Positions 1 to 64,000 of a stretch of 64,000 bases of DNA are shown in pieces. Each line of letters starts with the position of its first letter. Within the stretch, counting starts at the first letter, position 1. The DNA comes from Streptomyces hawaiiensis (GTDB taxonomy: Bacteria > Actinomycetota > Actinomycetes > Streptomycetales > Streptomycetaceae), in assembly GCF_004803895.1 (NCBI RefSeq), contig NZ_CP021978.1:744001-808000 (forward strand), read 5' to 3'. The position numbers and the translations under genes were made by a program. A model generated the notes under the pieces. It saw only the letters and a list, made by a program, of their open reading frames with translations, did no database searches and was not told the DNA's origin.

Positions 1-98
1 CTCGGGCTGAGCCGAGGAGATCAGCCATCCGGGTGCTAGCGCGCTGCGCGCGGCCCCGTCGTCACCGTGCGGAGCATGTCCGTTTCTACGTTGATCAT

Positions 99-1274
99 AT
101 GATCATCGGATTCTCTTCCCGGGTGGCCGTGTCGGCCGGTGCGCTCTGCGTCGCGGGGCTCTTGGCGCTGATGCCCGCGGCGGCTGCCGGCCCCGGCGGG
201 GCGGAGCCCACTCCGCCGGGCGGGCCGAGGGCCGCGGCACCGCACCCCTCGCTGCTCTACCGTCCCGGCACCCAGGTGCGCCTGCGCGCCGGGGCGTCCC
301 GTGTCCCGGAGGTCTCCGCGCTGTCCTGGGTGGTTGCCGACGCCCGTACCGGCGAGGTGCTCGCCGCCCACAACGCGCACCGCAGGCTGCCCCCGGCCAG
401 CACCCTGAAGACCCTGTTCGCCCTCACCCTGCTGCCCGGGCTGCCGGCGGGCATCAAACACACGGTCCGCGAGCGGGAGCTGAGGGGCATCGGCGCCGGC
501 AGCAGCCTCGTCGGGGTCACCGAGGGCCGTACGTACCGGATCGCCGACCTGTGGCGCGGTGTCTTCCTCAACTCGGGCAACGACGCCGTGCACGTCCTGG
601 CCGAGCTCAACGGCGGCTGGCGGCACACGGCCGAGCGGATGCAGGCCAAGGCCCGGTCCCTCGGCGCCCTCGACACCCGCGTGGTGTCACCCGACGGGTA
701 CGACGCACCGGGCCAGGTGTCGTCGGCGTACGACCTGGCGGTGTTCGGCCGGGTGGGGCTGCGCAATCCCGACTTCGCCCGGTACTGCGCCACGGTGGAG
801 GCAAGGTTCCCCGGCGGGGGCGGTTGGTCGTACCCGATCCTCAACACCAACCGGCTGCTGAGCGGCGCCCAGGGCGTGAAGCCGTACCGGGGGCTGATCG
901 GGATCAAGAACGGCTACACCAGCAAGGCCGGCAGCACCCTCGTCGCGGCGGCGCGGCGGGACCGGCGCACCCTGGTCGTGACGGTGATGAACCCTCAGGA
1001 GGGCGGCGGCTCCGCCGTGTACGAGGAGGCGCGCTCGCTGCTCGACTGGGGCTTCAGGTCGGCCGGGAGGGTCGAGGCGGTGGGCTCGCTCGGCGCGCCG
1101 CGCACGCCCGCGCGGCCGGCGGCGACGACGCCGCCCGCGGTCGCGGCGGCGGTCCCGCAGGAGCACGGGTCCCTCTGGACGGCGGCGGGGCTGATCGCGG
1201 GTGCCACCGGTACGGGTGCGGCGGTCGTGGTACTGGTGCTGCGGCTTCCGGTCCGCAGGTCCGGCCGGGGCTGA
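99..1274 (+). CDS. D-alanyl-D-alanine carboxypeptidase (S11 family)
   Basis: Penicillin-binding D,D-carboxypeptidase expected to trim the terminal D-Ala of peptidoglycan stem peptides outside the membrane. Numbered from the ATG at 99 (391 aa), an N-terminal hydrophobic segment ends in an Ala-rich cleavage region near residue 30. The serine nucleophile motif STLK is at 101-104, SGN at 159-161 and KNG at 270-272. KNG in place of the usual KTG is a variant I recall from actinobacterial members. A C-terminal hydrophobic stretch (about 355-380) followed by Arg residues looks like a membrane anchor. An in-frame GTG at 33 has GAGGAGA 12 bases upstream and would add 22 Arg-rich residues; the ATG at 99 lies inside a perfect palindrome and has no good ribosome site, so the start is unsettled. 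The 3' end overlaps the opposing mannosyltransferase frame. Confidence 0.85.
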   Translation: MIIGFSSRVAVSAGALCVAGLLALMPAAAAGPGGAEPTPPGGPRAAAPHPSLLYRPGTQVRLRAGASRVPEVSALSWVVADARTGEVLAAHNAHRRLPPASTLKTLFALTLLPGLPAGIKHTVRERELRGIGAGSSLVGVTEGRTYRIADLWRGVFLNSGNDAVHVLAELNGGWRHTAERMQAKARSLGALDTRVVSPDGYDAPGQVSSAYDLAVFGRVGLRNPDFARYCATVEARFPGGGGWSYPILNTNRLLSGAQGVKPYRGLIGIKNGYTSKAGSTLVAAARRDRRTLVVTVMNPQEGGGSAVYEEARSLLDWGFRSAGRVEAVGSLGAPRTPARPAATTPPAVAAAVPQEHGSLWTAAGLIAGATGTGAAVVVLVLRLPVRRSGRG

Positions 1275-2380
1275 CCCACCGGCAGCCACAGCAGCAGGCC
1301 CAGGGTGATCCAGGCGTAGGTGTTGCCGCCCAGGAACCCGTCGACGCCGGACGCGTCGTCGACCCACAGCCACACCACGCTCGTGCACAGCACCGCGTAC
1401 AGGGCGCCCGCGGCCCGGGGGCGCCCCGCGCGGACCAGTACGGCGAAGGACGGCAACAGCCAGACGAGATGGTGCACCCAGGTGATCGGGCTGACGAGAC
1501 AGGCGGCGAGGCCGGTCAGGGCGAACGCCGCCGTCCACTCCCCGGCCACGACCGCCCGGCGCGTCCGCGCCGCCCACACACCGAGGATGAGCAGGACCGC
1601 CACCGCCCACACCGCGCGGTCCGGTTCACCGAGCCGGGCCAGGATGCCCTGCACCGACTGGTTCGAGACGTAACCGAGGCGCCCCACGCGGTCGGTGTCC
1701 CACAGCGCCTCGGTCCAGTAGAAACGCGACGCGTCCGGGTCCACCCAGGCCGCCAGGGCCGTGGCCCCCAGGGCGACGGCCGTGGCGAGCGCGGCCGCCC
1801 GCCATCGCCTGGCCACCAGCAGCAGACCGATGAACAGCGCCGGCGTGAGCTTGATCGCCGCCGCGAGCCCGACGCCGACGCCCGCCAGGCGTCCTCGTCC
1901 GGTGGCGAGCAGTGTCGCGTCGGTGAGGACGAGTGCCAGCAGCAGAAGGTTGACCTGGCCGAAGCTGAAGGTGTCACGGAGCGGTTCGAACAGGGCGAGC
2001 AGACAGACGATCAGGGCCCAGCCGTACCAGCCGTGGCGCCGCCGGTCCGGTCCGGCGAGCAGGCGCAGGACCACGGCCAGGGCGGCCAGGTTGAGCAGCA
2101 GGGCGGCGGCGACCGCGGCGTGCAGGCTCAGCAGGGCCATCGGCAGCATGGCGACCGCGGCGAACGGCGGGTAGGTGAAGCCGTACGGCGTGCCGGGCAC
2201 CCGGTAGTCGTAGACGCGTCCGCCGTGGTGGACCCAGGAGTCGATGCTGCCGTAGTAGACGCGCAGGTCGAACCAGTCGCGCAGCAGGGGCACGGTCGCG
2301 GTGAAGAGCGTCACCAGCGTGGCGAGGGCGAGCACCAGCAGCAGCCGGCCCCGGTCCGTGCGCGGCAGAGTCGGGGTCAT
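995..2380 (-). CDS. GT87-type polyprenol-phosphate mannosyltransferase
   Basis: Integral membrane GT-C glycosyltransferase (461 aa), probably moving mannose from polyprenyl-phosphate-mannose to an envelope acceptor. About ten hydrophobic segments run from the N-terminus to the segment ending LLLWLPVG. An early loop with acidic residues (RDWFDLRVYYGS) resembles the catalytic loop of the GT87 group. Its ATG overlaps the stop of the upstream mptB-like gene in an ATGA, so the two are translationally coupled. The last roughly 93 residues are Ser/Thr/Ala-rich, contain no membrane segment, and lie wholly antisense to the carboxypeptidase gene, which suggests loss of the original stop codon or a 3' frameshift. 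The family is clear; the acceptor is unknown. Confidence 0.8.
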   Translation of the reverse strand: MTPTLPRTDRGRLLLVLALATLVTLFTATVPLLRDWFDLRVYYGSIDSWVHHGGRVYDYRVPGTPYGFTYPPFAAVAMLPMALLSLHAAVAAALLLNLAALAVVLRLLAGPDRRRHGWYGWALIVCLLALFEPLRDTFSFGQVNLLLLALVLTDATLLATGRGRLAGVGVGLAAAIKLTPALFIGLLLVARRWRAAALATAVALGATALAAWVDPDASRFYWTEALWDTDRVGRLGYVSNQSVQGILARLGEPDRAVWAVAVLLILGVWAARTRRAVVAGEWTAAFALTGLAACLVSPITWVHHLVWLLPSFAVLVRAGRPRAAGALYAVLCTSVVWLWVDDASGVDGFLGGNTYAWITLGLLLWLPVGQPRPDLRTGSRSTSTTTAAPVPVAPAISPAAVQRDPCSCGTAAATAGGVVAAGRAGVRGAPSEPTASTLPADLKPQSSSERASSYTAEPPPS

Positions 2381-3771
2381 GCCGCCCGTCCCAGCGCCGG
2401 GGCGAGTTCGGCCTGGTGGGCCTGGAACAGCACGACGACCGCGAGCGCCCCGCCGGAGACGGCCAGTACGAGTTGCCCCGTGTCCGCCTGGCCGCCGCCG
2501 GGCAGGACGCACAGCGCGAGCACACCGGTCACGGCCGTCATGCGGTGGCGTACGGACGTACTGGGCGCGGCGGCGGCGATGAGGAACAGGCCCCACAGGG
2601 CGTACCAGGGGCGGATCGCCGGGCCGAGCGCGGCCACCGCCACCAGGGACAGGCCGAGCGCGTACACGGGCCGGGGGCGCAGCCGCAGCCAGATCAGCAC
2701 GATCGCGACCACGGCGGTCAGGATGCCCAGGGCGTGCCAGGCGGGGATCGCCAGCGGCGCGAGATCGCTGCCCAGGTGCTCCAGGAGGGCCTGGGTGGCG
2801 CGGCCGAGGAGAGTGGTCAGGGCCCAGTTACCGGATGAGACGGGGGTGTTCAGGGCGCCGACCCAGCCGTATCCGGTGCCGGCCGCGGCCGTCGCGGCGA
2901 CGGTGGTCGCCGCGGCCGCGACGGTGGTCGACACGAGGGCCTTCGCCGGGTGGCGGCCCGCGCGGACCTGGAGGACGACGACGGCGGCGAGACCGAGCAC
3001 GGCGGGCGCCTTGACCAGGGCGGCGAGGGTGACGAGCACGGCGCCGAGGAACGGCCACCGGCCGAGCGCCGCCACCAGGCCGGTGCCCAGCAGGCCCAGC
3101 ATGACGGCGTCGTTGTGCGCGCCCGCGACCAGGTGCAGCAGGACGAGCGGGTTGAGGGCGCCCAGCCACAGCGCGGCGGACGGGTCGGCGCCGCTGTGCC
3201 GGGCGAGACGGGGCAGCGCGGCCGCCATCAGGGCCACGCCGGCGAGGGCGACGAGCCGCATCCCGAACAGTCCGGCGGGCAGTTCACCGCGCGTCAGTGC
3301 CGACAGGGCCGCCGCGACGGCGAGGAACACCGGGCCGTACGGAGCGCCGGTGTGACGCCAGAGCGGGGCGACCTCGTCGGCGAGCGGACCGCCGAGCCGG
3401 GACGGCCCGTGCGCGTAGACGTCCATGTGCGCATCGACCATCGCCCCTTGGGCGAGGTAGCTGTAGACGTCGCGGCTGAACAGCGGCGGGGCGAGCAGCA
3501 GGGGAGCCGCCCAGGCGGCGAGGACGGGCAGCAGGGCGCGGGGAGCGGGTGGTCGCGGCCCGCGGACCAGCCGGCCCAGCAGTACCCAGGCCGCGATCAG
3601 CAGGACGACGCCGAAGTACGCGCCGACCAGGCCGAGGGCGGCGCGGGCGGAGTCCGGGGGGAGAAGATCCGCCACGGGCAGGGCTCCGGCCGTCTCACCG
3701 CCTGCCGCGAGGAAGGCGGTACCGGCCAGACCGAGTATCTGGCAGCGGCGGAGATCGACGGGAAAAGCCAT
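2377..3771 (-). CDS. mptB: MptB-like alpha-1,6-mannosyltransferase
   Basis: Polytopic GT-C mannosyltransferase of the MptB family (464 aa), which in mycobacteria uses polyprenyl-phosphate-mannose to extend mannan chains on the outer face of the membrane. A long run of hydrophobic helices covers most of the protein. The first extracytoplasmic loop carries FSRDVYSYLAQG, the acidic and aromatic motif typical of the family, and GAHNDAVM appears in a later loop. A GTG nine bases upstream (3780) is an alternative start; neither has a convincing ribosome site. It leads a two-gene operon with the GT87 gene. The acceptor in this organism cannot be told from sequence. Confidence 0.8.
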   Translation of the reverse strand: MAFPVDLRRCQILGLAGTAFLAAGGETAGALPVADLLPPDSARAALGLVGAYFGVVLLIAAWVLLGRLVRGPRPPAPRALLPVLAAWAAPLLLAPPLFSRDVYSYLAQGAMVDAHMDVYAHGPSRLGGPLADEVAPLWRHTGAPYGPVFLAVAAALSALTRGELPAGLFGMRLVALAGVALMAAALPRLARHSGADPSAALWLGALNPLVLLHLVAGAHNDAVMLGLLGTGLVAALGRWPFLGAVLVTLAALVKAPAVLGLAAVVVLQVRAGRHPAKALVSTTVAAAATTVAATAAAGTGYGWVGALNTPVSSGNWALTTLLGRATQALLEHLGSDLAPLAIPAWHALGILTAVVAIVLIWLRLRPRPVYALGLSLVAVAALGPAIRPWYALWGLFLIAAAAPSTSVRHRMTAVTGVLALCVLPGGGQADTGQLVLAVSGGALAVVVLFQAHQAELAPALGRAA

Positions 3772-3911
3772 GGCCAACACTCGGGCAGCGTGTCAACGTG
3801 GGATGGCTCGAAAGCGACGTGGAGTGCTCCGGTGGGGAGCCGGCGTGTGACCGGCCGGTGATCGGGGCGGGATGTCTGGTCGCGGTGGAGCGTCCGGCGC
3901 GTGCGCTGGTT

Positions 3912-3974
3912 CGCCGAGTGCGGGCGGGTGGGGGGCTTGTCGCGCGGTTCTCCGCGCCCCTTTGGGCATGCCCC
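3912..3974 (-). repeat. Intergenic repeat, copy A
   Basis: Read on the minus strand this gap contains the core GGGGCGCGGAGAACCGCGCG followed by ACAAGCCCCC. It belongs to the same family as the copies near 6421 and 9773. A perfect palindrome GGGCATGCCC (3964-3973) sits at its edge. It lies just downstream of the glutaminase stop, so it may also act as that gene's terminator. The rest of the 214-base gap (3781-3994) shows nothing I can name. Confidence 0.6.
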
Positions 3975-3994
3975 ACGCCCGCCGAGAAGGTCCG

Positions 3995-4927
3995 TCAGAA
4001 CACCGACAGGCCCGTCAGCGTCGTGAATCTGTCCAGGGCTGCCACGCCGGCGACCGAATTGCCCCGTTCATCCAGGCCCGGGCTCCACACGCACAGGGTG
4101 CAGCGGCCGGGTACGACCGCGATGATGCCGCCGCCGACGCCGCTCTTGCCGGGCAGGCCCACGCGGTATGCGAAGTCGCCCGCCGCGTCGTACGTACCGC
4201 AGGTCAGCAGGATCGCGTTGATCTGCTTGGCCTGGCTGCGGGTGAGCAGGCGGGTGCCGTCGGCGCGGATGCCGTGCCGGGCGAGGAAGCTCGTGGCGAG
4301 GGCGAGGTCGGCGCAGGACGCGGCGATCGAGCACTGCCGGAAGTACTGCTCCAGGAGCGTCGGCACGGGGTTGTCGATGTTGCCGTAGGACGCCATGAAG
4401 TGGCCGAGGGCGGCGTTGCGGTCGCCGTGGGCGGACTCGGACGCGGCGACGTCCTTGTCGAAGGTCAGGTCGGGGTTGCCGCTCTCCGCCCGCAGGAACG
4501 CCAGCAGTTCGCCCGACGCGTCGCCGGTACGGGTGTGCAGCCGGTCGGTGACGACGAGGGCGCCCGCGTTGATGAACGGGTTGCGCGGGATGCCGTTCTC
4601 GTACTCCAGCTGGACCAGGGAGTTGAAGGGGTTGCCGGAGGGCTCGCGGCCCACGTGCTCCCACAGGGCGTCGCCCTCGCGGGCCAGGTCGAGGGCGAGG
4701 GTGAAGACCTTGGTGAGGGACTGCGCGGAGAAGGGCTGCCGCCAGTCCCCCACTCCGTACACCGTGCCGTCGAGGTCGGCGACGGCCATGCCGAAGCGGC
4801 GCGGGTCGCAGGCGGCGAGCGCCGGGATGTAGTCGGCGGGCCGGCCGCGCCCGGGGGTCCGCTCGATCTCCTCGGCGATGCGCTCCAGGACCGGCTGGAA
4901 GGTCGTCGACGGCGTCATGATCACCAT
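3995..4927 (-). CDS. glsA: Glutaminase (GlsA family)
   Basis: Cytoplasmic serine-dependent glutaminase that hydrolyses L-glutamine to glutamate and ammonia (310 aa, normal for the family). Visible family motifs include QSLTKVF with the catalytic Ser-x-x-Lys near residue 70, NPFNSLVQLEYENGIPRNPF, NAGAL and SGVGGGI near the C-terminus. GGAGGG lies directly before the ATG; a second ATG three codons later is possible. It is the last gene of a same-strand series with aspartase, asparaginase, permease and a FadR-type regulator, so it probably belongs to an amide nitrogen-scavenging group, though the 34-base gap before it leaves room for its own control. Confidence 0.93.
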   Translation of the reverse strand: MVIMTPSTTFQPVLERIAEEIERTPGRGRPADYIPALAACDPRRFGMAVADLDGTVYGVGDWRQPFSAQSLTKVFTLALDLAREGDALWEHVGREPSGNPFNSLVQLEYENGIPRNPFINAGALVVTDRLHTRTGDASGELLAFLRAESGNPDLTFDKDVAASESAHGDRNAALGHFMASYGNIDNPVPTLLEQYFRQCSIAASCADLALATSFLARHGIRADGTRLLTRSQAKQINAILLTCGTYDAAGDFAYRVGLPGKSGVGGGIIAVVPGRCTLCVWSPGLDERGNSVAGVAALDRFTTLTGLSVF

Positions 4928-4961
4928 TGTCCCTCCGCCGGTCCCGGTGCGATGCCGTGGG

Positions 4962-6371
4962 TCAGGCCGGGGTCCGGCCGCTGCCCGCGAGGACCTCGGG
5001 GCGCAGCAGGGCGGCGAGTGTCTCGGCGGGGAGCAGGCCCTTCTCCAGGACCAGTTCTGCCACGCCCCGGCCGGTGGCGAGGGCCTCCTTGGCGATGTCG
5101 GTGGCCGCCGTGTAGCCGATGTGCGGGTTGAGGGCGGTGACCAGGCCGATGGAGTTCTCCACGCTGGTGCGCAGCGCCTCGGTGTTGGCGGTGATGCCGG
5201 ACACGCAGCGCTCGGCCAGGGTCACGCAGGCGTTCCGCAGGTGCGTGATGGACTCCGACAGGGAGTGCAGGATGATCGGCTCGAAGGCGTTGAGCTGGAG
5301 CTGTCCGGCCTCGGCGGCCATGGTGATGGTGACGTCGTTGCCGATGACCTCGAAGGCGACCTGGTTGACGACCTCGGGTATGACCGGGTTGACCTTGCCG
5401 GGCATGATGGACGAACCGGCCTGCACGGGCGGCAGGTTGATCTCGCCAAGGCCGGCGCGCGGGCCGGAGGACAGCAGCCGCAGGTCGTTGCAGCTCTTGG
5501 AAAGCTTGACCGCGATGCGCTTGAGCACGCCGGACATCTGCACGAAGGCGCCGCAGTCCTGGGTCGCCTCGACGAGGTTGGCCGCCGTGATCAGGGGCAG
5601 TCCGGTGATGGCCGCGAGATGGCGGCGAGCGGCCTCGGCGTATCCGGCGGGGGCGTTGAGGCCGGTGCCGATCGCGGTGGCGCCCAGGTTGATCTCGTGG
5701 ATCAGCTGGACGGCCTCGGCGAGCCGGGACCGGTCCTCGTCCAGCATGACGGCGTAGGCCGAGAACTCCTGACCCAGCGTCATGGGGACCGCGTCCTGCA
5801 ACTGGGTACGGCCTATCTTGAGCACGTCGTGGAACTCGACGGCCTTGTCCGCGAACGTGTCCTGCAGGAAGGACATCGCGTCGAGCAGCCCGCGCACCGC
5901 GAACACCGTCGCGATCTTGACGGCGGTCGGGTAGACGTCGTTGGTGGACTGTCCGAGGTTGACGTCCTCGTTCGGGTGCAGGAAGCCGTACTCTCCCTTG
6001 GCGTGGCCCTGCAGTTCCAGCGCCCGGTTCGCCACGACCTCGTTGGCGTTCATGTTGGTGGAGGTCCCGGCCCCGCCCTGGATCACGTCCACGACGAACT
6101 GGTCGTGCAGATGGCCGTCGCGGATCTCACGGCAGGCCTCGACGATGGCGGCGGCCTTCTTCGGGTCGAGCAGCCCGAGTTCCTCGTTGGCGAGGGCGGC
6201 GGCCTCCTTGACGGCGGCGAGGGCGTCGATCAGATGCGGGTAGGCGGAGATGGGCATGCCCGTGATGGGGAAGTTCTCCGTGGCCCGCAGGGTGTGCACA
6301 CCCCAGTACGCCTCGGCGGGAACGTCACGGTCGCCGAGCAGATCGTGCTCGGAGCGGGTTGCGGCGGTCAT
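4962..6371 (-). CDS. aspA: Aspartate ammonia-lyase
   Basis: Cytoplasmic homotetrameric lyase converting L-aspartate to fumarate and ammonia (469 aa). The fumarase/aspartase signature [11 protein letters not shown], whose Ser is the catalytic base, is present about two thirds along. The substrate-binding region [14 protein letters not shown] and the ESTxNDVYPT-like segment [11 protein letters not shown] are intact, which favours aspartase over class II fumarase. The gene sits downstream of an asparaginase, the step that supplies aspartate, and upstream of glutaminase. The 120-base gap to the asparaginase gene holds a hairpin-bearing repeat, so expression of the two may not be strictly coupled. 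GAGGA lies 11 bases before the start. Confidence 0.95.
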
Positions 6372-6409
6372 GACGGTGAGGGTCCTCTTCTCTGTGGTAC
6401 AGGGTGGAC

Positions 6410-6470
6410 GCGCCCCTGAAAGGGGCGCGGGGAACTGCGCGACCAGCCACAGGGGACCCGCGGCCGCCGA
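6410..6470 (+). repeat. Intergenic repeat with hairpin, copy B
   Basis: GCGCCCCT (6410-6417) and AGGGGCGC (6421-6428) form a perfect 8-bp stem with a 3-base loop. This is followed by GGGAACTGCGCGACCAGCC, the family core shared with the copies near 3912 and 9771. It lies between the asparaginase and aspartase genes, where the stem could attenuate transcription or stabilise processed mRNA. From memory this element is common between genes in Streptomyces. Confidence 0.65.
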
Positions 6471-6491
6471 ACGGGAACATCCGGCACATGT

Positions 6492-7508
6492 TCAGGCGCG
6501 GGCCGCACCGGCAAGCGGCTCCAGCGCCCGAACGGGCCGCACCCGCCCGACCTCACGCCCGCCTCCGAGCAGCGGCTCACCCGCGAACTCGGTGAGCAGC
6601 TCCGGGTCGACACCCGCCCGGGCCAACGCGGCGGCGGCCACCGGCACCCGTGCCCGATTCGCACCATCGGCGATCTTCACCGCCACGGCCCGCCCGTCCG
6701 GCAACGCGGCGACCTGGACGCCCTCGAAACCGTCCTTGGTAAGCAGCCCTGGCACCGCCCGCATCAGCGCGGCGACGTCCCGCCCGGAGCCGGACGCCAT
6801 CTCGGCGTGCTCACGCATCGCGTCGGCGACGCGGGCCTCGGGCGTACCCGGCGCGGCGGTGGTGATCCGGGCGGTGGCCCGGGCGAGGCCGTGCAGGGAG
6901 ATGGAGAACAGGGGCGCGCCGCAGCCGTCGACGGTGACCCGGGCGATGCCCTGCCCGGTGAGGTCCTCGACGATCTCGGCGATGGCCTGCTGGAGCGGGT
7001 GGGCCGGGTCGAGGTAGGTCTCCAGCGGCCAGCCGTTGAGGGCGCAGGTGTAGAGCATGGCCGCGTGCTTGCCGGAGCAGTTCTGGGCGAGCCGTGAGGG
7101 CAGTCGGCCCTCGCGCACCCAGGCGTCCCGGACGACCGGGTCGAACGGCATGTCCGGGACGTTGCGCAGATGGTCCTCCGTGAGCCCGGCGAGGTCGAGG
7201 ATGCGCCGGGCACCGGCGAGGTGGCGTTCCTCGCCGGAGTGGCTGGCCGCGGTCAGCGACAGCAGCTCGCCGTCGAGCGGCAGCCCGGCCCTGGCCATGG
7301 CCACGGCTTGGAGGGGCTTGAGCGCGGAGCGCGGGTAGAAGGCGGCCTCGATGTCTCCGATCTGGAGCCGGACCTCTGCGTCGGCGCCGAGGACGACGAC
7401 GGAGCCGTAGTGGATGCCTTCGACGATTCCGCCGCGTATGAGGTGGGCGACGGGGGCGTGGACGGGTTCACGGACAAGGGGTGCGTCCGCGAGGGAACTG
7501 CTGAACAT
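6492..7508 (-). CDS. L-asparaginase (asparaginase II family)
   Basis: Amidohydrolase of the PF06089-type asparaginase family, splitting L-asparagine to aspartate and ammonia in the cytoplasm (338 aa). Family hallmarks seen are SHSGEERHLAGARRIL near residue 90 and QNCSGKHAAMLYTC near 140, plus the VDGCGAPLFSISL segment. The reading frame stays open upstream to 7634, but that extension lies inside the permease gene; the ATG at 7508 follows GAGAAGCAGG and is the sensible start. It is 32 bases downstream of the permease and 120 bases upstream of aspartase, giving an import, deamidation and deamination order. Confidence 0.9.
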   Translation of the reverse strand: MFSSSLADAPLVREPVHAPVAHLIRGGIVEGIHYGSVVVLGADAEVRLQIGDIEAAFYPRSALKPLQAVAMARAGLPLDGELLSLTAASHSGEERHLAGARRILDLAGLTEDHLRNVPDMPFDPVVRDAWVREGRLPSRLAQNCSGKHAAMLYTCALNGWPLETYLDPAHPLQQAIAEIVEDLTGQGIARVTVDGCGAPLFSISLHGLARATARITTAAPGTPEARVADAMREHAEMASGSGRDVAALMRAVPGLLTKDGFEGVQVAALPDGRAVAVKIADGANRARVPVAAAALARAGVDPELLTEFAGEPLLGGGREVGRVRPVRALEPLAGAARA

Positions 7509-7540
7509 CACTGCCTGCTTCTCATGGAGCGGCGCGTTCC

Positions 7541-8983
7541 TCACGCGTCGGCTCCGGTGGTGGACTTGCGCGCGACACGGCCGCGGACGGCGAACCATCC
7601 GGCGACCAGGGTCCCGACGATCAGCGGCAGGCACAGCACGGTGGTGCGTCCCGCGCCGCCGTCGGCGTACATGAGGACCAGGACGGAGGCGAGGAACGCC
7701 AGCGTCACGACCTCGGTCCAGGGAGAGCCCGGGAGCCGGTAGTCCGGGCGGGTCAGCTCGCCCTTCTGGGTCTTCTGCCAGAAGAGGAGGTGACAGATCA
7801 TGATCATGCCCCAGGTGGCGAGGATGCCGATCGCTGCGAAGTTCAGCACGATCTCGAACGCCTCGGCGGGCACGACGAAGTTGAGGCCGACGCCCAGGAC
7901 GCAGATGCCGCTGGTGAGCAGGATGCCGCCGTAGGGCACCTGGCTGCGGCTCATCACGGAGGTGAACCTGGGCGCGGATCCGGCCATGGCCATGGAGCGC
8001 AGGATGCGGCCGGTGGAGTACAGGCCGGAGTTGAGGGAGGACATCGCGGCGGTGAGGACGACGAGGTTCATCACGTCGCCCGCCGCCGGGATGCCGATGT
8101 TGGACAGCACCGTCACGAAGGGGCTCTCACCGGCGGTGTACTTGTTCCACGGCAGCAGCATCGACAGCAGCACGACCGAGCCGACGTAGAACACACCGAC
8201 GCGCCACATGATCGAGTTGATCGCCTTCGGCATGATCTTCTCGGGGTTCTCGGTCTCGCCGGCCGCGACGCCGACCAGTTCGACGGAGGCGTAGGCGAAG
8301 ACGACGCCCTGGATGATCAGCAGCATGGGCAGCAGGCCGTGCGGGAAGACGCCGCCGCTGTCGCCGATCAGGGACGGGCCGGGGGTGTGGCCGTCGACGG
8401 GGTGCTGGGTGACCAGCAGGAAGATGCCGATGCACATGAAGACGACCAGCGCGCCGACCTTGATGATCGCGAACCAGAACTCCAGCTCGCCGAAGATCTT
8501 CACCGAGATCAGGTTGACGGTGAGCACCACGGCCAGTGCGATCAGGGCGATCACCCACTGCGGGATGTCGGAGAACATGCCCCAGTAGTGGGTGTAGGTG
8601 GCGACGGCGGTGATGTCGGCGATGCCGGTGGTCGCCCAGTTGAGGAAGTACATCCAGCCGGCGGTGTAGGCGCCCTTCTCCCCCATGAACTCACGGGCGT
8701 AGGAGACGAAGGCGCCGGAGGAGGGCCGGTACAGCACGAGTTCGCCGAGGGCGCGCACGACGAGGAAGGCGAAGAGGCCGCAGACCGCGTAGGCGATGAA
8801 GAGGGACGGGCCGGCGTCGGCGAGGCGGCCGCCGGCGCCGAGGAAGAGGCCGGTGCCGATGGCTCCGCCGATGGCGATCATGTTGACATGCCGGGACTTC
8901 AGGGACTTGCTGTAGCCCGCGTCTCCGGCATCGACATGGGTGGAACGTTTCTGCACCTCGTCGTGCAGGGACTGCTCGCTCAC
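7541..8983 (-). CDS. Amino acid permease (asparagine permease-like, APC superfamily)
   Basis: Twelve-helix amino acid/proton symporter of the AAT group (480 aa). The N-terminus carries the hallmark [14 protein letters not shown] in helix 1, and the [13 protein letters not shown] segment is typical of the group. Substrate is inferred from position: it lies directly upstream of asparaginase and aspartase, so L-asparagine or aspartate is most likely, as for AnsP. Its GTG start overlaps the stop of the FadR-type regulator in a GTGA, so regulator and transporter are translationally coupled. The open frame extends far upstream, but only as an antisense-free shadow of the regulator gene. Confidence 0.88.
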
Positions 8984-9711
8984 GCCTCGGTTCCGCCTTC
9001 CGTGGGGGTGTCCGTGCGCGACGAACGCACGATGTCGGTGAGGGTCGTCTCGACGCGGTCGAGGTGATGGGCCATGGCCTCCACCGCGTCGGTCTCGGAA
9101 CCGTCCATCAGCGCCTCGACGATCGCCCGGTGCTCTCGGTTGGACTGCTCGCGGCGGCCGCCCAGTTCGTTGAGGAAGGCGGACTGGCGGGCCAGCGCGT
9201 CCCGGATCTCCTCGATGACCCGGCGGAAGACCGGGTTCTGGGCGGCCTCGGCCACGCCGAGATGGAACAGCGTGTCCATCGCGACCCAGGCGGTGGTGTC
9301 CGTCTCTCGCTCCATCCGGTCCAGCAGGTGGGCCAGGTGGTCGAGGTTCTCCGGGGTGCGGCGCCGGGCCGCGTACCCGGCGACCGGGATCTCGACGTGG
9401 CGGCGCACCTCCAGCAGGTCGCTGGCCGCGTAGTCGCCGAAGGTGGGGTCCTCGACGGTATTGGCGACGACGAAGGTGCCCTTGCCGGTCCGGGACACGG
9501 TCAGGCCCATGGTCTGCAGCGCCCGCAGCGCCTCGCGCAGCACGGGCCGCGAGACCTCCAGCGTGCGGCACAGCTCCGCCTCGGAGGGCAGCTTGTCGCC
9601 GACGGCGTACTCGCCTCGCTCGATGGCGCCGCGCAGGTACGCCAGCACCGCTTCCATGGCACTGACCCGTCGCACGGGCTGTCCGGCTGTCCGGCTGTCT
9701 GACAGGTTCAC
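8980..9711 (-). CDS. FadR/GntR-family transcriptional regulator (FCD domain)
   Basis: DNA-binding regulator of 243 aa: a winged helix-turn-helix of the GntR type ([20 protein letters not shown]) followed by an all-helical FCD ligand domain with the metal-binding pattern of Asp and three His residues (for example [15 protein letters not shown]). Such proteins commonly sense small carboxylates or amino acids. It heads the operon of permease, asparaginase, aspartase and perhaps glutaminase, which it probably controls along with itself. The GTG start at 9711 has GGAG ten bases upstream. The first 16 codons contain an operator-like repeat block, so an ATG at 9657 (225 aa) is an alternative start. 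Confidence 0.88.
9676..9705. promoter_or_regulatory. Candidate operator: triple 8-mer and palindrome
   Basis: Three head-to-tail 8-base units (GGGCTGTC, CGGCTGTC, CGGCTGTC; 9676-9699) run into the palindrome CTGTCTGACAG (9695-9705). The block overlaps the first codons of the FadR-type gene. Position and symmetry suggest autoregulation, but it could also be coding-sequence coincidence. Confidence 0.35.
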
Positions 9712-9770
9712 GAGGGAGATACTCCGGGCGACGAGGGGCGCTGTCAAGGGGGCCAGGGAGACCGCGCTCC

Positions 9771-9815
9771 ACAGGGGCGCGGGAGCGGCGCGACCGGCCA
9801 CGAAGGCGCCGCGGA
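9771..9815 (+). repeat. Intergenic repeat, copy C
   Basis: A degenerate member of the family seen at 3912 and 6410: CAGGGGCGCGGGAGCGGCGC then GACCGGCCACGAAGG. It lies upstream of the FadR-type gene and downstream of uppP. Confidence 0.55.
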
Positions 9816-9830
9816 CGAACGACGGCGCCT
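9804..9830 (-). terminator. Terminator-like hairpin after uppP
   Basis: AGGCGCCG (9804-9811) and CGGCGCCT (9823-9830) make a perfect 8-bp stem with an 11-base loop, 14 bases past the uppP stop. There is no T-run, as is usual for such genomes. Confidence 0.55.
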
Positions 9831-9843
9831 CCCGGCGGTGCGC

Positions 9844-10680
9844 TCAGCCGCTGAGCACTCCTGCTCCGAGCAGGCCGAACAGCAGCACTCCCACGACGAT
9901 CCGGTAGATCACGAAGGCGTTGAAGGAGTGCTTGGCGACGAACTTCAGCAGCCAGGCGATGGAGGCGTAGGCCACGACGAACGACACGGCCGTGCCGACG
10001 GCGAGCGGGGCGGCACCCACTCCGGTGCCCAGGGCGTCCTTGAGCTCGTAGAGGCCGGCCCCGGTGAGTGCGGGGATGCCGAGGAAGAAGGAGAGCCGGG
10101 TGGCGGCGACGCGGTCCAGGTCGAGGATCAGCGCGGTGGACATGGTGGCGCCGGAGCGGGAGAAGCCGGGGAAGAGCAGGGCGAGGATCTGGGAGCCGCC
10201 GACCAGCATCGCGTCCTTGAACGAGGTGTCGTCCTCACCGCGCTTGTGCCGCCCCATCTGGTCCGCCGCCCACATCACGCCGCTGCCGACGATCAGCGAG
10301 CCGGCGACCACCCACAGCGAGGCGAGCGGGCCCTCGATGAGCGGCTTGGCGGCGAGTCCGACGGCGACGATCGGGATGGTCGCGCAGATGACCCACCAGG
10401 CGAACTTGTAGTCGTGGTGGTACCGCTCCTCGCGGTCGCGCAGGCCCCTCCCCCAGGCGGAGACGATCCGCACGATGTCCTTGAAGAAGTACACGAGCAC
10501 CGCGGCGATCGCGCCGACCTGGATGACGGCCGAGAACCCGACCACGGCGTGGTCGTCGACGGGGATGCCCATCAGCCCCTCGACGATCTTCAGATGGCCG
10601 GTGGAGGAGACGGGCAGGAACTCGGTCACCCCCTCGACGACTCCGAGGACGACGGCCTGACCGAGGCTGATGACGCTCAT
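9844..10680 (-). CDS. uppP: Undecaprenyl-diphosphatase
   Basis: Membrane pyrophosphatase of the BacA/UppP family (278 aa), recycling undecaprenyl diphosphate to the monophosphate lipid carrier of cell-wall synthesis; overproduction gives bacitracin resistance in other bacteria. The two family signatures are intact: [18 protein letters not shown] near residue 15 and [12 protein letters not shown] near 170, supplying the catalytic Glu, Ser and Arg residues. About eight hydrophobic helices are visible. It stands alone, with a hairpin on its 3' side and a 110-base gap before crcB. Confidence 0.95.
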
Positions 10681-10790
10681 GGGATCCAGTTCTGCTCGAG
10701 GGAGGCGGGGAGCGGAGTGGACAGTCCTACTACACGTGGGCGAGGACGACTCTCACCCGCGCGGCTCACCCGCACCCCCGCGGACGCGCC

Positions 10791-11138
10791 TCACATGCGC
10801 GCGAGCGCCGCCCCCGCGAACGCCGCCCCGAGACCGGCCACGACAGTCGCCGCCACGTTGACGGCCGCCTGGCGGCGAGCCCCGGTCTCGGCCAGCCGCA
10901 GCGTCTCGTAGGAGAACGTCGAGTAGGTCGTCAGGGCGCCGCACAGACCGGTGCCGAGCAGCAGTTGCAGGTGAGTGGCGGCACCGGTGAGCAGACCGAG
11001 GATCAGGGAGCCGGTGACGTTCACCGTGAAGGTGCCCCAGGGGAAGACCGAGTCGTGCCGCGCCTGGACCGCCCGGTCGGTGAGGTAGCGCAGCGGGGCG
11101 CCGACCAGCGCGCCACCGACGACCATCAGCCAGTTCAC
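10791..11138 (-). CDS. crcB: Fluoride exporter CrcB (second subunit gene)
   Basis: Small four-helix membrane protein of the Fluc/CrcB fluoride channel family (115 aa). Family features are [10 protein letters not shown] at the N-terminus, [18 protein letters not shown] with the conserved Asn, and [15 protein letters not shown] with the Thr/Ser/Phe track that lines the pore. The GTG at 11138 overlaps the stop of the DUF190 gene in a GTGA; a GTG two codons earlier is also possible. With the second crcB gene upstream it probably forms a heterodimeric channel, as known where crcB genes occur in pairs. Confidence 0.9.
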
Positions 11139-11515
11139 AACCACTTCTTACCCTTCGTGCCCGTTGTGCCGGGATCGTCCCCGCGTCCGGCGTACCGGAT
11201 CACCTCGCAGTCCTCGAGGGTCACGAGCCCCTCGGTGACGATGTCGTCCAGCTGCGGGAGGAACGCGCGGACGCGTGGCTCGGTGTCGACGATCACCACG
11301 GCGATCGGCAGGTCCTCGCTCAGCGACAGCAACCGCGCGGTGTGGATCAGGGAGGACGCGCCGAAGCCCTCGATGCCGCGGAAGACGCTGGCACCGGCGA
11401 GGCCCGCCGCATGGGCCCGGTGGACGATCTCCGAGTAGAGGGGCTTGTGGTGCCAGGTGTCGCTCTCGCCGAGGAAAACGGTCAGGCGCAGGGCCCTGCC
11501 GGTCAGCCTGGTCAT
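11135..11515 (-). CDS. DUF190 family protein
   Basis: Cytoplasmic protein of 126 aa matching the DUF190 family, a ferredoxin-like or PII-like fold often encoded beside crcB. The pattern [20 protein letters not shown] and the segment [15 protein letters not shown] are characteristic. No enzymatic residues are recognisable. It sits exactly between two crcB genes, sharing ATGA with the first and GTGA with the second, so the three products are made together. A role in sensing or gating fluoride export is inference from this arrangement only. Confidence 0.85.
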
Positions 11516-11967
11516 CGTCGTCTCCCTGTCAGGACGCGGCGGGTCGTCCCGGCCGCGAGCCACACCGCTGCGAGCGCCGTGAGCGGGGTGGCGGCGAGGT
11601 AGGCCAGAGCGGTGCCGGTACGGCCGCCGTCGAGGAGGTTGTGGATGTCGACGGCGTACGTCGAGAAGGTCGTGAAGCCGCCGAGGACGCCGGTGCCGAA
11701 GAAGGGGCGGACGAGCGGGTGGGCGGTCCGGATCTCGGTGATGACCACCATGAACACGCCGATCACGGCGCAGCCGGCGATGTTGACCCAGAGGGTCCAC
11801 CAGGGGAAACCGCCCGGGGACGTGGGCCACCAGAGGGAGGCGGCGTACCGGGCGGCCGCACCCACTCCCCCGCCGAGCGACACGACCGCGACGACGGGCG
11901 CCTGGGCACGCCAGGAGGGCGGGCGGGGGGTGGCTGCCGGAACGCGGAGGCTTTCAGGGGCTGTCAT
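11512..11967 (-). CDS. crcB: Fluoride exporter CrcB (first subunit gene)
   Basis: Second CrcB/Fluc-type membrane protein (151 aa), first gene of the three-gene operon. After a Pro-rich cytoplasmic N-terminus it shows [31 protein letters not shown] with the conserved Asn, and [17 protein letters not shown], all diagnostic. The C-terminus is basic. It shares about the same core as the 115-aa paralogue but has a 25-residue N-terminal extension. I looked for a fluoride riboswitch in the 200 bases upstream and could not recognise one. Confidence 0.9.
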
Positions 11968-12101
11968 GTGGTGGTACGTCTCCTACTCGCCGGGGCCCGG
12001 GGTCGTGCGGGCGCGTGCCGTCGCAAGTAGGGACCGTTGGCGGCGTCGCTGCCGCGGTTCGGGTACGGCGGGCCCCACCGCCGCGCCGCGAGAGGTCGCG
12101 G

Positions 12102-12123
12102 CCGGGGTTCAGGTTAACCCCGG
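12102..12123 (-). terminator. Hairpin downstream of SMP-30-like gene
   Basis: CCGGGGTT (12102-12109) and AACCCCGG (12116-12123) form a perfect 8-bp stem with a 6-base loop, 46 bases past the stop of the lactonase gene. It separates this gene from the crcB operon. Confidence 0.55.
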
Positions 12124-12168
12124 GGGTGCGGCGGGGTCACTCCGGAGCGCGGTGAGGGTGGGCTCGCG

Positions 12169-13128
12169 TCACTTCGGGGCCGGCGGCTCGCAGACCGCCA
12201 CGCCCCGTTCCCGGATGCTGCCCAGGACCAGGTGCCCGCCCGCTTCGCAGACGCTGGTGGCCATGCGGTAGCCGGAGCGGCGGCGGGCGAGGTGGTGGAC
12301 GACGCGGCCCTCGTCGTCGAAGGCCTGGAGGGCGACCGTGCCGGTGGGCCGGAACGGGGCGCGCACGGCCACACGGGCGGCGGCGGCGCGGACGCCGGGC
12401 GCGCTGCGGTGGAGCAGGTCGAGGGCGGGGACGCGGGGTCCGGCGAGCGCGACCCAGATCGGTCCGTCGGGCGCGCCGCGCCAGAGGTTGTCGGGCATGC
12501 CCGGGAGGTTCTCGGCGAACGGCTCGCTGCGCCCGGCCTTGGGCCCGGTGAGCCAGTGGCGCAGGAGCCGGCAGGCGCCGGTCTCCGCGACGACGAGGAA
12601 GGACTCGTCCGCGCCGATGGCGACTCCGTTGGCGAACCGCAGGCCGTCCAGCACCACTTCGGGTGTGTCACCGCCGGGGGCGAGCCGCAGCAGCCGTCCC
12701 GTCCCGGTGTGTTCGACGATGTCGCCGATCCAGTGCTCCAGGGGGTACCGGCGGCTGGAGACGGTGAAGTAGACGCTGCCGTCGGAGAGGGACACGGCGT
12801 TGCTGCAGAAGCGCAGCGGCTCCCCCGCCACCGAGTCGGCGAGGACCCGGACCGTGCCGTCGCCGGTGCCGACGCGCAGCAGGCCGCGTTCGGCGTCGCA
12901 CACCAGCAGGTCACCGTCCGGGAGGAGTTCGAGCCCGAGCGGCCTGCCGCCAGTCCGCGCGATCACCTCGACGCGGGCCGCGACCGGGTCGGCGAGGGCG
13001 TCGAGCCGCAGGATGCGGCCGTCCGCGACGCCGGTGAGGACGCGGCCGCGCGGGTCTGCGACCACGTCCTCGGGGCCGGGGCCCACCGCGACGTAGTGGC
13101 GTGGGACGAGTGCCGTGGGACGGTCCAT
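12169..13128 (-). CDS. SMP-30/gluconolactonase-like beta-propeller hydrolase
   Basis: Six-bladed beta-propeller protein of the SMP-30/strictosidine synthase-like group (319 aa). Seen motifs are GPEDVVADPRGRVLTGVADGRI at the start, PLGLELLPDGDLLVCDAERGLL, FCSNAVSLSDGSVYFTVSS, and FANGVAIGADESFLVVAETG, with Asn and Asp residues that bind a divalent metal in family lactonases. Members hydrolyse sugar lactones or related esters; the substrate here is unknown. GGAGG lies 11 bases before the ATG. It follows an ArsR-type regulator by 49 bases on the same strand and is probably its target. No signal peptide is seen. Confidence 0.8.
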   Translation of the reverse strand: MDRPTALVPRHYVAVGPGPEDVVADPRGRVLTGVADGRILRLDALADPVAARVEVIARTGGRPLGLELLPDGDLLVCDAERGLLRVGTGDGTVRVLADSVAGEPLRFCSNAVSLSDGSVYFTVSSRRYPLEHWIGDIVEHTGTGRLLRLAPGGDTPEVVLDGLRFANGVAIGADESFLVVAETGACRLLRHWLTGPKAGRSEPFAENLPGMPDNLWRGAPDGPIWVALAGPRVPALDLLHRSAPGVRAAAARVAVRAPFRPTGTVALQAFDDEGRVVHHLARRRSGYRMATSVCEAGGHLVLGSIRERGVAVCEPPAPK

Positions 13129-13177
13129 CGCGTGCGTGTCCTCCACCGTCGGGGGCGATTGCCGCGGTACGGGTCGC

Positions 13178-13435
13178 CTACCAGCCCTTCTCAAACATCC
13201 GGGCGACGTCGGCGATCCGCATGTCGTCGCGGTGGTAGCGCACGCGGCCCGCGGACCTGCTGGTGCGCAGCATGCCGGTCGCCTCCAGCAGCCGGAGATG
13301 GGTGACGGCGACCGGGCGCGGCATCGAGAACCGCTCGGCGACGGTGTCCGCGGTGACACCGTCCGCCGCGGGACCGGGTTCCTTCAGCCAGGCCAGGATG
13401 CGCAGCCGCGTCTCGTCCGTGGGAGTCCTCAGCAT
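13178..13435 (-). CDS. ArsR-family HTH regulator
   Basis: Compact 85-residue winged helix-turn-helix protein of the ArsR type (ETRLRILAWLKEPG, then FSMPRPVAVTHLRLLEATGML as the recognition region). There are no paired Cys or His residues for metal binding, so it is more likely to answer an organic ligand or stress than a metal. It lies just upstream of the SMP-30-like gene in the same direction and presumably controls it. A long inverted repeat (13533-13565) lies about 100 bases upstream. Confidence 0.8.
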   Translation of the reverse strand: MLRTPTDETRLRILAWLKEPGPAADGVTADTVAERFSMPRPVAVTHLRLLEATGMLRTSRSAGRVRYHRDDMRIADVARMFEKGW

Positions 13436-13532
13436 GTCGTGCCCCTGCCTCGCCGCTTCGCCCTCTCACCGCGTCTTCCCACTGTCTCGCAGTCGACGCC
13501 ACCGCGTCCGGCACTCGGCATCGTTGACCGAT

Positions 13533-13565
13533 ACCGAACTGCCGTACGTGAGTGCGGAGTTCGGT
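13533..13565. promoter_or_regulatory. Inverted repeat upstream of ArsR-type gene
   Basis: ACCGAACT (13533-13540) and AGTTCGGT (13558-13565) are perfect inverted arms 17 bases apart. The pair lies in the 186-base gap between the GH53 stop and the ArsR start, so it could be an operator or part of a second terminator. Confidence 0.35.
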
Positions 13566-13581
13566 CAGGAAGGCGAACTGA

Positions 13582-13614
13582 GGGGGAGGGCCCGGGCAGC
13601 GGGGCACCTCCCCC
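13582..13614 (-). terminator. Terminator hairpin after GH53 gene
   Basis: GGGGGAGG (13582-13589... last base shared) and CCTCCCCC (13607-13614) form an 8-bp stem directly after the galactanase stop on the minus strand. Confidence 0.55.
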
Positions 13615-13621
13615 CGTGGAC

Positions 13622-15181
13622 TCAGCGGTGCCGGAACCAGGACATCGACGACAGTGCCCGGTCGTCGTAGCCGAACAGCGCCTGGTTCTCCCAGCCGTTG
13701 CCGGAGGCCGCGTCGGTCGGGTCCCAGCCGTTGCCGCCCACCGCGGTCCAGGTCGCCTCCCAGTAGAAGATGCCCAGGCCGCGGCCGTTCGGCACGGCCT
13801 CCACGATGCTCATCATGTCGTTCATCCACCGCGTCTGACCGGCCACGCTCGCCGGGTAGCCGGAGACCAGCTCGTCACCGGTGTCGATGATGTTCTCGTG
13901 GGCGTCCTCACTGTCGAGGCGGAACGGGTAGGCGGTCTCGGCGACGAAGACCGGCTTGCCGTAACGGGACGCCGCGTCGTCGAGCGTGGTCTGGAAGTCG
14001 GCGAGCGTGCCGTGCCAGTAGCCGTAGAACGACAGGCCGATCGCGTCGAACTTCACGCCGTTGGAGCGCGCGCTGTCGAACCACCAGCGGGTGCCCTCCA
14101 GGTCACCGCCCTCGGCGAGGTGCAGAGCCACCGTGGTGGAGGAGCTGACCGCCTTGACCGCGTCGTAGCCGGAGTTGAGCAGTCCGGCCAGTTGCGTCCA
14201 GTTGGAGGTGGATCCCTCGTTCCACAGCATGCCGCCGTTGATCTCGTTGCCGACCTGGACCATGTCGGCGGTGGTGCCCTGGGCCTTCAGGGCGCTCAGC
14301 ACGTCGTACGTGTGGTGGTACACGTCGGTCTTCAGTTGACCGTACGAGTGCCCGGCCCAGGCGGCGGGCTTGTCCTGGCGTCCCGGATCGGCCCAGAAGT
14401 CCGAGTAGTGGAAGTCGACCAGCAGCTTCATGCCCTGGGCCTTGACGCGCTTGGCCGTGGCGAGGACGCGGGCCTTGTTGTTGTAGCCGTCGGCCGGGTC
14501 GACCCACACCTTGAGGCGCGCGTAGTTCATGCCGTTGGACTTGAGGACGGCCAGGGCGTCGCCGGCGGTGCCCGAGCTGTCGCGGTAGACGCCGCCCCTG
14601 GCCTCGCTCTTGGCCAGCGACGAGATGTCGGCACCCTTGATCGACGTACCGGACGTGCCGGACGTGAAGGTCAGGTCGTCGACATTGATCCAGTTGCCCG
14701 CGTTCGCGTCACTGTTGACGCTGATCGTGCACTGGTTGTTCGTCACCTTGACCGGCACGACGATCCGGATCCACCCACTGGCGGAGACCGGCAGGTCGGT
14801 GCGTTGCTCGGCGCCGCCGCAGTTCTTCAGCGCCAGGTACGCGGACTTCTGCCCGCCGCCGGAGCGCACCCAGGCGGTGAGCTTGTAGTTGCCGTTGGTC
14901 AGTCCGGACAGGTACTGGTACGTCTCCACCTTGTAGGCCGACGAGGACCAGTGGCTGAGGCGGTGGCTGCCGCCGTGGCCGCCGGACTCGGTGAACGAGG
15001 CGCCGGTGTCGCCGTACTCGGACCAGCCGCTCGGGGTCGCGGCGCCCGCGCCGCCGGTCTCGAAGCCGCCGTTGGTCAGCGTGCTCGCGGCGTGGGCGGA
15101 GGTGGCAGGCAGGGCGGTGAGGGCGAGGCCCGCGGCGAGCGGGAGCAGCAGGGCCCTGAGGGTGCGTCTGGGATGGAACAT
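13622..15181 (-). CDS. Secreted arabinogalactan endo-beta-1,4-galactanase (GH53)
   Basis: Extracellular enzyme (519 aa) cutting beta-1,4-galactan in pectin side chains. A signal peptide with Arg residues and a hydrophobic core ends near AHA at residues 29-31. Residues about 33-172 form a beta-sandwich carbohydrate-binding module beginning TLTNGGFETG. The GH53 barrel follows from about 180 to the end. The proton donor is in QVGNEINGG (Glu313) and the nucleophile in FVAETAYPF (Glu415); HYSDFWADPG is also diagnostic. It lies downstream of the GH42 beta-galactosidase, separated by a strong terminator, so it likely has its own promoter. Its products would feed the ABC importer and intracellular galactosidases in the same locus. 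Confidence 0.93.
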   Translation of the reverse strand: MFHPRRTLRALLLPLAAGLALTALPATSAHAASTLTNGGFETGGAGAATPSGWSEYGDTGASFTESGGHGGSHRLSHWSSSAYKVETYQYLSGLTNGNYKLTAWVRSGGGQKSAYLALKNCGGAEQRTDLPVSASGWIRIVVPVKVTNNQCTISVNSDANAGNWINVDDLTFTSGTSGTSIKGADISSLAKSEARGGVYRDSSGTAGDALAVLKSNGMNYARLKVWVDPADGYNNKARVLATAKRVKAQGMKLLVDFHYSDFWADPGRQDKPAAWAGHSYGQLKTDVYHHTYDVLSALKAQGTTADMVQVGNEINGGMLWNEGSTSNWTQLAGLLNSGYDAVKAVSSSTTVALHLAEGGDLEGTRWWFDSARSNGVKFDAIGLSFYGYWHGTLADFQTTLDDAASRYGKPVFVAETAYPFRLDSEDAHENIIDTGDELVSGYPASVAGQTRWMNDMMSIVEAVPNGRGLGIFYWEATWTAVGGNGWDPTDAASGNGWENQALFGYDDRALSSMSWFRHR

Positions 15182-15223
15182 CGTCGTCCGTCGTCCCTTC
15201 GACGTGGGGGTTGGGGAGTTCCT

Positions 15224-15243
15224 CTCACCTGGAGGCGGGTGAG
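15224..15243. promoter_or_regulatory. Inverted repeat upstream of GH53 gene
   Basis: CTCACC (15224-15229) and GGTGAG (15238-15243) are inverted arms 8 bases apart, about 45 bases before the galactanase start. The arms recall the TCAC/GTGA halves of the LacI-type site at 17428, so this is a candidate site for the same regulator. Confidence 0.3.
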
Positions 15244-15246
15244 GAC

Positions 15247-15284
15247 CCCTCCGCCCGCGGCTCGTGGCTCGCGCGGGCGGAGGG
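15247..15284 (-). terminator. Strong terminator after GH42 gene
   Basis: CCCTCCGCCCGCG (15247-15259) and CGCGGGCGGAGGG (15272-15284) form a perfect 13-bp stem with a 12-base loop starting 7 bases past the beta-galactosidase stop. Confidence 0.8.
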
Positions 15285-15291
15285 AGTCGGT

Positions 15292-17313
15292 TCAGCCGTC
15301 GAACCGGACGACCCGGACGGCTCCGGCCGGGACCGCCAGACGGCCGGCGGCGCGGTCACCGGTCAGCAGCTCGGTGCCCGGGACCTCCAGGGGCACCTTG
15401 GCGTCGGAGCCGGTGTGGTTGACGGCGAAGAGGTAGGTGCCCGACTCGCCGGTGCGACGGACCACCTCGACGTCCCGGGGCAGGTCGGCGCGCGGGGCGA
15501 GCCGCGCGTCCTGGCTCGCCCGGCCGAGCAGCACGTCGAGGCCGTCGGCGCCGAGCCGGGTGGAGACGTACCAGGCGGTGCCCTGGCCGAGGCGGTGCCG
15601 GGTGACGGCGGGCAGAGAGGCGGCCAGGCCGTCGGCGTAGGTCAGGACGGTCTCGGCGCCGCGCGGCACCACGAACTCCGTCCACACGTCGGCGGACAGC
15701 TCGGTTCCGTCCGGGCCGGTGACCCGCACCCGTTCGCCGGGCAGCAGCGGGGAGAACTCCTCGACGGTGAGGCCGAGGACGTCCCGCAGCGGGCCCGGGT
15801 AGGCGCCCTCGTGGACGGCGTCGTGCTCGTCGACGATGCCGGAGAAGTAGGAGACGACGAGGGTGCCGCCGTTCTCGACGTACGCCGTCAGGTTGCGCCC
15901 GGCCGCCTCCGTCATCAGGTACAGGGCCGGTACGACGACAAGGGGATACCTCGACAGGTCGGCTTCCGGGTGGGCGAAGTCGACGGTGAGGTGGCGGTCG
16001 TAGAGGGCCTCGTAAAAGGAGTCCGCGCGCTCGCGGGCGTCGTGGTCGACGCTGGGGCGCCAGTCGAGGGTCTGCGCCCACCAGGAGTGCCAGTCCCACA
16101 GCACGGCCACGTCGGCCTCGGTGCGGGTGCCGCGGATCTCGCTCAACGCCTCGACGGAGGCACCGAGTTCGACGACCTCGCGCCACACGCGGGTGTCGGT
16201 GCCGCCGTGCGGGACCATCGCCGAGTGGAACTTCTCGGCGCCGCGCCGGGACTGGCGCCACTGGAAGAACAGGGCGCCCTCGGAGCCGCGCGCCACGTGC
16301 GTGAGGGAGTTGCGGGCCATCTGGCCGGGGGCCTTGGCGGGGTTGCGAAGCTGCCAGTTGACGCCCGAGGTGGAGTGCTCCAGCAGCAGCCAGGGGGCGC
16401 CGCCCGCGACGGACCGGGTGAGGTCGGCGGCCATCGCCAGGTTGACGTGGGTGCGGCGGCCGTCGGTGATCAGGTAGTGGTCGTTGGTGACGAGGTCGAC
16501 CTCGCGGCCCCAGGCCCAGTAGTCGACGGAGTCGCACTGGCTCAGCGCGGTCATGAAGTTGGTGGTGACGGGGACGCCCGGCGAGAGGCGGTGCAGGATG
16601 TCCCGCTCCATACGGAAGTTCTCGCGCATGGTGGCGTCGGCGAACCGCTTGTAGTCCAGCGCCTGGCCGGGGTTGACGGCAGCCGGGGTGAGCCGGGGCG
16701 GGTTGATCTCCTCGATGTCCGTGTAGCGCTGGCCCCAGAAGGCCGTGCCCCAGGCCGCGTTGACCGCTTCGACCGTGCCGTACACGGTGCCCAGCCAGCG
16801 GCGGAAGTGGGCGGCGCAGGAGTCGCAGTAGCAGGCCGAGACGGGAACGCCGTACTCGTTGTGCACGTGCCACATCGCCAGGGCCGGATGACCGGCGTAA
16901 CGCTCGGCGAGCTTCGTGGTGATGGTCGCGGCGGCGGCGCGGTAGTCGGCGTTGCTGTGGCAGATGGCCGCGCGGGAGCCGAACTCGTAGCGCACGCCCT
17001 CGGCGGTCACGGGCAGCGCTTCGGGGTGGGCACGGTAGAACCAGACGGGCGGTACGACGGTGGGGGTGCCGAGGTCGACGCGGACGCCGTGCTCGTGCAG
17101 CAGGTCCATGAGCCGGTCCAGCCAGCCGAAGTCGTACGTCCCGGGTGAGGGCTCCAGCAGCGCCCAGGAGAAGATCCCGACGCTCACCATGGTGACGCCG
17201 GCCTCCCGCATCAGCCGGACGTCCTCCTGCCAGACGCTTTCCGGCCACTGCTCGGGGTTGTAGTCCCCACCGAAGGCGAGCCTGGTGAGGCCCCTGGGGG
17301 TGGTCTCCGGCAT
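15292..17313 (-). CDS. Beta-galactosidase (GH42)
   Basis: Cytoplasmic beta-galactosidase of family GH42 (673 aa), releasing galactose from galacto-oligosaccharides. FGGDYNPEQWP opens the barrel. The acid/base is Glu153 in WHVHNEYG and the nucleophile Glu312 in LLEHSTSG. Cys118, Cys161, Cys163 and Cys166 match the four-Cys zinc site of this family. A trimerisation domain and small C-terminal beta domain follow. There is no signal peptide. The ATG at 17313 has GGGAGA upstream, which favours it over longer readings to 17397. It is divergent from the ABC importer genes, and the shared gap holds operators and a promoter. Confidence 0.93.
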   Translation of the reverse strand: MPETTPRGLTRLAFGGDYNPEQWPESVWQEDVRLMREAGVTMVSVGIFSWALLEPSPGTYDFGWLDRLMDLLHEHGVRVDLGTPTVVPPVWFYRAHPEALPVTAEGVRYEFGSRAAICHSNADYRAAAATITTKLAERYAGHPALAMWHVHNEYGVPVSACYCDSCAAHFRRWLGTVYGTVEAVNAAWGTAFWGQRYTDIEEINPPRLTPAAVNPGQALDYKRFADATMRENFRMERDILHRLSPGVPVTTNFMTALSQCDSVDYWAWGREVDLVTNDHYLITDGRRTHVNLAMAADLTRSVAGGAPWLLLEHSTSGVNWQLRNPAKAPGQMARNSLTHVARGSEGALFFQWRQSRRGAEKFHSAMVPHGGTDTRVWREVVELGASVEALSEIRGTRTEADVAVLWDWHSWWAQTLDWRPSVDHDARERADSFYEALYDRHLTVDFAHPEADLSRYPLVVVPALYLMTEAAGRNLTAYVENGGTLVVSYFSGIVDEHDAVHEGAYPGPLRDVLGLTVEEFSPLLPGERVRVTGPDGTELSADVWTEFVVPRGAETVLTYADGLAASLPAVTRHRLGQGTAWYVSTRLGADGLDVLLGRASQDARLAPRADLPRDVEVVRRTGESGTYLFAVNHTGSDAKVPLEVPGTELLTGDRAAGRLAVPAGAVRVVRFDG

Positions 17314-17327
17314 GGATGATCTCCCGG

Positions 17328-17339
17328 TTGATCGATCAA
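17328..17339. promoter_or_regulatory. Palindrome TTGATCGATCAA
   Basis: A perfect 12-base palindrome 15 bases upstream of the GH42 start in the divergent GH42/importer gap. LacI-family or similar binding is possible. Confidence 0.4.
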
Positions 17340-17400
17340 TTGGGAACGTGCACACACAGAACGCGGTGCGGAGGCCAACATAACCGCACAGCAACAACCA

Positions 17401-17443
17401 TTGACAAGTGTCCGGGATGTTTCTCTACTGTGAACGCTCACAG
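17401..17443 (+). promoter_or_regulatory. Promoter and LacI-type operator of importer operon
   Basis: TTGACA (17401-17406) and TCTACT (17424-17429) are 17 bases apart and make a good vegetative promoter. The sequence CTGTGAACGCTCACAG (17428-17443) is an inverted repeat with perfect 6-base arms, close to the classical LacI-family core TGTGAGCGCTCACA. It overlaps the -10 end and start point, a typical repressor position. The LacI gene at 20642 is the natural candidate regulator. Confidence 0.7.
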
Positions 17444-17497
17444 AAGCATGGGAGGGTCCCCGCAGCAGGCGAGGACCCCAGGTCAGGGGAGAGATCC

Positions 17498-18817
17498 ATG
17501 CCGTACACGAAGCGCCGCCGCCTCGTGACAACCGCCGTCGCCGTCGCGCTCGGCGCCACCACGCTCGCCGCCTGCGGCTCGGACTCCGGGGAGGGTGAGA
17601 CCGAGTCGGGCCCGGCCTCGCTGACGTACTGGACCTGGACGCCCGGCATGGACAAGGTCGTGGACCTGTGGAACAAGGGGCCGGGCAAGAAGGACCGGAT
17701 CACCGTCACGGTGAAGAAGCAGGCGTCCGGTGACACGCTGGTCACCAAGATCCTCACCGCGCACAAGGCGGGCAAGGCGCCCGACCTGGTACAGGCGGAG
17801 TACCAGGCCCTGCCCACGCTGGTCAGCAACGACGCGCTCGCGGACATATCCGGGAACGTGGGCGAGGCGAAGGGCAGGTTCGCCGACGGCGTGTGGCAGC
17901 AGACCACGCTCGGCACCGACGCGGTCTACGCGGTCCCGCAGGACATCGGGCCGATGATGTTCTACTACCGCGAGGACCTCTTCAAGAAGTACGGCCTCAC
18001 GGTCCCGACGACCTGGGACGAGTTCGCCGAGACCGCCCGCGAGCTGAAGAAGACGGCCCCCGACAAGGACCTCACCACCTTCTCCGCCAACGACTCCGGC
18101 CTCTTCGCGGGCCTCTCCCAGCAGGCGGGCGCCAAGTGGTGGACGACCTCCGGCGACCAGTGGAAGGTCTCCATCGACGACGCGGCCACGCAGAAGGTCG
18201 CGAAGTTCTGGGGCGGCCTGGTGAAGGAGGGCGCCATCGACAACCAGCCGATGTACACCCCCGCCTGGAACAAGGCACTCAACACCGGCCGGCAGATCGC
18301 CTGGGTCAGCGCCGTGTGGGCCCCGGGCACGCTGACCACGGCCGCGCCCGACACCAAGGGCAAGTGGGCGATGGCCCCGCTCCCCCAGTGGTCCACGAGC
18401 GAGAACCGCACCGGCAGCTGGGGCGGCTCCTCCACCGCCGTGACCACCGACTCCAAGCACCAGGCGGCCGCCGCGAAGTTCGCCGCCTGGCTGAACACCG
18501 ACCGCGAGGCCCTGAACGCGCTCGCGAAGGAGAGCGGCATCTACCCGGCCGCCACCAACGCCCAGACCAGCGGCGCCTTCCTCAAGCCGCCGGCGTACTT
18601 CTCGAACCAGGCCGACTTCTACACCAAGGCCGCCGACATCGCCGAGACCACCGCGCCCTCCGCCTGGGGCCCGAACGTGAACGTCGCCTACACCACCTTC
18701 AAGGACGCCTTCGGAGCCGCCGCGAAGAACAAGTCGGACTTCGGCGCCGCGCTGAACAAGATGCAGGACGACACCGTCGCCGACATGAAGAAGCAGGGCT
18801 TCGGGGTCGCTCGGTGA
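17498..18817 (+). CDS. Sugar ABC transporter substrate-binding lipoprotein
   Basis: Extracellular solute-binding protein of the family 1 (CUT1) type (439 aa). KRRRLVTTAVAVALG leads to the lipobox LAAC, so the mature protein is lipid-anchored. The mature part has the usual two-lobe pattern (YWTWTPGMDKVVDLWNK at the start, QDIGPMMFYYREDLFKKYGL, and EFAKT-like helix). AGGGGAGAG precedes the ATG at 17498; readings from 17408 would extend through the promoter. Two permease genes follow with overlaps. Position beside GH42 and GH53 makes beta-1,4-galacto-oligosaccharides the likely ligand; no sequence feature proves it. Confidence 0.9.
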   Translation: MPYTKRRRLVTTAVAVALGATTLAACGSDSGEGETESGPASLTYWTWTPGMDKVVDLWNKGPGKKDRITVTVKKQASGDTLVTKILTAHKAGKAPDLVQAEYQALPTLVSNDALADISGNVGEAKGRFADGVWQQTTLGTDAVYAVPQDIGPMMFYYREDLFKKYGLTVPTTWDEFAETARELKKTAPDKDLTTFSANDSGLFAGLSQQAGAKWWTTSGDQWKVSIDDAATQKVAKFWGGLVKEGAIDNQPMYTPAWNKALNTGRQIAWVSAVWAPGTLTTAAPDTKGKWAMAPLPQWSTSENRTGSWGGSSTAVTTDSKHQAAAAKFAAWLNTDREALNALAKESGIYPAATNAQTSGAFLKPPAYFSNQADFYTKAADIAETTAPSAWGPNVNVAYTTFKDAFGAAAKNKSDFGAALNKMQDDTVADMKKQGFGVAR

Positions 18818-19740
18818 AAAGCACGGCACGCCGGCAGTCGTACGGGGCCAAGGGGGCCCCGTACGCCTTCCTTGTTCCCGCGACGGTCCTTTTCGCCCTG
18901 TTCTTCGCCCTGCCCATCGGCTACGCGCTCTGGCTCAGCTTCCGCAAGGTGCGGGTCTCGGGCCTCGGCCTCGGCTCGGGCGCCCGCAGGGAGGTCTGGG
19001 CCGGTCTGGAGAACTACACCGACGCCCTCTCCGACAGCGAACTGCTGCACGGCGCCCTGCGCGTGCTCGGCTACGGGTGCATCGTCGTGCCCGTCATGCT
19101 CGGCCTGGCCCTGCTGTTCGCGCTGATGCTCGACTCGGAGAAGGTGCGGCTCGCGCCCGTCACCCGGCTCGCGATCTTCCTGCCGTACGCCGTCCCCGGT
19201 GTGGTGGCGGCGCTGCTGTGGGGCTTCCTCTACCTGCCGGACGTCAGCCCCTTCTATTTCGTGCTCGACAGACTGGGGATGCCGCAGCCGGACCTGCTGG
19301 ACGGCGGGCCGCTGTACCTGGCCCTGTCGAACATCGCGGTCTGGGGCGGCACCGGCTTCAACATGATCGTCATCTACACCTCGCTCCAGGCGATCCCGGC
19401 GGAGGTGTACGAGGCGGCGAAGCTGGACGGCGCCACCCCGCTGCAGATCGCGCTGCGGATCAAGATCCCGATGGTGGCGCCCTCGCTGGTGCTGACCTTC
19501 TTCTTCTCGATCATCGCGACACTCCAGGTGTACAACGAGCCGACCACCCTGAAGCCGCTCACCAACTCCGTGTCCACCACGTGGAGTCCGCTGATGAAGG
19601 TGTACCGGGACGCCTTCGGCGAGGGTGACATCTACGGGGCCGCGGCGCAGGCCGTGATCATCGCCTTCGCCACGCTCCTCCTCTCCTTCGGCTTCCTGCG
19701 AGCCGCGAACCGTCGTCAGAAGCAGGAGGCCGCTCGATGA
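18814..19740 (+). CDS. Sugar ABC transporter permease (MalF-type)
   Basis: Six-helix inner-membrane permease of the CUT1 family (308 aa). The EAA loop that docks with the ATPase reads EVYEAAKLDGATPLQIALRI. Its GTG start overlaps the stop of the binding-protein gene (GTGA), and its own stop overlaps the next permease start (ATGA). No ATPase gene is present in the operon; in Streptomyces the shared ATPase MsiK serves such importers, and that is the likely partner. Confidence 0.9.
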   Translation: MKSTARRQSYGAKGAPYAFLVPATVLFALFFALPIGYALWLSFRKVRVSGLGLGSGARREVWAGLENYTDALSDSELLHGALRVLGYGCIVVPVMLGLALLFALMLDSEKVRLAPVTRLAIFLPYAVPGVVAALLWGFLYLPDVSPFYFVLDRLGMPQPDLLDGGPLYLALSNIAVWGGTGFNMIVIYTSLQAIPAEVYEAAKLDGATPLQIALRIKIPMVAPSLVLTFFFSIIATLQVYNEPTTLKPLTNSVSTTWSPLMKVYRDAFGEGDIYGAAAQAVIIAFATLLLSFGFLRAANRRQKQEAAR

Positions 19741-20645
19741 GCTCCCTCGCCGTCCCCCAGGCCGAGCCGAGAGCGGGCAGCACGCCCGGCACCGTCCAGG
19801 ACCGGCCGCCGCTGCGCCGCCGGATCGCGTTGATCCCCACGGTCACCCTGCTGCTGGGCGCCATCTACTGTCTGCTGCCGGTCGCCTGGGTGGTCATCGC
19901 AGCCACCAAGTCCGGGCCTGAACTGTTCTCCACCTTCACGTTCCTGCCGGGCACGGGCTTCGCCGACAACGTCCGGGACCTGAGCGCCTACCGCGACGGC
20001 GTCTACTGGCAGTGGATGGCCAACTCCGCGCTGTACGCCGGCCTCGGAGCCCTGCTGTCGACGTGTGTGTCGGCGGTCAGCGGCTACGCGCTCGCGACCT
20101 ACCGTTTCCGCGGCCGCGAGACGATCTTCAACGTGCTGCTCGCGGGTGTGCTGATGCCGCCGGTGATCCTGGCCGTCCCGCAGTACCTGCTGCTGGCGAA
20201 GGCCGACCTCACCGACTCGTACGTGTCCGTCCTGCTGCCGCAGATCCTCTTCCCGTACGGCGTCTACCTCGCGCGGATCTACGCCGCCGCGGCGGTGCCC
20301 GCCGACGTGGTCGAGGCCGGGCGCATGGACGGGGCGAGCGAGTGGCGGATCTTCACGCGGATCGCGCTGCCGATGATGATCCCCGGGATGGTCACGGTGT
20401 TCCTGTTCCAGTTCGTGGCGATCTGGAACAACTTCCTGCTCCCCTACATCATGCTCAGCGACGACGAGAAGTTCCCGATCACGCTCGGCCTGTTCACGTT
20501 GCTGGAGCAGGGCGCCAACACCCCGGCCCTGTACACCCTGGTGATCACGGGCGCGTTCCTCGCGGTTCTGCCGCTGGTCGCCCTCTTCCTGGTCATCCAG
20601 CGATTCTGGAGTCTGGACCTGCTCTCGGGAGCCGTAAAGTCGTGA
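19737..20645 (+). CDS. Sugar ABC transporter permease (MalG-type)
   Basis: Second six-helix permease of the importer (302 aa), MalG-like. The coupling loop is VVEAGRMDGASEWRIFTRIALP. It starts with an ATG overlapping the previous stop and ends in a TGA overlapping the likely GTG of the LacI gene, so all four genes from 17498 to 21676 form one transcription and translation unit. Confidence 0.9.
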   Translation: MSSLAVPQAEPRAGSTPGTVQDRPPLRRRIALIPTVTLLLGAIYCLLPVAWVVIAATKSGPELFSTFTFLPGTGFADNVRDLSAYRDGVYWQWMANSALYAGLGALLSTCVSAVSGYALATYRFRGRETIFNVLLAGVLMPPVILAVPQYLLLAKADLTDSYVSVLLPQILFPYGVYLARIYAAAAVPADVVEAGRMDGASEWRIFTRIALPMMIPGMVTVFLFQFVAIWNNFLLPYIMLSDDEKFPITLGLFTLLEQGANTPALYTLVITGAFLAVLPLVALFLVIQRFWSLDLLSGAVKS

Positions 20646-21676
20646 CCATGAACGCTGCTGCGGGTGGCAGGCGCAGGCCGCCCACGATCCACGACGTGGC
20701 ACGCGAGGCGGGGGTCTCGCGCGGCACCGTCTCGCGCGTCCTCAACGGCGGCCACTACGTCAGTCCGGCCGCCCAGGAGGCGGTCAACGCGGCCATCCGC
20801 AGGACCGGTTACGTGGTCAACCGGCACGCCCGCTCCCTGATCACCGGGCGGTCCGACTCGATCGGTTTCCTGCTCACGGAGCCGCAGGAGCGGTTCTTCG
20901 AGGACCCCAACTTCAACGTCCTGCTGCGCGGCTGCACCCAGGCGCTCGCCGCGCACGACATTCCGCTGCTGCTGATGCTGGCGGGCACCGAGGACGAACG
21001 GCGGCGCATCACGCGGTACATCACCGCCGGGCACGTCGACGGGGTGCTGCTGGTCTCCAGCCACTCCGGTGATCCCGTCGCCGAGCAGCTGCGCGAGGCG
21101 GGGGTGCCGCTGGTGGCGTGCGGGAAGCCGATCGGGCTGGCCTCCAAGGTCAGTTACGTGGCCGCCGACGACCGTGACGGCGCCCGCGACATGGTGCGTC
21201 ATCTGCTGTCGCTCGGTCGGCGCAGGGTGGGCACGGTGACCGGTCCGCTGGACACGCCCGGCGGTGTCGAGCGCCTCGCCGGCTACAAGGAGGTGCTCGC
21301 GGAGGCGGGCCTTGAGTACGACGAGCGGCTGGTCGCCTCCGGTGACTACAGCCGGGTCAGTGGCGAGGCGGGCGCCGAGCGGCTGCTGGCGCGGGCCCCG
21401 GACATCGACGCGGTGTTCGTGGCCTCCGACCTCATGGCGCAGGGAGTGCTGGCGGCTCTGCATCGGGCCGGTCGGCAGGTGCCGCGGGACGTGGCCGTCG
21501 GCGGTTTCGACGACTCACCGGCCGCCGTGTCCGCCAGCCCCGAGCTGACGACCATCCGGCAGCCCTGGGACCGCATCAGCAACGAGATGGTGCGGGTGCT
21601 GCTCGCGCAGATCGGCGGCGAGGATCCGGCGGCGGTGATCCTGCCGACGGAACTGGTGAAAAGGGAGTCGACCTGA
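20642..21676 (+). CDS. LacI-family transcriptional regulator
   Basis: LacI/GalR repressor (344 aa). The N-terminal helix-turn-helix and hinge read PTIHDVAREAGVSRGTVSRVLNGG, followed by a periplasmic-binding-protein-like sugar domain to the end. The GTG at 20642 has GGGAG ten bases before it and overlaps the permease stop; an ATG two codons later is an alternative. As the last gene of the importer operon it probably represses that operon through CTGTGAACGCTCACAG at 17428 and perhaps the divergent GH42 gene, with a galactose-containing sugar as inducer. Confidence 0.9.
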   Translation: MTMNAAAGGRRRPPTIHDVAREAGVSRGTVSRVLNGGHYVSPAAQEAVNAAIRRTGYVVNRHARSLITGRSDSIGFLLTEPQERFFEDPNFNVLLRGCTQALAAHDIPLLLMLAGTEDERRRITRYITAGHVDGVLLVSSHSGDPVAEQLREAGVPLVACGKPIGLASKVSYVAADDRDGARDMVRHLLSLGRRRVGTVTGPLDTPGGVERLAGYKEVLAEAGLEYDERLVASGDYSRVSGEAGAERLLARAPDIDAVFVASDLMAQGVLAALHRAGRQVPRDVAVGGFDDSPAAVSASPELTTIRQPWDRISNEMVRVLLAQIGGEDPAAVILPTELVKREST

Positions 21677-21704
21677 GGCTGCGACGCCCGCGCCCGAGCC
21701 CGTA

Positions 21705-21712
21705 TGCATGCA
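21705..21712. promoter_or_regulatory. Palindrome TGCATGCA upstream of MarR gene
   Basis: An 8-base palindrome 38 bases before the MarR start, in a locally AT-richer stretch. MarR proteins often bind such symmetric sites near their own promoter. Confidence 0.3.
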
Positions 21713-21737
21713 CGGTCATTGAACCCCGCACCGGTGT

Positions 21738-21743
21738 TACCGT
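21738..21743 (+). promoter_or_regulatory. -10 element of possibly leaderless MarR mRNA
   Basis: TACCGT fits the TANNNT -10 pattern and ends 6 bases before the MarR ATG. There is no ribosome site in between, so transcription probably starts at or next to the start codon. No matching -35 was found. Confidence 0.4.
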
Positions 21744-21749
21744 TCCCGT

Positions 21750-22175
21750 ATGGCGGCGAAAACGGCTGGTGGGCAGCTCGAGGAACGGTGGCGGGGCATC
21801 CTCTCGGCGCACGCGCGCACGATGTGCGAGATCGACCGGGCGCTGCATCCGCACGGTCTCGGCGCGTCCGACTTCGAGGTCCTGGACCTGCTCGCGACCG
21901 CGGCGCCCGAAGAGGGCGAGCAGTGCCGGGTGCAGAACCTCGTGGGGCGCGTACACCTCAGCCAGAGCGCGCTGTCGCGGCTGATCGCCCGACTGGAGAA
22001 GGACGGGCTGGTGGCGCGGTCCGTGTGCGCGGAGGACCGCCGGGGCGTCTGGGTCGCCCTGACGGCCAAGGGCCGTGACCTGCACGCCGAGGTGCTCCCG
22101 CTGCAGCGGGCGGCACTGAGCCGGGCGCTGGGCGCAGAGCCGCCGGCGCCCGGACCGGGCCGGTCGCCCCACTAG
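21750..22175 (+). CDS. MarR-family transcriptional regulator
   Basis: Winged helix-turn-helix regulator of 141 aa. The recognition region is VHLSQSALSRLIARLEKDGLV and the wing contains CAEDRRGVWVALTAKGRDL, both typical of MarR dimers. The first helix (ERWRGILSAHARTMCEIDRAL) fits the dimerisation arm. Targets are unknown; it lies between two halves of the galactan locus but faces an unrelated SseB-like gene, so it may be a bystander. It seems to be translated without a leader. Confidence 0.85.
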   Translation: MAAKTAGGQLEERWRGILSAHARTMCEIDRALHPHGLGASDFEVLDLLATAAPEEGEQCRVQNLVGRVHLSQSALSRLIARLEKDGLVARSVCAEDRRGVWVALTAKGRDLHAEVLPLQRAALSRALGAEPPAPGPGRSPH

Positions 22176-22207
22176 GCAGGCGCCGCTTTCGCAGCCGGGC
22201 CCAGAGG

Positions 22208-22263
22208 GTGTCCGCAAAGTCGCGTCGCCCGCCCGGGGGGAGCGGGCGGGACTCCGCGGACAC
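22208..22263. terminator. Nested bidirectional terminator
   Basis: An outer pair GTGTCCGC (22208-22215) / GCGGACAC (22256-22263) encloses an inner pair CCCGCCCG (22228-22235) / CGGGCGGG (22243-22250). All arms are perfect. It lies between the convergent MarR and SseB-like genes and can serve both. Confidence 0.75.
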
Positions 22264-22266
22264 CTC

Positions 22267-22665
22267 CTAACGGGCCAGCAGGGTGCGCACTCCCTCCGAG
22301 GTCAGTGTCAGCCGGTGTTCCGAGCTCCCGTCGATGGTGAGCGACAGGTCGTCGGCCGGCCACTGCGCGGCGAGGGCACCGAGCGGCACCAGGCGGTAGC
22401 GGGAGACGAACGGCAGCAGCCCGGCCATCTCCACCTCTGAGGTGAACACGGGCACCACCGGTTCGCCGCCCGGCTGCTCCAGCACCGGCAGCGCCACCGC
22501 CGAGGGATTGGCGGCATCGGCGTCGCCCGCGTCGTCGGGCACGGGGATGAGCACGTCGCTGTCGGCGAGCGCGTTCAGAGCCGCCGTGTCCTCGGTGTTC
22601 TCGGCGAGGACGTCCAGAGCCCGCTGGGCGGGCGTGGGCGTGGGGTCGTTTGCGGGTGTCTCCAT
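22267..22665 (-). CDS. SseB family protein
   Basis: Small acidic soluble protein (132 aa) with the SseB N-terminal-type domain: QRALDVLAENTED, VLIPVPDD, VPVFTSEVEMAGL and the closing TLTSEGVRTLLA. The family name comes from a Salmonella protein, but the cellular role of actinobacterial members is unknown. There is no signal peptide, membrane segment or catalytic motif. It is convergent with MarR and divergent from the MFS gene. The assignment is from pattern recall, so moderate confidence. Confidence 0.65.
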   Translation of the reverse strand: METPANDPTPTPAQRALDVLAENTEDTAALNALADSDVLIPVPDDAGDADAANPSAVALPVLEQPGGEPVVPVFTSEVEMAGLLPFVSRYRLVPLGALAAQWPADDLSLTIDGSSEHRLTLTSEGVRTLLAR

Positions 22666-22842
22666 GGCAGCTTCCCTGGTAGCGGCGGTCGTGCGGCCGG
22701 CCGGGACAAGATCCGTCCCGGGTGCGGTCCTGCTCGCGTACCCGAACGGGACCGGGGCAACCCTGGTGGATCTTCGGGGTTCGTGGCAGCGCGGGGGAGA
22801 TCTTGTGGGGAGCCGGGAGGAAGTCCGGGCTGCCGGGGGAGG

Positions 22843-22871
22843 TTGACGCGCTGAATGTTACCGGTAACATC
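22843..22871 (+). promoter_or_regulatory. Promoter and 16-bp LacI operator of GH35 operon
   Basis: TTGACG (22843-22848) and TAACAT (22865-22870) are 16 bases apart. The perfect palindrome ATGTTACCGGTAACAT (22855-22870) covers the -10 element. Its central CG and form fit LacI-family operators, and the LacI gene at 28412 in the same operon is the likely ligand-controlled repressor. The rest of the 278-base gap (22666-22842) shows nothing I can name. Confidence 0.75.
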
Positions 22872-22943
22872 ACTTCCCTGATCCAGACGTACGCGCCTGT
22901 GCCCTCCGCCCACCCACACGGTGGCCCGTCCTTCGGAGTCCGC

Positions 22944-24125
22944 GTGATCGAAGAGCGCGTTGCCCCTCTCTCCCCCGCACCGCCCGGCCCTGTGTTCAGC
23001 AGGGCCGCCGTAGTGGCCTCCTGCTTCGGCTTCGTGCTCATCGGGGCGTTGCAGGCCCTGTACGGGCCGGCGATCCCGGCCTTCCGTGCGGAGTTCGGGC
23101 TGTCGCCCTCCGCCGCGGGGCTGGGGCTGAGCGCGCACTTCGTCGGTGGTGTGGGCGGTGTGCTGCTGTTCGACCGGCTCTACGGGCGGGTCGGCAACCG
23201 GCGGATCCTCGGCAGTTCGTATCTGCTGATGGCCGTCGGCGCGGCCGGCTTCGCGCTGGCGCCCGACTGGCCCACCGCCCTGGCGGCCGCCCTGCTCGCC
23301 GGGTTCGGCTTCGGCGGTATCGACTACGGGCTCAACCAGCTGTTCGCCGTGGGCTTCGGCCACCGTTCGACCGCGATGCTGAACATCCTCAACGCGCACT
23401 TCGGCATCGGCGCCATCCTCGGCCCCGCCGTGATCGGCGCGGTCGGCTCCGAGCACTACCCGGCTGTCTTCGTCGTCTTCGCCCTCGCCAACCTGCCGTT
23501 GCTGCTGTGCCTGCGAGGCGTACGCGACCAGGTGCCCGCTCCCGCCGGGGAAGGAAGTGGCGGCGCAGCCGTCCTCGGTCGCAGCCTCGGCTCCGTGCTC
23601 GCCGTCTTCGTCGTCCTCTACGTGCTGCACGTCGGTATCGAGGCCGGTGTCGGCGGGTGGGAGCCCACGCATCTGGAGACCGTCGGCTACGGCGCGGGCG
23701 TCGCCGCCACCGCCACCTCCGTGTACTGGCTGATGATGACCGTCGGCCGCTTCCTGGTCGCCCCGCTCGCGCTGCGTTTCTCCGCCCAGGCCATCATCAC
23801 CGTCTCGTGCGCGGGCATGACGGTGTGCCTGCTGGCCGCGACCGTCCCGGCCCTCGCGCCCTACGCGTACGCCGGTGTCGGTCTGTTCATCGCGCCGATC
23901 TTCCCCACCGGGCTGCCCTGGCTGAACCGGGCGGCTCCTCGGGCCCGGAGGGCCGGTGCCCTGGTCATCGCGGCCTCCATGGTCGGCGGTGTCGCCGCGG
24001 GGCCGGCACTGGGCAAGGCCATCGAGTGGTCCGGCGTCCGCGCCGTGCCGTTCCTGCTGTGCGGCATCTCGGCGCTCTGCCTGGCCGCCACGCTCTGGCT
24101 GATCCGCGGCACCCGCTCCCGCTGA
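22944..24125 (+). CDS. MFS sugar transporter
   Basis: Major facilitator of 393 aa with about twelve hydrophobic helices. The N-terminal half has FGFVLIGALQALYGPAIPAF and DRLYGRVGNRRILG, the latter a version of the conserved loop between helices 2 and 3. The GTG at 22944 follows CGGAG; an in-frame extension upstream would pass through the operator and is rejected. First gene of an operon with two beta-galactosidases and a LacI regulator, so import of a galactoside is likely. Confidence 0.85.
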   Translation: MIEERVAPLSPAPPGPVFSRAAVVASCFGFVLIGALQALYGPAIPAFRAEFGLSPSAAGLGLSAHFVGGVGGVLLFDRLYGRVGNRRILGSSYLLMAVGAAGFALAPDWPTALAAALLAGFGFGGIDYGLNQLFAVGFGHRSTAMLNILNAHFGIGAILGPAVIGAVGSEHYPAVFVVFALANLPLLLCLRGVRDQVPAPAGEGSGGAAVLGRSLGSVLAVFVVLYVLHVGIEAGVGGWEPTHLETVGYGAGVAATATSVYWLMMTVGRFLVAPLALRFSAQAIITVSCAGMTVCLLAATVPALAPYAYAGVGLFIAPIFPTGLPWLNRAAPRARRAGALVIAASMVGGVAAGPALGKAIEWSGVRAVPFLLCGISALCLAATLWLIRGTRSR

Positions 24126-24135
24126 CTCCACTCCC

Positions 24136-24169
24136 CCTCCCCCATACAGAAGCCTCCCCCATACCGAAG
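24136..24169 (+). repeat. Tandem 17-bp direct repeat
   Basis: Two head-to-tail 17-base units, CCTCCCCCATACAGAAG and CCTCCCCCATACCGAAG, differ at one base. They fill most of the gap between the MFS and GH35 genes and run into the GH35 ribosome site. Confidence 0.7.
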
Positions 24170-24180
24170 GGAAGTTCCGC

Positions 24181-25947
24181 ATGCCCGCCCTGACGACGAC
24201 GTCCGACGGATTCCTGCTGCACGGCCAGCCGTTCCGGATCATCTCCGGCGCGCTGCACTACTTCCGCGTCCATCCCGGACTGTGGTCCGACCGGCTGCGC
24301 AAGGCCCGGCTGATGGGCCTCAACACGGTGGAGACGTACATCCCGTGGAACCACCACCAGCCCGGCCCCGAGGGCCCCCTCGTCCTCGACGGCTTCCTCG
24401 ACCTGCCCCGCTTCCTCCGGCTCGCCCAGGACGAGGGGCTGCGGGTGCTGCTGCGTCCGGGTCCGTTCATCTGCGCCGAGTGGGACGGCGGCGGCCTGCC
24501 CGACTGGCTGACCTCCGACCCGGACATCCGGCTGCGCACCAGCGATCCCCGCTTCACCGGGGCCGTCGACCGCTACCTCGACCTGCTGCTGCCCGCGCTG
24601 CGGCCGCACATGGCCAAGGCGGGCGGTCCCGTCATCGCCGTACAGGTGGAGAACGAGTACGGGGCCTACGGCGACGACAGCGCCTATCTGAAACACCTCG
24701 CCGACGCCTTCCGCTCCCGCGGCGTCGAGGAGCTCCTGTTCACCTGCGACCAGGCCGACCCCGGGCATCTGGCCACCGGAAGCCTGCCCGGGGTCCTGAC
24801 CACCGGCACCTTCGGCAGCCGCGTCGAGCAGTCTCTGGGGCGGCTGCGCGAACACCGGCCCGAAGGCCCGCTGTTCTGCGCCGAGTTCTGGATCGGCTGG
24901 TTCGATCACTGGGGCGGACCCCACCATGTGCGGGACGCGGCCGACGCCGCCGCCGACCTGGACCGGCTGCTGTCCGCCGGGGCGTCCGTCAACATCTACA
25001 TGTTCCACGGCGGAACCAACTTCGGCTTCAGCAACGGCGCCAACCACAAGCACGCCTACACGCCCACCGTCACGTCCTACGACTACGACGCCGCGCTCAC
25101 CGAGTGCGGCGATCCGGGCCCGAAGTACCACGCCTTCCGTGAGGTCATCGCCCGCCACGCCACCGTGCCCGACGAACCCGCCCCCGCACCGAGCGCCAAA
25201 CTTCCCTCCACGCCGGTCGAGTTGAGCAGCCGGGCGGCTCTCCTGCCCCTCGCCGGATCGCTCGCCGAAGCCGTGCGCACCGACGAGCCCGTCACCATGG
25301 ACGCGCTCGGGCAGCGCACCGGCTACGCGCTCTACCGCACCACCCTCCCGGCCGGCGGCGAGGGCCTGCTGCACTTCGACCGCGGGGTCGGCGACCGCGC
25401 CCAGGTCTTCGTCGACGGCGCGCCCGTCGGTGTACTGGAGAGCGAACGCCACGACGAGTCGCTGCCCGTGCGCGTGCCGCGTCCCGGCGCGACGCTGGAG
25501 GTCCTCGTCGAGAACATGGGCGGCGTCAACTACGGCCCCCGCATCGGCGCGCCCAAGGGCCTGCTCGGACCCGTCTCCTTCAACGGCACGGACCTGACGG
25601 GCTGGGACTGCCGCCCGCTGCCGCTGGACGATCCGGGCGCGGTGCCGTTCGCCCCGGCCGGCGACGCGGCGGTCACCGTACCGGCCTTCCACCGGGGTAC
25701 CTTCGACGTCGGCACCCCCGCCGACGCCTTCCTCTCCCTGCCCGGCTGGTCGAAGGGCCAGGCCTGGGTCAACGGCTTCCACCTGGGCCGCTACTGGAAC
25801 CGCGGCCCCCAGCGCACGCTCTACGTTCCCGCGCCGGTGCTGCGTCCGGGCTCCAACGAACTGGTCCTGCTGGAGCTGCACGGCACCACCGCCACCCGCG
25901 CCCTGCTCACCGGCACCCCCGACCTCGGCCCGGAGAACACCTGGTGA
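24181..25947 (+). CDS. Beta-galactosidase (GH35)
   Basis: Intracellular GH35 beta-galactosidase (588 aa). ISGALHYFRVHP opens the barrel, ETYIPWNHHQPGPEG is the second family mark, the acid/base is Glu159 in VQVENEYG and the nucleophile Glu235 in CAEFWIGWFDHWGG. MFHGGTNFGFSNGAN and C-terminal jelly-roll domains follow. No signal peptide is seen. GAAGGGAAG precedes the ATG. Its stop overlaps the GTG of the next, related gene. Confidence 0.93.
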   Translation: MPALTTTSDGFLLHGQPFRIISGALHYFRVHPGLWSDRLRKARLMGLNTVETYIPWNHHQPGPEGPLVLDGFLDLPRFLRLAQDEGLRVLLRPGPFICAEWDGGGLPDWLTSDPDIRLRTSDPRFTGAVDRYLDLLLPALRPHMAKAGGPVIAVQVENEYGAYGDDSAYLKHLADAFRSRGVEELLFTCDQADPGHLATGSLPGVLTTGTFGSRVEQSLGRLREHRPEGPLFCAEFWIGWFDHWGGPHHVRDAADAAADLDRLLSAGASVNIYMFHGGTNFGFSNGANHKHAYTPTVTSYDYDAALTECGDPGPKYHAFREVIARHATVPDEPAPAPSAKLPSTPVELSSRAALLPLAGSLAEAVRTDEPVTMDALGQRTGYALYRTTLPAGGEGLLHFDRGVGDRAQVFVDGAPVGVLESERHDESLPVRVPRPGATLEVLVENMGGVNYGPRIGAPKGLLGPVSFNGTDLTGWDCRPLPLDDPGAVPFAPAGDAAVTVPAFHRGTFDVGTPADAFLSLPGWSKGQAWVNGFHLGRYWNRGPQRTLYVPAPVLRPGSNELVLLELHGTTATRALLTGTPDLGPENTW

Positions 25948-28325
25948 GGCATCTCCTGCGCGTGCCCCCGCCCGCCGCTCCCCCGCTGACCGGCCACCTG
26001 CCCTTCACGGACGTGCCCGGCGTGCCCGACCCGATCGAGGCCACCAGCCGCTGGCTCACCCGGGGCGGACGCCCCTGGTTCCCGGTCTCCGGCGAGTTCC
26101 ACTACTCCCGCTACCCGAACGGGCAGTGGGAGGAGGAACTGCTGAAGATGAAGGCGGGCGGGGTGACCGCCGTCGCCTCCTACGTCATCTGGATCCACCA
26201 CGAGGAGGTCGAGGGCCGGGTCCGCTTCGACGGCGACCGCGACCTCAGGCGCTTCGCCGAGCTGTGCGCCCGCCACGGCCTGGACTTCATCCCCCGGATC
26301 GGCCCCTGGTCGCACGCGGAGGTGCGCAACGGCGGCCTGCCCGACTGGCTCCTGGCCCGGACCCGTGCCCCGCGCACCGACGACCCGGCCTATCTGGAGC
26401 CCGTCCGCGTCTGGTTCACGGAGATCGCGGAGCGACTGAGGGGCCTGGAACGGGCGAACGGCGGCCCGATCGTCGCGATCCAGATCGAGAACGAGCTCTA
26501 CGACCAGCCCGGCCATCTGCGCACGCTGAAGCGCCTGGCCCAGGAGGCCGGGCTGAGCGCGCCGCTGTGGACGTCGACCGCCTGGGGCGGGGTCCGGCTG
26601 CCGGGCGAGGACCTGCTTCCGCTGTACGGCGGCTATCCCGAGGCGTTCTGGACGCAGGCCGACGGCGGCTGGCCCGACAGCTGCCGCAAGCACTTCTTCT
26701 TCACCCACGAACGCGACGACGAGGGCATCGGCGCCGATCTACGGCCCACGCGGGTGTCCGCCGCCGCCCCTTCGGCGGATCGGTTCCCCTGGGCCACCTG
26801 CGAGTTGGGCGGCGGCATGGCGGTCGCCTACCACCGGCGGCCGAGGGTGGAGGCCGCCGATGTCGGTGCCCTCGGGCTCACCAAGATCGGCTGCGGGTCG
26901 GTGTGGCAGGGCTACTACATGTTCCACGGCGGCACGAACCCGCCCGGCGAGCTGACCTCCCTGCAGGAGTCGCACGCCACCGGCTATCCCAACGACCTGC
27001 CCGTGCTGACCTACGACTTCCAGGCCCCGCTCGGCGAGTACGGGCAGGTGCGGCCCTCGTACCACGAACTGCGCCTCCAGCACCTGCTGCTGGCCGAGAC
27101 GGGGCACCGGATCGCGCCCATGCGGTCCGTGCTGCCCGAGCGGTCGCCGACCGGGCAGCAGGACCGGGACACCCTGCGCTGGGCCGTGCGGACCGACGGC
27201 GCCGCGGGCTTCCTGTTCGTGACCAACCACCAGCCGCACGAGCCGCTGCCGGACCACCCGGACACGGCCTTCACGATCGACTTTCCGCTCGCGCCCCCGC
27301 TGACGCTGCCGAGCACTCCCGTCACCGTCCCCTCCGGCGCGTACTTCTGCTGGCCGCTCCGGCTGGACGTGGCCGGGCTGCGGCTGGAGTGGGCCACGGC
27401 GCAGCCCGTGTGCACCGTCGAGGCGGACGGTCGTACGGTCCTGGTGCTGGCCGCGACCGACGGCATCGCGCCCGAACTCGCCCTGGACGCGGACACCGTG
27501 GCGTCCGTCGGCGCGCCGTCCGGGGAGATCACTCCGGTCGCCGGCCGGGTCCTGGTCAGCGGGGTGCGGCCCGGCACCGACGCCCTGGTCGAGGTGGAGG
27601 CGGCCGACGGTTCGCGCGTCGGCCTGCTGGTCCTGGACGCCGCCACGGCCCGTACGGTCTACCGGGGCCGTGCCTGGGGTGGTGAGCGGCTGGTGCTGTG
27701 CGGGGACGGTGTCGTCTTCGACGAGCACCGAGGCGAGGTGCGGCTGCACAGTCCCGCGGCGGAGCCGTCGTTCGCGGTGCTGCCCGCACCGGATGCGGCT
27801 CTGGAGGTGAGGGGGGCCCACGTTCGGGAGGCGGCTGACGGCGTCTTCACGCGCTGCACGATCGAAACCGGTCCCCTCGCGGACACCGCCGTGACCATCA
27901 CCTGCGTCAGGCCCGGCGGCCCGGCCCCCGCGCCGGTGACCGGCGTGCAGGGCCGGGCGAGTGTGCCGGCCGACGAGGACGTGGACGCGGCGGCCGCCGA
28001 GTACCGGGTCGACGTACCGGAGGACCTGCTTGGGAACCCCTCGGGTGTGCTGCTGCGGCTGCGCTGGACGGGGGACCTGGCGCGGGCCTATGTGGGTGAT
28101 GTGCTGGTCGCCGACCAGTTCTACTCGGGACGCGTCTGGGACATCGGGCTGGACCGGCTGCCGGTCGAGGCGCTGCTCACGGAGGGACTGCGGCTGAAGG
28201 TGCTGCCGCTGGCCCCGGACGCGCCCGTGCACGTGCCGGGGCGGCTGGGCGACGCCTGGCGGGAGGCGCGCGTACTGGACGCCGAATGGGTGGTCACGCG
28301 CCGCTGGACGGTCCGGACCGGCTGA
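25944..28325 (+). CDS. GH35-like beta-galactosidase, larger paralogue
   Basis: A second GH35-type enzyme (793 aa) that is longer and divergent. Family marks are GEFHYSRYP (near residue 50), VIWIHHEEVEG, the acid/base Glu184 in IQIENELY, the probable nucleophile Glu287 in CELGGGMAVAYHRRP, and MFHGGTNPPGELT. The C-terminal third holds beta-sandwich domains. It is GTGA-coupled to the other GH35 gene. Having two different GH35 enzymes in one operon suggests division of labour on linkage or chain length; the exact glycoside is unknown. No secretion signal. Confidence 0.85.
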   Translation: MRHLLRVPPPAAPPLTGHLPFTDVPGVPDPIEATSRWLTRGGRPWFPVSGEFHYSRYPNGQWEEELLKMKAGGVTAVASYVIWIHHEEVEGRVRFDGDRDLRRFAELCARHGLDFIPRIGPWSHAEVRNGGLPDWLLARTRAPRTDDPAYLEPVRVWFTEIAERLRGLERANGGPIVAIQIENELYDQPGHLRTLKRLAQEAGLSAPLWTSTAWGGVRLPGEDLLPLYGGYPEAFWTQADGGWPDSCRKHFFFTHERDDEGIGADLRPTRVSAAAPSADRFPWATCELGGGMAVAYHRRPRVEAADVGALGLTKIGCGSVWQGYYMFHGGTNPPGELTSLQESHATGYPNDLPVLTYDFQAPLGEYGQVRPSYHELRLQHLLLAETGHRIAPMRSVLPERSPTGQQDRDTLRWAVRTDGAAGFLFVTNHQPHEPLPDHPDTAFTIDFPLAPPLTLPSTPVTVPSGAYFCWPLRLDVAGLRLEWATAQPVCTVEADGRTVLVLAATDGIAPELALDADTVASVGAPSGEITPVAGRVLVSGVRPGTDALVEVEAADGSRVGLLVLDAATARTVYRGRAWGGERLVLCGDGVVFDEHRGEVRLHSPAAEPSFAVLPAPDAALEVRGAHVREAADGVFTRCTIETGPLADTAVTITCVRPGGPAPAPVTGVQGRASVPADEDVDAAAAEYRVDVPEDLLGNPSGVLLRLRWTGDLARAYVGDVLVADQFYSGRVWDIGLDRLPVEALLTEGLRLKVLPLAPDAPVHVPGRLGDAWREARVLDAEWVVTRRWTVRTG

Positions 28326-28339
28326 GGACCTTCCGGGCA

Positions 28340-28372
28340 CCGCCCGGCCTATGCTGTGCTCCTGCCGGGCGG
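28340..28372 (+). other. Hairpin before the second LacI gene
   Basis: CCGCCCGGC (28340-28348) and GCCGGGCGG (28364-28372) form a perfect 9-bp stem with a 15-base loop in the 86-base gap between the GH35-like gene and lacI. TATGCT in the loop resembles a -10 element, so this may be both an attenuator and an internal promoter. Confidence 0.5.
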
Positions 28373-28411
28373 GTTCAGGACCGCCGTACCGACATCGAGG
28401 AATCACCCGCC

Positions 28412-29482
28412 ATGACACCGAGCGCCACCGACGGCCCTGTGCCCAAGGGCCGCAGCAGGCGCAACTTCGCGGGGGCGCGGCCGGTGATGGCCGACGTGGC
28501 CCGGATGGCCGGGGTCTCCAAGCAGACCGTCTCGCGGGTGCTGAACGACCATCCGGCCGTGCGCCCCGAGACACGCGAGGCGGTCCTGGAGGCCATGCGC
28601 ACGCTCGGCTACCGGCCCAGCCGCAGTGCGCGCTCCCTGGCCAGTGGCAGGACCCGGATGCTCGGGGTGATCTCCTTCGACGCCGCCCGGTACGGGCCCG
28701 CCTCGATCCTGACCGCGATCAACACGGCGGCCCAGGAGGCCGGTTACCTCGTCAGCTCCATCGCCCTCGACACGGCCGACCACGACACCGTCGTCGAGGC
28801 CGTGAACCGGTTGTCTGCCGAGGGCGCGGACGGCGTGATCGCCATCGCGCCGCAGCTGTGGGTGGGCCGGGCCCTGGCGGAGGCGACCGACCTGGGCACT
28901 CCCCTGGTGGTGCTGGAGAACGCGCTCGACGACGGCACGGCCCTGGTCACCGGCGATTCCCGTACCGGCGCCCGCAAGGCCACCGAGTACCTCCTCGGCC
29001 TCGGGCACGCCACCGTGTGGCACCTCGCGGGCCCGGCCGGCTGGACCTCCGCCGACCACCGGCTGACGAGCTGGCAGGCGACGCTCCGGGCCGCCGGTGC
29101 CGCCGTCCCGGCCCCTCTCGTCGGGGACTGGAGCGCCGGCTCCGGCTACGACCTGGGCCGTCGGCTGGCCCGGCGCCCCGACGTGACGGCCGTGTTCGCC
29201 AGCAACGACCAGATGGCGCTCGGCCTGCTGCACGCCCTGCACGAGGCCGGGCGGTCCGTCCCCGGGGAGGTCAGCGTCGTCGGCTACGACGACGTTCCCG
29301 AGGCCGCGCACTTCCTGCCGCCGCTGACCACCGTCCGCACCGACTTCGCGGAGATCGGCACCCGTTCGCTGCGGCTCCTCCTCGACCGGATCGACGGCCC
29401 GGGCGGACGGCCCGGCGTCGACACCCTCGTGCCCGTGGACCTGGTGGTGCGGGCCAGCAGCGGTCCCCCGCCGGTGCGCTGA
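28412..29482 (+). CDS. LacI-family transcriptional regulator
   Basis: LacI/GalR repressor (356 aa). After a 20-residue basic lead, the DNA-binding part reads MADVARMAGVSKQTVSRVLNDHP, then the sugar-binding domain (GVISFDAARYGPASIL, FASNDQMALGLLHAL, GYDDVPEAAHFLPPLTTV). Last gene of the MFS-GH35-GH35 operon, so it most likely binds ATGTTACCGGTAACAT at 22855. GAGG lies ahead of the ATG. It converges with the metal ATPase gene with only 10 bases between. Confidence 0.9.
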   Translation: MTPSATDGPVPKGRSRRNFAGARPVMADVARMAGVSKQTVSRVLNDHPAVRPETREAVLEAMRTLGYRPSRSARSLASGRTRMLGVISFDAARYGPASILTAINTAAQEAGYLVSSIALDTADHDTVVEAVNRLSAEGADGVIAIAPQLWVGRALAEATDLGTPLVVLENALDDGTALVTGDSRTGARKATEYLLGLGHATVWHLAGPAGWTSADHRLTSWQATLRAAGAAVPAPLVGDWSAGSGYDLGRRLARRPDVTAVFASNDQMALGLLHALHEAGRSVPGEVSVVGYDDVPEAAHFLPPLTTVRTDFAEIGTRSLRLLLDRIDGPGGRPGVDTLVPVDLVVRASSGPPPVR

Positions 29483-29497
29483 CGGTCGCCGGTCAGC
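29478..29497. terminator. Weak inverted repeat spanning both stop codons
   Basis: GCTGAC (29478-29483) and GTCAGC (29492-29497) are perfect arms with an 8-base spacer, covering the stops of the convergent lacI and ATPase genes. Confidence 0.3.
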
Positions 29498-31460
29498 CGT
29501 TTCCGTGGGCGGCGGCCCGCTGCCAGGCGCCCTCCCGCAGCAGCCGCAGCCCGTTCAGGCCGACCAGGACCGTGGAGCCCTCGTGGCCCGCGACGCCCAG
29601 CGGCAGCGGCAGGTCACCGGCGAGGTCCCAGGCGACGAGGCCTGCGATGAACACCCCGGCGATCACGAGGTTCTGCACGACCAGCCTGCGGGCGCGGCGG
29701 GACAGGACGACGGTGGCGGGGACCGCGGCGAGTTCGTCGCGCACGATGACGGCGTCCGCGGTCTCCAGGGCGAGGTCGGAGCCGGCCCGGCCCATGGCGA
29801 TGCCGGTGTGCGCGGCGGCCAGGGCGGGTGCGTCGTTGACACCGTCCCCGACGACCAGCACCTTGCGGCCCGCGCTCTCCATCTCCCGGACCGCGGCCAG
29901 CTTGTCCTGCGGCAGCAGCCCGGCCCGCACGTCGTCGATGCCGGCCTCGGCGCCGAGGTGCGCGGCGGCCCGGGGGTTGTCGCCGGTGAGGAGCACCGGG
30001 GCGGTGCCGGTGAGCCTGGCGAGGGAGGCGACCGTGGCGGCGGCGTCCGGGCGCAGCCGGTCGGCGATGCCGAGCAGTCCGGCGGGGGTGCCGTCGACGA
30101 CGACCAGGACGGCGGTACGGCCGGACTCCTCCAGTTCCGCGGCGGTGCCGAGGGTGTCGTCCAGCAGCCGGGCCGGTGCGCCCACCGCGACCGTGCGGCC
30201 GCCGACGACGGCGGTGACGCCCACACCGGGTGCGGAGGTGAAGTCCTCCGCGTCGGGCAGGTCGAGGCCGCGCTCGCGGGCAGCGTCCACCACCGCCCGG
30301 GCCAGCGGGTGCTCGCTGGGCCGCTCGGCCGCGGCCGCCAGCATCAGCAACTCCCCTTCGTGCAGGGCCGATCCGGGCAACGGCCGGACGTCGGTGACCC
30401 GCGGGCTGCCCTCCGTGAGTGTGCCGGTCTTGTCCAGGGCGACCGCGTCCACCTGGCCGAGCCGCTCCATCACCACGGCCGACTTCACGAGAACGCCGTG
30501 CCGTCCGGCGTTGGCGATGGCCGACAGCAGGGGCGGCATGGTGGCCAGCACGACCGCGCAGGGCGAGGCGACGATCATGAACGTCATGGCGCGCAGCAGC
30601 GCGTCGGTGAGCTGCGCTCCGAAGGCGAGCGGCACCAGGAAGACGGCCAGGGTGGCGGCCACCATGCCCAGTGAGTAGCGCTGTTCGACCTTCTCGATGA
30701 ACAGCTGCGTGGGCGCCTTGGTCTCGGACGCCTCCTGCACCATGCGGACGATCCGGGCGATCACCGATTCGGAGGCGTCGCGCTCCACCCGGATCCGCAG
30801 CGCGCCGGTGCCGTTGAGGGTGCCCGCGAAGACCTCGTCGCCCGGCTCCTTCGCCGCGGGGAGGGGCTCGCCGGTGATGGTCGCCTGGTCCACGTCGCTC
30901 GCCCCGTCCAGCACGCGGCCGTCGGCGCCGACGCGCTCACCGGGGCGGACGAGGACGGTGTCGCCGACCGCCAGCTCCTCGACGGGGACGGTCTGTTCAC
31001 CGCCGTCGGGGCCCAGCCGGGTGGCCGTGGCGGGGGCCAGGTCGAGCAGGCCGCGCACGGAGTCGGCGGTGCGGGCCGTGGCCAGGGCCTCCAGCGCGCC
31101 GGAGGTGGCGAAGATGACGATGAGCAGGGCGCCGTCCATGACCTGCCCGATCGCTGCCGCGCCCAGGGCGGCCACGACCATCAGCAGGTCGACATCGAGG
31201 GTGCGCTCCTTCAGCGCCTTGAGCCCCTCCCACCCCGGCTCCCAGCCGCCCGTGGCGTACGACAGGGCGTACAGCGGTCCCCAGGTCCAGGCCGGGGCGC
31301 CGGTCAGCTGCAAGGGCAGCGCGAGCAGGAAGAGGGCGGTGGCCGCGGCGGCCCAGCGTGCCTCGGGGAGCGCGAGGACGCGGGTACGCCGCCGGGCCAC
31401 CGCCCCGGTGCGAGCGGGCTTCGGCCGTTCGACCGGCTGAGGCGCGAGCGTGGAGGTCAT
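29493..31460 (-). CDS. P1B-4-type metal-exporting ATPase
   Basis: Heavy-metal P-type ATPase (655 aa) of the cytoplasmic membrane. There is no N-terminal metal-binding domain. Transport helix motif SPC is at 299-301 (not CPC), and the last helices contain HEGS near 626; this combination marks the P1B-4 subgroup (CtpD/CoaT), linked to Co, Ni, Fe or Zn export. Catalytic motifs are all intact: TGEP (196-199), DKTGT (343-347), SEHPLARAVV and GDGVNDAPAL. AGAAGGA precedes the ATG. It is monocistronic, with an ArsR/SmtB-type operator in its promoter. The metal cannot be fixed from sequence. Confidence 0.9.
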   Translation of the reverse strand: MTSTLAPQPVERPKPARTGAVARRRTRVLALPEARWAAAATALFLLALPLQLTGAPAWTWGPLYALSYATGGWEPGWEGLKALKERTLDVDLLMVVAALGAAAIGQVMDGALLIVIFATSGALEALATARTADSVRGLLDLAPATATRLGPDGGEQTVPVEELAVGDTVLVRPGERVGADGRVLDGASDVDQATITGEPLPAAKEPGDEVFAGTLNGTGALRIRVERDASESVIARIVRMVQEASETKAPTQLFIEKVEQRYSLGMVAATLAVFLVPLAFGAQLTDALLRAMTFMIVASPCAVVLATMPPLLSAIANAGRHGVLVKSAVVMERLGQVDAVALDKTGTLTEGSPRVTDVRPLPGSALHEGELLMLAAAAERPSEHPLARAVVDAARERGLDLPDAEDFTSAPGVGVTAVVGGRTVAVGAPARLLDDTLGTAAELEESGRTAVLVVVDGTPAGLLGIADRLRPDAAATVASLARLTGTAPVLLTGDNPRAAAHLGAEAGIDDVRAGLLPQDKLAAVREMESAGRKVLVVGDGVNDAPALAAAHTGIAMGRAGSDLALETADAVIVRDELAAVPATVVLSRRARRLVVQNLVIAGVFIAGLVAWDLAGDLPLPLGVAGHEGSTVLVGLNGLRLLREGAWQRAAAHGNG

Positions 31461-31508
31461 CAGGGGGTCCTTCTGGCGGGGGCGCGTGACCACCCACCAT
31501 ACAGGAAC

Positions 31509-31528
31509 ACATGAAGACTGATTCATGT
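31509..31528 (-). promoter_or_regulatory. ArsR/SmtB-type operator of the metal ATPase
   Basis: ACATGAA (31509-31515), six bases, TTCATGT (31522-31528): a perfect 7-6-7 inverted repeat matching the known ArsR/SmtB operator form with TGAA and TTCA arms six apart. On the minus strand a -10-like TATGGT follows (about 31495). No metal-sensing regulator gene lies nearby; the ArsR-type gene at 13178 is 18 kb away and lacks metal ligands. Confidence 0.7.
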
Positions 31529-31556
31529 CTTCATTCCCCGTCCGGGGTGCCGAGCG

Positions 31557-32840
31557 TCAGCGCAGCTTGTCCTTCGCCTTGTAGTAGGCGCCGCCGAACG
31601 GCAGGAACCATGCGGTGCCGTTGTAGAAGGGGACCGGAACCTTGGGGAAGCCGAGGCCGCGAAGGGGGTTGGCCTCCGGCTTGCCGTCCATCATCTCGGC
31701 GACCGCCCGGCCCATGTAGGTGGCCATCTGGACACCATGGCCGCAGTAGCCCATGGAGTAGTACAGGCCGTCCGCCTCGCCGGCGTGCGGGAGGCGGTCC
31801 CAGGAGAAGCCGACCATGCCGCCCCACACGTAGTCGATCCGCACCCCGGCGAGCTGCGGGAAGATCTCCGTCATCTCCGCCTTCAGGATGTCGCCGCTCT
31901 TGACGTCGGAGGCCGGGTCGGAGGGGGCGAAGCGGGCCCGGCCGCCGAAGGCGAGGCGGTTGTCGGGCGTGAGGCGGATGTAGTGGCCGATGTTCTTGGA
32001 GTCGACCACCAGGCGGCCGTTCGGGATCAGCGACTTGGCGCGCTCCTCGCCGAGCGGTTCGGTGACGATGATGAAGCTGCCGACGTTGATGAGCCGCTTG
32101 CGGAACCACGGCAGCGACTTGTCGGTGTAGGCGTCGGTCGCGGCCATCACCTGCTTGGCGCGGATGGTGCCGTTCAGGGTCTCGACCACGAAACCGCCGC
32201 CGGGCAGGCGGGTGAGGCCGGTGGCCGCGTTGCGCTCGTGGATCTCCGCGCCGGCGCGTTCGGCGGCCTCGGCGAGGCCGTGCACGTACTTGCCGACGTG
32301 CAGGGCGGCGCTCAGCGGGTCGAGCAGGGCGCCGTGGTAGTAGTCCGAGCCCAGCTCCGACTTCAGCTCGCTCCGGGTCAGGAGCTGGGTCTCGTGGTCG
32401 AAGTTCTCCGCGAGATCGCGCTGGGTGGCCCGCATCGACTCGAAGTGCTGCGGCTTGAAGGCCACTCCGAGTCGGCCGACGCGGTGGAAGTCGCAGTCGA
32501 TCTTCTCGGTGCGGGTGATCTCCTCGACGACGTCGACCGCTTCGCGGAAGGAGTCGTACAGCTCGCGGGCGCGTTCCTGGCCGTAGCGCTTGCGGGCCTC
32601 GCCGGGGCTGATGGTCAGGCCCTGGGTGCACATGCTGCCGTTGCGCCCGGAGGCGCCCGAGCCGACCTTGTCCTTCTCGACGAGGACGACCCGGGCCCCC
32701 TTGCGGGCGGCGTGGTAGGCGGTGGACAGGCCGGTGAGGCCGCCGCCGATGACCACCACGTCCGCCTCGTCGGGCAGGTCCTTCCCGGAGCGGTCGGGCA
32801 GGGCTGGAGCGGTGTCGAGCCAGTAGGGAATCTGCTTCAT
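31557..32840 (-). CDS. FAD-dependent amine oxidase (DadA/PuuB-like)
   Basis: FAD enzyme of the DAO family (427 aa). The dinucleotide fold starts ADVVVIGGGLTGLSTAYHAA near residue 27, followed by EKDKVGSGASGRNGS, which positions the flavin; the C-terminal half has YVWGGMVGFSWDRLPH and the closing GYCGHGVQMATYMG. The layout resembles gamma-glutamylputrescine oxidase and related amine oxidases, so oxidative deamination of an amine to an aldehyde is likely. It is the last gene of the twelve-gene catabolic cluster, 50 bases after the HAD gene. The ATG at 32840 is chosen; further upstream the frame runs into the HAD gene. Confidence 0.85.
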   Translation of the reverse strand: MKQIPYWLDTAPALPDRSGKDLPDEADVVVIGGGLTGLSTAYHAARKGARVVLVEKDKVGSGASGRNGSMCTQGLTISPGEARKRYGQERARELYDSFREAVDVVEEITRTEKIDCDFHRVGRLGVAFKPQHFESMRATQRDLAENFDHETQLLTRSELKSELGSDYYHGALLDPLSAALHVGKYVHGLAEAAERAGAEIHERNAATGLTRLPGGGFVVETLNGTIRAKQVMAATDAYTDKSLPWFRKRLINVGSFIIVTEPLGEERAKSLIPNGRLVVDSKNIGHYIRLTPDNRLAFGGRARFAPSDPASDVKSGDILKAEMTEIFPQLAGVRIDYVWGGMVGFSWDRLPHAGEADGLYYSMGYCGHGVQMATYMGRAVAEMMDGKPEANPLRGLGFPKVPVPFYNGTAWFLPFGGAYYKAKDKLR

Positions 32841-32890
32841 GGCGTGCGTCCTGTCGTGTTCTCTGTCCTGTGTGGCGTGTCGCCGTGCGG

Positions 32891-33556
32891 TCAGCAGCCG
32901 AGCAGCTTCGGCAGGCCGGTCAGGTCCGGCAGCTCGTCGTAGGGCTGGTAGTCGGCGCTGCCCGGGCGGCCGAAGCGGTTGATCCACACGCGGCGCTTCA
33001 GACCGAGGTCGCGGGTCGGGATGTGGTCGTACTCCCATCCCTGGGCGGTGTGGATGACCTGGGACGGCTCGACGCCCATGGTCTTGAAGGCGTGCTCGAA
33101 GGTCTGGCGGTCGGGCTTGTAGGCGCCCGCCTGCTGGGCGGTGATGACGTGGTCGAACTCCACGCCGATGTTCTCCACGTTCCGGGCGATCAGGTTGTCG
33201 TCCGTGTTGGAGATGATGGCGATCTCGTACTTCGTCTTCAGCTGCCGCAGGGCGTCCGGGACCTCCGGGAAGGGGCCGAAGGTGGGGACAGCCTCCACGA
33301 GGGCGTCGCCGTCGGACGCGCGGTACTCCAGGCCGTGCAGGCGCATGGCGTTGCGCAGGCTGGAGTGCAGGATCTCGTGGTAGGGGCGGTAGGCCTCCAG
33401 CACCGCCTGGAAGCGCATGACGCGGAAGTCGTCGAGGAACTCGTCGACATCCAGGTTGTCCAGGTCCAGCCGGTCCTCAAGGACCTTCAGGGTGGTGGGG
33501 CCGAGCTGGAAGTCGACCAGGGTGCCGTAGGCGTCGAAGGTGACGATCTCTCGCAT
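32891..33556 (-). CDS. HAD-superfamily hydrolase, haloacid dehalogenase type II-like
   Basis: Cytoplasmic HAD hydrolase (221 aa). The nucleophile is the Asp of FDAYGTLVD near the N-terminus; the Thr/Ser motif is IISNTDDNL, the Lys motif GAYKPDRQTF, and a late segment HTAQGWEYDHIPTRDLG precedes VWINR. The overall match is to the L-2-haloacid dehalogenase subfamily, but the SNAWD-type segment that carries active-site Asn and Asp in proven dehalogenases is replaced by AQGWEYD. I therefore would not call it a dehalogenase; hydrolysis of a C-halogen, phosphate or other bond in the cluster's pathway is open. Confidence 0.8.
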   Translation of the reverse strand: MREIVTFDAYGTLVDFQLGPTTLKVLEDRLDLDNLDVDEFLDDFRVMRFQAVLEAYRPYHEILHSSLRNAMRLHGLEYRASDGDALVEAVPTFGPFPEVPDALRQLKTKYEIAIISNTDDNLIARNVENIGVEFDHVITAQQAGAYKPDRQTFEHAFKTMGVEPSQVIHTAQGWEYDHIPTRDLGLKRRVWINRFGRPGSADYQPYDELPDLTGLPKLLGC

Positions 33557-33593
33557 GGTGTTCAGCCTCTTTTCAGGAATACGTGACAGAGGG

Positions 33594-34532
33594 TCAGACG
33601 ACCCGTTCACCTGGGGTGACGATCGCGTCGAGGGCGGCCAGGTCGGCCGCGTCGGGGAGCCAGTCGGCCGCCGCCGCGTTGGCGGTGACCTGGGCGGGGG
33701 TCATGGCGCCGCAGATGACCGAGCCGACCGCGGGCAGTGCGGCCAGTCCGCCTACGGCGACCTGGAGGAGGGTCAGACCGCGCTCGGCGCCGTACGCGGT
33801 GAGCGCCTCGACGCGGTCCAGGGCGGCGTCGGTGAGCCAGCCCTGCCGCCAGGACAGGCGGCTGCCGGGCGGGGGCTCCTCACCGCGCCGGTACTTACCG
33901 CTGAGCAGTCCGTTGGCCAGCGGGTAGTACGGCAGGAGGCCCAGGCCGTGCTGCAGGCAGGCCGGGATCAGGTCGTTCTCCACACTGCGGTCGAGCAGGT
34001 GGTAGCGGGCCTGGGTGGAGACGAAGGCGTCGGTGAGCTGCTCGGGCGGGAGACCGGAGCAACCGATGTAACGGATCTTGCCCTCGTCCACGAGTTCGCG
34101 CAGGGCGGCGACCGTCTCGTGGAGCGGGGTGACGCCGTCCGGCTCGTGGTACTGGTACAGGTCGATGTGATCGGTGCCGAGCCTGCGCAGGGAGGCCTCG
34201 ACGGCGTACCGGATGTAGGGGCGGGCGCCGCGCCGGCCGTACAGGTCGGCCTCGGGGCCCATCTCCATGCCGAACTTGGTGGCGAGGACGACGTCGTCCC
34301 GGCGGCCCTTGAGGGCGGCGCCGAGAAGGCGTTCGCCGTCGCCGCGGGAGCCGCCGCTCTCCCCGAACCCGCCGTACATGTCGGCGGTGTCGAACAGGGT
34401 GATCCCCGCGTCGAGGGCGGCGCGGACGACGGCCTTCGTGCCGTCCTCGTCGAGGCGGGAGCCGAAGTTGTTGCCGCCGACGCCGACCACGGAGACGGCC
34501 GGGCCGCGTTCGCCCAGCGTGCGGTACCTCAT
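33594..34532 (-). CDS. Aldo/keto reductase
   Basis: NADPH-dependent TIM-barrel oxidoreductase (312 aa). Catalytic residues are visible as Asp and Tyr in FDTADMYGGF, Lys in VVLATKFGM and His in YQYHEPDG. The nucleotide-binding end (GSVICGAMTPAQVTANAAA) is normal. It is ATGA-coupled to the aldehyde dehydrogenase before it, so it may handle the same or a neighbouring carbonyl intermediate, for example reducing surplus aldehyde. Substrate unknown. Confidence 0.9.
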   Translation of the reverse strand: MRYRTLGERGPAVSVVGVGGNNFGSRLDEDGTKAVVRAALDAGITLFDTADMYGGFGESGGSRGDGERLLGAALKGRRDDVVLATKFGMEMGPEADLYGRRGARPYIRYAVEASLRRLGTDHIDLYQYHEPDGVTPLHETVAALRELVDEGKIRYIGCSGLPPEQLTDAFVSTQARYHLLDRSVENDLIPACLQHGLGLLPYYPLANGLLSGKYRRGEEPPPGSRLSWRQGWLTDAALDRVEALTAYGAERGLTLLQVAVGGLAALPAVGSVICGAMTPAQVTANAAAADWLPDAADLAALDAIVTPGERVV

Positions 34533-35992
34533 GACCGGTCTCCGAATCCGAGGCAGACGTTCTTGGTCTGCGTGTAGCTCGCCAGCGCCTCCAGGCCCTT
34601 CTCCCGGCCCCAGCCGCTGTGTTTGTAGCCGCCGAAGGGCAGCTCGATGCCGGTGCCGGCGCTGGTGACGTTCACGTAGACCTGCCCGGCACGGATGCCC
34701 TCGGCCAGGCGCATGGCCTTGTCGATGTCGCGGGTCCAGACGTAGGAGGACAGGCCGTACGGACTGTCGTTGGCGATCCGCAGGGCCTCGTCCGCGTCGT
34801 CGAAGTCGATGACGGTGACGACGGGGCCGAAGATCTCCTCACGGGCGCAGCGGGCCTGGTTGGTCAGGCCGGTGAGGACGGTCGGCTCGATGTAGTAGCC
34901 GTCGGCGAGCTCAGGGGCGGGCGGGGCGCCGCCGCCGACGCGGGTCACGGCTCCTTCCGTGCGGGCCAGTTCGAGGTAGTCCAGGACGCGGTCGCGCTGC
35001 CGGGCGGCGACGAGCGGGCCGATGTCCGGGTCCGTGAGGCCCGGCCCGACGCGCAGGGTCGCGATCCGCTCGACCAGCCGGTCCAGGAACTCCTCGGCGC
35101 CGCGCTGGAGCAGCAGCCGGGTGCCTGCCGAGCACATCTGGCCGGCGTTGCTGAACGACCAGCCGAGGACCGCGCTGACCGCCAGGTCGAAGTCGGCGTC
35201 GGCGAAGACGACGAACGGCGACTTGCCGCCGAGTTCCGTGACGGAGGGCACCACGTTGGCGGCGGCGGCCTGGGCGACCTTGATGCCGGTCGGTACCGAG
35301 CCGGTGAAGGTGACCTGGTCGATGCCGGGGTGTCCGGCGAGGGCCGCGCCGGTCTGTCCGTCGCCGGGTACGACGTTCAGCACGCCGGACGGGAGCCCGC
35401 ACTCCAGCGCGATCCGGCCGACCTCCAGTGGGGTGAGGGGTGCCTCCGGGGAGGGCTTGAGTACGACCGTGCACCCCGCGGCCAGAGCCGGGGCCGATCC
35501 CCGGGCGGTGTTCTGGAGCGGGTAGTTGAACGGGATGATCTGGCCCGAGACACCGATCGGCTCACGGACGGTGTAGTCGATCAGGCCGGTGCCGAGGGGA
35601 ACCGTGGAGCCGCCGAGCTTGTCGGCGATGCCCGCGTAGAACTCGAAGTAGCGGGCGGCGGACTCGACGTCGGCCCTGGCCTGGCGGAGCGGCTTGCCGA
35701 CGTCCTGGCATTCCAGGCGCGCCAGCCAGTCGCCCTCGCGCCGGATCCCCTCCGCGATGCGGTGCAGCAGCCTGCCGCGGTCGGCGGGGCGCATCCGGGC
35801 CCACTCGGGTGCGGTGAAGGCCGCGCGGGCCGCCGCCACCGCCCGGTCCACGTCCGCCTGCCCGGCGAGGGAGACCTCGGCGAGGGCAGCCCCGTCGGAC
35901 GGGTCGAGGACCGTGAAGCTGCGCCCGTCGGCGGCGGGCACCGGCTTGCCGTCGATCAGCAGCAGCTCGGTCAGCGGGAGTTCGCCGCTCAT
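34529..35992 (-). CDS. Aldehyde dehydrogenase (NAD-dependent)
   Basis: Aldehyde dehydrogenase family enzyme (487 aa, full length). The nucleotide site has GQIIPFNYPLQN, the catalytic Glu is in TELGGKSP, the catalytic Cys in SNAGQMCSAG and the late EIFGPVVTVI motif is present. Its neighbours, aminotransferase and amine oxidases, generate aldehydes, so oxidation of an amino- or acyl-aldehyde to the acid is the likely step; betaine-aldehyde and gamma-aminobutyraldehyde dehydrogenases look similar. ATGA overlaps link it to both the deacylase upstream and the aldo/keto reductase downstream. Confidence 0.92.
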   Translation of the reverse strand: MSGELPLTELLLIDGKPVPAADGRSFTVLDPSDGAALAEVSLAGQADVDRAVAAARAAFTAPEWARMRPADRGRLLHRIAEGIRREGDWLARLECQDVGKPLRQARADVESAARYFEFYAGIADKLGGSTVPLGTGLIDYTVREPIGVSGQIIPFNYPLQNTARGSAPALAAGCTVVLKPSPEAPLTPLEVGRIALECGLPSGVLNVVPGDGQTGAALAGHPGIDQVTFTGSVPTGIKVAQAAAANVVPSVTELGGKSPFVVFADADFDLAVSAVLGWSFSNAGQMCSAGTRLLLQRGAEEFLDRLVERIATLRVGPGLTDPDIGPLVAARQRDRVLDYLELARTEGAVTRVGGGAPPAPELADGYYIEPTVLTGLTNQARCAREEIFGPVVTVIDFDDADEALRIANDSPYGLSSYVWTRDIDKAMRLAEGIRAGQVYVNVTSAGTGIELPFGGYKHSGWGREKGLEALASYTQTKNVCLGFGDRS

Positions 35993-36942
35993 GGCTGGAT
36001 CTCTCCCTGCACCTCGCCGAAGATGACGACCTCGTCGCCGGGCCGGACGGTGCGGATCCGTCGCACCCAGAGCACGATGCCGTCCTGCGGGGCGCGGACC
36101 TCCTCCAGCGTGTTGCCGTAGTGGTCGACGATCTGGCCGATCAGATCGCCTTCCTTGCACGTCTCGCCCGGCTCGGCGTGGCCGAGGAAGAAGCCGCCCG
36201 CGGCTGACCGGGCGAAGGTGCCCGACACGGTCGTGTACGTGTCGCGAAGTTCCGCGTCGCCGTCGATCATGCCGAGTTGGCGCATGACGTTGCGGATCGA
36301 GTGCACGTGCAGGGCGACGTTCTGCTCGCGGTAGGTGCCGCCGCCGGCCTCGATGGTGATGGCGGGCTTGCCGGCCGCGAGGGTGGGGTGGCGGACCGTG
36401 CCGCCCCACTTGCCGCCCTTCCAGACGAGTTCGTGTCCGGCGGCGAGGGCGAGGTCCGTCGCCAGTTCCTCGTAGCCGCCCTGGAGGATGACCAGCGGCG
36501 CGATCTCGCCGAAGGTGCCGCCGGTGTGCAGGTCGACCAGGGCGTCGATGGCCGGGACGACCTGCTCGACGAAGGTGGCGGCAAGGCGCAGCGAGTACGA
36601 GCCGTCCGCGTCACCCGGGAAGATCCGGTTGAGGTTCAGGTAGTCCAGGCCGCTGGTGCGGGCCGCCGCCTCGAAGGCGGGGGTGTTCATGCAGGGGATG
36701 CCGACGAGGGTGCCGCGCAGAGCGGCCGGGTCGATCGCGGCGAGGACGCGGCGGATGGCCTCCTGCCCGTCGTATTCATCGCCGTGCACACCGGCGTCCA
36801 CGCACAGGACCGGGCCGTCCTCGGTGCCGTTGACGACGATGAGCGGTATGCCGAGCTCCACGCCGTAGCTGCTGGTGCCGACCGGGATCAGACCCTGGGC
36901 GCGCTCGCCGGGGGCGACGGTCAGGGGGCCGATGGAGTACAT
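35989..36942 (-). CDS. AstE/AspA-family zinc deacylase, copy 1
   Basis: Zinc amidohydrolase of the succinylglutamate desuccinylase/aspartoacylase family (317 aa, cytoplasmic). The metal site is supplied by GVHGDEYDGQEAI and VDLHTGG; NLNRIFPGD carries the substrate-binding Arg. Family members remove acetyl or succinyl groups from amino compounds, including N-acetyl-diaminobutyrate in ectoine breakdown (DoeB), which this size and form resemble. GGAAAGGAA precedes the ATG. A paralogue lies at 42400 in the same cluster, suggesting two related acyl substrates or one each for two steps. Confidence 0.87.
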   Translation of the reverse strand: MYSIGPLTVAPGERAQGLIPVGTSSYGVELGIPLIVVNGTEDGPVLCVDAGVHGDEYDGQEAIRRVLAAIDPAALRGTLVGIPCMNTPAFEAAARTSGLDYLNLNRIFPGDADGSYSLRLAATFVEQVVPAIDALVDLHTGGTFGEIAPLVILQGGYEELATDLALAAGHELVWKGGKWGGTVRHPTLAAGKPAITIEAGGGTYREQNVALHVHSIRNVMRQLGMIDGDAELRDTYTTVSGTFARSAAGGFFLGHAEPGETCKEGDLIGQIVDHYGNTLEEVRAPQDGIVLWVRRIRTVRPGDEVVIFGEVQGEIQP

Positions 36943-36965
36943 GTCGTTCCTTTCCAGAACATGGG

Positions 36966-38321
36966 TCACAGGCGGGCGGAGGCCTCGTCGAGGGTGTCCG
37001 CGATGATGTCGGCGATGCGGTCCAGCAGTGCGCGGTCGCTGATCAGCGGGGGCGCGATCTGGACCAGTGGGGCGGCGCGGTTGTAGACCCGGGCGAGCAG
37101 CCCGGCCTCGCGCAGCCGGCGCGGGATCAGGTCGGCGACGAGAGCGGCGCGCGCGGTGTCGCTGAAGCCGCCGTCGTCGACGTCGCCGACGAGTTCGAGG
37201 GCGTAGAAGAATCCGGCGCCGCGGACGTCGCCGACGATCGGCAGGTCGCCCAGGGAGGCCATGCGCCGGGCCAGGTGGCCTTGGTGGGCGCGGACGTTCT
37301 CCAGGATCCGGTCCCGCTCCATGATCTCCAGGCTGCGCAGGGCGATGGCCGCGCTCAGCGGGTGGCCGCTGAAGGTGTAGCCGTGGTTGAGGACCTGGCC
37401 GGGCCGGTTGATCACCTCGGCGACGCGGTCCGAGACCAGGGTCGCGCCCATCGGGGCGTAGCCGGCGGTGATGCCCTTGGCGACGGTGACGATGTCCGGG
37501 CGGGCGCCGTAGCACTCGCCGCCGAACCACTCCCCCAGTCGGCCGAAGGCGGTGATGACCTCGTCGGCGACCAGGAGGAAGCCGTACTGGTCGGCCAGTC
37601 GGCGCAGGCCCTGCCAGTAGCCCTCGGGCGGGGTGATGCAGCCGCCCCGGTTCTGCACCGGTTCGGCGATGAGCATCGCGACGCTGTCCGCTCCGGCCGC
37701 GAGAACCGTGGCTTCGACGTCCGCGAGCAGGTATGCGGTGAACGCCGCCTCGTCGAGGGGCTGTTCCAGAGCCGTGCGGCTGGTGTTGGCGACGAAGTGG
37801 GTCTCCACGGCCGGTGGCCCGTAGGGCTCGGTGAGCCCGGGGTCGTCGGTGAAGGACAGTGCCCCGAGGGTCAGGCCGTGGTAGGCGCCGCGCCGGGAGA
37901 TGGCCTTGATGCGGCCCGCCTCGCCGCGCAGGGTGTGGTACCTGCGGGCGATCTTCCAGGCGGTCTCCACGGCCTCGGCGCCGCCGCCGCTGAAGAAGAC
38001 GTGCTCGATGCCGTCGGGGGCCAGGGCGGCCAGACGCTCCGCGAGAGCCAGGCCGGTGGGGTGCGCGGAATCCGACCACAGGGGGCTGTAGCAGAGTTCA
38101 CGCAGTTGCTTCTGGGCCGCTTCGGCGATCTCGTCGGCGTAGGAGTAGCCGATCTGGCAGCAGTACAGCCCCGACAGGCCGTCGATGAAGCGGTTGCCGG
38201 CCGTGTCGTCGACGTAGGGGCCCTCGCCGTGGCGCACGACGAACAGTTCCTTGCCGGGCTTGGCGAGCGATCCGTTGGCGGTCATGTTCAGCAGCAGGTG
38301 CCGCTGAGCGGTGGCGGTCAT
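36966..38321 (-). CDS. Class III aminotransferase (omega-amine type)
   Basis: PLP-dependent fold-type I aminotransferase (451 aa). FFSGGGAEAVETAWKIARRY binds cofactor phosphate, VADEVITAFGRLG contains the cofactor-ring Asp, and the Schiff-base Lys lies in TVAKGITAGYAPMGA. HGYTFSGHPLSAA is typical of taurine/putrescine/omega-amino-acid transaminases. It would turn a terminal amine into an aldehyde for the dehydrogenase encoded two genes later. Its ATG overlaps the stop of the permease, binding uptake and catabolism in one operon. Confidence 0.92.
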   Translation of the reverse strand: MTATAQRHLLLNMTANGSLAKPGKELFVVRHGEGPYVDDTAGNRFIDGLSGLYCCQIGYSYADEIAEAAQKQLRELCYSPLWSDSAHPTGLALAERLAALAPDGIEHVFFSGGGAEAVETAWKIARRYHTLRGEAGRIKAISRRGAYHGLTLGALSFTDDPGLTEPYGPPAVETHFVANTSRTALEQPLDEAAFTAYLLADVEATVLAAGADSVAMLIAEPVQNRGGCITPPEGYWQGLRRLADQYGFLLVADEVITAFGRLGEWFGGECYGARPDIVTVAKGITAGYAPMGATLVSDRVAEVINRPGQVLNHGYTFSGHPLSAAIALRSLEIMERDRILENVRAHQGHLARRMASLGDLPIVGDVRGAGFFYALELVGDVDDGGFSDTARAALVADLIPRRLREAGLLARVYNRAAPLVQIAPPLISDRALLDRIADIIADTLDEASARL

Positions 38322-39184
38322 ACGGCCTCACCTCCGGGGGCGGCGATCCCTGCCGTGTTCTCGACCGACAGCAGGGAGTCCTGCCGTCCGGAGCCGAGCC
38401 AGCGCACCAGGGCCACGAGGGCGAGGGCGAGGATCGCGCCTGCGATGAGCAGCGCGCTGATCGCGGTCACGCTGGGGTCGATGTCGAAGGTCAGGGAGTT
38501 GTAGATCTGCACCGGCAGGGTGACGGTGTCGACCGAGGACAGGAACTGGGAGATGTAGAACTCGTCGAAACTGGTGATGAAGGAGAAGATCGCCGCGGCG
38601 ATCATGCCGGGGGCGGCCAGGGGGAAGGTGATCCGCCGGGCGATGGTCAGCCGGCCGGCGCCCATGCTCGCTGCGGCGTCCTCCAGCCGTTCGTCGATCC
38701 CGCGCAGGGTCGCCACCAGGATCAGTACCGCGATCGGTGAGGCCAGCACGGTGTGTCCGAGGGCGATGGCGAGCGGGCTGCCCAGCATCGAGGCCGGCTC
38801 GAACAGCAGGAACAGGCCCAGGGCGGTGACGATCTGCGGGATGAGCAGCGGTCCGAGGACCAGGGCGTAGACCGCGGAGCGCAGCGGCAGTTCGCTGCGG
38901 GTCAGCGCGGTCGCCGCGGTCACGCCGATGACCAGCGAGAACACGGTGCTGAGGCAGGCGACCAGGGCGCTCAGCGACAAGGCGGCCGGCCACTTGCTGC
39001 CGTCGGCGAACAGCGACGTGTACCAGTTGAGCGTCCACGCTTTGGGCGGGAACGCGGCGAAGGCGTTGTTGCTGAAGGAGGTGACGATGATGACGATGAT
39101 CGGCAGCGCCAGGAACAGCAGGATGACGGTGGCGACCGCGGTCAGGGTGACCCGCCCGGCGAGGGTTCTGCGCAGCTCCATCAT
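38318..39184 (-). CDS. Polyamine-type ABC transporter permease (PotC-like)
   Basis: Six-helix permease of the spermidine/putrescine family (288 aa). The ATPase-coupling EAA loop is LEDAAASMGAGRLTIARRITFP. It starts at tandem ATGs overlapping the first permease's stop, and its stop overlaps the aminotransferase start. TSFDEFYISQFL near the end is typical of PotC proteins. Confidence 0.9.
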   Translation of the reverse strand: MMELRRTLAGRVTLTAVATVILLFLALPIIVIIVTSFSNNAFAAFPPKAWTLNWYTSLFADGSKWPAALSLSALVACLSTVFSLVIGVTAATALTRSELPLRSAVYALVLGPLLIPQIVTALGLFLLFEPASMLGSPLAIALGHTVLASPIAVLILVATLRGIDERLEDAAASMGAGRLTIARRITFPLAAPGMIAAAIFSFITSFDEFYISQFLSSVDTVTLPVQIYNSLTFDIDPSVTAISALLIAGAILALALVALVRWLGSGRQDSLLSVENTAGIAAPGGEAV

Positions 39185-40077
39185 GACGCGCTCCTCTTCT
39201 TCCGGCTCGCGCCGAGGGAGGTGATGAGCTTGACCAGCAGCAGCCCGGCGAAGGTGAGCAGCAGCAGGATCACGCCCTCGGCGGCCGCGCCGTTCCACTG
39301 GTTCTGTTTCATCACTTGCTGGTTGATGAGGGAGGCGATCATCGTCTGCTGCGGGCCGCCCATCAGGGCGGGGGTGATGTAGTAGCCCAGCGAGAGGATG
39401 AAGCTGAGCAGTCCGGCACTGGCCAGGCCAGGGGCGACCAGCGGCAGGTAGACCCGGCGGAAGATGGTCACGCGCCCGGCGCCCATGCTGGCCGCGGCGG
39501 CGAGCAGGCGGCGGTCCACGCCGCGCATCACGCCGTACAGCAGCAGCACCGTGTAGGGCAGCATCACGGAGGTGGTGCCGATGACCACGCCGATCTCGTT
39601 GTAGAGCAGTTGGTAGGGCGCGCCGGGGATCCACAGGTCGGCCATGGCCTGGTTCACCAGGCCCTTGTCGCCGAGCAGGATGATCCAGCCGTACGTGCGG
39701 ACCAGGGCGCTGATGAAGTGCGGGACGACCACGATCAGCATGGCCACACCGGCCCACAGGGGCTTGAGCCGGGAGATCGCGTTGGCCAGGATGAACCCGA
39801 AGACGAGACTGAACAGCGCCGTCTCCGCGGAGATCCGCAGCGTGGTGAACAGGACCGAGAGGTTGACGCCCGTCAGCGCCTCGGCGTACCAGTGCAGGGT
39901 GAGCGAGCCGTCGGTGTTCTTCAGGCTGAGGAAGAGCGTGCTGAGGATCGGGTAGACGAACAGCACCAGCAGATAGACGACGACCGGCAGCGCGTAGAGG
40001 ATGCCGATTCTTGTTCTGCGGGAGGCCAGCAGCTTGCGCGGACGGGCGGGGGCGTTGGCGGTCAGGGTGGCGGCCAT
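39181..40077 (-). CDS. Polyamine-type ABC transporter permease (PotB-like)
   Basis: First permease of the importer (298 aa). Six hydrophobic helices; EAA loop LLAAAASMGAGRVTIFRRVYLP. The YYITPALMGGPQQTMIASLI segment is a PotB family mark. It follows the ATPase gene by three bases. Confidence 0.9.
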   Translation of the reverse strand: MAATLTANAPARPRKLLASRRTRIGILYALPVVVYLLVLFVYPILSTLFLSLKNTDGSLTLHWYAEALTGVNLSVLFTTLRISAETALFSLVFGFILANAISRLKPLWAGVAMLIVVVPHFISALVRTYGWIILLGDKGLVNQAMADLWIPGAPYQLLYNEIGVVIGTTSVMLPYTVLLLYGVMRGVDRRLLAAAASMGAGRVTIFRRVYLPLVAPGLASAGLLSFILSLGYYITPALMGGPQQTMIASLINQQVMKQNQWNGAAAEGVILLLLTFAGLLLVKLITSLGASRKKRSAS

Positions 40078-40080
40078 GGC

Positions 40081-41220
40081 TCACCCGCCCTGTTCTACGG
40101 GGAAGAGGTTGACGTCGTCGGGGTCGACGGTGATGCCGACCCGCTCGCCGCCGACGGGCCCGCGGCCGGCCGGTACTTCGAGACGCAGCAACGGCGCGTC
40201 ACCGCCCTCGATGCGTACGCCGGCGCGGACCAGCGTGCCGACATACGTGGCGGTCTCGACCGTGCCGGTACAGAAACCGTCGTCCGGGGCGCAGGCGCGC
40301 AGCCGGCCCGGCTGGACGGCGACCTGGACCGGGGTGCCGGAGGCCAGCTCGTGGCGTCGTGCCTTCAGCAGGCCGCCGGACTGGTCGAGGCGGACCACGG
40401 TGTGTTCATCGGTGCTCTGCAGCACGCGGCCGGGCAGGAAGTTCGCCGCACCGAGGAAGTCCGCGACGAACGGGGTTCTCGGGCGCTCGAACAACTCGCG
40501 CGGCGTGTCGAACTGCTCGATCAGGCCGTTGCGCATGACCGCGATCCGGTCCGAGAGGACCAGTGCCTCCTCCTGATCGTGCGTCACATAGATGACAGTC
40601 AGGCCGAGTTCCTGCTGGATGGCCTTGATCTCGATCTGGAGCTGGTCGCGCAGCTTCTTGTCCAGGGCGCCGAGCGGCTCGTCCATGAGGATCACCGGCG
40701 GCCGGTAGACCAGCGCGCGGCAGAGGGCGACGCGCTGCTGCTGTCCGCCGGACAGTTCGCGGGGGCGGCGGCCGCCGAAGCCGGACAGGCCGGCGATCTC
40801 CAGGGTCTCCCCCACCCGCCTGCGGATCTCGTTCTTCGGCACTCCGCGCAGGGTGAGCGGGAAGGCGACGTTCTCGCTGACCGTCATGTGCGGGAAGAGC
40901 AGGTACTGCTGGAACACGAAGCCGAGGTTGCGCTTCTGCGGAGCGAGCCGGGTGACGTCGCGGTCCCCGACGGTGATGGTGCCGGAGTCGGGTTCGCAGA
41001 ACCCGGCGATCATCATGAGGGTCGTGGTCTTGCCCGACCCGGAGGCGCCGAGGAAGGTGACGAACTCGCCGGCGGCGATCTCCATGGACGCCTCGTCGAC
41101 GGCGACGACGTCCCCGTACGTCTTGCGCAGAGCCACCACCGACAGCGGTTTGCCGGTCGCGGTGGGCAGCTTGCCACCGGCCACCTCGACGGACGGTGTG
41201 ACGACACCGAATTCAGCCAC
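40081..41220 (-). CDS. Polyamine-type ABC transporter ATPase (PotA-like)
   Basis: ABC importer ATPase with a C-terminal TOBE domain (379 aa). Walker A is GASGSGKTT, the signature LSGGQQQRVALCRAL, Walker B VILMDEPLGALD and the His switch VIYVTHDQEEAL. The TOBE region (about 280-379) includes VAVQPGRLRACAP. The GTG start at 41220 follows TGGAGTG and overlaps the end of the binding-protein gene by eight bases. Unlike the sugar importer at 17498 this one carries its own ATPase. Confidence 0.92.
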   Translation of the reverse strand: MAEFGVVTPSVEVAGGKLPTATGKPLSVVALRKTYGDVVAVDEASMEIAAGEFVTFLGASGSGKTTTLMMIAGFCEPDSGTITVGDRDVTRLAPQKRNLGFVFQQYLLFPHMTVSENVAFPLTLRGVPKNEIRRRVGETLEIAGLSGFGGRRPRELSGGQQQRVALCRALVYRPPVILMDEPLGALDKKLRDQLQIEIKAIQQELGLTVIYVTHDQEEALVLSDRIAVMRNGLIEQFDTPRELFERPRTPFVADFLGAANFLPGRVLQSTDEHTVVRLDQSGGLLKARRHELASGTPVQVAVQPGRLRACAPDDGFCTGTVETATYVGTLVRAGVRIEGGDAPLLRLEVPAGRGPVGGERVGITVDPDDVNLFPVEQGG

Positions 41221-42316
41221 GAGCCCACTCCAACCAGCGCTTGGTGACGGCGGTTTCGTTCTTGAGCCACCAGTCGACGTCCAGGTCGAAACCCTTGTCG
41301 TAGTACTGCGGCGCACCGGCGAGTGCGTTGCGCTCCTCGGAGGTGAGCTTCTCGTAGGCCACCGGTGACGACGGGTTCGACGGGAAGGCCTTGGCCAGGG
41401 CGGCCTGGACCTCGGGACGCAGCGCGTAGTCCATGAGCTGGTAAGCGGCGTCCACATGGGCGGCGCCCTTGGCGATGCCGTAGCCCTGGAACTGGCGACG
41501 CATGCCGTTGAGCTGCCGTGCGACCGGGACGCCCTGCTTCTCCAGGTCGGCGATCCGGCCGTCCCAGACGGTGGACATCGTCACTTCCTGGCGGCTGAGG
41601 AGCACACCGGGGAGCGGGCCGCTGTCCCAGAACTTCTTGATGTCGGACCGCAGCCGGGTCATCACCTTGAAGGCGCGGTCCAGGTCGAGCGGGTACAGCT
41701 TGTCCATCGGGACGCCGTCGGCCAGCAGCGCGAACTCCAGCTCGGGCAGGTCGGCGTCCGGGTTGCACATCGAACGGCTGCCCTTGAACGCCTTGGTGTC
41801 CCAGAAGTCCGCCCATGACTCCGGCTTGCGGCCGCCGAAGGCGTCGGTGCGGTACGCCATGCACTGGCCGTAGAAGCTGTTGCCGACGGCATGGTCGGTG
41901 ATCTGGTTCTGCGGGATCTTGGCGCTCTTGAGGCTCTTGATCCGGTCGGGGTCCAGCGTCTCCAGGGCGTCCTGGCCGGCGAACTTGATGTGGTCCATCA
42001 TCGAGTTGTTGATGAGGTCGAACTGGGGGCGGCCCTGCTTGATCTGGGCCAGCATCTGGGTGCCCTGGAGGTTGACGACCTGGACATTGATGCCGGTCTC
42101 TCGGGTGAACGGCGTGTAGACCGCCTTCTGGAGGGCCTCCCCGAAGGTGCCTCCGCTGTCGCGGACGACCACCGACTTGCCGCCGCTCTTGGCGCTGCCG
42201 GACGAGGCCCGGCTGGTGCCGGTGCCGCAGGCGGCGAGGGAGGGCACGGCGGCGAGGGCGGCGAGGCCGCCTGCTCCGCGCAGGAGCGCTCTGCGGCCGA
42301 TCATGGGATCACTCAT
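41213..42316 (-). CDS. ABC transporter substrate-binding lipoprotein (PotD-like)
   Basis: Extracellular solute-binding protein for the polyamine-type importer (367 aa). The N-terminus carries a twin-arginine-like IGRRALLRG, a hydrophobic core and the lipobox LAAC, so it may be a Tat-exported lipoprotein. VVRDSGGTFGEALQKAVYTPF and DLINNSMMDHIK resemble PotD/extracellular binding family 1. AGGAGA lies nine bases before the ATG. The ligand is likely cationic or amine-bearing; acidic pocket residues cannot be placed without a model. Confidence 0.88.
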   Translation of the reverse strand: MSDPMIGRRALLRGAGGLAALAAVPSLAACGTGTSRASSGSAKSGGKSVVVRDSGGTFGEALQKAVYTPFTRETGINVQVVNLQGTQMLAQIKQGRPQFDLINNSMMDHIKFAGQDALETLDPDRIKSLKSAKIPQNQITDHAVGNSFYGQCMAYRTDAFGGRKPESWADFWDTKAFKGSRSMCNPDADLPELEFALLADGVPMDKLYPLDLDRAFKVMTRLRSDIKKFWDSGPLPGVLLSRQEVTMSTVWDGRIADLEKQGVPVARQLNGMRRQFQGYGIAKGAAHVDAAYQLMDYALRPEVQAALAKAFPSNPSSPVAYEKLTSEERNALAGAPQYYDKGFDLDVDWWLKNETAVTKRWLEWARG

Positions 42317-42399
42317 GACAAATCTCCTGAAATGGCGCGTGGGGACCAGCTGTTCGAGGGGAGTGGTGGTTCGGGGGGCGGGTCTGTGGGCGGTGCCGG

Positions 42400-43371
42400 T
42401 CAGTCGTGCGGCACCGCGATGGCGGCGAGTTCGGCGCCGGGGGCGACGGTGAGCCCGTTCATGCCGTAGAGGATCTGTCCGGTGGCGGTGGCGGTGACCT
42501 TGTGTTCGCTGCCGTCGGCCGGGTCGATGACGCGGCCGACGGGCTGGCCCGCGGTCACCTCGTCGCCGGTCGCGGCGTCCGGGTACCACAGGCCGGTGGC
42601 CGGTGAGACGACGGAGCCGGTCCAGACCCAGTCGCGCGGCTGCGCGGTCACCGGTGCGACGTGCTGCGGCGCGTCGATGACGCCGAGGTGGTGCAGCAGC
42701 CGGTACAGGCCGTCGAGCAGGGCCCGTGCCTGGGCGGGGTCGCGTTCGCCGAGCTGGCCGGTCTCGATGAGGATGGCGGGGATGCCCTGCCGGGCGGCCG
42801 CGGCGTGGCTGTTGCCGCCTTCGGCGTTGCGGCCGAACAGTACCCGTTCGTGGCCGACGGCGTGGGCCATGGCCCGCGTCCTGGCGTCGAGTTCCGCGTC
42901 GGAGGTCAGGCGGTAGCCGACGAAGTCCAGCAGGGTCTCGTCGATGCCGCCGCTGTGCAGGTCCGCGTAGGCGTCGGCGCCGGAGATGACGTGCTCGAAC
43001 AGCCAGGCCGCCAGCCGCTCGGTGGGCCCTCCGGCGGGGTCACCGGGGAAGACGCGGTTGATGTTGACGTCGTCCAGCGGGGACTTGCCCAGGCGGCCGT
43101 CGTACACGGCCGGCGGGTTGGCCACGGGGCAGATCACCACCTGGCCGGTGACGTCGTCCGGCTCCAGGAACCCGGCCAGGCGGGTGGCCGCGTCGATGCC
43201 GACGAACTCGCCGCCGTGGACGCCGCCGGTGATGACGACCCGGGGCCCGGGGCGGGAGCCGTTGACGAGGACGAGGGGGATCTCGACGGTCGTGAGTCCG
43301 AGGTCCACGGGGATCACCCCGCGGGTCTTGCGGCCCGGCTCGGCCCGGAGCGGGCCTACGGTCAGTGTCAT
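42400..43371 (-). CDS. AstE/AspA-family zinc deacylase, copy 2
   Basis: Second zinc deacylase of the succinylglutamate desuccinylase/aspartoacylase family (323 aa). GVHGGEFVGIDAATRL and YADLHSGGIDE give the metal ligands, and NINRVFPGD the substrate Arg. Compared with copy 1 the N-terminal design is alike (TVGPLRAEPG versus TIGPL-type), but the interior differs widely, so the duplication is old or they were acquired apart. AGGAACGAC before the ATG at 43371 is the same ribosome site seen at copy 1. An in-frame ATG at 43383 is less likely. Confidence 0.87.
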   Translation of the reverse strand: MTLTVGPLRAEPGRKTRGVIPVDLGLTTVEIPLVLVNGSRPGPRVVITGGVHGGEFVGIDAATRLAGFLEPDDVTGQVVICPVANPPAVYDGRLGKSPLDDVNINRVFPGDPAGGPTERLAAWLFEHVISGADAYADLHSGGIDETLLDFVGYRLTSDAELDARTRAMAHAVGHERVLFGRNAEGGNSHAAAARQGIPAILIETGQLGERDPAQARALLDGLYRLLHHLGVIDAPQHVAPVTAQPRDWVWTGSVVSPATGLWYPDAATGDEVTAGQPVGRVIDPADGSEHKVTATATGQILYGMNGLTVAPGAELAAIAVPHD

Positions 43372-43383
43372 GTCGTTCCTCAT

Positions 43384-44520
43384 TCAGGCGGTGATGCGGC
43401 CGAGCGTGCTGATGAAGTCGATGGGCTGGGAGGAGGTGCCGTCCAGCGCCAGGTCGGCGGCGACGTCCCCGAAGGCGGGCGAGAGCTTGAAGCCGTGGCC
43501 GGAGAAGCCCGCGAGCAGTACGACGTTGTCGGCGCCGGGCAGCGGGCCGATCAGCGGGCGGCTGCTCTCGGTGTAGCCCTCCATGTAGACGGCCAGGCGG
43601 GTCGGGTCCGGGTGCAGGTCCGGCAGGTGGCGGCGGATCTGCTCGGTGAAGATGTCCAGCTCCTCCGGCTGGACGGTGCGGTCCAGCGCGTTGGGGTCGC
43701 CGGCGGGCTCGTGCAGCGCGCGGGACAGTCCGAGCTTGACGGAGACGCCGTCCGGGGAGGGCAGTCCGTAGCAGTGCGTGGGGGTGGTGCGGATGAACGC
43801 GGGGCGCTCCTCGCCGAACCAGGCGTCGGTGGTGGGGACGTACCAGGCGCTGATCAGGCGGCGGATGTCCACTTCCCACGGCAGGTCGGGAAGCAGGTCG
43901 TTCACCCAGGGGCCGACGGTGACGACGACCGCGTCGAAGTGCTCGCTGCCGGCGTCGGTGCGTACCTCCACCCCGCCGCCTGCCGGAGTGATCTCACGCA
44001 CCGGCGTGTAGCGCTCGATACGGGCACCCAGCTGCTCGGCGCGCCGGGCCGCGGTCTGGACGGTCAGCTCGGGCCTGATGAAGCCGGCGCGGCGGTCGAG
44101 CACGGCCGCGTCGCCGTCCTCCAGCCGGTACTGCGGGAAGCGCTTGGCCATGGCCTCGGCGTCGAGCACCTCGTGGTCGAGGCCGTGCTCGGCGATGGAC
44201 TCCAGGACCGTGGCCATCTGCTGGTGCTCGGTGGACCCCATCAGCAGGCATCCGGTCAGGCGCCGCAGCTCGCGGCCGGTCTCCTGCTGGAGCTGCCCCC
44301 ACAGGGTGTCGGCGTGCTTGAGGAGCGGGACGTACCGGGAGTCCTCGAAGTGCGCGCTGCGGAAGATGCGGGTTTCGCCGCCGGCGGCGCTGCGGTCGTG
44401 GCCGGGGGCGAAGCGGTCGTAGGCGACGACCTCCGCACCACGGGCCGCGAGACGCCAGGCGGCCTGGCTGCCCATGGTTCCCACGCCGACGACGGCGACT
44501 CGCTTCCTGGCAGCTGACAC
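43384..44520 (-). CDS. FAD-dependent oxidase (SolA/sarcosine oxidase-like)
   Basis: Monomeric sarcosine oxidase/N-methyltryptophan oxidase-type flavoprotein (378 aa). KRVAVVGVGTMGSQAAWRLA binds FAD, APGHDRSAAGGETRIFRSA is the diagnostic second motif, and the C-terminus has GFSGHGFKLSPAFG, where related enzymes attach flavin near a Cys. It oxidises a C-N bond in an N-methyl or secondary amine. First gene of the twelve-gene cluster, with a GTG start behind AAAGGAAAG. It faces the IclR gene across a 275-base divergent promoter region. Confidence 0.88.
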   Translation of the reverse strand: MSAARKRVAVVGVGTMGSQAAWRLAARGAEVVAYDRFAPGHDRSAAGGETRIFRSAHFEDSRYVPLLKHADTLWGQLQQETGRELRRLTGCLLMGSTEHQQMATVLESIAEHGLDHEVLDAEAMAKRFPQYRLEDGDAAVLDRRAGFIRPELTVQTAARRAEQLGARIERYTPVREITPAGGGVEVRTDAGSEHFDAVVVTVGPWVNDLLPDLPWEVDIRRLISAWYVPTTDAWFGEERPAFIRTTPTHCYGLPSPDGVSVKLGLSRALHEPAGDPNALDRTVQPEELDIFTEQIRRHLPDLHPDPTRLAVYMEGYTESSRPLIGPLPGADNVVLLAGFSGHGFKLSPAFGDVAADLALDGTSSQPIDFISTLGRITA

Positions 44521-44683
44521 GGGGCTTTCCTTTCGTATCGCCGGGGCGCATGCTGAGCCCCTGCGTGAGGCTGTTCGATTCGAGGTGGTTTCGGGCGGAG
44601 GGGGCGGGTCCTTCGGGGGACCTCGGCTCACGAACGCCCTGTCTCGGAATTCCGGCTGCGTCCTCGGGATCTTCCGGCGAGCC

Positions 44684-44720
44684 GTGCCACATTGTGGAAT
44701 GCTGTGCTAGTATCTGGCAC
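44684..44720. promoter_or_regulatory. Conserved promoter/operator block, copy 1
   Basis: A 37-base block framed by GTGCC and GGCAC inverted arms. It holds the palindrome CCACATTGTGG (44687-44697) and a -10-like TAGTAT (44708-44713). Thirty of its 37 bases recur at 45735-45771. It lies between the divergent oxidase gene and the first IclR gene and is the best candidate binding site for these IclR proteins. The rest of the 275-base gap shows nothing else except the leader ORF. Confidence 0.65.
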
Positions 44721-44754
44721 AGAGAATGACAGCGGCATCCAGGGGAGTCAAGAG

Positions 44755-44781
44755 GTGTCCGCGAGGGAATCTGAGGATTAA
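44755..44781 (+). CDS. Possible leader ORF (8 codons)
   Basis: GTG at 44755 with GGAG seven bases upstream opens a frame reading V-S-A-R-E-S-E-D before TAA, ending 14 bases before the IclR start. Very short, so it may be chance. In the second IclR copy the same leader lacks the start codon. Confidence 0.25.
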   Translation: MSARESED

Positions 44782-44795
44782 CAGGGGGAAACCGG

Positions 44796-45548
44796 ATGGA
44801 AATGAAGAGCGTCACCAGGTCGCTGCGCATCCTGGAGGCGGTCGCCCAGCATCAGCCGGTCACCGTGGGGGAACTGACGAAGCTCTTCGGCCTTCCGAAG
44901 TCGACCGTGCAGCGCACCCTGGTCACGCTGGCCGAGGCCGGCTGGCTGCGGGCCAGCCGCAAGGACACCACCCGCTGGGAGATCGGCGCCCGCGTCCTGG
45001 CCGTACGGCCCGCCGCGCTCCAGGGGTCCAGCCTGTTCGCCGCAGCGCGCGAGCCCATGGTCCGCCTGAGGGACACGGTGAACGAGACGATCCACCTGTC
45101 GGTGCCGGACGCCCTGCAGTGCATGGTCGTCGTCGACCGCGTGGACTGCACTCACGCCGTACGGACGTTCCACACCGTCGGCGACACCTCGCCCCTGCAC
45201 GCCACCGCGACCGGACGCGCCGTCCTGGCCCATCTGCCGAAGCAGGACGTCGAGGAGCTCATCGCGCAGGGACTGGAGCGCTACAGCGACACGACGCCCA
45301 CCGACCCGGACGAACTGCGCGCCGAGCTGGACCGGATCCGCATCGACGGATACGCGGTCAACCGCAACCAGTACCGGCCGGACGTCTGCGCGATCGCCGC
45401 GCCCGTCCTCGACGAGGAGGGCACGCCACTGGCCACCGTGGCCATCTCCATGCCCGACTCGCGCTACGACGCGGACCGGCTGCCCGAGTGGGGCCGCCTG
45501 GTCGCCGACGCCGCCGCGGAGATCACGGGGCGCCGCATGGGCGCCTGA
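44796..45548 (+). CDS. IclR-family regulator, copy 1
   Basis: IclR regulator (250 aa): winged helix-turn-helix at the N-terminus (VTVGELTKLFGLPKSTVQRTL) followed by the GAF-like effector domain from about residue 75 (ETIHLSVPDALQCMVVVDRVD, GDTSPLHATATGRAVLAHLP, GYAVNRNQYRPDVCAIAAPV). It is divergent from the amine-catabolic cluster and probably controls it. About 86% identical by my count to the gene 293 bases downstream, with no length change, so this is a tandem duplication that included the promoter. CAGGGGGAA precedes the ATG. Confidence 0.92.
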   Translation: MEMKSVTRSLRILEAVAQHQPVTVGELTKLFGLPKSTVQRTLVTLAEAGWLRASRKDTTRWEIGARVLAVRPAALQGSSLFAAAREPMVRLRDTVNETIHLSVPDALQCMVVVDRVDCTHAVRTFHTVGDTSPLHATATGRAVLAHLPKQDVEELIAQGLERYSDTTPTDPDELRAELDRIRIDGYAVNRNQYRPDVCAIAAPVLDEEGTPLATVAISMPDSRYDADRLPEWGRLVADAAAEITGRRMGA

Positions 45549-45569
45549 ACAAGCACCTCCGACAAGGGG

Positions 45570-45599
45570 CCGGCCCTCACGCATCAGCGTGGGGGCCGG
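45570..45599 (+). terminator. Terminator after IclR copy 1
   Basis: CCGGCCCTCACGC (45570-45582) pairs with GCGTGGGGGCCGG (45587-45599) apart from one mismatch, loop ATCA, followed by TCCCTTTCTC. Confidence 0.7.
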
Positions 45600-45629
45600 T
45601 CCCTTTCTCACGTCGGGCGGCAGCCGCCG

Positions 45630-45664
45630 CCCTGCGCCCGGCCGGGGAACGGCCGGGCGCAGGG
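45630..45664 (+). terminator. Second tandem hairpin after IclR copy 1
   Basis: A perfect 14-bp stem, CCCTGCGCCCGGCC (45630-45643) with its complement at 45651-45664, and a 7-base loop. It backs up the hairpin at 45570 so that the two IclR genes are insulated. Confidence 0.65.
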
Positions 45665-45734
45665 GGCTGCCCCGCGGGGGCAAGCGCAGTCAGGGCGCTA
45701 CCACCGTCCATCACCGCGGGGGGATCCCGCACGC

Positions 45735-45771
45735 GTGCCGTATTGTGGAACGCCATGCTAGAATCCGGCAC
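45735..45771 (+). promoter_or_regulatory. Conserved promoter/operator block, copy 2
   Basis: Second copy of the 37-base block, with the same GTGCC and GGCAC end arms, the core ATTGTGGAA and a -10-like TAGAAT (45759-45764). The 12-mer GGAGTCAAGAGG lies 31 bases past the -10 in both copies. Differences cluster in the spacer and in one half of the inner palindrome. Confidence 0.65.
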
Positions 45772-45840
45772 GATCATCTCCTCGACTCCGGGAAGGAGTC
45801 AAGAGGCTGAAACCGACGAACGAACACTGACGGGGCCCCG

Positions 45841-46593
45841 ATGGAAATGAAGAGCGTGACCAGGTCGCTGCGCATCCTGGAGGCGGTCGCCCACCACCAG
45901 CCCGTGACGGTGGGCGAGTTGACGAAGCTCTTCGGCCTGCCCAAGTCGACGGTGCAGCGCACGCTGGTCAGCCTGAACGAGGCGGGATGGCTGCGGGCGA
46001 ACCGCCAGGACACCACCCGCTGGGAGATCGGCGCCCGGGTGCTCGCCGTACGTCCGGCGGCGCTTCAGGGCTCGAGTCTGTTCGCGGCGGCGAGGGAGCC
46101 CATGATCCGGCTGCGGGACGCGCTGAACGAGACGATCCACCTGTCGGTGCCGGACGCCTTGCAGTGCATGGTCGTCGTCGACCGGGTGGACTGCGCTCAC
46201 GCGGTGCGGACGTACTACGCGATCGGCGACACCTCGCCCCTGCACGCCACCGCCACCGGGCGCGCGATCCTGGCCCATCTGCCACCCGCCGACGTGGACG
46301 AACTGGTCGCCCAGAGGCTGGAGCGCTACAGCGACGCGACGACGGTCGACCCGGCCGAGCTGCGCGCCGAGCTGAAGCGGGTGCGCACGGACGGCTACGC
46401 CGTCAACCGCAACCAGTACCGCCCCGATGTCTGCGCGATCGCCGCACCCGTCCTCGACGAGAACGGCACACCGCTCGCCTCCGTGGCCGTCTCCATGCCC
46501 GACTCCCGCTACGACGCCGACCGGCTGCCCGAGTGGGGCCGCCTGGTCGCCGACACGGCGTCCGGCATCAGCGACCGCCGACTGGGCGCGTGA
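45841..46593 (+). CDS. IclR-family regulator, copy 2
   Basis: Second IclR regulator (250 aa) with the same domain order as the first. The helix-turn-helix regions are nearly identical (differences at residues 18, 44, 46, 54 and 56 in the first 60), so both should recognise the same or closely similar DNA, while changes in the effector domain (FHTV to YYAI near 125-128, several at 149-175) could alter the ligand. It has its own promoter block and terminators. The genes on its 3' side face the other way. Confidence 0.92.
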   Translation: MEMKSVTRSLRILEAVAHHQPVTVGELTKLFGLPKSTVQRTLVSLNEAGWLRANRQDTTRWEIGARVLAVRPAALQGSSLFAAAREPMIRLRDALNETIHLSVPDALQCMVVVDRVDCAHAVRTYYAIGDTSPLHATATGRAILAHLPPADVDELVAQRLERYSDATTVDPAELRAELKRVRTDGYAVNRNQYRPDVCAIAAPVLDENGTPLASVAVSMPDSRYDADRLPEWGRLVADTASGISDRRLGA

Positions 46594-46613
46594 CGGCCCG
46601 GCACGCATGACAG

Positions 46614-46662
46614 CGCCCCCTGCTGCCGACGGCGGCAGGGGGCGTGACGCGTTCGCGCGTCA
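46614..46662. terminator. Paired hairpins between convergent genes
   Basis: CGCCCCCTGC (46614-46623) pairs with GCAGGGGGCG (46635-46644). Next to it TGACGCG-TTCG-CGCGTCA (46645-46662) is a perfect palindromic hairpin that contains the stop codon of the class V gene. Confidence 0.7.
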
Positions 46663-47844
46663 GGAGCGGCCCGCGCTCTGCTTGTCCACCACCTCCGCGA
46701 GAGCGTCCACGAAGCGGTCGAGCTCGCTCTCACGCAGGTAGATGTGGGGCGACACCCGCATGCCGCTCAGGTGCCGTACCTCCCGGTACTTCACATGCAC
46801 CCGGTGCGCGTCCCGGAGCTCCTGTTCCACGGCTCTGGCGTCCAGGCCGTCGACGGAGAAGAGGCTGACCGCGCCCAGGGTCTCCGTGTCCAGCGGCGTG
46901 TGCAGCCTGAACCCGGGGATCGCGGCGGCGCGCTCCACCCAGTACCGGGTCAGCTCCCGTACGCGCGCGTGGACGGCCCGGGCCCCGATCTCCCGGTGGA
47001 AGCGCGCCGCCGGCAGGATGCCGGCCTGCAGGGCCGAGTTGTACGTGCCGAGGTTCCAGTGGTCGAACTTGTCGACGCGCAACGGCGGCGGATCGAAGGG
47101 GGCCAGCAGGGGCCAGGTGCGGTCGATGACTCCCTCCCTGACGACCAGCATGCCGTTGCCGACCGGCGCGCCCATCCACTTGTGCAGACTGGTGATGAAG
47201 AAGTCGCAGTCCAGGTCACGGAAGCTCACCGGCATCTGTGCGAAGGTCTGGGCGCCGTCCACCACGGTGAGCGTCCCGTTGTCCTTCGCCAGCCGGCACA
47301 GCCGCTTCGCCGGCACGACACGTCCCGTCCAGTGGGACATGTGGGTGATCTGAAGGACACGGGTGCGCGGTGTCAGGACCGCCGCGTACGCCTCGACGAT
47401 CTCGTCGTCGCTGTCCATGAGGTCGTAGTCGGCGGTGACGACCTCGATGCCCTCGCGTTCCTGCCGCTGGAACCAGGCGGCGCGCACGCTCGGGTAGTCC
47501 CAGTGCGAGATCACGACCTGGTCGCCGGCGGCCAGCGGGATACCGAAGATCGCCGTGCACAGGCCCTCGGTGGAGTTCCGGTTCAGCGCGATCTCGCCGG
47601 GGTCGCAGTCGATCAGCTCGGCGAGTTCCGCCTTGGCCTCGGGGAGCGCGAGGTCGAGGTTGCTCCACATGTTGCGGTCGGGGTTCCGGTTGACCAGCCG
47701 GTAGGCGTCGACCGTCGCCTGCTCGACCACCAGGGGCGGCGGGCTGACCGCCGCGTTGTTCAGGTTGAGCAGGGGCTGCTGCTCCGGGTAGGCCGCGCGG
47801 ACGTGCTCCCAGAAATCGTCCTGGCCAGGGGTGGGACTCGCCAT
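46660..47844 (-). CDS. Class V PLP-dependent aminotransferase-fold enzyme
   Basis: PLP enzyme of the isopenicillin N epimerase/cysteine desulfurase-like group (394 aa). LNLNNAAVSPPP at the N-terminus, NRNSTEGLCTAIFGIPL for cofactor phosphate, VVDGAQTFAQMPV with the cofactor Asp, and the Schiff-base Lys in SLHKWMGAPVGNGML. No Cys active site like that of desulfurases is evident, so epimerisation, cleavage or transamination of an amino acid is possible. GGAGAAGAG precedes the ATG at 47844; an ATG at 47865 would add seven residues. Two strong hairpins separate it from the upstream operon. Confidence 0.85.
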   Translation of the reverse strand: MASPTPGQDDFWEHVRAAYPEQQPLLNLNNAAVSPPPLVVEQATVDAYRLVNRNPDRNMWSNLDLALPEAKAELAELIDCDPGEIALNRNSTEGLCTAIFGIPLAAGDQVVISHWDYPSVRAAWFQRQEREGIEVVTADYDLMDSDDEIVEAYAAVLTPRTRVLQITHMSHWTGRVVPAKRLCRLAKDNGTLTVVDGAQTFAQMPVSFRDLDCDFFITSLHKWMGAPVGNGMLVVREGVIDRTWPLLAPFDPPPLRVDKFDHWNLGTYNSALQAGILPAARFHREIGARAVHARVRELTRYWVERAAAIPGFRLHTPLDTETLGAVSLFSVDGLDARAVEQELRDAHRVHVKYREVRHLSGMRVSPHIYLRESELDRFVDALAEVVDKQSAGRS

Positions 47845-47900
47845 GGTGCTCTTCTCCGATGTCATGGGGCCGCCCGTGCGCCGGGCGTGTCGGCTGTGGG

Positions 47901-47981
47901 CCCCGTGCCCGGGCCGGGGGGGAGGCCGGGCACGGGGCGACCCGCGTGCGGCCCGGGGGGAACGGGCCGGGTACGCGGGGG
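47901..47981 (-). terminator. Double hairpin between SSADH and class V genes
   Basis: CCCCGTGCCCGG (47901-47912) and CCGGGCACGGGG (47926-47937) form a perfect 12-bp stem. A second stem CCCGCGT/ACGCGGG with inner GGCCC/GGGCC occupies about 47941-47981. On the minus strand both follow the dehydrogenase stop. The remainder of the 184-base gap shows no clear promoter. Confidence 0.7.
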
Positions 47982-48028
47982 CTTCCCGCGCGATGCGCGA
48001 TGGGGCGTGCCTCAGGGCGGAGACGCCG

Positions 48029-49468
48029 TCATCGCACGGGCACCGCGAGGTACTGGTACTCAAGGAACTCGTCGATCCCGACCCGGCCGCCCTCACGGCC
48101 GAGGCCGGACTGCTTGACCCCGCCGAACGGCGCGGCCGGGTTGGAGACGAGGCCGGTGTTCAGGCCCACCATGCCCACCTCCAGACTCTCGCTGACGCGC
48201 AGCCCGCGGTCCAGACCCTGGGTGAAGACGTAACCGACCAGACCCCAGGGCGTGTCGTTCGCCCGGCGCAGGACCTCGTCCTCGTCGTCGAAGGTGAGGA
48301 TCGCCGCGACGGGGCCGAAGATCTCCGTGTCCATCAGACGGCTGCCGGGGTCGACGTCGGCGAGCACGGTCGGCGGGTAGAAGCAGCCCGGGCCTTCGGG
48401 CGTACGGCCGCCGACGAGCACGCGGGCACCGCGCTCGACGGCGTCGGCGACGAGCTCCGCGACCTTGGCACGTCCGGTGGCGTCGATCAGCGGGCCGACG
48501 TCGACACCGTCCCGGGTGCCGGGGCCGACCACGAGCGCGCCCATCCGCTCGGCGAGCCGCCGGCCGAACTCCTCGGCCACCGACCGGTGCACGAAGAAGC
48601 GGTTCGCGGCGGTGCAGGCCTCGCCCATGTTGCGCATCTTGGCGACCATCGCGCCGTCCACGGCCACGTCCAGGTCGGCGTCGTCGAAGACGATGAACGG
48701 GGCGTTGCCGCCCAGCTCCATCGACGTCCGTACGACGGTGTCGGCGCACTGGGCGAGCAGGATGCGGCCGACACCCGTGGAGCCGGTGAAGGACAGCTTG
48801 CGGATCCGGCCGCCGCGCAGGAGGGGTTCGCAGACCTCTCCGGCGCGGGAGGTGGTGACGACGTTCAGCACACCGTCCGGCAGCCCGGCCTCCTTGAGGA
48901 TCCCGGCCAGGGCGAGGCTGGACAGCGGGGTCTGCGGAGCCGGCTTGAGGATCATCGTGCAGCCGGCCGCGATCGCCGGGCCGATCTTGCGGGTGCCCAT
49001 GGCCAGCGGGAAGTTCCACGGCGTGATCAGCAGGCAGGGGCCGACCGGGCGGCGGGAGAGCAGCATGCGGTTGCGGCCGTCGGGCAGGGTGCCGCAGCCG
49101 CCGTCGATGCGGACGGCTTCCTCGGAGAACCAGCGGAAGAACTCGGCGGCGTAGGCGACCTCTCCCCTGGCCTCGGCGAGCGGCTTGCCCATCTCGGCCG
49201 TCATCAGGTGGGCGAGTTCGTCGGTGCGCTCGATGATGAGCTCGTAGGCGCGGCGCAGGATCTCGCTGCGGGCCCGGGGTGCTGTACGTGCCCACTCGGC
49301 CTGGGCCTGGACGGCGGCCTCCTCGGCGAGCCGGGCGTCCTTGGGGCCCGCGTCGGCGACGTGGCAGAGGATCTCGCCGGTGGCGGGGTCGTCGACGGGC
49401 ATGGTGGTGCCGTCCGCGGCGTCCACCCAGGCACCGCCGATGAACAACTGGTTCAGTACCTCGGTCAT
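48029..49468 (-). CDS. Succinate-semialdehyde dehydrogenase-like ALDH
   Basis: Aldehyde dehydrogenase (479 aa) of the GabD/succinate-semialdehyde type. TPWNFPLAMGTRKIGPA is the substrate and cofactor mark of this subgroup, the catalytic Glu is in MELGGNAPF, the catalytic Cys in NMGEACTAANRF, and PFGGVKQSGLGREGG closes the protein. ATGA overlap with the FAD/Fe-S gene and a GabT-like aminotransferase at the head of the operon support a GABA to succinate route. The other aldehyde dehydrogenase in the window (34529) is clearly distinct. Confidence 0.9.
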   Translation of the reverse strand: MTEVLNQLFIGGAWVDAADGTTMPVDDPATGEILCHVADAGPKDARLAEEAAVQAQAEWARTAPRARSEILRRAYELIIERTDELAHLMTAEMGKPLAEARGEVAYAAEFFRWFSEEAVRIDGGCGTLPDGRNRMLLSRRPVGPCLLITPWNFPLAMGTRKIGPAIAAGCTMILKPAPQTPLSSLALAGILKEAGLPDGVLNVVTTSRAGEVCEPLLRGGRIRKLSFTGSTGVGRILLAQCADTVVRTSMELGGNAPFIVFDDADLDVAVDGAMVAKMRNMGEACTAANRFFVHRSVAEEFGRRLAERMGALVVGPGTRDGVDVGPLIDATGRAKVAELVADAVERGARVLVGGRTPEGPGCFYPPTVLADVDPGSRLMDTEIFGPVAAILTFDDEDEVLRRANDTPWGLVGYVFTQGLDRGLRVSESLEVGMVGLNTGLVSNPAAPFGGVKQSGLGREGGRVGIDEFLEYQYLAVPVR

Positions 49469-52341
49469 GATGTCTCTCCTGTGTGATCGGCGGCGGGGTC
49501 GAGCAGTTCCGCGAGGTGCAGAGCGCGGATGTCCCGGTCGCCTGCGAGGTGGTCGATCTGGGTGGCGCAGCTGAAGCCGTCGGCCACGACGGGGCGGCCG
49601 TCGAGCTTGTCGATGCGGGGTTTCAGGGCGAGATCGGCGACAGCCATGGAGGTGTCGTAGTGCTCTGCCTCGAAGCCGAAGTTGCCGGCGAGTCCGCAGC
49701 AGCCCTCGGCCTCGTCGACGCTGTCTACGCCGAGGCGGCGCAGAAGGTCGGCGGGGCGTCGGTCCTTGAAGGTGGCGTACTCGTGGCAGTGGGTCTGGAG
49801 CACGACGTTCTCGGGCAGCGGCGGCGGGCTCCAGTCCTGGTCGGCGAGGTCGGTGAGGGCCCCGGTGAAGGTGTGGACGCGGCTCGCCACGCGCTGGGCG
49901 GCCTCGGTGCCGAGCAGTTCGGGGACGTCACGCTTCAGTGCGGCGGCGCAGCTCGGCTCGGCCACGATGATCGGCCGGTCGTCACCGTCGTCGAGGGCGT
50001 CGACGGTGCGGGCCATGATCTTGCGGGCGACGTTCAGCTGTCCGGTGCTGACCCAGGTCAGCCCGCAGCACAGTCCGTCCTGCGGCGCGCAGGAGATACC
50101 GGCGTCGGCGAGCACACGGCTCGCGGCTCCCGCGACCTCGGGACGGAAGGCGCGGGTGAAGCTGTCGACGAAGAGCACGGCCTTCGCCTGCTCCGCGGTT
50201 CTGGCGGCGCGCAGGGTCTTGCGCAGGGCGCGGCGGGAGGCGAAGGCGGGGATCCTGCGCTTCGTCGTGACGCCGCCGAGACGGGCGAGCAGCCGCCCGG
50301 CCGGCCCGCGCAACAGTGCGTTGATCGGCCGGGCGGCGTATCCGGCCAGGGCGGAGGTCCTGGGCAGCCAGCCCAGTGAATAGTGGGAGCGGGGGCGCAG
50401 GCGGCCCTTGTAGTGCTGGTGGAGGAACTCGGCCTTGTAGGTGGCCATGTCGACGCCGACCGGACAGTCACTGGAGCAGGCCTTGCACGACAGGCACAGA
50501 TCGAGGGCGTCCTTGACCTCGGTCGAGCGCCAGCCGTCGGTGACGGCCTCGCCGCGGACCATCTCCTGGAGCATGCGGGCCCGGCCACGGGTGGAGGCGT
50601 TCTCCTCGCCCGTGGCCCGGTAGCTCGGGCACATCACGCCGCCCGCATCGCTGCGGCAACGGCCGACACCGACGCAGCGGCGCACGGCACCCGCGAATCC
50701 GTCCTCGTCGTGCGGGAAGCCGAACGTCGTGTCCAGCAGTGGGAGTTCCCGCAGCGCGAGGTCGGCGTCCAAGGGAGCCGGGTCGACGATCACGCCGGGG
50801 TTGAGCAGCCCGTCGGGGTCGAAGACCTGCTTGAACGCGGCGAACGCGGCGATCATGCGGTGGCTGTACATCACCTTCAGCAGCTCGCTGCGCGCCCGCC
50901 CGTCACCGTGCTCACCGGACAGCGTGCCGCCGTGCTCGACGACCAGCGCGGCGGCCTCGGTCAGGAAGCGGCGCATGACCGCCCGCCCGGCCTCGGTGGC
51001 CGGGTCGAAGTCGATGCGTACGTGGACGCATCCCGCGCCGAAGTGCCCATACAGCACGCCGGTCAGGTCGTGGGTGGTCAGCAGCTTGCGGAAGTCGCGC
51101 AGGTAGGCGGCGAGGTTCTCGGGCGCGACGGCGGCGTCCTCCCAGCCCGGCCAGGACTCCCCGCCGTCCACCAGCCGGGCGGCCAGACCGGCCCCGTCCT
51201 CACGCACCCGCCACAGCGAGCGCCGTTCGGCCGGGCTCTCCACGACCCGGCCGCCGGTCATCCGCCCGCGGGCCTTGAGCACATCCAGCAGCTCAGCGGC
51301 GCGGGCGTTGACCGCTGCCTGGTCATCGCCTTCCAGCTCGACGTACAGCCAGGCGCGGCCCTCGGGCAGGCCGGTGACGGAGTCCGGGCCGCGGCGGGCG
51401 CGCATGGTGGCCACGATCGCCTCGTCCATGCCTTCGACCGCGCTGGGCGCGAAGCGCAGGATCTCCGGCACATCCTCGGCCGCCTCGACCACATCCTCGT
51501 AGCCGAGCGTGAGCAGTGTGGATGCCTGTGCGGTCGCCACCAGGCGGACCGTCGCTGCGGTGACGACCGCACAGGTGCCTTCGGTGCCCACGAGCGCGCG
51601 GGCCATGTCGAAGCCGTTCTCGGGCAGCAGGTGATGCAGCTGGAAGCCGGAGACCTGGCGCGGGATGCGGCCCAGCTCGGTCCGGATCAGCGCCAGGTTG
51701 TCCTCGACCAGCCGCCTGAGGCCGGCTTCGAGCCGGGCGACGCGCCGCACAGCCTCCGCGTCGCCCGGCTCCGCGGCACGCAGCCCGGAGTGGTCGGCGA
51801 CGGCCCGCACGCCGTCCGCCGTCACGATCTCCAGGGCCTCGACGTGGCCGCTGGTCCGCCCGTCGCGCACCGACCGGTTGCCGCACGCGTCGTTGCCGAT
51901 CATGCCGCCGAGGGTGCAGCGGCTGTGCGAGGACGGATCCGGACCGAAGTCGAGCCCGTGCAGGGCGGTCGCGCTGCGCAACGCGTCGAGGACGACACCG
52001 GCCTCGATCCGCGCGGTGCGCGCCTCCTCGTCGATGTCCAGGATCCGGTTCATGTAGCGGGAGAAATCCAGCACCACACCCGGCCCGACGGCATTGCCCG
52101 CCATGCTGGTGCCGCCGCCCCGGGCCGTGACCGGGATGCCCGCCTCACGGCAGGCCCGCACCACCGTGACCACGTCGTCGGCGGTGCGCGGGAAGGCCAC
52201 GGCCCGCGGCGGCACACGGTAGTTCGAGGCGTCGTAGGCGTAAGGCCCCGTGGCCCCCGGGCCGGTCTCCACCCGCAGGCCGGGAGCGATCTCGGCGATG
52301 CGGTCCGTCAGACCCGCCAGGTCGCGGGTGGCTGTCGTCAT
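49465..52341 (-). CDS. FAD-linked oxidase with Fe-S and CCG domains (DLD-like)
   Basis: Large two-part dehydrogenase (958 aa) related to D-lactate/D-2-hydroxyacid dehydrogenases. Residues about 45-260 form the FAD-binding PCMH domain (ARGGGTSMAGNAVGPGVV), 260-520 the FAD oxidase C domain (HFGAGCVHVRIDFDP, SGEHGDGRARSELL). Cys556, 562 and 571 and the CLSCKACSSDCP cluster (616-626) carry iron-sulphur centres. CCG domains include CCGL at 758 and GCCGLAGNFGFE near 892. It probably oxidises a 2-hydroxy acid and passes electrons to the quinone pool. Being coupled by ATGA overlaps on both sides to an aminotransferase and a semialdehyde dehydrogenase is unusual for a simple GABA operon. Confidence 0.9.
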   Translation of the reverse strand: MTTATRDLAGLTDRIAEIAPGLRVETGPGATGPYAYDASNYRVPPRAVAFPRTADDVVTVVRACREAGIPVTARGGGTSMAGNAVGPGVVLDFSRYMNRILDIDEEARTARIEAGVVLDALRSATALHGLDFGPDPSSHSRCTLGGMIGNDACGNRSVRDGRTSGHVEALEIVTADGVRAVADHSGLRAAEPGDAEAVRRVARLEAGLRRLVEDNLALIRTELGRIPRQVSGFQLHHLLPENGFDMARALVGTEGTCAVVTAATVRLVATAQASTLLTLGYEDVVEAAEDVPEILRFAPSAVEGMDEAIVATMRARRGPDSVTGLPEGRAWLYVELEGDDQAAVNARAAELLDVLKARGRMTGGRVVESPAERRSLWRVREDGAGLAARLVDGGESWPGWEDAAVAPENLAAYLRDFRKLLTTHDLTGVLYGHFGAGCVHVRIDFDPATEAGRAVMRRFLTEAAALVVEHGGTLSGEHGDGRARSELLKVMYSHRMIAAFAAFKQVFDPDGLLNPGVIVDPAPLDADLALRELPLLDTTFGFPHDEDGFAGAVRRCVGVGRCRSDAGGVMCPSYRATGEENASTRGRARMLQEMVRGEAVTDGWRSTEVKDALDLCLSCKACSSDCPVGVDMATYKAEFLHQHYKGRLRPRSHYSLGWLPRTSALAGYAARPINALLRGPAGRLLARLGGVTTKRRIPAFASRRALRKTLRAARTAEQAKAVLFVDSFTRAFRPEVAGAASRVLADAGISCAPQDGLCCGLTWVSTGQLNVARKIMARTVDALDDGDDRPIIVAEPSCAAALKRDVPELLGTEAAQRVASRVHTFTGALTDLADQDWSPPPLPENVVLQTHCHEYATFKDRRPADLLRRLGVDSVDEAEGCCGLAGNFGFEAEHYDTSMAVADLALKPRIDKLDGRPVVADGFSCATQIDHLAGDRDIRALHLAELLDPAADHTGETS

Positions 52342-53606
52342 CGCTCCGCCGCTCCCGAGGTACCGGCCTCCACGGCGTTCGCCCACGCCTGGAGACCCTC
52401 GTCGACGCCCGCCTCGTCGATCACGAGCGCGGGGATCATGCGGACGACCTGGTTCGAGGCGCCGCACAGCAGCAGGAGCAGGCCTTCGTCGATCGCGGCG
52501 CGCTGCACGCGGGCGGCGGTCTCGGGGTCGGGGCTGCCGTCCTCGGTGACGAACTCGGTGGCGAGCATGAGGCCGAGGCCGCGGACGTCTCCGATGCCCG
52601 GGGTCCGGTCGGCCACGGCCTCCAGGCCCTGGCGGAGCCGCTTGCCCATCGCCTCGGCGTTCTCGACGAGCTTCTCGTCGCGTACGACGTCCAGCGTCGC
52701 GCAGGCGGCGGCGCAGGCGACGGCGTTGGCGCCGTACGTGCCGCCCTGCGAGCCGGGCCAGGCCTTCGTCATCAGTTCCTCGGAGGCGGCGATGCCGGAG
52801 AGGGGGAAGCCGCTGGCCAGTCCCTTGGCGGTGACGAGGATGTCGGGGGTGACGCCGAAGTGGTCGTGGCCCCAGAAGCGGCCGGTGCGGCCGACGCCGG
52901 TCTGCACCTCGTCGAGGATCAGCAGGAAGCCGTGCCGGTCCGCCCGCTCCCGCAAACCTTCCAGGAAGGCGCGGTTCGCGGGGACGTAGCCGCCCTCGCC
53001 GAGGACCGGCTCGACGATGATCGCGGCCGTGTCGGCGGGCGACGAGATCGTCTGGAGGGTGTAGTCGAGTTCCTTCAGGGCGAAGCGGGTGGCGGTCTCC
53101 TCGTCCCAGCCGTAGCGGAAGGCCGTCGGGAAGGGGGTGACGACCACACCGCTCATCAGCGGTGAGAACCCGGACCGGAAGCGGATGCCGGAGGTGGTCA
53201 TGGAGGCGGCGGCGACGGTACGGCCGTGGAATCCGCCGTGGCAGACGATGACGTTCGGCCGGCCGGTGGCCTGGCGGGCCAGCCGCAGTGCCGCCTCGAC
53301 GGCCTCGCTGCCGGAGTTGGTGAAGAACAGGCTGTCCAGGCCGGCCGGCAGCACCTCGCCCAGCTTGTCGACCAGGCGGCGCAGCGGCTGGTGCATGACG
53401 GTCGTGTACTGGCCGTGGATCAGCGTGCCCACCTGCTCCTGCGCCGCCGCCACGACCTTGGGGTGGCAGTGCCCGGTGCTGGTGACGCCGATGCCGGCGG
53501 TGAAGTCGAGGTAGCGGCGGCCGTCCTCACCGTAGAGGTGGACGCCCTCGCCCCGGGCCGCCACTACGGGCGTGGCCTGGCGAAGGTGCGGCGACAGTGC
53601 GGTCAT
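52338..53606 (-). CDS. Class III aminotransferase (GABA transaminase-like)
   Basis: PLP aminotransferase of the GabT/ornithine group (422 aa). FFTNSGSEAVEAALRLAR, CHGGFHGRT, ILDEVQTGVGRTGRFWG with the cofactor Asp, and the Schiff-base Lys in TAKGLASGFPLSG are all intact. With the downstream semialdehyde dehydrogenase it could move GABA or a similar omega-amino acid into the TCA cycle. First gene of its operon and divergent from a PucR regulator, the arrangement seen for PucR/GabR-like control of GABA use. Confidence 0.92.
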   Translation of the reverse strand: MTALSPHLRQATPVVAARGEGVHLYGEDGRRYLDFTAGIGVTSTGHCHPKVVAAAQEQVGTLIHGQYTTVMHQPLRRLVDKLGEVLPAGLDSLFFTNSGSEAVEAALRLARQATGRPNVIVCHGGFHGRTVAAASMTTSGIRFRSGFSPLMSGVVVTPFPTAFRYGWDEETATRFALKELDYTLQTISSPADTAAIIVEPVLGEGGYVPANRAFLEGLRERADRHGFLLILDEVQTGVGRTGRFWGHDHFGVTPDILVTAKGLASGFPLSGIAASEELMTKAWPGSQGGTYGANAVACAAACATLDVVRDEKLVENAEAMGKRLRQGLEAVADRTPGIGDVRGLGLMLATEFVTEDGSPDPETAARVQRAAIDEGLLLLLCGASNQVVRMIPALVIDEAGVDEGLQAWANAVEAGTSGAAER

Positions 53607-53685
53607 GGTGTCTCCCGGCCGTACGACGAGGTCTGGTTGCTTGGCTCAGCTCCGGTGTCCGAGCATCCAAGCCGCCGCGCAACGC

Positions 53686-53732
53686 CACAACGCCTGATCT
53701 GTCCAGCCGGAACCCGTTGTTCGGACGTTGTG
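53686..53732. promoter_or_regulatory. Inverted CACAACG/CGTTGTG sites in divergent gap
   Basis: CACAACG (53686-53692) and CGTTGTG (53726-53732) are perfect inverted copies, and each has a near-copy beside it (GCAACG at 53679 and CGTTGT at 53715). They lie midway in the 227-base gap between the aminotransferase and pucR-like genes. This is the best candidate binding site for the PucR protein. Confidence 0.45.
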
Positions 53733-53833
53733 TCAGCCACCGAACCTCCCAGGCACCGCCTGCCCCGCCCGTGGACAGCTCTTGCGCAGGTCAGCCCCGC
53801 TTGTCAGAGTGACCGGGCACGCAGGGAGGCACT

Positions 53834-55483
53834 GTGGAAGATCACCCCCCGACATTCGGCCGGGACCTCGCCCCGGCCGGTCGCGCACCCACCCTCGCCG
53901 ACGTCCTCGCCCTGCCGGTCCTGGCCGCCGGACAGCCCCAGGTCGTCACGGGGCTGACCGCGCTGGACCGGCCGGTGCGCTGGGTGCACATCACCGAGCT
54001 GACGGACCCGGCCTCCTTCCTCAAGGGCGGCGAACTGGTCCTGACCACGGGCATGCCCCTGCCCGAGGACGCCGCGGGTGTCCGCCGTTACGTCGACGAA
54101 CTGACCGAGGTGGGAGCGGCCGCCCTGGTCATCGAACTCGTACGCCGCTATCACCGGCCGCCCGATGCCCTCGTGCAGGCGTGCAGGGCACGGGGGCTCC
54201 CCCTGGTCACCCTCGCCCGGGACGTCAACTTCCTGGAGGTGACGCAGGTCGTGCACGCGCTGATCCTGGGCAACCAGGCCGACGCGATGCGGCGGACCCA
54301 GCGGATCCACGAGGCGTTCACGGCTCTGACGTTGCGCGGCGCGGGGCCGGAGGACGTGGTGCGCGCGGCGGCGGAGATGAGCGGCCGCACGGTCGTCCTG
54401 GAGAACCTGGTGCACCAGGCACTGATCTGCGAGCCCTCGGGGAGCACGGTGGAGGAGGCGCTCGGGGACTGGGAGCGGCGCTCCCGGGCGGCCGAGCCCG
54501 GCTACCACACCGAGGTGGCCGGCCCGGAGGGCTGGCTCACCGCGCCCGTCTCCTACCAGGGCGAACGCTGGGGGCGTCTGGCCATGCTGCCCGCGGACGG
54601 GCCGGCTTTCGGGCCGGAGCACACCACCGTCCTGGAGCGGACGGCCATGGCCCTGACCGTGGCCCGGCTCATCCACTCCACGCCGTGGGAGCACACGGCC
54701 CACCGCACGGTCCTGCGGGAGCTGGCGGAGCAGCGCCACCACTCCGCCGAGGACGTCCGCGCCCGCTGCGCCGCGCTGGGCCTGCCCACGGAGGCCGGTG
54801 TCTTCCTGGCGATCCTCGTGGACCCGGGCCCCGGCGGGGAGGGCGCCGAGCCGGAGACCCGGCTGCACCGGGAGCTGAGGTCGGCCGGGATCCCGGCCCT
54901 CGTCGGCGAACTGTCCCCCGGCCGCCTCGGCGTCCTGCTGGCCCTGCGCCCCGCCCAGCCCTGGCGGCCCGTGGCCGAACGGCTGAGCCGCACCGCGCTG
55001 GCCGTGGCGCCGCAGGCGATCGTCGGAGTCGGCTCGGAGGTGGCGGATCTCGCCGACACCGCACGCTCGTTCCGGGAGGCGGCCCGGGTCATAGAGGCCA
55101 CCCCGCCCGGCCAGGACCTCCCCGAGGACCGTTCCTTCCACGAGCTGCCGGACATCGACCTGCGCCGGCTGCTGTACGCGCTGCGCGAGGACACCCGGAT
55201 CCAGGACTACACCGAACGCCGGCTGGGCCGGCTCATCGACCACGACACCCGGCACGGCACCGACCTGCTGACGACCCTGGGCCACTACCTCGACGCCGCC
55301 GGCAACAAGACCACGGCGGCCCGTCGCGGCGGTCTGTCGAGGGAGACCATGTACCAGCGCCTGCGCACCATCGAACGCCTCCTCGACACCGACCTGGAAT
55401 CCGGCGAGCGCCGCACCGAACTCCATGTGGCCCTCACGGCGTTGCGGGTGCTGCGCGCCGACCGGGGGCCGCACCCCCTGTAA
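53834..55483 (+). CDS. PucR-family transcriptional regulator
   Basis: Regulator of 549 aa. An N-terminal PucR-type domain (LADVLALPVLAAGQPQVVTG through GLPLVTLARDVNFLEV, about 20-150), a central GGDEF-related region (about 280-420), and a C-terminal helix-turn-helix at 480-525 (LDAAGNKTTAARRGGLSRETMYQRLRTIE in parts). Family members activate or repress purine or GABA catabolism. GTG start with AGGGAGG eight bases upstream. Divergent from the GabT-like operon, its most likely target. Confidence 0.9.
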   Translation: MEDHPPTFGRDLAPAGRAPTLADVLALPVLAAGQPQVVTGLTALDRPVRWVHITELTDPASFLKGGELVLTTGMPLPEDAAGVRRYVDELTEVGAAALVIELVRRYHRPPDALVQACRARGLPLVTLARDVNFLEVTQVVHALILGNQADAMRRTQRIHEAFTALTLRGAGPEDVVRAAAEMSGRTVVLENLVHQALICEPSGSTVEEALGDWERRSRAAEPGYHTEVAGPEGWLTAPVSYQGERWGRLAMLPADGPAFGPEHTTVLERTAMALTVARLIHSTPWEHTAHRTVLRELAEQRHHSAEDVRARCAALGLPTEAGVFLAILVDPGPGGEGAEPETRLHRELRSAGIPALVGELSPGRLGVLLALRPAQPWRPVAERLSRTALAVAPQAIVGVGSEVADLADTARSFREAARVIEATPPGQDLPEDRSFHELPDIDLRRLLYALREDTRIQDYTERRLGRLIDHDTRHGTDLLTTLGHYLDAAGNKTTAARRGGLSRETMYQRLRTIERLLDTDLESGERRTELHVALTALRVLRADRGPHPL

Positions 55484-55545
55484 CGCTTTGCGCGTCCCGT
55501 TCCAAGAACAAGTGACAGGCACCTGTCGAGGAGAAGGGGACATCG

Positions 55546-56151
55546 GTGGACGACGCGGAACGGTTACGGAGTGGGCCCGCTGCGGCAGTCGGTGATCCGG
55601 GGCCCTTCGAGGAGTTCTACCGGCGTCACGTCGACGCGGTGCTGCGTTTCGTGGCCCGCCGGGTGGACGATCCGCACACGGCCGCCGACCTGACGGCCGA
55701 GATCTTCCTCGCGGTCCTCGACTCGGCCCCCACCTACCGCCCGCACCTCGGCAGCGAGACGGCCTGGCTGTACGGCATCGCGCGCAACGTCGTGTCGTCG
55801 GAGCGCCGCCGGGTCGCCCGGGAGACCGAGCGTGATCTGCGCATCTCCGGGCGGCGGTTGCTGGAGCCCGACGACATCGCCCGCATCGAGGACAAGCTCG
55901 ACGCGGAGAGCCCCGGGCGGCGGGTGCTGGCCGCGCTGGAGCGGCTCCCCGAGGGCGAGCGGGCCGTCATGGAACTGATCGCGGTGGACCAGCTCACGGT
56001 CACCGAGGCGGCGGCGGCACTGGGCATCCGCCAGGTCACGGCCCGGGTTCGGCTGCACCGGGCGCGCAAGGCACTGCGCGAGGAGACGGAGTGCGGGACC
56101 GCACAGGCGGCGGAGGCATCGCTGGTGTACGTGGCGAGGGGGGAAGCATGA
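55546..56151 (+). CDS. ECF-type RNA polymerase sigma factor
   Basis: Sigma-70 family factor of the extracytoplasmic-function type (201 aa). Region 2 runs from about 20 to 85 (EEFYRRHVDAVLRFVARRV, AADLTAEIFLAVLD, AWLYGIARNVV) and region 4 from 125 to 180 (LPEGERAVMELIAVDQLTV, ALGIRQVTARVRLHRARKAL). A GTG start follows GGAGAAGGGG. It is ATGA-coupled to a small membrane protein that could play the part of anti-sigma factor, though no zinc-binding anti-sigma motif is present. Its own promoter is not obvious. Confidence 0.9.
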   Translation: MDDAERLRSGPAAAVGDPGPFEEFYRRHVDAVLRFVARRVDDPHTAADLTAEIFLAVLDSAPTYRPHLGSETAWLYGIARNVVSSERRRVARETERDLRISGRRLLEPDDIARIEDKLDAESPGRRVLAALERLPEGERAVMELIAVDQLTVTEAAAALGIRQVTARVRLHRARKALREETECGTAQAAEASLVYVARGEA

Positions 56152-56675
56152 GCACGAGGACGACGTTCGAGGACCGGCTGCTCGGTGAGCTGAAGAAGGA
56201 GATCGAGCTGCGCGGGGCCGGGCCCGGAGCGGACACGGGCAGGGCGACGGCCTCCGTGCGCCGGTTCGCCCCGCGTCGGACCGCCGTGCTGGTGGTGGCC
56301 TGTGCTGCGGCGTGGGCCGCCACGGTGGTGGTGCCCGGCTCGCCCGCCGACTCCAGCGCGTTCGCGGTGGAGCGCCACGACGACGGCAGTGTCGAACTCA
56401 CCGTCAAGGACCCGAGCTTCGGCATTGACGCCCAGCTGGCGCTGGCCGAGCGCGTGCGCCCGTGGGGCATCAAGGTGAACGTGGTCGCTCCCGAGGACGT
56501 GTGCGGCTCGTGGGGCGTCCCCCGGGTCATGGTTCTCACTCATGCGGGCGACCCCATTCGCAGCTGGCCGGTCACCCTGCGCCGGGGCAGCACGCTGGTG
56601 ATCGACAACTCCTGGGGCGAGCCGGTGTCCAAGGACGAGATCGAGCACTACGAGGTCAAGCCCTGCGACCGGTGA
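56148..56675 (+). CDS. Single-span membrane protein, possible anti-sigma partner
   Basis: Protein of 175 aa with a basic cytoplasmic N-terminus (about 1-45), one transmembrane segment (VLVVACAAAWAATVVV, 46-63) and an extracytoplasmic domain of about 110 residues. I do not recognise the outer domain; it includes a pair of Cys residues near 125 and 172 that could form a disulfide. Coupling to the sigma gene upstream and the acyltransferase downstream suggests a small signalling operon. The sigma-binding role is inference. Confidence 0.7.
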   Translation: MSTRTTFEDRLLGELKKEIELRGAGPGADTGRATASVRRFAPRRTAVLVVACAAAWAATVVVPGSPADSSAFAVERHDDGSVELTVKDPSFGIDAQLALAERVRPWGIKVNVVAPEDVCGSWGVPRVMVLTHAGDPIRSWPVTLRRGSTLVIDNSWGEPVSKDEIEHYEVKPCDR

Positions 56676-57915
56676 ACCGGCGGCTGGGCTGGCTCGACGC
56701 GTTACGCGGCCTCGCCGCACTCGTCGTGGTCTTCGACCACTCGTCCCACACCTTCATGCCGGACTTCCGGGGGAGTTGATGCCGCAGTTCAACACCAGCC
56801 GCTACGGCATCATGGTGTTCTTCCTGGTCAGCGGCTACATCATCCCGGCGTCACTGGAACGCCGGGGCTGCGTGCGGGAGTTCTGGATCGGCCGGGTCTT
56901 CCGGGTGTACCCGCTGTGGGCGGTCGTCGTCACGGTGCTGCTCGCCGTCGACTTCCTGGGACTCGTGGAGCTGCGCGGCTTCGGCGCGCAGAGCGCTGTC
57001 GCCGTGGCCGTCGCCCACACCACCATGCTCCAGGAGCTGCTGGGGACGCCCAATGTCCTGCTCGTCCTGTGGACGCTCTCGTACGAGATGTGCTTCTACC
57101 TGCTGGTCGTCGCCCTCTTCACGGTCCGGCTGCACCACCGGTCCGCGTCGGTCGCCGTAGTCCTGGCCGTGCTCGCCGTGGTGAGCGCGGTGGCGGGGGC
57201 GGTGCTGCCGGTGTCCGCGCTGTCCGGGCTGGTCGGCACCGGTCCGCTGATCGCGTTCGCGTCGATCATCATGGCGGTCGCTCTGTGCTGTGCGAGCTCC
57301 GCCTCACCGGCACTGCGGGTGTTCGGGGGTGTGCTGGGCGGAGCGCTGGCGCTCGTGCTGGTTCCGTTCAACGGCACGGTCCCGTTGTGGGAGGGCCTGG
57401 TGATCCTCGCCGTCATGTTCCTCGGTACCGCGGTCCACCGAGCCGAGCGCGGACAGAGCACCTGGCACCGGGCCGCGGTCGCCGCGGCCCTGGTGGTTGT
57501 CTGTGCCGTCGGAAGCGCCTACCGGTACGGCGACGGCCACCACTTCACACGGCGCGGCTGGATCGTGGCGTTCCTGCTGGCCGTGCTCACCTTCGCTGCC
57601 GGACTGTCGCGGCGCCACCGGCTCGTACCGCGGCTGCTGACCGGTCTGGGAGCGATCAGCTACTCGGTCTATCTCGTGCACCCGGTGCTGCTGGCGGTGA
57701 TCGACGGCACCGTCGGCCGCAGGCGCGACGACCACGTCGTACTCGAAGTGGCCTTCTTCACCCTCCTGTTGCCGCTGTGCGTCCTGACCCACCGGTACGT
57801 CGAGGTCCCGGGCCAGGCCTGGGGTCGCAGGCTGGCGTACCGGTCGGGTGGTCAGGTGTCGAAGTCCACCGTCAACGCATCGGACACCGGGAACGACTGG
57901 CACGTGAGGACGTAG
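56672..57915 (+). pseudogene. Acyltransferase family 3 gene, frameshifted
   Basis: Membrane O-acyltransferase of the acyltransferase 3 group. The start (GTG overlapping the previous stop) gives RLGWLDALRGLAALVVVFDH and MPDFRG, then a TGA at 56777. The rest continues in another frame from 56779: QFNTSRYGIMVFFLVSGYI, ASLERRGCVREFWIGRVFR, and about ten helices to GAISYSVYLVHPVLLAVID. One extra G in the GGGGG run at about 56769-56773 would join both parts (FRG-E-L-M-PQF). The restored protein would be about 414 aa, normal for the family. The catalytic-type His of VVFDHS lies in the short first part, so the downstream part alone should be inactive. Confidence 0.8.
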
Positions 57916-58966
57916 CCCGCGTCGACCTCGGACGGTTCGAGGGCGAAGTTGCGGCGCATGTCGGCCTTGCCGTCGGTGACCTGGGCGCGGCAGGTGCCGC
58001 AGACGCCGCCCTTGCAGGCGAAGGGCAGGTCGGGGCGGGTCTGCTGGGCGCCTTCGAGGATGCTGCGGTCGCGGGACAGGGGGACGTGGTGGAGCGGCCG
58101 TCGAGGGTGACGGTGACCTGGCTGACCGGGCCGGTGGGGCCCGTCTCGGTGTGGTGGACCTCGCGGACGGGCTCGTCGTCGGCGTAGAAGAGTTCCTGGT
58201 GGACGCGGTCGGCGGGCACGCCGAGGCCGGTCAGGACCTGCTGGGCGGCGCGGACCATGCCGTGCGGGCCGCACAGCCACCAGTGGTCGGCAAACTCCAC
58301 GCCGACCAGCGCGTCGACGAGGGCGGAGAGCCGCTCGGCGTCGAGGCGGCCGGAGAGCACCTCGGCCTCGCGGGGCTCGCGGGAGAGGACGTGGGCGAGC
58401 TGGAACCGCGTGGGGTAGAGGTCCTTCAGGTCGGCGAGTTCGTCGGCGAACATCACCGTGCCGGTGCGGCGGTTGCCGTAGAGGAGGGTGACGCGCGAGC
58501 GGGAGTCGGCGGCCAGGACGGACTCGGCGATGGAGACCATGGGCGTGATGCCGGAACCGGCGGCGATCAGGACGTGGTGGCCGTGGGTGGTGAGGTCGGG
58601 CGTGAAGGCGCCGGTGGGTGCCATCACCTCGACGGTGTCGCCGGGGCGTACGTCGTGCACCAGCCAGGAGGAGAACAGGCCGCCCGGCACGACCCGGACG
58701 CCGATGCGCGGCGCTGTGCCGGCGGGTGCGCAGATCGAGTACGAGCGGCGCTCGTCCCGGCCGTCGATGTCACGGCGCAGGGTGAGCGACTGGCCGGGCG
58801 CGAAGGTGAACTCCTCGGCCAGCTCGGCCGGGATGTCGAAGCTCACAGCTGCCGCGTCCTCGCACAGCGGCTGCACGGCGGCGACCCGCAGGGGGTGGAA
58901 GACCGGACGTCGGCGGGCACTCGGGCGTGCCGCCGGGGCGGGGGCCGGCTCCATCAGGTCCTCCAT
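57852..58966 (-). pseudogene. paaE: paaE, ring-1,2-epoxidase reductase, frameshifted
   Basis: Reductase subunit of phenylacetyl-CoA epoxidase. The first frame carries the FAD domain (ERRSYSICAPAG), the NAD(P) domain (HVLIAAGSGITPMVSIAESVL, GNRRTGTVMFADEL) and reaches VTVTLDGRSTT. The 2Fe-2S ferredoxin domain (LPFACKGGVCGTCRAQV, YVLTCQSFPVSD) continues in another frame. Restoring one base near 58085 (a C on the + strand) joins them as RSTT-V-PLSRDRSILEG. Without it the protein lacks its iron-sulphur domain and could not pass electrons to PaaA. AAGGAGA precedes the ATG at 58966. Confidence 0.85.
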
Positions 58967-59481
58967 CAGATCTCCTTGAGGTACTCGAACGGCTCGCGGC
59001 AGGCGAGGCAGCGCCACAGGGACTTGCAGGACGTGGCGCCGAAGCGGGAGGTCTCCTCGGTGTCGGGGTGACCGCAGCGGGGGCAGGGCACCGAGCGTCG
59101 GGCCGGCGACAGCACGAGCGGGACCGGGCCGGTGGCGCGCGCCGGTGCGGCGCCGGGCGGGGCGATGCCGTGCTCGGCGAGCTTGCGCCGGCCGGCCGCC
59201 GTGATCCAGTCACTGCTCCACGGCGGGTCGAGGACCGTGCGGATCTCCACGCGCGCGTACCCCGCCTCGCGCAGCCGGGCGGCCACGCCGGCACGCATCT
59301 CCGCCATCGCCGGGCAGCCCGAGTAGGTCGGGGTCAGGCTCGCGACCACCGTTCCCTCCGGGGTCAGCGACACCTCGCGCAGCACTCCGAGGTCGGCCAG
59401 CGTGAGCATGGGCAGTTCGGGGTCGGGCACCTGCTCGGCGATGCGCCGGGCCCGTCGCGCGTCCGGGAGTGCCGTCACCAT
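58966..59481 (-). CDS. paaD: Phenylacetyl-CoA epoxidase subunit PaaD
   Basis: PaaD (171 aa), needed for maturation of the PaaABCE monooxygenase. An N-terminal MIP18/DUF59-like domain (VPDPELPMLTLADLGVLREV, LTPTYSGCPAMAEM) precedes a C-terminal metal-binding tail with CPRCGHPDT and LWRCLACREPFEYLKEI, the two Cys pairs expected for PaaD. The ATG at 59481 and a GTG one codon on both overlap the paaC stop. Confidence 0.92.
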   Translation of the reverse strand: MVTALPDARRARRIAEQVPDPELPMLTLADLGVLREVSLTPEGTVVASLTPTYSGCPAMAEMRAGVAARLREAGYARVEIRTVLDPPWSSDWITAAGRRKLAEHGIAPPGAAPARATGPVPLVLSPARRSVPCPRCGHPDTEETSRFGATSCKSLWRCLACREPFEYLKEI

Positions 59482-60302
59482 GACGCCTCCGGGTGGGCGC
59501 GGGCCACACCCTGCAACTCGGCCAGCAGCGGGGCGAGATGCTCGGTGTGCTCGCCTGCGCGGCCCGAGCCGGGCAGCGGGCGGTAGACGGGCATGGGCAG
59601 CCCGGCCGCCTCGGTGACCTGGCGCAGGACGGCGACGACCTCGTCGCGGACGTCGTACGCCGTGAACAGCTCGCCCAGGTAGGGCGCCACCTGTTCCTGC
59701 GCCTTGCGCATCCGGCGGTGCGACTCCTCGGTGCCGTCGCCGAGGCGCACGGCCCACTCGGCCGCGTACTGGCGGTGGTACGCCAGCTCCTTCACGCCCT
59801 TGGCGGCGATCGCCGCGAGCACCGGGTCTCCGTGTGCGGTGAGCCGCTCGAAGTGCGCGAGGCGCCAGCCGGCGAACACCAGCAGCCGCACGATGGTGAA
59901 CGCGAAGTCGCCATTGGGGAGTTCGGCCAGGCGTACGTTGCGGAAGTCGCCGGCGTCACGGAAGTAGGCGTAGGCGTCCTCGCCGCGGCCGGTGCCGTCG
60001 ACCTGGCCCGCGCGGGAGTAGAGCAGACGGGCCTGGCCGAGCAGGTCGAGCCCGATGTTGGCCAGCGCCACCTCCTCCTCCAGCTCGGGGGCGCGGGTGG
60101 TCCACTCGGCGAGCCGCTGGGCGGCGACCAAGGCGTCGTCGGCCAAGGTCACGCAGAGGGCGGCCAGTTCACCGGCGTCCACACCCTCGGGTAGGGCGGT
60201 GTCCACGCCGTGCAGGGGGTCCTCGAAGCCGGTGCCGTAGGCCCAGCGGGTGTCGTCCTCGTGTCCCTCGGCGAGGGTCATGTAGACGTGGTCGTCGCTC
60301 AT
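59475..60302 (-). CDS. paaC: Phenylacetyl-CoA epoxidase subunit PaaC
   Basis: Structural, ferritin-like subunit of the epoxidase (275 aa) that pairs with catalytic PaaA. Helical throughout; NIGLDLLGQARLLYSRAGQ, DFAFTIVRLLVFAGWRLAHFERL and KELAYHRQYAAEWAVRLGDG are the family marks, with remnants of the di-iron helices. Ten bases separate it from paaB. Confidence 0.93.
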   Translation of the reverse strand: MSDDHVYMTLAEGHEDDTRWAYGTGFEDPLHGVDTALPEGVDAGELAALCVTLADDALVAAQRLAEWTTRAPELEEEVALANIGLDLLGQARLLYSRAGQVDGTGRGEDAYAYFRDAGDFRNVRLAELPNGDFAFTIVRLLVFAGWRLAHFERLTAHGDPVLAAIAAKGVKELAYHRQYAAEWAVRLGDGTEESHRRMRKAQEQVAPYLGELFTAYDVRDEVVAVLRQVTEAAGLPMPVYRPLPGSGRAGEHTEHLAPLLAELQGVARAHPEASW

Positions 60303-60312
60303 GCCCTGTCCT

Positions 60313-60606
60313 TCAGATGTGGGGGACGTCGTCGGGGATGTCGTAGAAGGTCGGGTGCCGGTAGACCTTGTCGGCGCTGGGCTCGAAGAAGGGGTCCTTC
60401 TCGTCGCGGGTGGAGGCGGCGATGTGCTCGGAGCGCACGACCCAGATCGAGACGCCCTCGTTGCGCCGGGTGTACAGGTCGCGGGCGTGGGTGAGCGCCA
60501 TGCGGTCGTCGGCGGCGTGCAGCGAGCCCACGTGGACGTGGTTCAGCCCGCGCTTGCCGCGCACGAACACCTCGTACAGCGGCCAGTCCTGCTTGTCGGC
60601 GGTCAT
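60313..60606 (-). CDS. paaB: Phenylacetyl-CoA epoxidase subunit PaaB
   Basis: Small subunit (97 aa) bridging PaaA-PaaC dimers. [26 protein letters not shown] and [20 protein letters not shown] are diagnostic. ATG overlaps the paaA stop. Confidence 0.93.
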
Positions 60607-61589
60607 GCCACCGCTCCCTTCCGCTCGCGGGCCGCCTGCTTGGCCGCGTGGGCGGTGGCCGCCTCGCGCACCCAGGAGCCCTCCTCGTGAGCCGTGCGGC
60701 GCCGTTGCATCCGCTGGTCGTTGCACGGGCCGTCGCCCTTGATGACCCGCATCAGCTCGTCCCAGTCGGGCGTGCCGAAGTCGTGGTGGCCCCGCTCCTC
60801 GTTCCAGCGCAGCTCCGGGTCGGGGAGCGTAACGCCGAGCTTCTCGGCCTGCGGGACGGTCATGTCGACGAAGCGCCGGCGCAGTTCGTCGTTGCTGTGC
60901 CGCTTGATCTTCCAGGCCATGGACCGCGCCGAGTTGGGCGAGGCGTCGTCGGGCGGGCCGAACATCATCAGCGACGGCCACCACCAGCGGTTCACCGCGT
61001 CCTGCACCATCTCGCGCTGCTCCGGGGTGCCGCGCATCATGGTCATCAGCAGCTCGTAGCCCTGCCGCTGGTGGAACGACTCCTCCTTGCAGATCCGCAC
61101 CATGGCGCGTGCGTACGGCCCGTACGAGGAGCGGCACAGCGGCACCTGGTTGCAGATCGCGGCGCCGTCCACGAACCAGCCGATCACCCCGACGTCCGCG
61201 AAGCTCAGCGTCGGGTAGTTGAAGATCGACGAGTACTTCTGGCGGCCCTCGATCAGCCGCCCGGTCAGATCGGCGCGGTCGGCGCCCAGCGTCTCCGCCG
61301 CCGAGTACAGGTACAGCCCGTGCCCGGCCTCGTCCTGGACCTTGGCGAACAGAATGGCCTTGCGGCGCAGCGACGGGGCGCGGGTGATCCACTCGCCCTC
61401 CGGCTGCATGCCGATGATCTCCGAGTGCGCGTGCTGCGCGATCTGACGGATCAGCGTCTTGCGGTAGCCCTCCGGCATCCAGTCACGCGGCTCGATCCGC
61501 TGGTCCCGCGCGATCGTCGCGTCGAAGTGCTGCTGGAGCTCCGGCTCGGCGCCGTCCGTCCCCACGGGGCTGGAGCGTGTCGTATCCAT
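60603..61589 (-). CDS. paaA: Phenylacetyl-CoA epoxidase catalytic subunit PaaA
   Basis: Catalytic di-iron oxygenase subunit (328 aa) that epoxidises the aromatic ring of phenylacetyl-CoA. Ligand helices are visible in [33 protein letters not shown] and [25 protein letters not shown] precedes the ATG at 61589; an ATG at 61613 would place the start within a few bases of the likely transcription start. First gene of paaABCDE, divergent from paaK. Confidence 0.94.
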
Positions 61590-61603
61590 CCGTCCCACTT
61601 CCC

Positions 61604-61630
61604 AACCGACCATTCGTTCGGTTCATCATA
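61604..61630 (-). promoter_or_regulatory. paaA promoter with TetR-like operator
   Basis: On the minus strand TATGAT (61630-61625) is a strong -10. AACCGACCATTCGTTCGGTT (61604-61623) has perfect AACCGA/TCGGTT outer arms and lies across the expected start point. The form resembles operators of TetR-type PaaR repressors. A further TCGGTCGG half-site lies near 61659 toward paaK. No regulator gene is in the window. Confidence 0.6.
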
Positions 61631-61727
61631 GAACAGGCACGCGCGCGGTGGTAGATGTTCGGTCGGGCCATGAGGTTTTCTGGGCCGCAGCCGTAGCATC
61701 AGCAGTACGAGGCCCAAGGAGTCCTGA

Positions 61728-63083
61728 ATGACCAGCGAGACGACGGCCTCCCGGGCGCCGGAGCCGATGGGGCAGCGGCGCGGTGAGCCCCTCCCCCACG
61801 ATCTGCTCGACGACGCGGAGCGCCTGACGCGCGAGCAGCTGCGGGAGCTCCAGCTCGACCGCCTGCGCCGGAGCCTGCGACACGCCTACGACAACGTGGA
61901 GGCGTACCGCGAGAAGTTCGACGCGGCCGGGGTCTGCCCCGACGACTGCCGCTCGCTGGCGGACCTGTCCCGTTTCCCCTTCACCATGAAGGCCGATCTG
62001 AGGGACACCTACCCGTTCGGCATGTTCGCCGTGCCCATGGACCAAGTGCGGCGCGTGCACGCCTCCAGCGGCACCACCGGCCGCCCCACGGTGGTCGGCT
62101 ACACGGAGAACGACCTGTCGATGTGGGCGGGCCTCGTCGCCCGTTCGATCCGCGCCGCCGGCGGCCGCCCGGGTCACAAGGTGCACATCTCCTACGGCTA
62201 CGGGCTGTTCACCGGCGGGCTCGGCGCGCACTACGGCGCGGAGCGCGCCGGCTGCCTGGTGATCCCGGCCTCCGGGGGCATGACCGCGCGCCAGGTGCAG
62301 ATCATCCAGGACTTCCGGCCCGAGATCGTCATGGTCACCCCGTCCTACATGCTCACCCTGCTCGACGAGTTCGAACGGCAGGGCATCGACCCGCGCGGCA
62401 GCAGTCTGCGGGTGGGCATCTTCGGTGCCGAGCCGTGGACGGAGGAGATGCGCCGCGAGATCGAGGAGCGGACGGACATCCACGCCGTCGACATATACGG
62501 CCTGTCCGAGGTGATCGGTCCCGGTGTCGCCCAGGAGTGCGTGGAGACCAAGGACGGACTGCACGTGTGGGAGGACCACTTCTACCCCGAGGTCGTCGAC
62601 CCGGTCACGGGTGAGGTGCTGCCCGAGGGCGAGGAGGGCGAGCTGGTCTTCACGTCCCTGACCAAGGAGGCCCTGCCGGTCGTCCGCTACCGCACCCGCG
62701 ATCTGACCCGGCTGCTGCCCGGCACGGCCCGGCCCGCGTTCCGCCGCATCCAGAAGATCACCGGGCGCTGCGACGACATGATCATCCTGCGCGGGGTGAA
62801 CGTCTTCCCCAGCCAGATCGAGGAGATCGTGCTGCGCACGCCAGGCGTCGCCCCGCACTTCCAGATCCGGCTGACCCGGCGCGGCCGCCTGGACCACATG
62901 ACCGTCCTCGTCGAGACCCGCCCCGGCGCTGGCCCCGAGCAGCGCGAAGCCGCAGCCGGGACGATCGCGAAGGCCGTCAAGGGCGGCATCGGCATCACCG
63001 CCGACGTGACGATCGTCGAACCGGAGACCCTGGAGCGCTCCGTCGGCAAACTCCGCCGGGTCAAGGACCTGCGCGAGGCGTGA
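61728..63083 (+). CDS. paaK: Phenylacetate-CoA ligase
   Basis: AMP-forming ligase (451 aa) activating phenylacetate to its CoA thioester, the first step of the pathway. The P-loop-like HASSGTTGRPTVVGYT, GAEPWTEEMR, IYGLSEVIGPGVAQEC and the C-terminal hinge GRCDDMIILRGVNVFPSQIEE are the PaaK family marks. AAGGAG lies seven bases before the ATG. Divergent from paaABCDE over a 138-base gap; TAGCAT at 61694 is a possible -10, with no good -35. Downstream ring-opening genes (paaG, paaZ and others) are not in the window. Confidence 0.94.
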   Translation: MTSETTASRAPEPMGQRRGEPLPHDLLDDAERLTREQLRELQLDRLRRSLRHAYDNVEAYREKFDAAGVCPDDCRSLADLSRFPFTMKADLRDTYPFGMFAVPMDQVRRVHASSGTTGRPTVVGYTENDLSMWAGLVARSIRAAGGRPGHKVHISYGYGLFTGGLGAHYGAERAGCLVIPASGGMTARQVQIIQDFRPEIVMVTPSYMLTLLDEFERQGIDPRGSSLRVGIFGAEPWTEEMRREIEERTDIHAVDIYGLSEVIGPGVAQECVETKDGLHVWEDHFYPEVVDPVTGEVLPEGEEGELVFTSLTKEALPVVRYRTRDLTRLLPGTARPAFRRIQKITGRCDDMIILRGVNVFPSQIEEIVLRTPGVAPHFQIRLTRRGRLDHMTVLVETRPGAGPEQREAAAGTIAKAVKGGIGITADVTIVEPETLERSVGKLRRVKDLREA

Positions 63084-63105
63084 TGCGGGCCGGTCGCGGC
63101 AGCTG

Positions 63106-64000
63106 TCACGAGCGGCACCTCGCCTCGGGCACCGGGACGCCGGCGGCCGGGCCGGGGTCGCTCGCTTCGGGAGCCTCCGCATCCGTGAGACCTGCGGCCG
63201 GCTTGCGGATGAGGAGCAGGGCCGCGTCGTCGTGCAGCCGGCCGCCGACATGGGCCAGCAGTTCGTCGTGGAGCGCGCCGAGGGTGTGCGCCGGCTCGTG
63301 GGAGACATGCCGCTCCAGGCCTTCGGCGAGGGGGTAGAAGGCGCGGCCGCCGTCGCGGGCCTCGGTGACCCCGTCGGTGTAGAGCAGCAACTGGTCGCCG
63401 TCGGTGAAGGGGAGCGCCTGGAGCCCGGGGGTGTGGCCGGTGAGGGCGCGCAGCCCGAGGGGCGGGGCCGGGTGTGCGGGTTCCACCGCGGTGATGCTCC
63501 CGGAGGCACTCACCAGCAGCGGGGGCGCGTGCCCGCAGTTCACCACCTCCAGATGCCCCGCTCGCGGGTATCCGGCGACCACGGCGGTGACGAAGTCGTC
63601 GTGGCCGAGGTTGCGTGCGAGGCTCCGCTCGATCCTGTCGACCACGGCGAGCAGATCGGGCTCGTCGTGGGCGGCCTCGCGGAAGACACCGAGCACCAGC
63701 GCGGCGGTCCCGACGGCGGGCAGCCCCTTGCCGCGCACGTCGCCGACGATCAGCCGCACCCCGTGCGGGGTGGGTATCAGCGCGTACAGGTCACCGCCGA
63801 TACGGGCCTCGGCCGCCGCGGCGCTGTAGCGGACGGCCGCCTGGAACGGCCCGACGGTCGACGGCACGGGCCGGAGCAGCGCGTGCTGCGCGGTCTCCGC
63901 GACCGAGCGGACGGCGGCGAGCACCCGTTCCCGGCGCCCGCGCAGGGCGCTGGCCAGGCCGCTCGCGAGGGTGACGGCGACCAGGGCCGACAGCACGGCG
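63106..64000 (-). CDS. SpoIIE-domain PP2C-like phosphatase (partial)
   Basis: C-terminal part of a serine/threonine phosphatase of the PP2C/SpoIIE type; the reading frame is still open at the window edge, so the start lies outside. A hydrophobic segment at the very edge (SALVAVTLASGLASAL) precedes the catalytic domain: EARIGGDLYALIPT, LIVGDVRGKGLPAVGTAAL, DDFVTAVVAGY, VNCGHAPPLL and LYTDGVTEARDGG hold the metal-binding Asp residues. Streptomyces has many such proteins, often tied to anti-sigma-factor antagonists. It converges with paaK, 22 bases away. Confidence 0.9.
   Translation of the reverse strand, partial: AVLSALVAVTLASGLASALRGRRERVLAAVRSVAETAQHALLRPVPSTVGPFQAAVRYSAAAAEARIGGDLYALIPTPHGVRLIVGDVRGKGLPAVGTAALVLGVFREAAHDEPDLLAVVDRIERSLARNLGHDDFVTAVVAGYPRAGHLEVVNCGHAPPLLVSASGSITAVEPAHPAPPLGLRALTGHTPGLQALPFTDGDQLLLYTDGVTEARDGGRAFYPLAEGLERHVSHEPAHTLGALHDELLAHVGGRLHDDAALLLIRKPAAGLTDAEAPEASDPGPAAGVPVPEARCRS

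Follow-up and report, generated by a model that had tools for sequence, protein, structure and literature searches.

The window, by which we mean the whole 64,000-nucleotide stretch of Streptomyces hawaiiensis DNA that was analysed, carries a paaABCDE operon arrangement, in which paaE lies directly downstream of paaA, paaB, paaC and paaD on the same strand. A divergent paaK and, tail-to-tail with paaE and transcribed in the opposite direction, an unrelated gene of the acyltransferase-3 family are also present (Table 1). PaaA, B, C, D and PaaK all exceed their NCBIfam cut-offs, in accordance with an earlier note on this DNA, which had described the remaining paa subunits as intact. No promoter or terminator was found in a scan of positions 57700-58400.

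Table 1. Features of the paa locus and of the adjoining acyltransferase gene (positions in the window)
Feature	Position	Strand	Remarks
paaE, whole gene	58966-57852	minus	directly after paaA, B, C, D
paaE upstream frame, FAD-binding and NAD-binding domains	58085..58966	minus	PF00970, PF00175; TIGR02160 1-273
Frame break, run of five C (GGGGG on the plus strand)	58079..58083	minus	one base missing relative to 79/79 readable relatives
paaE downstream frame, C-terminal 2Fe-2S domain	57852..58079	minus	PF00111; TIGR02160 277-352
Stop codon of the upstream frame as deposited	57872..57874	minus	364 aa product
Acyltransferase-3 family gene, in one frame at the N-terminal end and in another thereafter	56672..57915	plus	start by eye from relatives
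Run of five G in the acyltransferase gene	56769..56773	plus	second single base missing (gap at 56770)
paaD	58966..59484	minus	intact, start codon not fixed; TIGR02159 200.6 bits, cut-off 108.15
paaC	59475..60302	minus	intact; TIGR02158 227.8 bits, cut-off 133.35
paaB	60313..60600	minus	intact; TIGR02157 164.9 bits, cut-off 85.45
paaA	60603..61613	minus	intact; TIGR02156 508.9 bits, cut-off 280
paaK, phenylacetate-CoA ligase, divergent	61728..63083	plus	intact; TIGR02155 683.7 bits, cut-off 646.3

The frame break of paaE is present in the deposited sequence as the earlier note described it. The FAD- and NAD-binding domains typical of class IA reductases are both found above the cut-off (PF00970 and PF00175) in the upstream frame. 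The 2Fe-2S domain is recognized as well (PF00111, Fer2, 54.3 bits), but in the other frame, where four cysteines spaced CX4CX2CX29C can be located by eye. The PaaE profile TIGR02160 is divided in the same manner, its positions 1-273 matching the first frame with 397.3 bits and its positions 277-352 the second with 128.1 bits (400.1 and 126.5 bits in the genome search). Both halves are under the curated cut-off of 420.8, below which many intact Streptomyces paaE copies score as well. Judged from these matches, little seems to be missing from paaE except the register between the two frames. The first frame as deposited has 364 residues, of which the final ~70 are out of register. The Pfam and TIGR02160 matches thus bear out the proposal that a paaE at 57852-58966 is broken between its NAD and 2Fe-2S domains. 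The break had been placed near 58085; the loss of a single base at the C run stands, but the position was a few bases off, the gap being at 58082 within the run.

The relatives compared were the best 80 of 521 confirmed loci from one scan of the genome collection, with 77-97% protein identity over the best segment. L062, in which a contig ends inside paaE, was left out of the site comparison, so that 79 of the 80 were readable. In all 79, paaE reads through the site in a single open frame and is nowhere broken or split there, and in the nucleotide alignment the window has a gap at 58082 where a base is present in every one of them. The relatives, with one base more and a single open frame, agree with the earlier claim that one added base restores a full, conserved protein. 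The break site was covered by 13 of 13 sequences in the comparison with close relatives, and the gap was scored at 58080 or 58082 in 11 of them. At ~95% identity in DNA, the nearest paaE relatives are those of S. iakyrus (L055) and S. massasporeus (L050). Their PaaE (TIGR02160) has the same domain order (FAD, NAD, 2Fe-2S) and the same place after paaABCD, whereas the window has one base fewer in the C run, which changes the frame before the 2Fe-2S domain. PaaA-D are all matched on the paaE strand, irrespective of order, in 71 of the 80 relatives' loci; among those of the other nine that were looked into, several are short and one contains runs of N.

We then considered the age of the break by counting codons private to the window in a comparison with 15 close relatives, among which L055 lacks the opening part of paaA. 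Beyond the break, the final 76 codons of paaE contain one private amino-acid change and one private silent change, whereas the first 294 codons contain three and five, and paaA, B, C and D together eight and 11, respectively. The same count for the final part of paaE in six intact relatives of the 15 gave 0-1 amino-acid and 0-2 silent changes. The only private amino-acid change past the break affects the second codon after it, where proline is replaced by serine, a residue also found there in more distant Streptomyces. By these counts, the part of paaE beyond the break shows no decay, and the break is accordingly either very young or absent from the cell.

The neighbouring acyltransferase gene carries a lesion of the same kind, which the earlier note had not noticed. 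PF01757 is matched in the downstream frame alone, starting at profile position 42, and one base more is present at 56770 in the three homologues compared; a fourth, more distant match is known and was not among them. Loci L050 and L131 belong to one of the genomes concerned, L054 and L130 to another and L137 to a third. The homologues differ at that place, and the identity of the base lost is accordingly presumptive. Two of the 80 paaE loci contain a match to this gene that covers 80% or more of its length. This loss lies 1.3 kb from the paaE break, so two unrelated genes running in opposite directions are each affected. A third lone loss, of a C, was detected against one relative (G066) at 4,146,782 (L239, G000:C1), in an otherwise clean gene that by eye encodes an FAD-type oxidoreductase. 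These three lone-base differences, found in roughly 300 kb of DNA aligned with G061, G064 and G066, are all losses, with no gain. Such a set, with every loss in a clean gene and two of the three only 1.3 kb apart, has the look of sequencing errors that were left uncorrected.

The scans behind these figures were not uniform. A first pairwise indel scan with strict filters found the paaE break and missed that at 56770; the filters were loosened once the latter was known, so the loosened counts are not blind and include false calls. With the final filters, 142 kb aligned to G064 gave only the paaE and 56770 breaks and a call at window position 13169, which by eye is false, as two neighbouring gaps cancel. 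For the core comparison, a first anchor with short matches at several places was dropped and a second one used. Cases of this kind occur in the relatives as well. Broken cases in the aligned core DNA (159 kb) numbered one in the window genome and three in G066, with one in the core of G061. Near the window, G064 had one against the window genome and one against G066, and G066 had one against the window genome and two, close together, against G064.

To evaluate how error-prone the genome looks, a frame-switch model was applied to 684 kb of it and to stretches of six others, and no excess of frame breaks was found. Around the window, 284 kb yielded 10 candidates (3.5 per 100 kb), and a 400 kb sample of the genome yielded seven (1.7), compared with 2.3-4.3 per 100 kb in G061, G064, G066, G007 and G013 and 9.8 in G009. 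A stricter count gave 2.1 and 1.2 here, 0.8-2.5 in the five genomes and 2.7 in G009, which on this measure hardly stands out. The 56770 break was not listed by the model, probably because 120 bases of one frame were demanded on each side. Only four of the 17 candidates in the window genome lie at most 45 bases from a G/C run of five or more, and ~3 would be expected by chance (hand estimate). Likewise, no genome-wide contraction of homopolymers was apparent as a depletion of G/C runs of six, with 23-29 per 100 kb here vs 22-32 in relatives. Runs of seven (~3 in 684 kb here vs ~9 in 532 kb of three relatives) are too few to be used, and among single-base differences in run length over three relatives, the window genome was the longer 14 times and the shorter five times. 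The frame is also broken in the otherwise conserved paaE of G009 (L204, G009:C1:552500-553600); however, that gene changes frame several times, whereas the window paaE breaks once and its genome has the lower looser count. The G009 assembly may be indel-rich and its breaks errors. Our literature search on homopolymer frameshifts and Nanopore polishing in Streptomyces found nothing to the point.

Taken together, we consider that the paaE break is a sequencing or assembly error with a probability of roughly 0.55; of the ways out named in the earlier note, a wrong sequence is thus the leading one. The gene would then be an ordinary Streptomyces paaE that is one base short, at a G/C run, in the deposited sequence; the missing base would be an error left over where local correction was poor, and the strain itself would make a normal PaaE. 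This reading is favoured by the second lone loss 1.3 kb away and by the third in a core gene, and the lack of decay beyond the break and the intact state of paaA-D and paaK were also counted for it. Our inference is that the losses affect only the deposited sequence and that the cell has the bases. The lack of a genome-wide excess of frame breaks and of any depletion of six-base runs speaks against an error, and also fits a fresh mutation. To a real, very recent single-base loss in paaE we give somewhat less than an even chance. Short G/C runs commonly contract by spontaneous mutation, the genome is not marked as poor by any surplus of frame breaks, and an independent lesion in the PaaA of S. 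iakyrus (see later in the text) suggests that the epoxidase may be dispensable near this strain. However, the rest of paaE and paaA-D are without decay, none of the 79 readable relatives has the break, and the same kind of lesion is present 1.3 kb away in an unrelated neighbour. If the loss were real, the product would be 364 aa long, with its FAD and NAD domains followed by a scrambled tail and without the 2Fe-2S cluster; PaaABC would receive few or no electrons, and the phenylacetyl-CoA formed by PaaK would not be epoxidised. It is improbable that the break is not only real but also belongs to a series of independent events by which this Streptomyces clade lost the phenylacetyl-CoA epoxidase, so that the phenylacetyl-CoA made by PaaK would not undergo ring epoxidation or the epoxidase would borrow another reductase.

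The earlier note had also raised slippage at the CCCCC run as a way out, whereby -1 ribosomal slippage or transcriptional slippage would restore the frame in the cell and yield some full-length PaaE. The upstream frame does need a -1 shift, and its CCC codon is preceded by C, so that from the sequence one tRNA could re-pair. However, the C run is only five bases long and PaaE is encoded in one frame in 79 of 79 readable relatives. Moreover, among the 29 relatives with printed DNA the site varies (e.g. TCCCCG, TCCCCCC, TCCGCC), which indicates that there is no conserved slippery run. Nor was a stimulatory structure found, the RNA around and after the site folding no better than shuffles (z 0.25; 116 bases, 200 shuffles). 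We therefore regard slippage as very improbable. Still less credible is a PaaE that is made and works in two pieces, with the flavin half and the ferredoxin half as proteins of their own. Each half has its own domains, but a split at the site is seen in 0 of the 79 readable relatives, and the downstream half lacks a good start codon: the only ATG, GTG or TTG codons of the downstream frame before the 2Fe-2S match are the GTGs at 58280 and 58274. These lie ~200 bases upstream, in the coding sequence of the other frame, and would prepend ~65 unrelated residues; the other start options are a CTG at 58079 and an ATG far inside the 2Fe-2S domain. Even together, recoding and split function are highly unlikely, and recoding is not required to explain any observation at paaE. 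The gene is a known one and its lesion of an ordinary kind, with no sign of a new mechanism.

A second paaE, which had been suggested as another possible explanation, is not supported. The assembly consists of one contig (8,876,928 bases, with a completeness rating of 99.99%), and a genome-wide TIGR02160 search gave, after the two halves, a next match of 88.4 bits against the cut-off of 420.8. PaaA (TIGR02156) likewise has a single match in the whole genome, and nothing in the genome is above the cut-off for the fused type of PaaZ (best 138.7 vs 562.8). Further ferredoxin-reductase-like matches are present (listed, some translated).

The PaaE product would act as a class IA reductase, in which electrons taken from NAD(P)H travel via FAD and the 2Fe-2S cluster to the di-iron site of PaaA. 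Two published studies (PMC4498308, PMC9493321) describe a protein with FAD, NADPH and 2Fe-2S domains that is required for the epoxidase reaction in vitro, being essential for the overall reaction although no other component is bound so weakly in the complex. The earlier conclusion that the epoxidase would lack its electron donor follows from this requirement if the lesion is real. The relevant portion of a report on S. rimosus (PMC10612213) gives PaaE expression and frameshift counts and names no paaE lesion. For annotation, the epoxidase of this genome should not be scored as lost or working from the deposited sequence alone. If the break is real, the strain would offer a natural paaE-null Streptomyces for asking whether another reductase can feed PaaABC.

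Several oddities were seen elsewhere. PaaA of S. iakyrus NRRL ISP-5482 (L055:3546-4361) lacks residues 83-146 in frame (64 residues), including the EAGHG segment, which we take to have a role as di-iron ligand. Unless the deletion is an assembly collapse, this hints at one or more losses of the epoxidase in a near relative. In the window genome, a gene that by eye resembles fumarylacetoacetate hydrolase, near G000:C1 873158, shows one frame change, with no G/C run of at least five within 45 bases. Finally, a 44 kb stretch of one contig of Streptomyces sp. NBC_00620 contains three paaE loci (L103, L104 and L108), whose identity is 100% over 6-10 kb. L104 and L108 show no PaaA match of 80% or more in length; this fits either a tandem amplification or an assembly artefact.
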